DNA of 45,425 bases from Xenorhabdus griffiniae (GTDB lineage Bacteria; Pseudomonadota; Gammaproteobacteria; Enterobacterales; Enterobacteriaceae). A program made the translations under genes and the position numbers. The stretch is from the NCBI RefSeq assembly GCF_015163655.1, contig NZ_JADEUF010000020.1, positions 1 to 45,425 of the forward strand. Direction: 5' to 3'. Of the stretch, positions 1-45,425 are shown piece by piece. Within the stretch, counting starts at the first letter, position 1; the number at the start of each line of letters is the position of its first letter. Below the pieces are notes generated by a model that did no database searches, was not told where the DNA came from, and saw nothing but the letters and a program-made list of their open reading frames with translations.

Positions 1-231
1 AGATAGAAATATTGGCATTTATAATTCAATTCCAGACTATTCAAACACCAAAAAAGAAAACTTCATTAATATGTAAATATTATTAAGCAATAAGTCAGAT
101 AAGTATTAGAATTTAAAATAAAAATAATGATATATTCTTTAACAAAAATCGCATTTTATTTTATTTAATATTTATTCAACATTTAGATAAATATCTGTAA
201 CAATTTTCCTTTTTTATATAAATCTTGCAAT

Positions 232-247
232 TGCGAGAGTGATCACG
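232..247 (+). promoter_or_regulatory. Putative CRP-binding site and class II promoter of sdaC
   Basis: TGCGA-N6-TCACG differs by one base in each half from the CRP consensus TGTGA-N6-TCACA. Its centre (239.5) lies 41.5 bases upstream of position 281, which is where transcription would start if TATATT at 269-274 is the -10 box. That is the classic class II CRP activator geometry. Catabolite control of sdaC is known in E. coli. The site itself is inferred from sequence only. Confidence 0.5.
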
Positions 248-390
248 GTACATTTCACTGAAAATAACTATATTTCCCCTACCAAAAGTCAGGGGTTAAG
301 TTTTTTTAGATTTAGACAAAGCTGATGAGTTGAAGATCCTTTGTTTTAAATGAACATATTTCAGGCAACTTATTATTCATATAAAAATCC

Positions 391-419
391 AACTCGTGCA
401 TTTAATTAATGTACGGGTT
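391..419 (+). promoter_or_regulatory. Leader RNA hairpin upstream of sdaC
   Basis: Bases 391-402 pair with 408-419 in a 12-base-pair stem with a 5-base loop (403-407). Two of the pairs are G-U (394/416 and 398/412), so the stem is complete only in the plus-strand RNA. That is the sdaC transcript if it starts near 281. The sequence after it is T-rich but interrupted (TAGTAG then five T), so it could be a weak attenuator or a stability element. Function is unknown. Confidence 0.4.
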
Positions 420-465
420 TAGTAGTTTTTAAATTTTACTTTACCGCGTTATTTCGGAGATACTT

Positions 466-1773
466 ATGGACACATCTCAAGCAGGTTCGATAGCATCCTC
501 TGCTTCCAGCAAAAGCAATCACACTACCTGGCGTAAATCAGACACAGTATGGATGCTGGGATTATATGGCACAGCGATCGGTGCCGGTGTTTTATTTCTT
601 CCCATCAATGCCGGTATTGGTGGTTTAATTCCACTCATTATCATGGCAATTCTTGCTCTTCCCATGACATTTTTTGCGCATCGTGGAATGTGCCGTTTTG
701 TTTTATCTGGTAAAAGCAGTGGTGATGATATCACCGGCGTGGTAGAAGAACATTTTGGTAAAGTTGCAGGCTTTCTGATCACCGTCCTCTATTTTTTTGC
801 TATTTATCCTATTCTGCTCGTATACAGTGTTGCACTAACCAATACGGTAGAGAGCTTTCTTGTGCATCAGCTACAGATAGATGCTCCGCCACGTGCATTG
901 CTGGCACTAGTATTGCTCCTGGGGGTGATGAGCATCATCCGTTTCGGCGAGAAAGCCATCGTTAAGGCCATGAGTGTCTTAGTATTCCCATTCGTCACCG
1001 TTTTGATGCTATTAGCCTTGTACTTAATTCCTCACTGGAACACTACCATTTTTGATAACCTGTTGCAGGACAGTACCCTGTCTGCGACAAGCAATAATGG
1101 TCTGCTATTTACTCTGTGGCTGGCAATCCCTGTTATGGTTTTCTCTTTTAACCATTCCCCAATCATCTCAGCATTCGCAGTGGCAAAACGTGAAGAATAT
1201 GGTGAGCACGCAGAGAAAAAATGTTCCCGCATTCTGGCCTATGCCCATATCATGATGGTGCTGACAGTCATGTTCTTTGTTTTCAGTTGCGTACTGAGCT
1301 TGTCACCAGAAAATCTGGCAGAAGCAAAAGCACAGAACATCACTATTCTGTCCTACCTGGCTAACCACTTCCGTGTACCAACTATTGAGTATATTGCGCC
1401 ATTTATCGCTTTTATTGCTATAACCAAGTCTTTCCTTGGCCACTATCTGGGCGCTCGTGAAGGCTTTAACGGTATTGTGAACAAAGCAATGATGAACACG
1501 CGTGGTAAGACTGTTCAGCATAAAACGCTGAATCGAATCACTAGCCTCTTTATGCTCGTGAGTGCCTGGCTCGTCGCGACACTTAATCCAAGTATCCTGA
1601 ACATTATTGAATCACTGGGTGGGCCAGTTATTGCGATGATCCTGTTTATCATGCCAATGTACGCAATCAAAAAAGTTCCAGCTATGCGCAAATATGCAGG
1701 TAAACCAAGCAATATTTTTGTTATTGTGACCGGTTCAATTGCTATCTCAGCGGCGATTTACTCCGTCATGTAA
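466..1773 (+). CDS. sdaC: Serine transporter SdaC (HAAAP family)
   Basis: This inner-membrane L-serine/proton symporter brings serine in, typically to feed serine deaminase. The 435-residue protein matches E. coli SdaC almost end to end. It has a hydrophilic N-terminus of about 25 residues, the family block WMLGLYGTAIGAGVLFLPIN near residues 29-48, and about eleven hydrophobic segments. FNHSPIISAFAVAKREEYG, near residues 228-246, is also strongly conserved. CGGAG seven bases before the ATG supports the start. No serine deaminase gene (sdaB), its usual neighbour in E. coli, follows here. The gene ends 43 bases before a strong terminator. TdcC is a related alternative, but the N-terminal block favours SdaC. 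Confidence 0.93.
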   Translation: MDTSQAGSIASSASSKSNHTTWRKSDTVWMLGLYGTAIGAGVLFLPINAGIGGLIPLIIMAILALPMTFFAHRGMCRFVLSGKSSGDDITGVVEEHFGKVAGFLITVLYFFAIYPILLVYSVALTNTVESFLVHQLQIDAPPRALLALVLLLGVMSIIRFGEKAIVKAMSVLVFPFVTVLMLLALYLIPHWNTTIFDNLLQDSTLSATSNNGLLFTLWLAIPVMVFSFNHSPIISAFAVAKREEYGEHAEKKCSRILAYAHIMMVLTVMFFVFSCVLSLSPENLAEAKAQNITILSYLANHFRVPTIEYIAPFIAFIAITKSFLGHYLGAREGFNGIVNKAMMNTRGKTVQHKTLNRITSLFMLVSAWLVATLNPSILNIIESLGGPVIAMILFIMPMYAIKKVPAMRKYAGKPSNIFVIVTGSIAISAAIYSVM

Positions 1774-1816
1774 TCAAAATCCATGCGCTGCTTTTTTCAA
1801 CAGCAGCACCTAAAAA

Positions 1817-1855
1817 AATGCCAGTCATCAAAAGAAAGATCGACTGGCATTTTTT
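1817..1855 (+). terminator. Rho-independent terminator of sdaC
   Basis: An 11-bp stem (1817-1826 with flanking A, pairing with 1842-1852) built on ATGCCAGTC/GACTGGCAT is followed by a run of T. It lies 44 bases after the sdaC stop codon. The A-rich left flank means it may also act for dacC on the other strand. Confidence 0.8.
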
Positions 1856-1859
1856 CATT

Positions 1860-1964
1860 TATACGCATTAAACTTCAAGTTGCAATTTACAACACGCTAT
1901 GAAACCTGATCTCTCCCCGCAAAGCGGGGAGAGATCACACGCATCTTGAAGTGAGATTGGTATA
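1860..1964 (-). repeat. 105-bp palindromic interspersed repeat, copy 1
   Basis: One end is TATACGCATTAAACTTCAAG and the other is the reverse complement of TATACCAATC-type sequence. The centre is a GC-rich hairpin (CTCTCCCCGC-AAA-GCGGGGAGAG). It lies between the convergent sdaC and dacC genes. The same family recurs about ten times in this window, always between genes. Confidence 0.9.
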
Positions 1965-1982
1965 GATATTAATCGGCACAGG

Positions 1983-3191
1983 TTAACCAAAGATTGAGTT
2001 AAACCAGCCACTAACTGTTTTTACAACGAAATCCCACATACGTCCGAAGAAGCCACTTTCTGCCACGGCTTCTTTAACGACCAGAGGGCGCTGGTCAATA
2101 ATTTTATCATTCAGCAGGAAATTCACCGTACCCACTACTTGGTTCTGTGCTAATGGCGCCTCAAGAGAAGCATTATCCAGAGTAAAGCTCGCTTTCAAAT
2201 TCCCTACTTGTCCACGAGGAACTACCACGGAAGCATCTTTTTCCACGCCCAATGCGACTTCTGGACGAGTTCCATACCAGACTTTCTCCGTCACCAAGGT
2301 ATCACTGGCCTTCAACGGTGTCGCCGATTCATAAAAACGAAATCCCCATGACAAAAGTTTTTCACTGTCAGAAAAACGTACGCGATCACTCGGCGCACCC
2401 AATACCACCGAAATCAAACGCATTGGTCCTTCAGTTGCCGACGCAACAAGATTATAGCCAGCGCCACTGGTGTGTCCGGTTTTGATACCATCCACATTCA
2501 TGTTTTTATTCCACAACAGACGATTGCGATTAGGCTGGCGGATATTGTTAAAAGTGAACACTTTTTCTTTATTCAGGGCGTATTCTTCCGGCACATCACG
2601 GATCATGGCCTGACTTAAAAGTGCCATATCATAGGCTGTACTATACTGCCCTGCTGCATCCAGGCCATGCACTGTTTTGAAATGGGTGTTCGTCAACTTT
2701 AGTGTTTCTGAGTATTTATTCATCAAATCAACGAAAGCATCCTGACTGCCTGCAACATAATCTGCAAGTGCAATACTGGCGTCATTGCCGGATTGGATAA
2801 CAACACCGCGGTTCAGATCAATCACCTTAACCCTGTCACCCGGTTTCAGAAACATAAGCGATGAACCCTTAAGTATTGGATTCCCTGTAGCCCAGGCATC
2901 TTTACCAACCGTTACCTTATCTTCCGTGGTAATTTTTCCTGACTTGAGCGCCTGCCCGACAACATAACTGGTCATTATCTTCGTCAAGCTGGCAGGATCT
3001 AACCGCTCATCCGCATTATTTGAGGCCAGAATTTTTCCACTGGCATAATCTATCAACACATAGGCTTTTGCATCAATTTCGGGCGCTGCGGGTTGTTCCA
3101 TTGCATATACACTGATATTCGCCAACCAAAAAACACCCAAGCCAAAAGTAAAAAATTTCATTATCGATATCTGCTGTCTTTTTTTCATCAT
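1983..3191 (-). CDS. dacC: D-alanyl-D-alanine carboxypeptidase DacC (PBP6)
   Basis: This periplasmic penicillin-binding protein trims the terminal D-Ala from peptidoglycan pentapeptides. The three active-site motifs are present: SLTK at residues 68-71, SGN at 134-136 and KTG at 237-239. An N-terminal signal sequence with cleavage predicted after residue 30 (VYA) and a C-terminal amphipathic anchor ([17 protein letters not shown]) fit the class C low-molecular-mass PBPs. Wording such as [20 protein letters not shown] and the divergent gstB neighbour (as in E. coli) favour DacC over DacA, although KTGHT resembles DacA. AGGG before the tandem ATG codons supports this start; internal Met11 lacks a ribosome binding site. 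Confidence 0.92.
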
Positions 3192-3343
3192 CGCTCGCCC
3201 TTTTTCTCTGCTAAAACTCTATTAATATAGGATGTTATAAATGAAGACTCCAACCCAATAACGTAAAGATTTTTCTGTTATTCAATCAATTTTATTGTCA
3301 TATTATCAAGTATTAAAAGTGTACTGATCTTAAGGAGAAAATA

Positions 3344-3964
3344 ATGTTGACAATTTGGGGCCGTAAAAATTCATCAAACGTGAAAAAAGTGCTTTGGTGT
3401 CTGGAAGAGCTAAATGTGCCATATCAACAAATGGATGTTGGTGGCAAATTTGGCAAACTCAACGATCCTGAATACCTGCGTATGAATCCCAATGCAGTTA
3501 TTCCTTGTTTGCAAGAAGGCGATTTTATCTTATGGGAATCCAACGCGATTGTTCGCTATATTGCGGCGAAATTCGGCAAAGATACGCTTTACCCCGCCGA
3601 TCTTCAAGAAAGAGCCAGTGTTGAAAAATGGATGGATTGGGTTGGTTGCAACTTCTTCCCTCCGACTAAACAATTTATGATCAACTTTATCAGAACACCG
3701 GCAGATCAACGTGACCCTAAAATCATCAGCCAATTGTTAGCAGAGATTGAAAAATGGCTAAGAATTGTCGATGACACTCTAAGCACTCAGCAATACCTTT
3801 CCGGCAACAAATTTAGTATGGCTGATATTGCCCTGGCACCACTGGCTTATTTATGGCTAAACGTAGAAATAGAGCGTCCATCCCTGCCAAACTTAGAACG
3901 CTGGTATCAATTGCTGACCGAAAGACCAGCTTTCAGAAAAATTGTTATGATAGAAATAAGCTGA
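3344..3964 (+). CDS. gstB: Glutathione S-transferase GstB
   Basis: This is a cytosolic glutathione transferase of 206 residues, close to the 208 of E. coli GstB. The N-terminal thioredoxin-like domain (about 1-80) carries WGRKNSSNVKKVLWCLEEL and the glutathione-binding ESNAIVRYIA segment near residues 65-74. The helical C-terminal domain contains FSMADIALAPLAY near 158-170. The family is known to conjugate or dehalogenate small electrophiles such as bromoacetate. A strong AAGGAG precedes the ATG. The gene is divergent from dacC, the same arrangement as in E. coli, and convergent with yeeZ with only 19 bases between the two stop codons. Confidence 0.9.
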   Translation: MLTIWGRKNSSNVKKVLWCLEELNVPYQQMDVGGKFGKLNDPEYLRMNPNAVIPCLQEGDFILWESNAIVRYIAAKFGKDTLYPADLQERASVEKWMDWVGCNFFPPTKQFMINFIRTPADQRDPKIISQLLAEIEKWLRIVDDTLSTQQYLSGNKFSMADIALAPLAYLWLNVEIERPSLPNLERWYQLLTERPAFRKIVMIEIS

Positions 3965-3983
3965 GGTTTTACCTGGTATTTCA

Positions 3984-4823
3984 TTAACTCATTGGCATTC
4001 TGCCGGGATCTGGAAACTGATACTCAAACCCTAGTTCCCGACAGATGCGGCTACCATCAACGATTTTCTCTGCCTTACTTTCGATTTCTGCGTTTTCTGA
4101 CTGTAAAAATTCTGGCGGCGTCAGATCGAGCTGGCGACTGGCTGACTGATAAAACTCGGCTCTTTTTGGGTGTATTGGTGCACACAAATTAAAAAGATGC
4201 CCGCCTTGTGGTTGTTGAATAAGAAGCTTAATGGCAGAAATAGCATCGTCTTGATGTACCAAATTGACCGCACTTTCTCCTCCACTGAGTGCCTTCCTTC
4301 CAGCGAGAAAACGCCCTGCATGACGCCCATTGCCCACCAGTCCGGCAAGGCGCAAGATATCGACCGATGTATTAGGTAATTGATGCAGCCAGTTTTCCAA
4401 TTCAACCAGTGCCTTGGCTGACTCGGTTTCAGGGGACACAGCCTCATCTTCATTGAGATAACCCACAGATGAACCATAAACTGAAGTAGAACTGGTGAAA
4501 ATAATCCGTGGAACTGAATACGAAAGTGCAGTATCAACAACCAGTTGTACTGCTTTTACATATTCCTTCCCGCCACCAGCAACACCACTAACAGGCAATG
4601 TCAAAACCAGCACATCAACAGACATCAGCTGATCAAGATCATCTGCATCGCAAACAAGCTGAGGCTCCAAATTTAGTTGGTAACAATCTATTCCACACAT
4701 ACACGCCGCTTCAACACCATCTGGTGTTGTTTTGCTACCAACTACCTGCATTCCCTCGCTTTGTAGTGCTTGTGCCAATGGCATTCCTAACCACCCTAAT
4801 CCAATAATGGAAACTTTTCTCAC
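3984..4823 (-). CDS. yeeZ: NAD(P)-binding epimerase-like protein YeeZ
   Basis: A 279-residue protein of the extended short-chain dehydrogenase/epimerase fold, clearly orthologous to E. coli YeeZ. The nucleotide-binding loop GLGWLG lies at residues 8-13 and a TSSTSVYG block at about 110-117 matches the family's conserved strand and catalytic Tyr region. VDILRLAGLVG and GSRICRELGFEYQFPDP near the C-terminus are also shared. The enzyme's substrate is not known to me. As in enteric bacteria, it sits just upstream of, and divergent from, the his operon. There is no sign of damage. Confidence 0.85.
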   Translation of the reverse strand: MRKVSIIGLGWLGMPLAQALQSEGMQVVGSKTTPDGVEAACMCGIDCYQLNLEPQLVCDADDLDQLMSVDVLVLTLPVSGVAGGGKEYVKAVQLVVDTALSYSVPRIIFTSSTSVYGSSVGYLNEDEAVSPETESAKALVELENWLHQLPNTSVDILRLAGLVGNGRHAGRFLAGRKALSGGESAVNLVHQDDAISAIKLLIQQPQGGHLFNLCAPIHPKRAEFYQSASRQLDLTPPEFLQSENAEIESKAEKIVDGSRICRELGFEYQFPDPGRMPMS

Positions 4824-5120
4824 CCTACCCTCCCAAAAGCAATGCCATTTTGATTTTTAGGCTATTACATAACCACGGCTAACATTACTCATATATTCGT
4901 TTAATAGCAACAAAACACATTTTTATTTAAAAACAATTAGTTATTAAGAAATAAACATCTCCTTTAAAATAAAGTTTGCTTTTTATACACAAGATCGTAT
5001 AGGTTAAACAACAAGCAACCAATCCTTAGTCACAAACATAACGTTACGTACCGCCATTATTCAGTACAGCATATTTTTGCATAAAACTTTTTTTGTAAGA
5101 AAAATAGAGAATTCGCATAT
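4824..5120. promoter_or_regulatory. yeeZ/his divergent intergenic region
   Basis: This 297-base AT-rich spacer must hold the his promoter. One candidate is TTGCTT (4976-4981) with TATAGG (4998-5003), separated by 16 bases. Another is TTGCAT near 5078 with a poor -10. I cannot choose between them from sequence. No open reading frame of interest is present. Confidence 0.3.
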
Positions 5121-5168
5121 ATGAACCGTATTCAGTTTAACCATCATCATCACCATCATCCTGACTAG
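5121..5168 (+). CDS. hisL: his operon leader peptide HisL
   Basis: This 15-residue leader peptide, MNRIQFNHHHHHHPD, ends in TAG. Six consecutive His codons (CAT or CAC) make the ribosome pause when charged tRNA-His is scarce, which controls the attenuator immediately downstream. E. coli HisL has seven His residues in a row, and the flanking residues are otherwise similar. The gene lies 148 bases before hisG, with the terminator hairpin between them. The ribosome binding site is weak (AGAGAA). Confidence 0.93.
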   Translation: MNRIQFNHHHHHHPD

Positions 5169-5262
5169 TCTTTCAGGCTGCTGTGTGCTGGAAGACATTT
5201 GACCCGTCTTCCGGTGGTGCGAATACGATAAAAACCCTCGGAAGATTTTCCGGGGGTTTTTT
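5169..5262 (+). promoter_or_regulatory. his operon attenuator
   Basis: After hisL there is a hairpin GGAAGAC (5190-5196) pairing with GTCTTCC (5206-5212). Then comes a strong terminator in which AAAACCCTCGGAA (5231-5243) pairs with TTCCGGGGGTTTT (5248-5260) and a T run follows. The GGAAGAC/GTCTTCC segments can take part in the alternative structures known from enteric his leaders. Stalling at the His codons would favour the antiterminated form and let transcription run into hisG. Confidence 0.88.
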
Positions 5263-5315
5263 GTTTCTGCTTTTTAGGAATTAATGACTAACTGAATCTT
5301 GAGATAGGACAAAAC

Positions 5316-6215
5316 ATGCTAGATAAAACACGCTTACGTATCGCCATTCAAAAATCAGGCCGTCTGAGTGATGACTCCAGAGCATTGCTGGCGAGTTGCG
5401 GCATCAAAATTAACTTACAGCAACAGCGCCTGATCGCATTTGCTGAAAATATGCCTATCGACATTCTACGTGTCCGTGATGATGATATTCCGGGCCTCGT
5501 GATGGATGGAGTTGTCGATCTGGGCATTATTGGGGCAAACGTGCTTGAAGAAGAGCTACTGACTCGCCAGGCACAAGGAGAAGATCCTCGCTATCTGATA
5601 TTACGCCGCCTCGATTTTGGCGATTGCCGGCTTTCCCTGGCAATGCCTTTCGATTGCGATTATGCCAACGTGGAATGCCTGCAAAATGCCCGGATCGCAA
5701 CCTCTTACCCACACTTATTGAAACGTTATTTAGACCAAAAAGGCATTTTCTTTAAACCTTGTCTTCTCAATGGTTCAGTCGAAGTTGCCCCCCGAGCAGG
5801 GCTTGCAGACGCTATCTGTGATTTAGTTTCCACAGGTGCTACGTTGGAAGCCAATGGCTTACGGGAAGTTGAAGTTATTTATCGGTCAAAAGCCTGTTTG
5901 ATCCAACGTGACGGAGAGATATCAGAAGCCAAACAGCAGCTTATTGACAAACTGATGCTCCGTATCCAAGGCGTCATTCAGGCACGAGAATCCAAATACA
6001 TCATGCTACATGCCCCCAACGATAAGCTGGAAGAGATTATCTCCCTGCTGCCAGGTGCAGAACGTCCCACGATCTTGCCGCTGGCAGGTGCCCAAAATCG
6101 CGTAGCCATGCATATGGTCAGTAGTGAAACCCTGTTCTGGGAAACGATGGAGAAACTCAAGGCATTAGGTGCCAGTTCTATTCTGGTGCTGCCAATTGAA
6201 AAAATGATGGAGTAA
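5316..6215 (+). CDS. hisG: ATP phosphoribosyltransferase HisG (long form)
   Basis: HisG catalyses the first, committed step of histidine synthesis, joining ATP and PRPP to give phosphoribosyl-ATP, and is feedback inhibited by histidine. At 299 residues it is the long homohexameric form, with a C-terminal regulatory domain (about 225-299) that binds histidine; no HisZ is needed. The N-terminus [15 protein letters not shown] and the PRPP-loop region [14 protein letters not shown] (about residues 169-182) match the family. AGGA before the ATG supports the start. It is the first structural gene of the operon, and hisD begins 5 bases after its stop codon. Confidence 0.97.
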
Positions 6216-6220
6216 CTTTG

Positions 6221-7531
6221 ATGAACACTAATTTTAAAACCATCATTCGCTGGCAAGCATGTACGCCAGAACAACAAAAAATATTGCTAACCCGTCCGGC
6301 TATTGCCGCATCCGACGATATTGCCGATACAGTGAAACAGATTTTGGCAACCGTGAAAACACGAGGCGACCAGGCATTACAAGAGCTTAGCCAACGCTTC
6401 GACAAAACCATTGTTGAAACCATCCGAATTTCTGCCAACGAAGTGAATGCAGCCGCCGCTCGTCTGCCCCCAGAAATTAAGCAAGCTATGCAACAGGCTA
6501 TGAACAATATCCGGCAATTCCACGAAGCACAAAAACCGGCAGAAATTGACGTCGAAACATTGCCCGGAGTTCGCTGCCAACAAGTTACACGCCCAATAGA
6601 TTCGGTTGGACTCTATATTCCTGGCGGATCTGCTCCCCTGCCCTCAACGGTATTAATGTTAGGTACGCCCGCCAACATTGCAGGTTGCCGTAAAGTTATC
6701 TTGTGTTCTCCTCCCCCTATTGCCGATGAAATACTCTATGCTGCGCAACTATGTGGGATCAGCGAAATATTTCAAATCGGTGGTGCTCAGGCGATTGCCG
6801 CAATGGCATTCGGAACAGAATCCGTTGCCAAAGTAGACAAAATTTTTGGTCCCGGAAATGCGTGGGTAACAGAGGCCAAACGTCAGGTCAGTCAACAGAT
6901 TGACGGCGCGGCAATCGATATGCCCGCAGGCCCGTCCGAAGTATTGGTTATCGCTGACAGCGGAGCCAATCCCGTATTTACCGCAGCAGATCTACTTTCA
7001 CAGGCAGAACACGGCCCCGATTCCCAAGTGATATTGCTAACTCCCGATGAAAATTTAGCTAAAAAAGTTATCCATGAAATTGAAACCCAACTCATAGCCT
7101 TGCCACGCCAGCAGATCGCAATTCAAGCCTTGCAAGCCAGCCGGATAATTATTACGCAAGATCTCGACCAGTGCGTCGCAATCAGCAACCAATATGGTCC
7201 AGAACACTTGATCATCCAAACTCGTCAGCCTGAACAACTGGTTGAGCAGATTACAAACGCCGGTTCTATTTTTCTTGGCGACTGGTCACCTGAATCCGCC
7301 GGAGATTATGCTTCCGGCACCAATCACGTTCTGCCTACCTACGGCTATACTTCAACCTATTCCAGTCTCGGTCTGGCTGATTTCCTGAAAAGAATGACCG
7401 TCCAGCGGATCACGCCGCAAGGATTAAAAAAACTCGCCCCCACTATCGAAACACTGGCACAGGCCGAACAGCTTATCGCGCACAAAAATGCCGTTACATT
7501 ACGTATGGCAGTCTTGAATAATGCAGACTGA
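6221..7531 (+). CDS. hisD: Histidinol dehydrogenase HisD
   Basis: HisD oxidises histidinol to histidine in two NAD-dependent steps, the last reactions of the pathway. The 436-residue protein contains the family signature around [18 protein letters not shown] (about residues 227-244) and the zinc/active-site block [18 protein letters not shown] and [17 protein letters not shown] also match E. coli HisD. I place the start at the ATG at 6221, not the TTG at 6218: GGAG lies eight bases before it and the family begins at this point. It is probably coupled to hisG translation. Confidence 0.97.
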
Positions 7532-7564
7532 GAACCACGGGGTTTGATAGCCATAAAAAATTAA

Positions 7565-9756
<2,192 letters not shown>

Positions 9757-9778
9757 GAAAGGTATAAAGGAAACTATG

Positions 9779-11862
<2,084 letters not shown>

Positions 11863-11869
<7 letters not shown>

Positions 11870-12498
11870 CAGAACGACAATTAACAACCCAGGAAATAGA
11901 GAAACTGGACTGGAAAAAAGTGGATAATCTGATGCCCGTCATTGTCCAACATGCCATCTCTGGAACCGTGTTAATGCTGGGATACATGGATCAGGAAGCG
12001 CTAAATGTAACGCTCAACTCTGGCAAAGTGACCTTTTTTTCCCGTACTAAGCAGCGATTATGGACAAAAGGCGAAAGCTCCGGCCATTTTCTGAATTTGG
12101 TTGGTATCTATCCCGACTGTGACAACGATACTTTGTTAGCCTTAGTAGAGCCTATTGGTCCCACCTGTCATACAGGCAGTGAAAGCTGTTTTGCGCCTGC
12201 ACAAACCGAATGGGGTTTTCTCTATGAATTGGAACAATTATTGGCAAGCCGAAAACATGCCTCGCCAGACAGTTCTTATACTGCTCGCTTATATGCCAGT
12301 GGCACAAAACGGATCGCCCAGAAAGTTGGCGAAGAAGGCGTCGAAACCGCGTTAGCCGCCACAGTCAATGATCGGGAAGAGCTGACCAACGAAGCCGCAG
12401 ATTTGCTCTATCATCTGCTGGTTTTACTTCAGGATCAAAAGCTCGACCTCAGTAGAATCATTCGTCAGTTGCGGCAACGGCACTCAGCCAAAGCATAA
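11863..12498 (+). CDS. hisI: Bifunctional phosphoribosyl-AMP cyclohydrolase / phosphoribosyl-ATP pyrophosphatase HisI (HisIE)
   Basis: This fusion enzyme catalyses the second and third pathway steps. The N-terminal cyclohydrolase domain (about 1-115) contains [30 protein letters not shown] and the metal-binding DCDNDTLL and GPTCHTG segments. The C-terminal MazG-like pyrophosphatase domain (about 120-211) contains [20 protein letters not shown] and [14 protein letters not shown]. The start overlaps hisF by 7 bases. This is the last gene of the operon, followed by a hairpin shared with the convergent yiaY gene. Confidence 0.97.
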
Positions 12499-12536
12499 TT
12501 TTCGATTGCAGGAATTGAGAGTTTTGAAAAATAGCA

Positions 12537-12569
12537 GCCACTTCACAATAAATACCTAAACGAAGTGGC
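12537..12569. terminator. Hairpin between convergent hisI and yiaY
   Basis: GCCACTTC (12537-12544) pairs with GAAGTGGC (12562-12569) across a 17-base loop. The run after the stem is T-rich only on the minus strand, so it looks a better terminator for yiaY than for the his operon. It may serve both weakly. Confidence 0.5.
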
Positions 12570-12582
12570 TTACTCTCTGGCG

Positions 12583-13734
12583 CTACATTGCTGCCTTAAA
12601 GATAGCAACGATTTCTTCATGTGATGCTTGAATCGGGTTAGTAAATCCACAGGCATCTTTCAACGCATTGGTCGCTAATGTTGGCAGATCTTCCTCTTTT
12701 ACGTTCAACTCAGCCAAACCAGACGGAATATTCACATCTTTTGCCAATTCACTGATTGCATGAATACAAGCTTCAGCACCTTGCGTATCGTTTAAAGCAC
12801 TAACTTCAACCCCCATAGCCGCCGCAATCTCTTTCAGGCGTGCAGCAGAAACTTTTGCATTGAATCTCTGTACATGTGGCAATAAAACCGCATTACAGAC
12901 ACCGTGAGGCAAATCATAAAACCCACCTAACTGATGTGCCATGGCGTGGACATATCCCAAAGAGGCATTATTGAACGCCATGCCAGCCAAAAACTGGGCA
13001 TAAGCCATGTTTTCACGCGCTTCCATGTCATTGCCATCTTCAACAGCACGACGCAAATAATTGCTAATCATTGTCACCGCTTTCAATGCGCAAGCATCAG
13101 TAATAGGATTTGCCGCTGTAGAAACATAAGCCTCAATAGCATGAGTCAACGCATCCATCCCCGTTGCGGCAGTCAATCCTTTTGGCATCCCTGCCATCAA
13201 TGCAGAATCATTGACTGACAAAATAGGCGTTACATTTTTATCTACAATTGCCATTTTGATATGACGTTCAACATCTGTAATGATACAGAAGCGTGTCATT
13301 TCAGAAGCTGTCCCTGCGGTAGTATTGATGGCAATCAAAGGTAACTGTGGTTTAGCTGAACGATCGACGCCTTCATAATCACGAATATCCCCGCCATTCG
13401 CTGCCACCAATGCAATACCTTTTGCACAGTCATGCGGTGAACCACCCCCCAAAGAGATCACACAATCACAGTTATGCTGGCGCAGAATTGCCAAACCTTC
13501 CCCAACATTAATCGTGGTTGGGTTTGGATTGGTTCCATCATAAATTGCACTTTTTATTCCAACATCTGCCAGTAAAGCCTGAACTGTTCCAACAACACCA
13601 ATCTCGTTTAACACGCGGTCAGTGACAATCAAAGCCTGCCTGTAGCCATAATTTTTTATTAATTCGACGGCTTCGGCCATGCATCCCATACCGATTTTAT
13701 TCACTGGCGGGATAAAGAAAGTTGATGCTGCCAT
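12583..13734 (-). CDS. yiaY: Iron-containing alcohol dehydrogenase YiaY
   Basis: This NAD-dependent group III (Fe-type) alcohol dehydrogenase is 383 residues long, the same as E. coli YiaY. The [11 protein letters not shown] nucleotide-binding block lies at about 96-106. The iron ligands fit Asp194, His198, His263 and His277, in DALTH, VHAMAH and LPHGVCN. The E. coli protein has been reported to act on L-threonine or small alcohols; the substrate here is unknown. I start it at the ATG at 13734 because AAGGAG lies seven bases upstream and MAASTFF matches the family. The upstream extension to 13851 has no support. It is divergent from yeaK. Confidence 0.9.
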
Positions 13735-13901
13735 TTGAAACTCCTTAGGTTTTACTGAAGTATTCCAAACCTGAATGTAAAAAAATGGAATTACAATGTG
13801 ACACTTATCTATTTTCGTCATTTTGATCAAAATCAATAAATGGCGAAGCAAGCATGAAAGAAATAGGTATCATTTACTTTGAGTTTATGTAGGAGAATAT
13901 T

Positions 13902-14399
13902 TTGCTAAAAAACGACATCTTTACACGCCTCACTACCTTATTAGACACTAACAATGCCCACTATCGCGTTATGGAACACGCTACTGGCGGCCGCTCAGAA
14001 GAAGTGGCAAAAATACGAGGAACCCACCTAGGGCAAGGCGCTAAGGCCCTGGTTTGCCATGTAAAAGGAAAGGATTACCGACAGTATGTCCTTGCTGTCT
14101 TGCCTGCTGACCAACAAGCCGATCTTGCTACTCTTGCCAAACAAGTTGGCGGAAGCCGGGCATCTCTGGCAAGCCCAAAAGAAGTTTCTGAATTGACTCG
14201 TTGTGTTTTTGGTGCCATCCCCCCATTTAGTTTTCACCCAGACCTGAAATTGGTTGCCGATCCACTTTTATTCGAACGCTATGAGGAATTGGCATTTAAT
14301 GCAGCTAGTCTGGAACGTTCGATTATTTTGAATACAAAAGATTACCTTCGCATCGCTATGCCGGAGTTAGTTGCTTTTCGGAAAATACCCAATAAATAA
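13902..14399 (+). CDS. yeaK: YbaK/ProX-type aminoacyl-tRNA deacylase YeaK
   Basis: This 165-residue protein of the YbaK/aminoacyl-tRNA-associated fold resembles E. coli YeaK, which hydrolyses mischarged Ser-tRNA species in trans as an editing factor. IRGTHLGQGAKALVCHVKG, LPADQQADL and the highly conserved FGAIPPFSFHP (about residues 106-116) are all present. The start is a TTG: AGGAG lies six bases before it and no in-frame ATG fits the family length. It sits divergent from yiaY, with a tiny membrane-protein gene just downstream. Confidence 0.88.
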   Translation: MLKNDIFTRLTTLLDTNNAHYRVMEHATGGRSEEVAKIRGTHLGQGAKALVCHVKGKDYRQYVLAVLPADQQADLATLAKQVGGSRASLASPKEVSELTRCVFGAIPPFSFHPDLKLVADPLLFERYEELAFNAASLERSIILNTKDYLRIAMPELVAFRKIPNK

Positions 14400-14452
14400 A
14401 AGACAATTTAAAGTTTGCTATAATTTAACCAGGTAAAATGGGTGATTATTAT

Positions 14453-14593
14453 ATGAATAATATTTTTTTTCTGGTAATACTCAGCCTGACTATCTTCTTC
14501 ATCACCATATATCTTTATCTTCACGATGCGGAGATAGCACACTGGTTAGAGAGATTTGCCCAACGATTGCTTGCATGGCAGCCTCTAGATTGA
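14453..14593 (+). CDS. Small single-pass membrane protein, unknown function
   Basis: This reading frame of 46 codons is short but looks real. GGTGA lies eight bases before the ATG; an alternative in-frame ATG at 14438, after AGGT, would add five residues. Residues 4-23 are strongly hydrophobic (FFLVILSLTIFFITIYLYL), followed by a charged amphipathic stretch of about 20 residues (AEIAHWLERFAQRLLAWQ). A good terminator follows 33 bases after the stop. It lies 53 bases after yeaK on the same strand and may be co-transcribed. I do not recognise a family; E. coli YoaI, also a small membrane protein beside yeaK, is not obviously similar. Confidence 0.6.
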   Translation: MNNIFFLVILSLTIFFITIYLYLHDAEIAHWLERFAQRLLAWQPLD

Positions 14594-14626
14594 TACTTTA
14601 ATTTTATTTCACGTCATTTCATAAAA

Positions 14627-14657
14627 AAGGTGCTGAAAACTCAGCACCTTACTTTTT
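14627..14657 (+). terminator. Terminator after the yeaK/small-protein unit
   Basis: AAGGTGCTGA (14627-14636) and TCAGCACCTT (14641-14650) form a perfect 10-bp stem with a 4-base loop. ACTTTTT follows. The A-run on the left also makes it a possible terminator for gnd from the other strand. Confidence 0.85.
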
Positions 14658-14676
14658 AAGAAAATGTTATTTCTTA

Positions 14677-14782
14677 TATACGCATTAAACTTCAAGTTGC
14701 CATTTTCAACACGATATGAAACTTGATGTCTTCCCCGCTTCGCGGAGAGACATCACACGCATCTTGAAGTTAGATTGGTATA
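14677..14782 (-). repeat. Palindromic interspersed repeat, copy 2
   Basis: A full-length member with TATACGCATTAAACTTCAAG at the left end and a TTGGTATA right end. The central hairpin is partly degraded (CTTCCCCGC-TTC-GCGGAGAG). It lies downstream of gnd, between convergent transcription units. Confidence 0.9.
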
Positions 14783-14796
14783 AAGATATTTAATGA

Positions 14797-16203
14797 TTAG
14801 TCCAACCATTCAGTGTGGAAAACACCTTCTTTATCAGTACGCTTGTAAGTGTGCGCACCAAAGTAATCGCGCTGTGCCTGAATCAGGTTAGCCGGCAATA
14901 CAGCCGAACGATAGCTATCGTAATAAGAGATTGCCGCCGAGAATGTTGGCGTTGGGATACCATTCTGCACACCGTAAGAAACAACATCACGCAGAGCTTG
15001 CTGATATTCATCTGCGATTTGTTTGAAATAAGGTGCTAAAAGCAGGTTCGCAATAGCTGGGCTTTCATTGTATGCATCGGTGATTTTTTGCAGGAATTGC
15101 GCGCGAATAATACAACCCGCACGGAAGATCTTGGCAATTTCGCCATAGTTCAGATCCCAGTTGTACTCATCCGATGCCGCTTTCAACTGCTGGAAACCTT
15201 GCGCGTAAGACACAATCTTACCCAAATACAAGGCACGGCGGACTTTCTCGATAAATTCAGCCTTATCTCCGTTGAACAACTGAACGTCCGGGCCTGACAG
15301 AACCTTAGATGCGGCTACGCGCTGATCTTTCAGAGAAGAGATATAGCGTGCAAAGACAGATTCCGTAATAAGTGTTACTGGAACACCCAGATCCAGCGAG
15401 CTTTGGCTGGTCCATTTACCGGTACCTTTGTTAGCGGCTTCATCCAGGATCACGTCAACCAGGTATTTTCCCTCTTCATCTTGCTTACGGAAAATATCAG
15501 CAGTAATTTCGATCAAATAGCTGCTTAATTCACCCTGGTTCCAGTCACTGAATACTTCAGCCAACGCCTGATTGCTTAGGTTCAATGCGCTTTTCAACAG
15601 AGAATAGGCTTCTGCAATCAGCTGCATATCACCATATTCAATGCCATTGTGAACCATCTTCACATAATGACCTGCACCATCTGCCCCGATATAAGTCACG
15701 CAAGGTTCGCCATCAACCTGAGCTGCGATCTCTTTCAAAATTGGGGCTACCAACTCATAAGCTTCTTTCTGACCACCCGGCATAATTGAAGGACCTTTCA
15801 ACGCTCCCTCTTCGCCACCAGAAACCCCCGTCCCGATAAAATTAATGCCCTGTGCAGACAACTCATGATTACGGCGAATAGTATCCTGAAAATAGGTGTT
15901 GCCACCATCGATCAGAATGTCACCCTTATCCAAATGTGGCATCAGCGATGCAATGGTTTTATCCGTAGCTTCACCAGCCTTAACCATCAACAGAATACGA
16001 CGTGGCTTTTCCAGCGAATCGACAAACTCTTCAATGGAATAACTTGGAACTAATTTTTTCCCTGGATTTTCAGCAATAACTTCATCTGTTTTATCGCTGG
16101 AGCGGTTAAAAATAGATACAGAGTAACCACGGCTTTCAATATTCAACGCCAGGTTGCGCCCCATTACCGCCATACCGACAACACCGATCTGTTGTTTGGA
16201 CAT
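14797..16203 (-). CDS. gnd: 6-phosphogluconate dehydrogenase (decarboxylating)
   Basis: Gnd oxidises 6-phosphogluconate to ribulose 5-phosphate and CO2 and makes NADPH, the third step of the oxidative pentose phosphate pathway. The 468-residue protein starts with the Rossmann motif [17 protein letters not shown]. It carries [21 protein letters not shown] and the catalytic-lysine block [15 protein letters not shown], and has the normal family length. GGGAG precedes the ATG. In E. coli, gnd lies near the his operon beside the O-antigen genes; here it is alone, with yiaY and yeaK separating it from his. Ribulose 5-phosphate feeds PRPP, the his pathway's substrate, but linkage alone does not show joint control. 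Confidence 0.96.
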
Positions 16204-16493
16204 GAATAACTCCCGTCTAATAATGACTGCCGCCCGCCCAAGATGCTATACGTGATACCGAGTGTGTACATACCGTATGCAACAAAACAGAGCGGGCAAT
16301 TTGTTAATGAAGTCACATGTTAACTCAGGAATGGTCATCGGTGATAGTTATTGATGCAACCGATATCGTCGTGACGTTTTTTTGCTGAAAAAATTTCCAA
16401 CTGAGATAAATCGCCTATTGATATTTCGCATTTCAATACGCATTATTGAATAGTCGGCAAATGCCGTCCCACTAACAAGGTAAAACAAATTAT
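16204..16493. other. Divergent gnd/yegH promoter region
   Basis: These 290 bases separate the divergent starts. I see no coding sequence or member of the interspersed repeat family. Promoters for both genes must lie here, but I could not assign -35 and -10 boxes with confidence. Confidence 0.4.
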
Positions 16494-18074
16494 ATGGAAT
16501 GGATCGCTGATCCGACGATATGGGCAGGTCTGGCCACACTTATCGTTTTAGAAATTGTTCTCGGAATAGACAACTTAATATTCATTGCCATTCTGGCAGA
16601 TAAATTACCTGAAAAAGAGAGAGATAAAGCTCGCCTGACGGGGCTTTCCTGTGCCCTTGTCATGAGGATATTGCTGCTATTTAGCCTATCCTGGCTCATT
16701 TCCCTGACTAATCCACTGGTTACTTTATGGGAGCACCGTTTCAGTGCCCGTGATTTAATTATGTTGATAGGGGGGATCTTCTTGCTGTTCAAAGCGACCA
16801 TGGAATTGAATGAACGGTTGGAAGGAAAAATGTTACATACTCATCAACAACGCAAAGGGGCCAGCTTCTGGGCGGTTGTTGTGCAAATTATCGTCTTAGA
16901 TGCGGTATTCTCTCTGGATTCTGTTATCACCGCCGTAGGAATGGTCAACCATATTGGTATCATGATTGCTGCTGTCACCATTGCCATGATCCTGATGATA
17001 TGGGCCAGCAAACCGCTGACAAAATTTGTCAATGCGCATCCCACAATCGTGATCCTGTGTCTGAGCTTCTTGCTCATGATCGGCTTTAGCCTGGTTGCAG
17101 AAGGCTTTGGTTATCACATTCCGAAAGGCTATCTCTATGCGGCCATCGGCTTTTCCATCATGATTGAAGCACTAAACCAGTTCGCTCAGTTCAATCGCCG
17201 CAAATTCTTGAGCGCTTCTCGCTCCCTGCGCGAAAGAACCGCAGAAGCGGTTCTTCACATTTTAAATGGCAAACGTGAAAACGCTGCGCTGGATAACCAT
17301 ACTTCTGACCTGATTGCCGATCATGAAGATAGCAAAGAAATCTTTGAGCCTCAGGAACGCCAGATGATTGCCCGCGTTCTTAGCATGGCACAACGTACCG
17401 TCAGCAGCATCATGACGTCACGCCATGATGTGGTTTATCTTGATGTCCATTCCCCTACGGAAAAATTGACTAAGTTATTGGAACAAAAGCCACATACACG
17501 AATTGTAGTCACAGATGAACAAAGTGGTGACGAACCGCTTGGCGTTGTACATGTAATTGATATCCTTAATCAACAACTGATGCATAATACTTTCGATTTA
17601 AGGAAGTTAGTCCAGCAGCCGTTGATTTTCCCAGAATCGCTTTCCTTATTACAGGCGTTGGAACAATTCCGTAAGGCGCAAACGCATTTTGCCTTTGTTG
17701 TCGATGAGTTTGGCTCTGTCGAAGGAGTGGTTACAGTCACTGATGTGATGGAAACCATTACAGGTAATCTTCCTGTAGGTAGCGGAGAGATCGATGCTCG
17801 CCATGATATTCAAGTCGTGGAAGAGGGATATTGGATCGCCAATGGATTTATGCCACTGGAAGATTTAGTGCTTTATGTGCCGCTGCCATTGGATGAAAAA
17901 CGGGAATACCAGACACTAGCAGGCCTGTTGATGGAACATCTGCAACACATTCCACAACAAGGCGAACAATTGAAGATTAGTGACTATCTGTTTGAAGCGA
18001 TGGAAATCACCAGTCACCGCATCAATAAAGTGAAAATTACCCCGCTGACTATGGAAGAAACGGCAGAAATATAA
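16494..18074 (+). CDS. yegH: TerC-family membrane protein with CBS and CorC domains, YegH
   Basis: This 526-residue inner-membrane protein has the same length as E. coli YegH, give or take one residue. Residues 1 to about 230 form a TerC-type domain of about seven membrane segments, with acidic motifs LGIDNL and [13 protein letters not shown] that suggest metal-ion handling. Two CBS motifs follow (about 305-425, including [12 protein letters not shown] and [20 protein letters not shown]). The last 90 residues resemble the CorC/HlyC-associated domain. TerC proteins have been linked to manganese export; for YegH itself the role is unproven. A clear terminator follows. Confidence 0.9.
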
Positions 18075-18095
18075 CCCACGATATCACCCACTGAG

Positions 18096-18124
18096 AAAAA
18101 ACCGGCATAAGTCCGGTTTTTTTT
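18096..18124 (+). terminator. Terminator of yegH
   Basis: ACCGG(C) at about 18101-18106 pairs with (G)CCGGT at 18111-18117, flanked by an A-run before and eight T after. It lies 22 bases after the stop codon. It separates yegH from the tail-fibre gene, so the latter needs its own promoter. Confidence 0.82.
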
Positions 18125-18318
18125 ATTCCTATAAGTTTTATCAGTTTCATTTAATTTTTAAAGTATTTGTTCATGATTACCCTAAGTACAATAAACCCGT
18201 CCAATGGTCGTTAGCGGAGATGTCGCACCGCCTTCATCAGGTTCAAGAGTCTTATGCAATGTCTCTTGTGGCTGAGTTAGCAATACTTCTATTTATTGTT
18301 GATAAAGTGAGGGTTTAT

Positions 18319-21300
18319 ATGAGTACAAAATATTTTGCATTATTAACACAGGCTGGCGCAGAAAAACTGGAAAGAGCAGCCTCATCAGGTGTCAAACTTG
18401 AAATTACCCATATGGCTGTAGGTGACGGTGGTGGCAGTTCACCCACACCCAATATCAACCAATCAGGATTGATTAATGAAAAACACCGCGCTGAACTTGA
18501 TGCCTTAATCGTCAACCCCCAAACACCTGGCCAATTTATTGCCGAACAAATACTTCCTGAGGGTGAAGGTAATTGGTGGGTTCGTGAAATTGGCCTATTT
18601 GATAAAGACGGTACATTGATTGCGGTCGGAAATTGTGCCGAACTCTACAAACCAGAATCCCAGGAACAAGCTATCCGTATGGCGCTGACGGTTAGCAACA
18701 ATCGCCTGACAGGGTGGATAAAAGAACTGCTTTCCGGTTTTGCCTCTCGCAATTATGTGAGAGAAAAAATTAAAGAACACGCTGAAAGCCGTAATCACCC
18801 AAGCGCCACCTTAGGAAAAAAAGGATTTGTTGCGTTAAGTAATGAAGTCGGCAGTGACAGCGAAGTTCATGCTGCAACGCCCAAAGCAGTCAAAAGAGCG
18901 TATGAATTAGCCAATCAAGCCAATGAATCGGTTAATTTGGTACTCTCGACAAATAAATATGTACCATCAACACGTAAAGTTAACGGTAAAGAACTGTCCA
19001 AAGATATTGAACTGACAACAACAGATATCGGCGCTTATGACAAAATTCAAACAGACACTCTTGTTGATGAAGCCAAGCAATCAGCCAAGAAAGCTTGTGA
19101 GCTGGCAAACACTAAGGTTCCATTATCCCGTAAAATAAACGGAAAAGAGTTGTTAACCGATGTCGAAATTACCGCACATGATGTGAATGCCTACACCAGA
19201 CAGGAAGTCAATGGGCTTATCGCAAACGTTGAGAAATCGGCTAACACAGCTAATGAGAATGCCAACGACGCCCTGAAACAGTTGGACAAAAAAGTCCCAA
19301 CAGATCGCAAGATCAACAACAAAGAGTTAATAACAGATATACAGTTAACCGCAAATGATGTTGACACTTACGATAAAAAAGAAATTGATGATCGAATCAA
19401 CACAGTTCAGAAAATAGCTGACACGGCTAATAGCAACGCCAATACCGCGACTCAAGAACTTGGCAAAAAAATCCCGGAATCCCGCAAGATCAATGGCAAA
19501 GAGTTAACAACAGATATTGAATTAAGTGCGGCGGATGTCGGTACTTATAATAAAGTAGAAATCGACGATCGTATTAGTAATGTTGAAAAGCTAACGGAAA
19601 CGGCCAATAACAACGCCAATACCGCTATTCAAGAACTTGGCAAAAAAGTCCCGGAATCCCGCAAAATCAATGGCAAAGAGCTATTATCTGACATTGAATT
19701 ACGCGCAGTTGATGTTGGTGCCTATGGTAAAGAAGAAACTGATGCCATCATCAAAGATGTCAAAGTACAGATCGACAATGTTAATAACTTAGCTGAAGAC
19801 GCTAATAATAATGCCAATACCGCGACTCAGGAGGCGAAGAGTAAGGTCCCATTAACCCGTAAGGTTAATGGTAAGGAGCTGTCAGCAGATATTCATCTGA
19901 CTGCCGCAGATGTTGATACTTACAACAAAGCAGAGATTGATGACCGCATCGGCAAGGTTGACAACCTGGCGGAAACGGCCAATCAACGTGCAAGTGAAGC
20001 CCTTAATGAGGTTGCTAACAGCGTCCCATCAACTCGCAAAGTTAATGGCAAAGCGCTGACCACTGACATTGAGCTAAGTGCAGCGGATGTTGGCACTTAC
20101 AATAAGGTGGAAATCGACGATCGTATTGGAAAGGTAGATAAGCTGGCGGAAACGGCCAATAACAACGCCAATACCGCAATTCAAGATGCCAAGAATAGAG
20201 TCCCATCAACCCGTAAGGTCAATGGCAAGGAGCTGTTAACGGATATTGAACTGACGGCATCCGATGTCCATGCCTACAACAAGAAGGAAACGGATGACCT
20301 TATTAGTGGTGTCAAAACACAAATTGATAATGTCCAACAATTGGCTAACACCGCCAATGATAATGCCCATAACGCCATCCAAGAGCTTGACCAAAAAGTT
20401 CCAAAATCCCGCAAAATCAATGGCAAAGAGCTATCAGCAGATATTCAACTGATTGCGGCAGATGTTGATGCCTATAACAAAGGCGAAACTGACGCCCAGA
20501 TCAAGGATGTTAAGGCCCTGGCAGATATTGCCAATCAGAACGCAAATGAAGCTCTTAAAGAGGTTGCTAACAGAGTCCCATCCATTCGCAAGGTTAATGG
20601 TAAAGAGCTGTTAACGGATATTGAGCTGACTGCGGCTGATGTCGGTACTTATAACAAAGTAGAAATCGATGATCGTGTCGGTAAGGTCGATAAGCTGGCG
20701 GAATCTGCCTATAACAAAGCTGAGACAGCGAGTAAAGATGCCAACAGCAAAGTACCATCCACTCGTAAGGTAAACGGCAAAGAGTTGTTAACGGATATTG
20801 AGCTGAATGCCGCTGACGTTGGTACTTACAATAAAGCGGAACTTGATGAGAGTATCGGCAAAATTGACAAACGGGCTGATGCCGCCAATCAGACAGCGAA
20901 TTCGGCTGTTCAACTTGCTGACAGCAAAGTGCCATCAACCCGTAAAGTCAATGGCAAAGAACTGTCAACAGACATTGAACTCACCGCAGCCAATGTAGAT
21001 GCCTATAACAAGGCAGAGATCAACATCCTTATCGATGAAGTCAAGGAGACAGCCAATAATGCCTATAACACTGCGGAGCACAAAGTCCCATTGACTCGCA
21101 CTGTGAATGGCAAGGCTCTGTTATCCGATATTGACCTGACGGCCTCTGATGTGAATGCCTATACTAAAGTAGAGGTAGAAAATCGCCTTGAAGATATCAA
21201 GAGTCTGGCAAATAAAGCTAATAACAATGCAGATAGCCGAGTGCCACTTACACGCACTGTCAATGGCAAGGCACTATTATCCGATATTAAACTGACCGCT

Positions 21301-21876
21301 TCTGATGTAGGCGCTTATAGCAAAGTCGAGGTTGATACTCATATCAACAAAATTGAAGTATTAGCGAGTGATGCCAATACCAATGCGGTGGCAGCCAAAG
21401 CTGACGCTGATAGCCGACTGGCGAAAAGCAAAAACGGGGCGGATATTCCTGATAAACAAGCCTTTATAAGAAATTTAGGCTTGGGTAATCTGATTGGATT
21501 AGGTATTGAGTCACGTCGAATCACGGACGAGCACACCATCATCAAGCTGGGTGAAATACTTATGATAAATGGGGTGGCTGTAGGCAGTGAACCTATTGGG
21601 GATTCTCATGCAGCCGAGATCGGTGGAGTGACTTACTATACCCATTTCTATAAGATCCAACTGCCCACGACTTTGCCAAATGGCATCATCTCATGCCAGG
21701 CAAGTGTTGTCGGAGATAATTTTGATAATCAACGTCCCAGTTACCTGGCTGATGTCAAAACACAGCGAGGCAATGTAAACGGTGATGGTTTGTCGAAGGA
21801 TACCTTAACAATATCCGTCACAACACCTCAATTAGGTTGGGTTCCAAACTTCTATTACCAGGTTGTAGGGTATTAA
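18319..21876 (+). CDS. Phage-type tail fibre protein with 14 coiled-coil modules (orphan)
   Basis: The 1185-residue protein is built like a phage receptor-binding fibre. Residues 1 to about 135 match the N-terminal domain of P2-like fibres, with MSTKYFALLT, ITHMAVGDGGG (30-39) and NWWVREIGLFDKDG (85-98). This domain normally docks the fibre to a baseplate. A tail-fibre repeat block (ATLGKKGFVALS to AATPKAVKRA) lies at about 163-194. Residues 214-1032 are 14 tandem modules. The C-terminus (1033-1185) opens with NGADIPDKQAFIRNLGL and ends in a probable receptor-binding tip. GAGGG six bases before the ATG at 18319 sets the start; a frame to 18220 adds 33 unsupported residues. No baseplate, sheath, lysis, chaperone (tfa) or invertase gene is nearby. 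It may be a prophage relic, a spare fibre for a tailocin elsewhere, or an independently acquired gene. Confidence 0.85.
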   Translation: MSTKYFALLTQAGAEKLERAASSGVKLEITHMAVGDGGGSSPTPNINQSGLINEKHRAELDALIVNPQTPGQFIAEQILPEGEGNWWVREIGLFDKDGTLIAVGNCAELYKPESQEQAIRMALTVSNNRLTGWIKELLSGFASRNYVREKIKEHAESRNHPSATLGKKGFVALSNEVGSDSEVHAATPKAVKRAYELANQANESVNLVLSTNKYVPSTRKVNGKELSKDIELTTTDIGAYDKIQTDTLVDEAKQSAKKACELANTKVPLSRKINGKELLTDVEITAHDVNAYTRQEVNGLIANVEKSANTANENANDALKQLDKKVPTDRKINNKELITDIQLTANDVDTYDKKEIDDRINTVQKIADTANSNANTATQELGKKIPESRKINGKELTTDIELSAADVGTYNKVEIDDRISNVEKLTETANNNANTAIQELGKKVPESRKINGKELLSDIELRAVDVGAYGKEETDAIIKDVKVQIDNVNNLAEDANNNANTATQEAKSKVPLTRKVNGKELSADIHLTAADVDTYNKAEIDDRIGKVDNLAETANQRASEALNEVANSVPSTRKVNGKALTTDIELSAADVGTYNKVEIDDRIGKVDKLAETANNNANTAIQDAKNRVPSTRKVNGKELLTDIELTASDVHAYNKKETDDLISGVKTQIDNVQQLANTANDNAHNAIQELDQKVPKSRKINGKELSADIQLIAADVDAYNKGETDAQIKDVKALADIANQNANEALKEVANRVPSIRKVNGKELLTDIELTAADVGTYNKVEIDDRVGKVDKLAESAYNKAETASKDANSKVPSTRKVNGKELLTDIELNAADVGTYNKAELDESIGKIDKRADAANQTANSAVQLADSKVPSTRKVNGKELSTDIELTAANVDAYNKAEINILIDEVKETANNAYNTAEHKVPLTRTVNGKALLSDIDLTASDVNAYTKVEVENRLEDIKSLANKANNNADSRVPLTRTVNGKALLSDIKLTASDVGAYSKVEVDTHINKIEVLASDANTNAVAAKADADSRLAKSKNGADIPDKQAFIRNLGLGNLIGLGIESRRITDEHTIIKLGEILMINGVAVGSEPIGDSHAAEIGGVTYYTHFYKIQLPTTLPNGIISCQASVVGDNFDNQRPSYLADVKTQRGNVNGDGLSKDTLTISVTTPQLGWVPNFYYQVVGY
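18958..21414 (+). repeat. 14 tandem repeats inside the tail-fibre gene
   Basis: Each unit starts with [KR]VPxxRKVNGKxLxxDIxLxAxDVxxY and continues with a coiled-coil-like stretch rich in A, N, E and K. Counted from the Val-Pro motif, unit lengths in order are 52, 59, 59, 59, 66, 59, 59, 66, 59, 59, 59, 52, 52 and 59 residues (819 in all). Differences are always seven residues. Some DNA stretches of about 30 bases are identical between units (for example near 19595 and 20150), so unequal recombination could change the copy number. Confidence 0.93.
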
Positions 21877-21903
21877 TAAAAAAACAGTAAGTTCGGTAAT
21901 TCG

Positions 21904-21932
21904 GGTGATCGCTTCGGCGATCACCTATTTTT
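21904..21932 (+). terminator. Terminator at the tail-fibre/asmA junction
   Basis: GGTGATCGC (21904-21912) pairs with GCGATCACC (21917-21925) around TTCG, a stable tetraloop. TATTTTTT follows. The hairpin begins 28 bases after the tail-fibre stop, and its right arm ends on the last base of the asmA stop codon. Confidence 0.85.
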
Positions 21933-23781
21933 TCTTGAGCAGATCTTCTAATGCCTTAATGTTTTCATTATTGCTGTTATTTTCGAGCCAGTTTTTTGCC
22001 TTCTGCTGTAATTCATCACGCAACATGGGTTCTACGTTCAACGCATATTGCAGATTGTTCCAGTCACCATAAACCCGCAATGGGATTTTTAACTGCGCCA
22101 GACGACGTACAAACTCGTTCTGCTTACCCCATCCATTGGTTAATTGCACCCATAATGAAACATCGGTGTTCTGTTTCAGTAAATTGGCTTTTCCCTGCCC
22201 TTTAATATTGAATATGCCTGAATTCGCTACAAGCTCACTAATTTTAACCTCACCGTGCTCCAATTGGGCTTTCACTGACATATTTTTGGCTTCAGTGAAA
22301 TCATTTGTATTTGTCGGTTGGCCGACTTGATCTGTTGCCCGCGCAAAAGATTGTTGAATAAGCTGAGGAATATTCAATCCTTCCAGACGCGCATTTTTTA
22401 GATCGATATTCAAATCACCTTGCCAATAATGAGAAATCGCGTACTCATCGTAACCCTCTCCCAAAAGATCACCATCAACATTAAGCTGACCGCTGAATAT
22501 CGATGGCAATGCCAATGCAGTTAACAAAGGTTGTATCTCAATCCGTTGCAAAAGCAGCTTTGTGTGCAGTTTTGCCGGAATAACCGTGGCATCAATTGAT
22601 GTCGGCAGCGCAAAATGCCCACCAAACACGTTGCCACTTAATTTAGTGATTTTCGCCAGGCCACTGTTATTGATAGCTTGCAGACCAAAATGGTCAATAT
22701 CCATGCCCTGATAAATGAATTTATCTGCTGCCAATGAAATATCAGCATTAAACCCTTGTAAAAAGCTAAGGTCATAGTTAGACAATGGCGAAACCGACGT
22801 CGCAATCACCGGTTTTAAGGAATTATTTTCAATCCGATAATCATGTTTTGCCTGCGGCGTATTTTTCGGTAAGGCATCCCACCCCAACAAGTTATCCAAA
22901 TTGAATTTTGCTGAACTCAAGTTGATAGCGTATTGCGGTTTATCTTGCAAAACGGCAGTAATATTCCCTTTTAGCTCACTCCCATCATTCATTGTCAATG
23001 CTATTTTTTGCAGCGCAATTGATTCAGGTGCCGCCTGATATTTTACTATACTACTGCCCGTTCCCTGGATACCCGCAGATGGTAACCCAACGCCCTGTAA
23101 TTGGTATTCAAAGGAATGAATGTCGGCCGATAGCTGCTGCGGATAATCAGAAATATCTACTGACGAATTGAGCTCAAATGACAGCTCTTGCTGATTTTTA
23201 TTGATTTTACTGCGGAGGTTAAGGTTAACGTGATCTTGATCACTGCGTTCCAGCAATAAATTGAGATCACGAACATTTAATTGGTCATGTGCGTTGGTTT
23301 GCCAGATCAGTAAGCTATCCACTAATCTGATTCTGGCAATATCCAGTTTCCAAGCCTGGCTTCCCGTGACGCCTGGATAATGCATATCACTTTCCGGCGC
23401 AATTGGGGCTTCTGGCTGCTTTTGCGGCTGACTATCCGGCGTGAACCGCAAAACAGCGCCTTTCAACATCACCTCTTTGACTGAGAGTTGATGAGACAGC
23501 AGTGGCAACAACTCCACATCCAGACGCATATTTTCAGCCACAATGGTTGGTACCTTGGCATTCTCAGCAGTCAACGAGATCTCGCCGGTAAGAATGCTTA
23601 ACTTGGGCCAAACATGCCAACGCAAGTCATCCCGCAACACGAGCTGGTAGCCACTCTTCTTTTGTACTTGTTTAACTATGTAGCCACGAAAATCATTTGG
23701 ATTAACCAGCATAACCAATGCCGTCAGGCCAGCTACAATGACTACTAACAAAATAATGAGTGTCGTCAACAATCTTTTCAT
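21925..23781 (-). CDS. asmA: AsmA family outer-membrane assembly protein
   Basis: AsmA is anchored in the inner membrane and spans towards the periplasm. The AsmA/TamB-like group is implicated in lipid transport to, and assembly of, the outer membrane; asmA was first found through suppressors of OmpF assembly mutants. The 618-residue protein has one N-terminal membrane segment (about 5-26, LLTTLIILLVVIVAGLTALV). A long beta-rich periplasmic region follows, with VNPNDFRGYIVKQVQKKSGY at its start and the LRVYGDWNNLQYALNVEPML region near the end. Length matches E. coli (617). It is the last gene of udk-dcd-asmA, 65 bases after dcd. Confidence 0.93.
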   Translation of the reverse strand: MKRLLTTLIILLVVIVAGLTALVMLVNPNDFRGYIVKQVQKKSGYQLVLRDDLRWHVWPKLSILTGEISLTAENAKVPTIVAENMRLDVELLPLLSHQLSVKEVMLKGAVLRFTPDSQPQKQPEAPIAPESDMHYPGVTGSQAWKLDIARIRLVDSLLIWQTNAHDQLNVRDLNLLLERSDQDHVNLNLRSKINKNQQELSFELNSSVDISDYPQQLSADIHSFEYQLQGVGLPSAGIQGTGSSIVKYQAAPESIALQKIALTMNDGSELKGNITAVLQDKPQYAINLSSAKFNLDNLLGWDALPKNTPQAKHDYRIENNSLKPVIATSVSPLSNYDLSFLQGFNADISLAADKFIYQGMDIDHFGLQAINNSGLAKITKLSGNVFGGHFALPTSIDATVIPAKLHTKLLLQRIEIQPLLTALALPSIFSGQLNVDGDLLGEGYDEYAISHYWQGDLNIDLKNARLEGLNIPQLIQQSFARATDQVGQPTNTNDFTEAKNMSVKAQLEHGEVKISELVANSGIFNIKGQGKANLLKQNTDVSLWVQLTNGWGKQNEFVRRLAQLKIPLRVYGDWNNLQYALNVEPMLRDELQQKAKNWLENNSNNENIKALEDLLKKK

Positions 23782-23846
23782 GACTTCCCCAGTCTCATGT
23801 TCACAAGAAGACTATTTTTTCACCATAAGGCTTTTACCAGAAAAGA

Positions 23847-24428
23847 TTAATCCTCACTGATTCGGCTACCTACGGCTCCCTGCTGATTTTTATATTTCGC
23901 ATCCTGACGCCGATTATAAGGTCGCTCAGCAGAGCCAGAAAGCGGTTCAAAACTCAATGCCCCTATTACCATGCCAGGACGCAAGGCTAAAGGCAGTTTG
24001 CCTGAATTGTAGAACTCCAGGACAATTTGCCCCTGCCAACCTGGATCAATGCGATGCGCAGTAACATGGACCATCAAACCAAGGCGCGCCAGAGATGAAC
24101 GACCATCCAACCAACCGACTAAATTATCAGGCAGTGTGACAGATTCCAGTGTTACTGCCAAAGCCAATTCGCCAGGATGGAGGAAAAATGCTTCGCCATC
24201 CGACAAAGTAATTTCATCGCTCATGACACGGTCAAGTGCCGCATTGACTTCCGCCTTAGGACCACTCAAATCAATATAGGCGGCAGTATGACCACGAAAA
24301 ACACGAAACTGATTCCCAAGGCGCACATCAGCAGTTGCCCCATTAATACGTTCAACAGGGGGACGAGGGGTAATTACCAGCTTACCTTCATCTAGCCATT
24401 TAATAATGTCACGGTCACAGAGTCGCAT
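23847..24428 (-). CDS. dcd: dCTP deaminase
   Basis: Dcd deaminates dCTP to dUTP, the main route to dTTP in enteric bacteria. The protein has 193 residues, as in E. coli. The active-site arginine (Arg115 in GRSSLARLG) and catalytic glutamate (Glu138 in GQIVLEFYN) fall at the positions known for the E. coli enzyme. [20 protein letters not shown] and the AHRIDPGW segment are also conserved. It lies between udk (47 bases upstream) and asmA on the same strand, the order found in E. coli. Confidence 0.96.
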
Positions 24429-24475
24429 TATTTCCTCTCAAATACGATGATACTTATGAATGCCTAAACAGCAGA

Positions 24476-25117
24476 TTATTCGCAAAATTGGCCAATCTTG
24501 GCTTTTAAGATATCAATGGCCACGCGGTTTTTCCCACCACGAGGCACAATAATATCGGCGTATTGTTTTGATGGTTCGATAAATTGCAGGAACATTGGAC
24601 GCACGGTTTCCTTATACTGCTCCATCACGCAATCCAATGAACGTCCACGTTCATTCACATCACGTTTGATACGGCGCATCAAACAAATATCCAGTGGCGT
24701 ATCGACAAAAATGGAGAAATCCAGTTCTTGGCGTAGACGCTTATCTGTTAATAGTAGAATACCTTCGAGGATAATAACTCTTTTCGGTTCAAAATGAATG
24801 GATTCAGGTTTGCGGGTGTGCTCAACGTAGTCATATTGCGGCAATTCAATGGATTTTCCAGCTTTCAATGCCTGAAGATGTTCAAATAGTAGATTGTGAT
24901 CCATTGAATTTGGGTGATCATAATTAACTTTATAACGTTCTTCTATCGGGGTGTCAGTTTGGTCTTTATAATAGCAATCTTCTGGGATAACACCGATATT
25001 GTGATCACCAACCTGAGCCCGTAATTCTCGATAAAGTGTGCTGGCAATAAGGCTTTTGCCTGAGGCGGAGGCACCTGAAATACCTACGATTGTACACTTA
25101 TGTGCTTCATCAGCCAT
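24476..25117 (-). CDS. udk: Uridine/cytidine kinase
   Basis: Udk phosphorylates uridine and cytidine to the monophosphates in pyrimidine salvage. The 213-residue protein has the P-loop GASASGKS at residues 15-22. [20 protein letters not shown], the lid-region [12 protein letters not shown] and [17 protein letters not shown] also match the family. It is the first gene of the udk-dcd-asmA unit and acts in the same nucleotide network as dcd and the cytidine deaminase gene further along. Confidence 0.96.
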
Positions 25118-25413
25118 ACTAAAAATAACCTGGTTAAAAAAGAAAAAAATAAAATAGAAATATGGTATTCACTAATACCATGTTTGGCGGATTATAGGGA
25201 GTTAATGACTTCTATTCCAGAGTAAACAAGATAAGTCTCGTTTTTTTCGATACGTTTCGCATAAAAATCCCGCGATTTTAGGTCTCTGATAGAAAATATT
25301 CTGCAAGTAAAAAGCGTAGAAAACACCGAGTACTGATCAATGACTCTGTATCAATTGAGCCATTGACCAACCTTTTCTACACAACCGCGATTACATACGG
25401 TTAAACTCATTAA
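25118..25413. other. udk/mrp intergenic region with small perfect hairpin
   Basis: This 296-base spacer contains ATGGTATT (25162-25169) and AATACCAT (25174-25181), a perfect 8-bp stem with a 4-base loop. A T-rich tract follows on the minus strand, so it could end mrp transcription upstream of udk. The rest is AT-rich and holds no recognisable gene or copy of the interspersed repeat. Confidence 0.4.
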
Positions 25414-26526
25414 TTAAACTGCACGAAAAGAAATTTCAGTTGGGATTTTTTCGCCCTGCCAATACATCTTCGCAGAAATATTCGCAGCGATGTCACGATA
25501 AATATCCGCAAATTCACTGTCAGGCTGGCTGCTTACTGTTGGTTCACCACGATCGAGATCTTCACGCAGTGAAATATGCAGCGGGATCTGTCCCAGTAAT
25601 TGGCAATCATATTTTTCTGCCAGCTTTGCCGCCCCACCCGTACCGAAAATTGGCTCATGATGACCGCAATTACTGCAAATATGGCTGCTCATGTTCTCAA
25701 TAATACCCAACACTGGCACATTGACTTTCTGGAACATGACAATGCCTTTCATCGCATCGATCAGGGCAATATCTTGTGGTGTCGTGATAACCAACGCACC
25801 TGTCACCGGAATATTCTGGGACAACGTTAGCTGGATATCACCTGTGCCTGGTGGCATATCAATCACCAGATAATCCAGATCCGGCCACAGCGTATCTTGC
25901 AGCATCTGCATCAGAGCCTTACTTGCCATCGGGCCACGCCATACCATCGCGTTATCATCGGTAACAAGATAACCGATGGAGTTGGTTGCCATGCCGTGAA
26001 CCATGATTGGTGCCATATGCTGCCCATCAGGGGAAGTCGGACGCTCTTTGGCTGTACCAAGCATATTGGGGATGGATGGCCCATAAATATCCGCATCCAA
26101 AATTCCCACTTTTGCGCCTTCCTGTGCCAACGCCAGCGCCAGATTCACCGCTGTGCTGGATTTCCCTACGCCGCCTTTTCCTGAACTCACAGCCACGATA
26201 TTACGCACACCATTAACACCAGGCAGATTATTGGAACGGCGTAATGTGCTGATATTGTGGCTTAATCGCCATTCAACGGATTTTGCGCCCGTCGCGGATT
26301 GCAAGGGCTGAGTGGTTTCTTGCTTTAATATTTCGAAGGCGCGTTTCCAGACAAACGGCATAGTTAGTTCGATATGTAGTATTCCATCCAGCATAGTGCA
26401 ATGGTGCAATGCTTTCAGGGCAATCAAATCTCGTTCTAAAGTTGGATGTTTGAATGTTGCTAATATCTTTGCAACCTGTTCTTTCAGCAGGTCAGGATTG
26501 GTCTGCTCCGGGGATTGTGAGTTCAT
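25414..26526 (-). CDS. mrp: Iron-sulfur cluster carrier protein Mrp (ApbC)
   Basis: A 370-residue P-loop ATPase of the Mrp/Nbp35 group that carries and delivers Fe-S clusters. The deviant Walker A motif GKGGVGKS lies at residues 116-123, and the cluster-binding CxxC pair is at Cys285 and Cys288 in ICSNCGH. An N-terminal MIP18-like domain (about 15-90) precedes the ATPase domain. DADIYGPSIPNMLG and DMPPGTGDIQLTLSQ are also diagnostic. It is divergent from metG, as in E. coli, with one repeat copy in the shared promoter region. Confidence 0.95.
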   Translation of the reverse strand: MNSQSPEQTNPDLLKEQVAKILATFKHPTLERDLIALKALHHCTMLDGILHIELTMPFVWKRAFEILKQETTQPLQSATGAKSVEWRLSHNISTLRRSNNLPGVNGVRNIVAVSSGKGGVGKSSTAVNLALALAQEGAKVGILDADIYGPSIPNMLGTAKERPTSPDGQHMAPIMVHGMATNSIGYLVTDDNAMVWRGPMASKALMQMLQDTLWPDLDYLVIDMPPGTGDIQLTLSQNIPVTGALVITTPQDIALIDAMKGIVMFQKVNVPVLGIIENMSSHICSNCGHHEPIFGTGGAAKLAEKYDCQLLGQIPLHISLREDLDRGEPTVSSQPDSEFADIYRDIAANISAKMYWQGEKIPTEISFRAV

Positions 26527-26557
26527 CCCAGCTCCTTTTATTTATCTTTCTCAAACC

Positions 26558-26661
26558 TATACGCATTAAACTTCAAGTTGCAATTGACAACACGATTGAA
26601 ACCTGATTTCTCCCCGCGAAGCGGGGAGAAATTACATGCATCTTGAAGTTGGATTGGTATA
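26558..26661 (-). repeat. Palindromic interspersed repeat, copy 3
   Basis: A 104-bp full-length copy with the perfect central hairpin TTTCTCCCCGC-GAA-GCGGGGAGAAA. It sits between the divergent mrp and metG genes, so it may affect their promoters or the mRNA leader of one of them. Confidence 0.9.
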
Positions 26662-26810
26662 AAACTGTTCAGCCATCATAACAGAAGCTAACCACTTCGG
26701 ATAAAAGCAACAAGTAAAAGTGACGAAGATCTCGCGTTACCCTAGCGGCAATGCTCCTTATCAGGTAACATCAAAAACCCTTTTCACTTTATGGAAGTCA
26801 GATCCTAACT

Positions 26811-28838
26811 ATGTCTCAAGTCGCGAACAAATTATTGGTGACCTGTGCGTTACCTTATGCTAACGGTCCAATTCATCTCGGTCATATTCTGGAACACATT
26901 CAGGCTGATATTTGGGTTCGTTATCATCGAATGCGCGGCAAAGAGGTTCACTTTGTCTGTGCCGACGATGCCCACGGTACACCAATTATGCTGAAAGCCC
27001 AGCAAAGTGGTATCTCTCCAGAAGAGATGATTGCCAAGGTGAGCCTAGAGCATCAGCAGGATTTTGCCGGTTTTGCCATCAGCTATGATAATTACCATTC
27101 CACGCACAGCGAAGAGAACAGAGTTCTTGCCTCCAAAATTTATCTGGAACTGAAAAAGAACGGTTACATTAAAAACCGGACGATTTCCCAATTATTTGAT
27201 CCAGAAAAAAGCATGTTTCTGCCAGACCGTTTCGTCAAGGGTTCCTGCCCAAAATGTAAGGCAGAAGATCAATACGGCGATAACTGTGAAGTCTGTGGCA
27301 CCACCTATTCCCCAACGGAATTGCTTAACCCTCGTTCTGTTATCTCTGGGGCAACGCCTGAAATGCGTGATACGGAGCATTTCTTCTTCGATCTGCCTGC
27401 TTTCAGCGATATGCTGCAAAAATGGACGCGTTCCGGCACCTTGCAAGAACAAGTGGCTAATAAAATGCAGGAATGGTTCGAAGCTGGGCTGCAGCAATGG
27501 GATATTACCCGCGATGCACCTTATTTTGGTTTTGAGATCCCTGATCAGCCAGGTAAATATTTCTATGTCTGGCTGGATGCCCCGATTGGCTATATGGGCG
27601 CGTTCCAAAATCTGTGTGATAAACGTGATGACCTGAATTTCGATGAGTTCTGGACGAAAGATTCCAAAGCTGATCTCTACCATTTTATTGGCAAAGATAT
27701 CGTTTATTTCCACAGTCTGTTCTGGCCTGCCATGTTGGAAGGCTGTAACTACCGTAAACCAACTAACCTGTTTGTCCACGGGTATATCACGGTTAACGGC
27801 ACTAAGATGTCCAAGTCCCGTGGCACCTTTATCAAAGCCAGCACTTATCTGAAACACCTTGATGCAGACTGCCTGCGTTATTACTACGCAGCAAAACTCT
27901 CTTCCCGCATTGACGATATTGATCTGAATCTGGAAGATTTTGTTCAGCGAGTCAACAGCGATATCGTTAACAAAGTGGTTAACCTTGCTTCACGCAATGC
28001 AGGCTTTATCAACAAGCGCTTTGGCGGCAAACTGGCAGGGCAACTCGCTGATCCTGCGCTATACCAGAAATTTGTCGATGCTGCACAAAGTATTGCAGAA
28101 GACTTTACCAACCGTGAATTCGGCAAAGCAATCCGTGAAATGATGGCACTGGCTGATCTGGCTAACCGCTATGTTGATGAACAAGCACCGTGGGTTGTGG
28201 CGAAACAAGAAGGCCGTGATGCTGATCTGCAAGCAATCTGTTCAATGGGGATTAACCTGTTCCGCGTGCTGATGACTTACCTGAAACCTGTACTTCCGGG
28301 TTTAGCTGCACGGGCAGAAGCTTTCCTGAATACCGAATTGACCTGGGACGGCATCCAGCAACCTCTGTTGAACCATGACGTTTCACCATTCAAGGCACTG
28401 TTCAACCGCATCGAAATGGCGAAAATTGAAGCGATAGTCGCTGATTCCAAAGAGAGTATCGAACCACAAAAAACCGTAACAGGTCCACTGGCTGATGATC
28501 CCATTCAGGACACCATTGCATTTGACGACTTTGCCAAGGTTGACCTGCGGATCGCACTGATCAAACAGGCTGATTTTGTCGAGGGTTCAGATAAGTTACT
28601 GAAACTCACGCTTGATCTCGGTGGTGAAACTCGCCAGGTCTTCTCTGGTATTCGTTCAGCCTACCCTGATCCCAAAACACTGGAAAATCGCCTGACAGTG
28701 ATGGTTGCTAACCTTGCACCACGCAAGATGCGCTTCGGTATTTCAGAAGGTATGGTGATGGCGGCAGGTCCAGGTGGCAAAGATATTTTCCTGTTAAGCC
28801 CCGATAGTGGCGCCCAACCAGGTATGCAGGTTAAATAA
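26811..28838 (+). CDS. metG: Methionyl-tRNA synthetase
   Basis: MetG charges tRNA-Met and initiator tRNA. The 675-residue class I synthetase has the HIGH-type motif HLGH at residues 22-25 and KMSKS at 332-336. A zinc knuckle uses Cys146, Cys149, Cys159 and Cys162 (CPKC, CEVC). The anticodon-binding helical domain follows. A C-terminal tRNA-binding/dimerisation domain starts at about residue 570 ([15 protein letters not shown]). Both length and domain order match E. coli MetG. A strong terminator follows 47 bases after the stop. Confidence 0.97.
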
Positions 28839-28885
28839 TAACTGCATATTTTTGATAAACATCATTAATTATCAAATAGATAACA

Positions 28886-28914
28886 AGGCGGGCTCCAAAA
28901 AAGGCCCGCTTTTT
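28886..28914 (+). terminator. Terminator of metG
   Basis: GCGGGC (28888-28893) pairs with GCCCGC (28904-28909), and a run of five T follows at once. The loop contains an A-run, giving a typical Rho-independent layout. Confidence 0.85.
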
Positions 28915-28986
28915 AATGTGATGTATGGCACATTTATAATGTTAGTCGTATGATGAAACCCTCGTTATATTGAGGAATTATTGATT

Positions 28987-29472
28987 ATGTCTTTCCAAAA
29001 TGTGCTGATAATAGGTTGGCAATACCTGCGCGCATTTGCGTTGCTTTATTTGTGCCTGATCGCGGGGAATATCATTTCGGCACAACTTCCCTTCTCTCTC
29101 CCCGGTAGTATTATTGGCCTGCTTCTCTTGTTTGGCTTACTCGCATCTCAAATTATTCCCTCACACTGGGTAAAACCAGGCTGTAGCCTGTTGATGAAAA
29201 ATATGACACTGCTCTTTTTACCCATTGGCGTAGGGATCATGGATTATTACCCACAGCTTAGCCAACAAATGCTCCCTATTCTGCTCTCTTGCATCGTTAG
29301 CACCGTGATTGTGATGGTCGTTGTTGCCTACAGTTCACACTATATTCATCGTGAACGTATCATTATTGGTGCCCATAACCCGACGAATACTAAGCAGCAA
29401 GAACTCACCTCAACCCCCACAAATCCATCACAACAGTTATCACAAGAACCGGAAGAGAAAGAAAAATGTTAA
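28987..29472 (+). CDS. yohJ: CidA/LrgA-family membrane protein YohJ
   Basis: This small inner-membrane protein has about four membrane segments and is related to the CidA/LrgA holin-like proteins. WQYLRAFALLYLCLIAGN, LPGSIIGLLLLFGLLA and LLFLPIGVGIMDYY match E. coli YohJ. At 161 residues it is about 29 longer than the E. coli protein. The excess is a hydrophilic C-terminal tail rich in T, S, Q, P and E (from about residue 130). I use the ATG at 28987, ten bases after GAGGA, rather than the TTG at 28981. It overlaps yohK by 7 bases. The pair has been proposed to affect murein hydrolase export or pyruvate uptake; the role here is not established. Confidence 0.88.
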   Translation: MSFQNVLIIGWQYLRAFALLYLCLIAGNIISAQLPFSLPGSIIGLLLLFGLLASQIIPSHWVKPGCSLLMKNMTLLFLPIGVGIMDYYPQLSQQMLPILLSCIVSTVIVMVVVAYSSHYIHRERIIIGAHNPTNTKQQELTSTPTNPSQQLSQEPEEKEKC

Positions 29473-30161
29473 GCCATATTTGGTGGTCACTACCACTAAC
29501 CCTGCTTGTATTTTACTGCGCTAGAAAGGTATCAGTGCGACTCAAACTGCCTATATTTAATCCGTTATTGATATCAATGGCTGTTATCATCCCCTTGCTG
29601 TTGCTGACACATACATCATATGGACACTATTTTGCCGGCAGCCGGATACTGAACGATTTGCTGCAACCTGCCGTTGTTGCCCTGGCTTTTCCGCTGTATG
29701 AACAGCTACACCAAATCCGGGCCCAATGGAAATCTATTATTAGCATCTGTTTTGTGGGCAGCATTGTCGCAATGGTGACAGGGACTGCTATCGCATTATG
29801 GGCGGGTGCTACGCCTGAAATTGCCGCTTCTGTTCTCCCCAAATCCGTGACAACGCCAATTGCTATGGCTGTAGCCAGCTCCATTGGCGGTATTCCTGCT
29901 ATTAGCGCAGCTTGTGTCATTATGGTAGGGATTTTGGGGGCTATCTTTGGTCACAATCTATTTAACGCCCTGAAAATAAAAACCCAGGCGGCACGAGGGT
30001 TGGCAATGGGTACAGCATCCCATGCGGTGGGAACGGCTCGCTGTGCGGAGCTGGATCATGTCGAAGGGGCATACAGTTCACTGGCCTTAATGACCTGCGG
30101 CATTATTACCTCACTGATTGCACCTTTTCTATTTCCAGTATTACTGCATCTGTTTGGCTGA
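29466..30161 (+). CDS. yohK: LrgB/CidB-family membrane protein YohK
   Basis: This is the partner of YohJ, an inner-membrane protein of 231 residues with six or more hydrophobic segments. FNPLLISMAVIIPLLL, LPKSVTTPIAMAVASSIGG (about residues 123-141) and the C-terminal AMGTASHAVGTARCAELD block are LrgB signatures. Its ATG lies inside the end of yohJ, so translation is probably coupled. The order yohJ-yohK-cdd is that of E. coli. Confidence 0.92.
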   Translation: MLSHIWWSLPLTLLVFYCARKVSVRLKLPIFNPLLISMAVIIPLLLLTHTSYGHYFAGSRILNDLLQPAVVALAFPLYEQLHQIRAQWKSIISICFVGSIVAMVTGTAIALWAGATPEIAASVLPKSVTTPIAMAVASSIGGIPAISAACVIMVGILGAIFGHNLFNALKIKTQAARGLAMGTASHAVGTARCAELDHVEGAYSSLALMTCGIITSLIAPFLFPVLLHLFG

Positions 30162-30354
30162 TCATTTTATGGTTTCACTGGTTACAAAAACGTAGATAAA
30201 AAGTAAACAAATATCATAAAATAGTGAAAATTTGACATAGGTTAATAAAATTAAACCTTTATTTCACGAATTTCATTAGTTATATGCTATTTATTACATT
30301 GCAAACCTGAACAGACGTCCTAGAATGACCTTCAATTAATTTGGAGATCATTCT

Positions 30355-31239
30355 ATGCAAGTTCGTTTTCACGCTATTTGGTCAGAAATCACACCTGAAC
30401 TACAAAAAGCGCTATTACCTTATATTGGCAACGACGATTTTCCAGCCATGCTGACAGCAGAGCAAGCGGAGTCAATTAAACAGCTTTGCGGATTGGATGA
30501 TCAGGCACTGGCGTTGGCCTTATTGCCACTTGCTGCGGCTTATTCGCTTGCTCCTGTTTCCCATTTTTATGTTGGCGCAATTGCACGGGGAGAAAGTGGC
30601 AATCTCTATTTCGGTGCTAATATGGAATTCGTAGGCGTTCCATTACAACAAACTATCCACGCTGAGCAATCGGCCATTACACACGCCTGGCTGCGTGGTG
30701 AAAAGAAGTTGGTTACCATCACTGTTAACTATTCACCTTGTGGCCATTGCCGACAATTTATGAATGAACTAAATAGTGGAACACAATTGGAAGTTTGCCT
30801 CCCCAACCATTCCTCATTAACTCTGGCCGATTACCTGCCAGAAGCCTTTGGCCCACATGATTTAGCTGACACACCATTGTTACTGGATGAGGTTAATCAC
30901 GGCCATCAATTAGCTACCAGCGACGAATTGGTGCAAGCAGCATTGGATGCAGCGAACCGCAGCCATGCGCCTTATAGCCAATCCCATGCAGGAATTGCCT
31001 TACAAGATGAACAAGGGAAAATTTATACCGGCCGTTATGCAGAAAATGCTGCATTCAACCCAAGCTTACCACCATTACAGGCAGCACTGATTTTCATGAA
31101 TATGGCAGGTGGTAATTTTAAATCCATTAAGCGAGCAGTCCTGGTGGAAGGTGAAAATAGCCATTTATCACAATGGAATGCGACAGAATGCACATTAGCG
31201 GCTCTCGGTTGTACAAAAGCAGAACGGTATACATTTTGA
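30355..31239 (+). CDS. cdd: Cytidine deaminase
   Basis: Cdd deaminates cytidine and deoxycytidine to the uridine forms in salvage. The 294-residue protein is the long, dimeric enteric type with an inactive duplicated C-terminal half. Active-site residues fit E. coli numbering: His102 and Glu104 in HAEQSAI, and Cys129 and Cys132 in PCGHCRQF, bind zinc and activate water. GGAG precedes the ATG. In E. coli the gene is under CRP/CytR control; I see only a weak CRP-like candidate near 30224 and do not call it. Confidence 0.96.
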
Positions 31240-31359
31240 AATGCACTTCATCCAATAACATTTTATTAGCGAATTCTGTATGTTATCTCTCACTTTTGCT
31301 CATAATAATCATATCTAAGTAACATTTACTGTACTTATTGTTTTTATCTTCTTAGGATC

Positions 31360-31464
31360 TATACCAATCTAACTTCAAGATGCGTGTGATTTCTCCCCGC
31401 TTCGCGGGGAGAAATCAGGTTTCATAGCGTGTTGTAAATTGCAACTTGAAGTTTAATGCGTATA
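31360..31464 (+). repeat. Palindromic interspersed repeat, copy 4
   Basis: A well-preserved 105-bp copy that can serve as the reference: left end TATACCAATCTAACTTCAAG, perfect central hairpin CTCCCCGC-TTC-GCGGGGAG, right end CTTGAAGTTTAATGCGTATA. It lies between cdd and maeA, 40 bases before the maeA start. Confidence 0.93.
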
Positions 31465-31504
31465 TAGCCGATTTTGTTATTGATAAGTTCAAAGAGTAAG
31501 CATC

Positions 31505-33202
31505 ATGGAACTGGAACACGAAAGTAAACGTCCTCTCTATATTCCCTACGCTGGTCCTATCTTGTTGGAATTTCCTCTGCTGAATAAAGGCAGTGCCTTT
31601 ACCGAAGAAGAGCGCAGTAATTTCAACTTACATGGCTTATTGCCGCAGGCCGTTGAAACAATAGAAGAGCAGGCCGAACGCGCCTACCGTCAATATTGCG
31701 ATTTCAAAAACGATATCGATAGACACATTTATTTAAGGAATATTCAGGACACCAACGAAACGCTGTTCTACCGCCTCCTTGATGCTCACTTAAGCGAAAT
31801 GATGCCTATTATCTACACGCCAACCGTTGGTGCAGCGTGTGAACACTTTTCTGATATTTATCGCCGTGCCCGTGGGTTGTTTATCTCCTATCCAAACCGG
31901 GCTTACATTGATGACATGCTGCAAAATGCCACCAAGCAAAATGTAAAAGTTATCGTGGTTACCGATGGTGAGCGCATTCTTGGTCTGGGTGATCAGGGGA
32001 TCGGAGGCATGGGGATCCCGATTGGCAAACTGTCACTGTACACTTCCTGTGGCGGGATCAGCCCTGCTTATACCCTGCCCGTGGTTTTGGATGTAGGAAC
32101 CAATAACCCACAACTCCTTAATGATCCACTGTATATGGGATGGCGACATCCACGCATTACCGGCAAAGAGTACGATGAATTTGTCGATGAATTTATTCAG
32201 GCTGTGAAACGTCGCTGGCCTAACGTACTGCTGCAATTTGAAGATTTTGCCCAGAACAACGCCATGCCACTGCTGCACCGCTATCGCGATGAGCTTTGCT
32301 GCTTCAATGATGACATCCAAGGTACCGCAGCGGTTGCTTTAGGTAGTCTGATTGCCGCCAGCCGTGCCGCAGGCCGCCAATTGAAAGATCAAACTGTGGC
32401 ATTCCTCGGTGCCGGCTCTGCTGGCTGTGGTATTGCAGAGCAGATCATTGCCCAAATGAAATCTGAAGGATTGAGTGATGAACAAGCTCGTGCCCGCGTG
32501 TTTATGGTTGATCGCTTTGGTCTCCTGACTGACAAGCTGCCAAACTTGCTGGACTTCCAAAGTGCTTTGGTACAAAAAAGCGTCACATTGCAATCGTGGG
32601 ATATCACCAGCGATTCTCTTTCATTGATGGACGTGGTTCGCAATGCCAAGCCTACCGTTCTGATTGGTGTTTCTGGTCAATCAGGTCTGTTCAACGAAGG
32701 GATCATCCGTGAAATGCACAAACATTGTGAACGTCCCATCGTGATGCCTCTGTCCAACCCAACTTCACGTGTAGAAGCTCGTCCAGAAGACATCATCAAT
32801 TGGACGGAAGGCAAAGCATTGGTCGCTACAGGAAGTCCGTTTGCACCCGTAAAATATAACGGTCAGGAATATCCAATCGCACAATGCAACAACTCCTATA
32901 TCTTCCCAGGCATCGGCTTAGGTGTTATCGCTGCCGGCGCCAAACGTGTTACCGATGATATGCTGATGGCTGCCAGCCGCGCATTAGCGGATTGTTCACC
33001 GCTGGCGCAAACAGGCTCTGGCCCATTGTTGCCACCGATTGATGACATCCAGGATGTTTCCCGCAAAATAGCCAAAGAAGTGGCGAAAAAGGCCCAAATT
33101 CAAGGCGTAGCGATTGTTACATCGGAAGATGCGTTGGATGAAGCGATTGAACGCAATTTCTGGAAACCAGAATATCGCGTCTATAAACGCACTTCATTCT
33201 GA
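31505..33202 (+). CDS. maeA: NAD-dependent malic enzyme MaeA
   Basis: MaeA oxidatively decarboxylates malate to pyruvate, linking the TCA cycle to pyruvate. The 565-residue length is that of E. coli MaeA (SfcA). Features in order: [17 protein letters not shown] (about 99-115, catalytic Tyr), [21 protein letters not shown], the metal-ligand segment [13 protein letters not shown] with NDDIQGTA, and the NAD-binding loop [22 protein letters not shown] and [14 protein letters not shown] complete the family pattern. The repeat copy 4 lies in its upstream region. E. coli carries it far from cdd, so this junction is a rearrangement between the two species. Confidence 0.95.
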
Positions 33203-33212
33203 TATTAGTAAT

Positions 33213-33239
33213 AAGCCTGCCAGTCATATTGGCAGGCTT
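33213..33239 (+). terminator. Hairpin after maeA
   Basis: AAGCCTGCCA and TGGCAGGCTT form a perfect 10-bp stem with a 7-base loop, 10 bases after the maeA stop. It has no T-run after it, only GAAAAATAAT, so it may protect the transcript end more than terminate it. Confidence 0.6.
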
Positions 33240-33253
33240 GAAAAATAATCCAA

Positions 33254-33460
33254 TATACCAATCTAACTTCAAGTTGTAGCTTGCAAATCAATGTGATTGT
33301 TTATATCTCCCCGCGTAGCGGGAGATATAAACCAACCTCACTTCAAGATACATGTAATTTCTCCCCGCTTCGCGGGGAGAAATCAGGTTTCATATCGTGT
33401 TGTAAATTGCAACTTGAAGTTTAATGCGTATAAGACGCATCTTGAAAGATGGTTGGTATA
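33254..33460 (-). repeat. Palindromic interspersed repeat, copy 5 (outer element, interrupted)
   Basis: The outer element runs 33254-33325 and resumes at 33433-33460. Its left part is TATACCAATCTAACTTCAAG followed by a variant arm, with a central stem TATCTCCCCGC-GTA-GCGGGAGATA. Its right end is ACGCATCTTGAAAGATGGTTGGTATA-like. A second full copy sits inside it. Confidence 0.8.
33326..33432 (+). repeat. Palindromic interspersed repeat, copy 5b (inserted in copy 5)
   Basis: A 107-bp copy with left end TATAAACCAACCTCACTTCAAG, the intact hairpin CTCCCCGC-TTC-GCGGGGAG and right end AATGCGTATA. Removing it, while keeping one TA, restores a continuous outer element, as expected if the repeat moves into TA dinucleotides and duplicates them. 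Confidence 0.8.
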
Positions 33461-33570
33461 ATAATCCTGCCAGATAAATCATAATTTATTGCTTTATATT
33501 TTTAAATTGAATCAGTTTAGTTCCGGTATGATCCCTCCCAAAACTTGCTTCGATATTTCAAGTCAAGTAG

Positions 33571-34341
<771 letters not shown>

Positions 34342-34348
34342 GAATGGA

Positions 34349-34453
34349 TATACCAATCTAACTTCAAGATGCGTGTGATTTCTCCCCGCTTTGCGGGAAG
34401 AAATCAGGTTTCATATCGTGTTGTAAATGACAACTTGAAGTTTAATGTGGATA
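34349..34453 (+). repeat. Palindromic interspersed repeat, copy 6
   Basis: A full-length copy starting 8 bases after the sanA stop codon. The hairpin is slightly degraded (CTCCCCGC-TTT-GCGGGAAG) and the right end reads GTGGATA rather than GCGTATA. It lies between convergent sanA and yeiB and may serve as their shared 3' structure. Confidence 0.88.
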
Positions 34454-34542
34454 AAAATTGCAGTTTATCGACAAAACTAAAACTGCAACCTATTAACTTC
34501 TTAAAATCTGTCAGGGATAAAATGGTTGGCAAAGCGTTTATT

Positions 34543-35700
34543 CTAAACCTTACCGGCCAACTTTGCGGTTAAGCTACGCCAGAGCTTTTCTATAGGCCCC
34601 TGAGAATAACGTTGCAACCACCAGCAAGCAAACCAAATATTGAATGCCCAGATAAAAGGAATAAATGCCATTAACTCCAAACGACTAAACTGTCCAAATA
34701 ACTCAAAACGGTAAAAAAGTGTGGTACAAATCAGTGTTTGTAACAAGTAGCTGCTCAGTGCCATTTTCCCGACCTGCCGGAGCCAAAACGTGATTTTCCA
34801 ACGTGAAATGGCAGGCCAAAATCCATAAATTAATGCGATATAAGCCAATGCCAGCAACGGTGTCGCCAATTCAGTGATGGTGTAGCGGACGGTCCAGGAT
34901 GCGAAATAGCTGTAGGGATATAAATATTGTATCGACAAGGCAATCCCCTGAACCACCATACCAACAGGGATCAGACATAGTGCCAATCGGCGGTAATGAT
35001 TATGGCTAAATTCCCCTTTCAACCAACCATTGCGTAGTAACATAGCGCCACAAAGCATAACCCCCATTATTTGCCAGCCATATTGCACAATCACCACAAT
35101 CATCGCACCGCTTATCTGACGAATACGGTATTCTATGGCTAATAATCCACCATACATTTTCCAGTAGCTTTCATAAGAAATATCTTCCGGTGTCGGCTGC
35201 CAAAATGCATTATTTTCCCCTACAGGAAAGAGTCCTAAAAGGTAAAACATCATTATGCCGAATAAATAAAAAGTCGCCGCTGTACCAAACAATTTTTGAC
35301 GGGTATTGATAAAACGCCATGCCAATAAACCAACAACGCCATATGACAACAAAATGTCGCCATCCCATAGCAAAACACCATGCAGCAAACCAATAACAGC
35401 CAAAACCAGTAACCGGGAAATATTCCAATCACGTCCCCGCTGCCGAAGCAATTCAAGTGATGCGCCGAACAATAGCGTCAAGATGAACAGGAATTTTCCC
35501 TGAGTAAAAGTATTCAATACAGACCATGTCATCACGTCAGAGAACGAGACTGAATCTTTATAAAACAAATTCATAGAGGCTGCATATGGCAAAGCAAAAC
35601 TGGAAATATTCAGCAATAATATTCCCAAAATGGCAAAACCACGCACACTATCAACTATCTCAATTCTCTGACACATTACCCCATTACAACTGTGTTTCAT
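34543..35700 (-). CDS. yeiB: DUF418 membrane protein YeiB
   Basis: A 385-residue polytopic inner-membrane protein with about ten hydrophobic segments, orthologous to E. coli YeiB. The N-terminal RIEIVDSVRGFAILGILLLNI and FTQGKFLFILTLLFGAS blocks are characteristic, and the last 160 residues form the DUF418 domain (MALSSYLLQTLICTTLFY and later). Function is unknown; the family is distantly related to acyltransferase-3 proteins. It starts 15 bases after folE on the same strand, so the two are probably co-transcribed, as in E. coli. Confidence 0.87.
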   Translation of the reverse strand: MKHSCNGVMCQRIEIVDSVRGFAILGILLLNISSFALPYAASMNLFYKDSVSFSDVMTWSVLNTFTQGKFLFILTLLFGASLELLRQRGRDWNISRLLVLAVIGLLHGVLLWDGDILLSYGVVGLLAWRFINTRQKLFGTAATFYLFGIMMFYLLGLFPVGENNAFWQPTPEDISYESYWKMYGGLLAIEYRIRQISGAMIVVIVQYGWQIMGVMLCGAMLLRNGWLKGEFSHNHYRRLALCLIPVGMVVQGIALSIQYLYPYSYFASWTVRYTITELATPLLALAYIALIYGFWPAISRWKITFWLRQVGKMALSSYLLQTLICTTLFYRFELFGQFSRLELMAFIPFIWAFNIWFACWWLQRYSQGPIEKLWRSLTAKLAGKV

Positions 35701-35715
35701 GATAATAAAAGTTCA

Positions 35716-36384
35716 TCATGACAAATGCAGGTGACGCACAGCACGCAGGAATTCCTGTCGTGTATTCTGGCTGGTTTTAAATAACCCTCCCAGAGAAGTC
35801 GTTGTCGTGGTACTGGTTGCATCGCGAATGCCACGTGCTTTCACGCAATAATGGACAGCATCAATGGAAACAGCAACATTGTTTGTACCAAGCAAAGTTT
35901 GCAGGGCAATCAGGATCTGCTGTGTTAAGCGTTCTTGCACTTGTGGACGCTGGGCAAAAAACTGAACAATGCGATTAATCTTCGACAAACCAATAACTTT
36001 ATCTTTAGGAATATAAGCAACCGTGGCTTTGCCATCAATCGTGACAAAATGGTGTTCACAAGTGCTGGTCATCGTAATATCACGCACTGTTACCATTTCA
36101 TCCACTTTCATTTTATTTTCTATCAGCGTAATTTTCGGGAAATTGTTATAGTCCAACCCTGAGAATATCTCATCCACATACATTTTCGCGATACGAGCGG
36201 GCGTATCTGCCAAACTGTCATCACTCAAATCGAGATTTAACAGCTTCATAATTTCTGTCATGTGTTCCTCAATGCGTACTTTACGCACCTCTGGCGCCAA
36301 AGTTTGTCCACGCAATGGGGTTTCAAGACCACGAGCAACCAGTGCCGAATGCACCAGCGCAGCTTCTGTACTTAGGGATGACAT
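35716..36384 (-). CDS. folE: GTP cyclohydrolase I
   Basis: FolE converts GTP to 7,8-dihydroneopterin triphosphate, the first step to folate. The 222-residue protein matches E. coli FolE (222) in length. Zinc ligands fit Cys109, His112 and Cys180, in STCEHHF and [28 protein letters not shown] and [20 protein letters not shown] are nearly invariant. The start is the ATG at 36384, after TTGGAG; the TTG at 36396 lies inside that ribosome binding site and is not the start. Confidence 0.96.
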
Positions 36385-36558
36385 CAGTTTCTCCAAGGTA
36401 AATATTTCCGTTACTTGACGGGAAATCGGGACGCTTATTTTACGCAGATATCAGCGAATGTAATACCACACAATATCGACTTTATTATCTTGTTCTACGC
36501 ATATATCGTTTGCACGAATAAGCGCATAACTATACCTGTATATCATCAATGCACCAAA

Positions 36559-37743
36559 TCAGGATGGCTCACGATGAGTATTGGTGCGATAAAATACCAG
36601 CAAACCAGCAATGAGCAACCCAATAAATGCGATATACAACGCAGGTTCCAGTTTGCCTGTCAGCCATGTCGAAGTAGCGGATAACATTGGCCCGACCAAT
36701 TGTCCCAATGCATAGCCCGTGGTCAGCAATCCCGCCATATAACGGGCATGATTGGGCGCCAATTCACGTCCATACTGCAAAGCAAGCTGTACTACACACA
36801 TAAATCCACCGCCTATCAGCAATGCCCCAATCATCAAGCCACTAATACCCGGCAACATTTCCGCAATCAGGATACCTAGTGCCTGAAGCCATAACGTCAC
36901 CGCCAGACGAATTTGGGATGTTGATACATTACGCAACAAAATTCCTAACATAATGCCAATGACCGAAGCACCGCCAAATATTGGCCAGACAAACTGGGCA
37001 AACAAGCTATCAGGAAAACGCACTGTCGCCATTTGGGAAAGAAACGTCGCAGGCAAAATATAGCCAAATCCAGCCAGGCTATAACACCACACTAATCGCT
37101 TGATTTCCGGTGTCAGACTCAAGGTTTGGATTGCCGTCTGCGGACGGTGCAATTCACCGCTGCGGGGCAGATAACGACTGACATAAATGCTGAATAACAG
37201 CGCCAGGATGCCATATAACATCCACGCACTGGCTGCGCTCATCTGCCAGGACTGAAGCCCTATTGCTACCATGCCACTGATAAATATCCCCACTCCGGTC
37301 CCTGAGAAAACGGCTGCACTCAACCCCGGACGATTCAATTTTGCCAATTCATCATTCGTCCATGCGGCAACCAATACCAGCGTCCAACCACTGGCCCAGC
37401 CAATAAAAAAGCGGGCAATACTGTGTAATATCGGGCCATCCAACAATGCGGAAAGCAAGGTGATAATGACAGATCCCCACAAGCCGCTCCACAAACGGTA
37501 TTCTACAAAACGTTGCGCCCGCATAGCATCATAAGAACCCGCCAGATAGCCGAGGTAATTGAATGCTGCAACTATCCCCGCACTCGTTAACGTGAGTTGT
37601 GACTCAGCGATCATTAATGGAACTTGTGGGGTAAAAGTGAAGCGCCCTATTCCCATTGCAACAACCAAAGCGAGGAAACCGCTTAATGCAATCTGAAAAG
37701 CTTGATAGTTACGATTAAAAGACGTGACAGTTTGATTTTTCAT
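36559..37743 (-). CDS. YbfB/YjiJ-family MFS transporter
   Basis: A major facilitator superfamily protein of 394 residues with twelve predicted membrane segments. GIGRFTFTPQVPLMIAESQL (about 31-50), AAFNYLGYLAGSYDAM and RFFIGWASGWTLVLV match the YbfB/YjiJ group, and E. coli YjiJ is the closest I recall. The substrate is unknown; efflux of small molecules is the usual guess. It is divergent from moeA, and its stop codon lies about 175 bases from the folE start. It is not part of either neighbour's pathway. Confidence 0.82.
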   Translation of the reverse strand: MKNQTVTSFNRNYQAFQIALSGFLALVVAMGIGRFTFTPQVPLMIAESQLTLTSAGIVAAFNYLGYLAGSYDAMRAQRFVEYRLWSGLWGSVIITLLSALLDGPILHSIARFFIGWASGWTLVLVAAWTNDELAKLNRPGLSAAVFSGTGVGIFISGMVAIGLQSWQMSAASAWMLYGILALLFSIYVSRYLPRSGELHRPQTAIQTLSLTPEIKRLVWCYSLAGFGYILPATFLSQMATVRFPDSLFAQFVWPIFGGASVIGIMLGILLRNVSTSQIRLAVTLWLQALGILIAEMLPGISGLMIGALLIGGGFMCVVQLALQYGRELAPNHARYMAGLLTTGYALGQLVGPMLSATSTWLTGKLEPALYIAFIGLLIAGLLVFYRTNTHREPS

Positions 37744-37951
37744 AGTGATTAAGTAGTAATGAAATTAATTGATTTGGAGGGCATCATCCAGTTATAACAA
37801 ATCATGAATATAATATACATCTTTTATTAACAACCTCTCTCTGTGGCAGTCACCATTGCCTGTCATTCCCCAACAATGCAATCTTTGCCATAATGCATCC
37901 CATACAAGAATAAACAGTTGCCCGCCATTTGCGGCGTATAGGGAGTTTCTT

Positions 37952-39202
37952 ATGGATCATTGTTATACCTCAGATCTAATCTCACTTGAGCAAGCACTAG
38001 AAACATTACTGACACACACCGTTCCCCTCACTGCTACTCCTTTGATCACGACAGAAATCATTAACCTGACTGAATCTGCGAACCGAATTACCGCCACTGA
38101 TATCATTTCCCCGATCAACGTACCCTCGTTTGATAACTCAGCAATGGACGGTTATGCCATTCGCCTGGCAGATCTACACGAAAACCACATCTTACCAGTG
38201 GCAGGTAAGGCGCTGGCTGGTATGCCGTTTCAGCAAGAATGGCCGAACGGCAGTTGCATCCGCATTATGACTGGTGCCCCCATTCCTCCTGGCACTGATG
38301 CTGTTGTGATGCAAGAACAAACGGAGGTGACCGAAACAGGCATTCGCTTCCCCCATCCGGTAAAACCGGGGCAGAACATTCGCACCATTGGGGAAGATAT
38401 CAGCCAAAATGCGGTGGTATTGCCAAAAGGGATTAAGCTCTCCACAGCACAATTACCGCTAATTGCTTCACTAGGTATTGCAACGATTGATGTTGTCCGC
38501 AAACTGAAAGTGGCCATTTTTTCTACCGGTGATGAGTTACAAGCTATCGGTAAACCCTTACAGGCAGGCCAAATTTACGATACCAACCGATTTGCTATTC
38601 GCCTGATGCTGGAAAAACTGGACTGTGAAATTATCGATCTTGGCGTAATCCGCGATGATCCTGAGGCACTGCGCCAGACCTTTATTGAAGCAGATAAACA
38701 AGCGGATTTAGTGATCAGCAGTGGTGGCGTTTCTGTCGGTGAAGCGGATTACACCAGACAAATTTTAGACGAAATAGGAAAAATTAGTTTTTGGAAACTC
38801 GCTATTAAACCGGGAAAACCTTTCGCTTTTGGAAAATTGGAAAATGCCTGGTTCTGCGGCTTGCCAGGTAACCCTGTGTCTGCCGTACTCACATTCTACC
38901 AATTAGTACAACCATTGATTGCCCATCTAGCGGGTTTTTCTGCATGGCAACCACCTATGCGTCTCACGGCCAGGACGACAACACCTTTGAAAAAATCCCC
39001 TGGCAGACTGGATTTCCAACGTGGTATTGCTTCACTTAATGAACAAGGTGAATTAGAGGTACAAACTACAGGGCATCAAGGCTCCCATATCTTTAGTTCA
39101 TATAGCCTCGGCAACTGTTTTATTGTGTTGGAACGGGAACGTGGGCATGTTACTGCTGGTGAAACGGTACAAATCGAGTTTTTTAACTATTTATTGAAAT
39201 AA
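37952..39202 (+). CDS. moeA: Molybdopterin molybdenumtransferase MoeA
   Basis: MoeA inserts molybdate into adenylylated molybdopterin, the last step of Moco synthesis. The 416-residue protein contains [32 protein letters not shown], the STGDEL and [15 protein letters not shown] nucleotide-binding region, and [23 protein letters not shown] six bases before the ATG at 37952 marks the start; the frame's upstream extension to 37856 has no family match. moeB follows on the same strand after 112 bases that contain a short repeat copy. Confidence 0.95.
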
Positions 39203-39221
39203 CCAGTAATTGAAAAACTAA

Positions 39222-39295
39222 TATACCAATCTAACTTCAAGATGCGTGTGATTTCATAGCGTGTTGTAAATGCAACTTGAAGTTCAATGCGTATA
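39222..39295 (+). repeat. Palindromic interspersed repeat, copy 7 (short form without hairpin)
   Basis: This 74-bp derivative has both normal ends, but the GC-rich central hairpin is missing. The remaining sequence reads GTGTGATTTCATAGCG, as if the segment between two TTTC tetramers had been deleted. It sits between moeA and moeB. Confidence 0.88.
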
Positions 39296-39314
39296 ATTAA
39301 GAAGATAATGAAAC

Positions 39315-40070
39315 ATGGCAGTCGAACTTACTGATAAAGAAACGTTGCGTTATAACCGACAAATTGTCTTACGTGGTTTCGATTTCGACGGGCAGGAAAA
39401 ATTAAAATCAGCCGAGGTGTTGATAGTGGGAGCTGGAGGGCTGGGTTGCGCTGCTTCCCAATATCTTGCAGCGGCAGGTATTGGAACAATCACCCTGCTG
39501 GATTTTGACACGGTTTCCCTTTCCAATTTGCAACGGCAGATCCTCCACCGCGATGAGCGTATTGGTATGGCAAAAGTGCATTCCGCGGCGTTGACCCTGC
39601 GGGAGATCAATCCACATATCACCATCAATCCCATTGAAGGACTATTGGATGATCCGGCGTTAGATAAGTTAATCAGCCAACATGAAATTGTACTCGACTG
39701 TACAGATAATGTTGCCATTCGTGAACAGCTCAATCGTCTGTGTTATGGACGTAAAATAACATTGGTTTCGGGTGCTGCGATCCGCATGGAAGGCCAGCTT
39801 GCCGTCTTTACTTACCAACCGGAAACACCCTGTTACCGTTGCCTGAGTCGTTTGTTTGGCGAAAACAGCCTGACTTGTGTTGAAGCAGGAGTTATGGCGC
39901 CATTGGTAGGAACTATCGGCTCATTGCAGGCAATGGAAACAATTAAGCTACTGACCCAATACGGGCAAACCTGTCACGGCAAAGTATTACTTTTTGATGC
40001 AATGACAATGCAATTTCGCCAAATAACGTTGCGGCAAGATCCTTTATGTGAAGTTTGCCGGTCGCAATGA
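39315..40070 (+). CDS. moeB: Molybdopterin-synthase adenylyltransferase MoeB
   Basis: MoeB adenylates the C-terminal glycine of MoaD so that it can receive sulfur for molybdopterin synthase. The 251-residue E1-like protein has the ATP-binding loop GAGGLGCAASQYLAAAGIG (about 37-55), the SNLQRQ segment and a DCTDNVAIR catalytic Asp region. The two zinc CxxC pairs are CYRC and CEVC. RBS quality is modest (AAGAAGATAATG-like context). It follows moeA as in E. coli and ends beside a terminator shared with ybiT. Confidence 0.95.
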   Translation: MAVELTDKETLRYNRQIVLRGFDFDGQEKLKSAEVLIVGAGGLGCAASQYLAAAGIGTITLLDFDTVSLSNLQRQILHRDERIGMAKVHSAALTLREINPHITINPIEGLLDDPALDKLISQHEIVLDCTDNVAIREQLNRLCYGRKITLVSGAAIRMEGQLAVFTYQPETPCYRCLSRLFGENSLTCVEAGVMAPLVGTIGSLQAMETIKLLTQYGQTCHGKVLLFDAMTMQFRQITLRQDPLCEVCRSQ

Positions 40071-40100
40071 ATATGTCGTTGAAAATTTATTCTGATAAAG

Positions 40101-40134
40101 AAACATCCAGCCCAATTGAGCCGGATGTTTCTCT
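40101..40134. terminator. Shared terminator between moeB and ybiT
   Basis: AAACATCC (40101-40108) pairs with GGATGTTT (40123-40130), and GC pairs inside the loop can extend the stem. A-rich on one side and T-rich on the other, it fits a bidirectional terminator between the convergent genes. Confidence 0.72.
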
Positions 40135-40149
40135 GTTAATATCAAAGGC

Positions 40150-41745
40150 TTATTCGTCAATACCTTGACTTCTCAGATACTCATCATAAGTACCTTTAAA
40201 ATCAATAACCTTGTCAGATTTAATTTCCAAAATGCGGCTAGCCAGTGAACTCACAAAAGCACGGTCATGGGAGACGAAAATCAGCGTTCCCTGGTAGAGT
40301 TCCAACGCAAGATTCAAAGACTCGATAGATTCCATATCCAGGTGGTTAGTCGGTTCATCCATAACCAGAATGTTCGGCTTGTGCATCATCAGCTTGCCAA
40401 ACAGCATCCGGCCTTGCTCACCACCGGAAAGCACACCCACTTTCTTCTTGATATCATCCTGCCCAAACAACAAGCGACCAAGAATACTGCGTACAGCCTG
40501 TTCATCATCGCCTTCGCGCTTCCATTGGCTCATCCACTCAAACACCGTCATATCACAGTTAAAATCACTGGCATGATCCTGCGCATAATAACCAATCGTG
40601 CTATTTTCAGACCATTTAATGGTGCCGCTATTTGGCGTTTCCTCACCAATCAGCGTCTTCAGAAGAGTCGTTTTACCAATACCGTTTTCACCGATTACCG
40701 CCATCTTTTCGCCGACTTCCATCAGCAAATTTAGATTTTTAAACAGGGGTTCGTTATCGTATCCTTTGGTTAATCCCTCCAATTCCAGCGCATTACGGAA
40801 CAGTTTCTTCTCTTGCTCAAAGCGGATATAAGGATTCTGACGGCTGGAAGCCTTTACCTCTTCCAACTGGATCTTGTCAATTTGGCGGGCACGGGAAGTT
40901 GCCTGTTTAGACTTAGAAGCATTAGCACTAAAACGACTAACGAATGCCTGCAAGTCAGCAATCTGTGCCTTTTTCTTGGCATTATCGGCCAGCAGACGTT
41001 CACGCGCTTGCGTTGCGGCAATCATGTACTCATCATAGTTACCAGGGAATAGACGCAGCTCGCCATAATCCAGATCGGCCATATGTGTACATACCGTATT
41101 CAGGAAATGGCGGTCATGGGAAATAATGATCATGGTGCTGTTACGTTCGTTGAGCACTTGCTCTAACCAACGGATAGTATCGATATCCAGGTTGTTGGTT
41201 GGCTCATCGAGCAGCAGAACGTCAGGATTGGAAAACAAGGCTTGTGCCAGCAATACACGCAATTTCCAGCCCGGTGCTACTGCACTCATCAAGCCATAAT
41301 GCTGCTCAACGGGAATACCGACACCCAGCAACAATTCGCCAGCACGCGCTTCTGCACTGTAACCATCCATCTCACCATAAGCGACTTCCAGATCCGCGAC
41401 ACGATAACCATCTTCTTCGCTCATTTCTGCCATCGCATAAATGCGGTCACGCTCCTGTTTGACTTCCCACAGTTCCTGGTGCCCCATGATGACGGTATCC
41501 AACACGGTATATTCTTCGAAAGCAAACTGATCCTGACGCAATTTACCCATACGCTCGTTAGGGTCAAGGCTGACATTACCGGAAGTTGGGGTTAAATCTC
41601 TGCCCAGGATTTTCATGAAAGTAGATTTACCTGCCCCATTCGCCCCAATCAAACCATAGCGGTTACCGTTACCGAATTTGACAGAAATATTTTCAAACAG
41701 TGGCTTACTGCCAAACTGCATAGTGATGTTGTTTGTACTTAACAC
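40150..41745 (-). CDS. ybiT: ABC-F family ATPase YbiT
   Basis: A soluble protein with two ABC ATPase domains, of the ABC-F group that binds ribosomes and relieves stalls. It has 531 residues (E. coli YbiT 530). Walker A loops are GANGAGKST and [18 protein letters not shown] is the second signature motif, and [10 protein letters not shown] and [10 protein letters not shown] are the Walker B motifs. A charged linker with many K and R (about 245-300) joins the domains. I begin at the GTG at 41745 because it matches the E. coli start and length; the upstream 22 codons to 41811 are not conserved. The ribosome binding site is weak. Confidence 0.93.
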
Positions 41746-42114
41746 AACTGTTGCTCTTATAAGTGAATAAAAGGGAGATGATAAAACCGATAGCCGCGCA
41801 TTATGCCACAACAGAAGAAAAGTATCGCCAGAATGCGCTACCCACTTGCAAAATCAGGGCTGCACCTCAAATAACACACTGAATATTAATCATTTTTCCA
41901 TAAAATAAACTAATCTATTGGACACAAGACATATAGAATATATCCATCTAATTTCAAGATGCGTGTGATTTCTCCCCGCGAAGCGGGGGAGAAATCAGGT
42001 TTTATAGAGTGTTGTAAATGGCAACTTGAAGTTTAATGTGTATAGAAAACGGTACTGTTATAAACTTTCCTCTATATTTTACAAATCATCAAATTGATAT
42101 ACCGGAAAAACACA
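41746..42114. other. Intergenic region between divergent ybiT and the oxidoreductase gene
   Basis: This 369-base stretch holds the promoters of both genes and one full repeat copy (41939-42044). I see no other gene. It is AT-rich from about 41870. Confidence 0.5.
41939..42044 (+). repeat. Palindromic interspersed repeat, copy 8
   Basis: A 106-bp copy with slightly diverged left end TATATCCATCTAATTTCAAG. The hairpin loop is GAA where the other copies in this orientation have TTC, as if the centre had flipped. It lies 70 bases before the Gfo/Idh/MocA gene. Confidence 0.88.
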
Positions 42115-43116
42115 ATGCAAAAAGTAAGATGGGGTATTATAGGTTGTGGTGACGTAACAGAAGTAAAAAGTGGCCCAGCTTTTTATAAATTAGGGAATTC
42201 AGAATTAGTCGCCGTCATGCGTCGCAATGCGGATTTAGCCAAAGATTTTGCCGAACGGCACAATATCCGAAAATGGTACTCGGATGCCGAATCGTTGGTT
42301 AATGATCCGGAAGTTGATGCTGTTTATATTGCAACCCCACCTTCTACCCACAAAAAATATACTATTTTAGCAGCACAAGCTGGCAAAAGTGTTTATGTCG
42401 AAAAACCCATGGCATTAACATTTGAAGAATGCAACGAAATGATTGCTATCTGCCGATTTCAAAAAGTTCCCTTGTTCGTCGCTTATTACCGCAGAGCATT
42501 ACCAAGGTTTATTAAAATAAAAGAATTAATTGATTCTGGCGCAATTGGTACACCACGGATAGTCAATTGTATGCAATTTAGGGAAATGGCGTCTATCTAT
42601 CAAGATCCCAATAACTTACCCTGGTTTGTACAACCAGAAATATCTGGTGGTGGTTTATTTGTTGATTTAGCGTGCCATACACTGGATATATTGGATTTTC
42701 TGCTGGGAAAAATTATCTCAGTCAAAGGACATGCCAATTCACAGGCAAAAGCCTATCCCGCCGAAGACTGTGTTTCCATGTCATTTATGTTCGAAAATCA
42801 TGTTCAGGGAGTTGGTATTTGGAATTTTGTCGCCAGTTCTCGTGAGGATAAAGTCGAAATTATCGGTACAAAAGGCAAAATCGTTTTTGCCACATTTGGT
42901 GATTCCCCCATTTCACACTATGACGAAAATAATCAACTACACCAATATCATTTCGAAAATCCAAAACATATCCAAATGCCATTCATCCAGACAATGATTA
43001 ATAACATACAAGGAAATGGCAATTGTCCATCCACGGGTGAATCTGCCGCCCGCACCAGTTGGGTTATGGATGAAGTATTAAAAGAATATCGGACTGCTGT
43101 AAATATTATTTCCTAA
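42115..43116 (+). CDS. Gfo/Idh/MocA-family oxidoreductase
   Basis: An NAD(P)-dependent dehydrogenase of 333 residues. The N-terminal Rossmann domain starts VRWGIIGCGDVTE (GxGxxx type). AVYIATPPSTHK (69-80) and the catalytic-lysine motif YVEKPMAL (Lys97) are standard for the family. The C-terminal alpha/beta domain contains GGGLFVDLACHTLDILDFLLG. Members act on sugars, inositols or sugar-nucleotides; the substrate here cannot be told. The start is the ATG at 42115 after CCGGAA. It is flanked on both sides by repeat copies and has no evident pathway partners, so it looks like an accessory insert between ybiT and rhtA. Confidence 0.85.
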   Translation: MQKVRWGIIGCGDVTEVKSGPAFYKLGNSELVAVMRRNADLAKDFAERHNIRKWYSDAESLVNDPEVDAVYIATPPSTHKKYTILAAQAGKSVYVEKPMALTFEECNEMIAICRFQKVPLFVAYYRRALPRFIKIKELIDSGAIGTPRIVNCMQFREMASIYQDPNNLPWFVQPEISGGGLFVDLACHTLDILDFLLGKIISVKGHANSQAKAYPAEDCVSMSFMFENHVQGVGIWNFVASSREDKVEIIGTKGKIVFATFGDSPISHYDENNQLHQYHFENPKHIQMPFIQTMINNIQGNGNCPSTGESAARTSWVMDEVLKEYRTAVNIIS

Positions 43117-43135
43117 CTGGCTTAATGTTACTGTT

Positions 43136-43240
43136 TATACCAATCTAACTTCAAGATGCGTGTGATTTCTTCTCGCTGCGCGAGAAGAAATCAGGTTTCA
43201 TATCGTGTTGTAAATTGCAACTTGAAGTTTAATGCGTATA
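43136..43240 (+). repeat. Palindromic interspersed repeat, copy 9
   Basis: A 105-bp copy with normal ends. Its stem reads CTTCTCGC-TGC-GCGAGAAG, so two C-to-T changes in the left arm are matched by two G-to-A changes in the right arm and pairing is kept. It lies between the oxidoreductase and acetyltransferase genes. Confidence 0.9.
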
Positions 43241-43250
43241 TTATTTCTGT

Positions 43251-43715
43251 TCACAAGATAATTGCCATCGTCCTGCTGACCTCTTGATACCCTTCTCTGA
43301 CATAAAAGCGTATCGCATCAACATTCTGGGATAATACACTCAGTTCAAGATGTGAATAATGGTTTTCTTGTGCCCACTTTTTCATACCAGCCAGTAACTT
43401 CTGACCAACGCCAAGATTTCTGGCATCCTGACTTACCATTAAGTCAAAAACATAACCATAAGTTCTCGGAACCAGGCAATTGAAGGGGGGTGTTTTTTGC
43501 TCCTGAGCAATAGCAAAACCTTTAATATTGCCATTCCCATCTTCCGCAACCAGTAAATGAAACTTATCGTTATTGATGTTGGAAACAATAAAATCTCTCT
43601 CTTGTTCAGCTACTTGCATTCTATCCGGCTGCAACACCGCCATTTCACCAAACAATATACTATAAAGAGATAAAATAGCATCAATATCCCGCATAGTAGC
43701 CGTTCTTATTATCAT
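43251..43715 (-). CDS. GNAT-family N-acetyltransferase
   Basis: A 154-residue acetyltransferase with the GNAT fold. The N-terminal MIIRTATMRDIDAI and the acetyl-CoA-binding motif V-SQDARNLGVGQKLLAGM (about residues 91-108, Q/RxxGxG/A type) are clear. LELSVLSQNVDAIRFYVREGY near 122-142 is the usual final segment. The substrate is unknown. I start at the ATG at 43715 rather than 43787, because the first 24 codons have no match to the family; GAG lies upstream but the ribosome binding site is weak. It is divergent from rhtA. Confidence 0.83.
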   Translation of the reverse strand: MIIRTATMRDIDAILSLYSILFGEMAVLQPDRMQVAEQERDFIVSNINNDKFHLLVAEDGNGNIKGFAIAQEQKTPPFNCLVPRTYGYVFDLMVSQDARNLGVGQKLLAGMKKWAQENHYSHLELSVLSQNVDAIRFYVREGYQEVSRTMAIIL

Positions 43716-43905
43716 CAGTTTTTCTCGATTACTTTCAGTTAGTATAAATTTCAACCAACAGGATAATGTAATTATTAAAATGGTCAAGTATCAGGGGAGC
43801 ATCATCTGCTAACAAGCATATAGCTGATAATACTGTTGAGTTATATCTGTTTCACTGCGAAGATGGCTTCCTTAAATAACACGTTGTAACTGAGGTTTCT
43901 TTAAA

Positions 43906-44796
43906 ATGGCTCTTTCCAAGCATCGGGCAGCGTCTTTTTCACTGCTTCCTGTGATTTTATTGTTATTGTCAATGACATCAATTCAAGCAGGGGCTTCTCT
44001 GGCTAAAACAATATTTCCTGTCATTGGCGCGCCCGGTGTCACAGCCCTGAGACTTGCATTAGGCACAATTATTCTATTTCTGATTTTTAAACCGTGGCGG
44101 TTAAAGTTTCAGCGTTCTTCATTGCTCCCGCTTTTCGCCTACGGCATTTCCTTGGGTGCGATGAACTACCTGTTCTATATGTCCTTATCCCGAATTCCGC
44201 TCGGCATTGCCGTTGCGCTTGAGTTTACCGGACCTTTGGCGGTAGCCATGTTTTCTTCCCGCCGTCCTCTGGATTTTCTCTGGATTGCCTTGGTTATTGC
44301 CGGATTAAGCTTCCTGCTGCCAATCGGGAATAGCGTCAATACACTCGATCCTATCGGCATTGCGTATGCACTGGGAGCCGGTGTTTTTTGGGCGCTTTAT
44401 ATTATCTTTGGACAACGTGCTGGAGCGGGCTATGGTGCCGCGACAGTGTCTATCGGTTCACTTATTGCAGCCTTTATCTTCTTCCCAATCGGATTAATAC
44501 AGACAGGTCCTGAACTCCTGTTCGATGCTTCTCTACTGCCGATTGCCCTGGGGATCGCCATTTTATCCACCGCGTTTCCTTACACTCTGGAGATGATTGC
44601 CCTTACTCGCCTGCCAGCCAAAACATTCGGAACATTAATGAGCCTTGAACCTGCTTTGGGCGCATTATCAGGCATCATTTTCCTTAATGAGCATTTGGCA
44701 ATGTCTCAATGGATTGCCCTTTTCTGTATTATTTGTGCTTCCATAGGCTCCACTTCGACCATTAAGAGAAAAACTAAAATAGAAAAAGTAGAATAA
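43906..44796 (+). CDS. rhtA: EamA-family amino-acid exporter RhtA
   Basis: An inner-membrane exporter with ten predicted membrane segments in two EamA halves. E. coli RhtA exports threonine and homoserine. The 296-residue protein keeps TSIQAGASLAKTIFPVIGAP, GVTALRLALGTI, PLGIAVALEFTGPLAVAMFS (near 104-123), TFGTLMSLEPALGALSGIIF and the short charged C-terminus. It lies next to dps, its E. coli neighbour, which supports the assignment. Confidence 0.92.
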   Translation: MALSKHRAASFSLLPVILLLLSMTSIQAGASLAKTIFPVIGAPGVTALRLALGTIILFLIFKPWRLKFQRSSLLPLFAYGISLGAMNYLFYMSLSRIPLGIAVALEFTGPLAVAMFSSRRPLDFLWIALVIAGLSFLLPIGNSVNTLDPIGIAYALGAGVFWALYIIFGQRAGAGYGAATVSIGSLIAAFIFFPIGLIQTGPELLFDASLLPIALGIAILSTAFPYTLEMIALTRLPAKTFGTLMSLEPALGALSGIIFLNEHLAMSQWIALFCIICASIGSTSTIKRKTKIEKVE

Positions 44797-44810
44797 CGAC
44801 TTTAAAAATA

Positions 44811-44923
44811 TATACCCATCTAAATAGCGTTTCAAAATGATAGGCGTATTCCTTACCCCGCGCTCCGCGCGGGGTAAGGAACTCCAACATCTGATACTTT
44901 CAGTATTATGAAAACCTATTTAG
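44811..44923 (+). repeat. Second-family palindromic repeat fused to the first family
   Basis: Left end TATACCCATCTAAATAGCG is followed by a strong central hairpin (TTCCTTACCCCGCGC-TCC-GCGCGGGGTAAGGAA). Its right arm (TATGAAAACCTATTTAG) is the imperfect complement of the left arm. It differs in core sequence from the main family but has a similar size and end. The right end merges directly into copy 10. Confidence 0.7.
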
Positions 44924-44985
44924 CTTCAAGATGCGTGTAATTTCATATCGTGTTGTAAATTGCAACTTGAAGTTTAATGCGTATA
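44911..44985 (+). repeat. Palindromic interspersed repeat, copy 10 (short form without hairpin)
   Basis: A 75-bp derivative that reads AAAACCTATTTAGCTTCAAG at its left end and GTGTAATTTCATATCG across the place where the hairpin should be. The hairpin-loss junction is the same as in copy 7. The right end GCGTATA is normal. Confidence 0.8.
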
Positions 44986-44999
44986 GAGATAATTCATTG

Positions 45000-45032
45000 A
45001 AACCGGAGAACTATTTACTCTCCGGTTTTTTT
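45000..45032 (+). terminator. Terminator between rhtA and dps
   Basis: AAACCGGAGA (45000-45009) pairs with TCTCCGGTTT (45019-45028), and the T-run continues past 45030. This 10-bp stem is a strong Rho-independent signal, about 200 bases after the rhtA stop, beyond the repeats. Confidence 0.85.
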
Positions 45033-45178
45033 ATTTTTATGGCTTATCAAAGTGTTACCGATCAACACAATAACTATCAATTCAATAGAAGTAATCAATA
45101 TGACTTCCGGCAAATGATCAGCTAAATTTATTCTATCTAATGAGATAACTCATTACTCAGAATTAAGGGAGCATTATT

Positions 45179-45314
45179 ATGAATACTGCAAAATTACTCA
45201 AAACCAAACCTTTTGGTCTGATTTATACCCGAAACAATCTTGATGAAGGTATTAAACAAAGAACGATTACGACCTTAAATCATATGGTGAGCCAATTTAT
45301 CGATCTATCCATGC
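45179..45314 (+). pseudogene. dps: dps, 5' fragment interrupted by an IS66-like insertion
   Basis: The first 45 codons match the N-terminus of Dps, the ferritin-like DNA-binding and iron-storage protein of stationary phase. [15 protein letters not shown] and the helix ending QFIDLSM align with E. coli Dps. AAGGGAG seven bases before the ATG is a strong ribosome binding site. At 45315 the Dps sequence stops just before its ferroxidase region (E. coli continues TKQAHWNMRGANF), and IS-type sequence begins. The frame runs on to a stop at 45377-45379 through IS sequence, giving a 66-residue chimera. rhtA next door is the E. coli neighbour too. The gene should yield no functional Dps unless a second copy exists. 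A possible -10 (CTATCTAA, 45133-45140) lies upstream. Confidence 0.82.
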
Positions 45315-45425
45315 GTAAGCGGCCAATTAACCCGTGTAATTTACCTCATATCACTGATACTCACGTTCCACGGCAGTAGATCATGCAGAGGATCATCGGC
45401 TTGACGTTTGGGGAGTTCCGTAAAA
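45315..45425 (-). mobile_element. IS66-family insertion sequence, end only (continues past the window)
   Basis: Position 45315 begins GTAAGCGGCC, the terminal GTAAGCG typical of IS66-family inverted repeats. The minus strand then carries the end of a transposase frame (45341-45424). The element lies inside dps. IS66 members usually duplicate 8 bp, here expected to be ATCCATGC (45307-45314). The other end is outside the window. Confidence 0.75.
45341..45424 (-). CDS. IS66-family transposase, C-terminal end (partial)
   Basis: Reading in from the window edge on the minus strand, the last 27 codons give [20 protein letters not shown] followed by VSISDMR and a stop at 45341-45343. The L-P...LLPWN pattern is the signature of the IS66 transposase C-terminal element. 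It ends 26 bases inside the inferred IS boundary. Most of the gene is outside the window, so intactness cannot be judged. Confidence 0.7.

Follow-up and report, generated by a model that had tools for sequence, protein, structure and literature searches.

The window analysed here is an entire contig (C113, 45,425 bp) of the draft assembly of the insect-killing bacterium Xenorhabdus griffiniae (G000; 272 contigs, 4.22 Mb). Among 40 sampled contigs of this assembly, all 24 longer than 3 kb were readable, and all 16 shorter than 3 kb (the longest 2974 bp) read as N. Near the right end of the window lies rhtA (43906..44796, + strand), intact, conserved and directly 5' of dps, the neighbour that the preliminary description had expected and the arrangement found in relatives keeping dps at this locus. 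Between the two genes, alignments jump at extra DNA (44811..44982), which is absent from Xenorhabdus sp. BG5 and X. thuongxuanensis; in the alignment to G043, a genome labelled as the same species by the search, only ~44822-44913 of it is missing. Part of a dispersed repeat sits at the end of this extra DNA. The repeat, of ~107 bp and self-matching on both strands, has many copies in the window (at 1857, 14675, 26558, 31360, 33325, 34348, 41938 and 43136, with partial copies at 39221 and 44914) and occurs also in relatives. A terminator-like inverted repeat followed by a T-run (45000..45028, + strand) lies between rhtA and dps, and the dps ATG is preceded by the purine-rich AAGGGAG, in keeping with the ribosome binding site proposed earlier. 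From there dps runs for 45 codons and one base (45179..45314, + strand) up to the putative insertion point. The remainder of the window (45315..45425, - strand) is the right end of an IS66-type element, that is, its transposase 3' side, cut by the contig end. It encodes what appears to be the C-terminal stretch, 27 residues long, of an IS66 TnpC (45341..45424, - strand), in a frame that the contig end leaves open. At the border 45314/45315 the + strand sequence is GTAAGCGGCC, and ATCCATGC (45307..45314) is a candidate 8-bp target site read from the sequence, with one copy visible. The listed open reading frames include a hybrid of 66 aa (45179..45379, + strand) that joins Dps residues 1-45 to 21 residues from the IS end.

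The identity of the first 45 residues as Dps, asserted previously, is clear from the intact dps of G043, to which positions 45179-45314 are identical at 133/136 nt and 44/45 aa. Against the intact dps loci of six relatives and G043, the homology breaks off at 45313 or 45314, and against the more distant relative G012 at 45318, so that the previously noted stop at 45314 is borne out. The full 168-aa G043 Dps matches solved Dps in the PDB (1dps and other chains) over residues 1-167 (E 3.4e-80), with the ferritin-like domain PF00210 at residues 31-167, whereas only residues 1-45 are seen in the strain studied. The 66-aa hybrid matched no Pfam family at E<=0.1 and thus carries no ferritin-like domain at that threshold; as judged from its sequence, it is a Dps remnant and not a working Dps. 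Because it stops before most of the ferritin domain, we infer that the strain makes no functional Dps. The genome search for a second dps that had been suggested gave none in the strain's readable contigs, where the Ferritin family search returned two genes only, which we take to be FtnA-like and bacterioferritin-like. To judge by the intact allele of G043, the disruption is not species-wide.

The IS66-type terminus claimed from 45315 onward could be recognized in the strain's own genome, since positions 45315-45425 align end-to-end with contig C17 (111 bp, 84% identical, E 3.5e-28). All 111 bp were found in eight other places in the strain and its relatives: C17 (84%) and C220 (83%) of the same genome, X. 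khoisanae (G045, 86%), X. indica (84% and 80%), the MAG G024 (82%), X. anantnagensis (80%) and G043 (78%). A ninth match, in G009, covers 105 bp at 75%. The terminus (GTAAGCG...) is thus present over 111/111 bp at 80-86% in five genomes including the strain itself. The C17 copy, the one among the terminus-matching copies for which IS66 domains were tested, encodes a TnpC of 496 aa that passes PF03050, PF13005, PF13817 and PF13007, and the 111-bp match lies at its end. The 27 residues on the opposite strand of the window resemble the C-terminus of this protein, as the preliminary description had it; taken alone they match PF13817 with E 0.096 and 13.3 bits, below the curated cut-off of 30. The C17 element measures 2311 bp, a length that the X. 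indica copy shares along with the left end. The C17 left end, GTAACCGC..., matches the right end at 15/22 positions, where chance candidates reach 14. The element in dps therefore shares its right terminus end-to-end over 111 bp, the transposase C-terminus and the orientation of the latter with IS66-family copies of this strain (C17), X. indica, X. khoisanae and X. anantnagensis. It differs from them in that only 111 bp of it are visible; being at most 86% identical among the matches, it is probably a separate IS66 subtype. No second exact copy of the 111 bp occurs in the readable contigs, the best other being 84% identical. Insertion sequences of the IS66 family generate an 8-bp target duplication. 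The two copies with a placed left end (C17 and G010:C48) lack an 8-bp direct repeat, and target duplications at IS66 copies elsewhere were accordingly rejected as a positive control.

The end of the contig at 45425 looks like an assembly break at a repeat boundary. The distance from the IS border to the end of C113 is exactly 111 bp, as is that from an IS66-like left end to the end of C212; C51 and C250 begin with exactly 111 bp in common and then diverge, the sole shared pair among 40 readable termini (56 examined, 16 of which read N). These recurring 111-bp ends therefore fit k-mer assembly broken at repeats, and we infer that C113 was broken off at this point by the repetition of the element in the genome. 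The 111-bp length does not hold throughout, as C220 extends 185 bp beyond its own IS border.

Beyond the element, an 8-bp repeat and then the rest of dps had been anticipated; neither was found in the readable contigs (those longer than 3 kb among the contigs sampled). A full Dps query matched nothing beyond codon 48 in these contigs (true homology ends at 45), and 1.7 kb from X. sp. BG5 gave matches beyond the break only of chance lengths. With a 2360-base query from X. thuongxuanensis, for which 40 of 59 first-look candidates were scored, the first 2217 bases were unmatched in the readable contigs and the last 143 correspond to the start of contig C112. C112 carries dinG, upstream of which are the gene for an ABC ATPase and, from base 3 of the contig, the 3' part of the gene for its membrane partner (155 C-terminal residues); the contig begins inside this last gene, without an IS end. 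Its start lies ~2.2 kb past the dps break in X. thuongxuanensis and X. kozodoii, and ~3.3 kb past it in G016. In the relative, the sequence missing here is AT-rich (30% GC). An AT-rich ABC transporter pair lies between dps and dinG in several loci (L070:1-1092, 28% GC; L054, L055, L057); the pair is present in some Xenorhabdus and partial or unmatched in others, and has no match at the dps locus of G043. The numbering of C112 beside C113 was rejected as evidence of order, as the lengths of the sampled contigs suggest a lexicographic sort by size rank. An initial conclusion that the genome lacks the remainder of dps was likewise withdrawn, given that the sampled small contigs (16/16 below 3 kb) read as N.

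The explanation that we consider very probable is that an IS66-family element inserted into dps after nt 136. The insertion point would be the first base of codon 46, with the transposase gene reading toward dps, and the event would account for the 5' quarter of dps that is seen and for the abrupt change, at 45314/45315, into the right end of an IS66-type element. Support comes from the sharp border, the 111-bp matches, the TnpC end on C17 and the intact dps of same-species G043 and of 21/30 Xenorhabdus genomes in total, and from the fact that the contig ends 111 bp past the border, as other repeat breaks do. We counted against it that 111 bp are visible with no exact second copy, that the far flank, the duplication and the rest of dps were not found in the readable contigs, that C112 starts without an IS end, that C220 ends at 185 bp, that one pair of ends among 40 is shared, that the other copies lack 8-bp repeats and that the inverted repeats agree at 15/22 positions. 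An assembly chimera at 45314/45315, in which unrelated DNA was joined and dps is intact in the strain, would find some room in the position of the junction, 111 bp from a contig end, and in the small contigs that read N. It is nevertheless very unlikely, since the join would have to coincide exactly with an IS terminus, and this within a gene that occurs once in the readable contigs (none of which holds an intact dps), and since other contig ends show the same length as that of C113.

If the insertion is real, its far side could take two forms, both of which stand because the sampled contigs below 3 kb read N. There is roughly an even chance of a simple insertion that duplicated its target, in which case yjdM and the remaining part of dps would lie beyond the element on a small contig. 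Sixteen of the 40 sampled contigs are below 3 kb and read as N, and yjdM, which is full in 28/30 Xenorhabdus genomes and lacking only from the strain studied and X. hominickii, may well be absent here because of a gap; against this, there is no positive trace of such a contig, and a further, independent cause would be required for the break at C112. A little less probable is an insertion accompanied by an IS-adjacent deletion, which would have removed dps from codon 46 onward, yjdM and the ABC membrane gene as far as codon ~219, with C113 and C112 flanking one element. The 2217/2360 unmatched bases of the X. thuongxuanensis query followed by 143 at the C112 start point this way, as does an analogous case in X. 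hominickii, where dps residues 1-46 are followed by foreign DNA with a gap and then by the ABC ATPase from codon ~140, with yjdM gone. However, the missing piece could sit on contigs below 3 kb or, being AT-rich, could have dropped out of the assembly, and the 111 bp of IS sequence on C113 have no counterpart at the start of C112.

Disruption by an IS66-like element, as first proposed, is thus supported by the border and the terminus match, but the accompanying view of Dps loss as a strain trait was too narrow. A full Dps query found uninterrupted full-length dps in 21/30 Xenorhabdus genomes, including X. khoisanae, where the intact gene starts near a contig end; in 9/30 it is broken or missing. 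Besides the strain studied, X. anantnagensis keeps only residues ~113-159, X. hominickii residues 1-46 (beyond which come foreign DNA, interrupted by 100 N, and a remnant of the ABC ATPase) and X. vietnamensis residues 1-92. The start of X. lircayensis dps is replaced by other DNA and the gene has an internal TAA, G042 (a complete genome) has a frameshift near residue 135, and no dps was found in G013 (a single contig of 3.66 Mb), X. beddingii or X. japonica. In all eight of these other loci (L110-L114, L138-L140), rhtA and dinG are on one sequence, with N between them only in X. hominickii. Where the deletions end varies, with one exception: a left end near the rhtA stop is common to X. anantnagensis and X. 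japonica, so these two losses may not be independent. The X. hominickii remnant breaks, like that of the strain studied, at codon 46, within ~2 nt (L111 near 10217, window 45314), with foreign DNA beyond; the inserted DNA is different, presumably IS1-like, and the X. hominickii scaffold continues with the ABC ATPase remnant and dinG. Codon 46 of dps is perhaps an insertion hot spot, or the coincidence of two different insertions is due to chance.

Outside Xenorhabdus, using loci from the best 80 of 83 listed, dps is intact at 10/12 Photorhabdus loci, with which a genome-wide search of 11/12 agrees. At the two broken loci (L166, L167), residues 108-168 are left in P. sp. CRCIA-P01 and nothing in P. 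bodei; the P. bodei interval holds small ORFs that, we assume, resemble a toxin-antitoxin pair. In Proteus, Providencia and Moellerella, dps is intact at 22/22 assessable loci, one of the 23 (L184) stopping at a contig end. Left uncounted were L197, L205 and L213, which have no dps beside rhtA, as well as L200-L204, L206-L212 and L214-L219. With kinship ignored, Fisher tests gave p 0.007 for 9/30 vs 0/22 and p 0.011 for 11/42 vs 0/22; draft genomes may hide a second dps copy on small contigs. On a DNA tree of rhtA and dinG (46 rows, 4/22 outgroup loci, three Photorhabdus rows with rhtA only), dps loss requires 8 changes (bootstrap 7-9; 7 forced by starred branches). The shuffled mean was 10.0, and 28/500 shuffles were as low as 8, which indicates some clustering of the loss. 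A loss-only reading gives nine all-lost groups, two of which are pairs joined by unstarred branches.

Neighbouring genes served as controls in the 30 Xenorhabdus genomes. Whereas rhtA, dinG and sseA are full in 30/30 and yjdM in 28/30, a Gfo-type dehydrogenase is full in 20/30, an ABC-F gene in 26/30 (some misses may be ends of the stretches examined) and a GNAT gene in 7/30, a count that suffers from the chosen start. These three led us to reject the idea that dps is the sole variable gene at the locus. Intact dps has a median pairwise dN/dS of 0.087 (20/21 intact genomes, 182 pairs, X. khoisanae left out), compared with 0.048 for rhtA, 0.038 for dinG and 0.020 for yjdM; on these ratios, intact dps is under clear purifying selection, weaker than that on the other three genes.

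Usually, dps, whose product protects DNA, is counted as a core stress-survival gene. A single IS insertion in it is ordinary, and the recurrence of loss is the noteworthy part: differing lesions occur in 9/30 Xenorhabdus, yet the intact copies are under purifying selection. Recurrent dps loss was not reported among the matches listed in the literature searched, which was largely without subscription papers, and dps does not occur in the accessible portion of PMC4079199. According to another report, dps belongs to the OxyR regulon of X. nematophila and is strongly OxyR-dependent (-3.24, taken as log2 change in an oxyR mutant under oxidative stress), and no catalase gene was identified in Xenorhabdus (PMC11281485). 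On balance, we favour the view that nematode-symbiotic Xenorhabdus and Photorhabdus repeatedly discard dps, by IS insertion, deletion, frameshift or nonsense mutation, despite the reported lack of catalase and the OxyR dependence. If so, Dps protection would be dispensable or even costly in some insect or nematode niches. The pattern of loss therefore offers a natural experiment, in which same-species or sister pairs with and without Dps could be compared for survival of peroxide, starvation and nematode storage.
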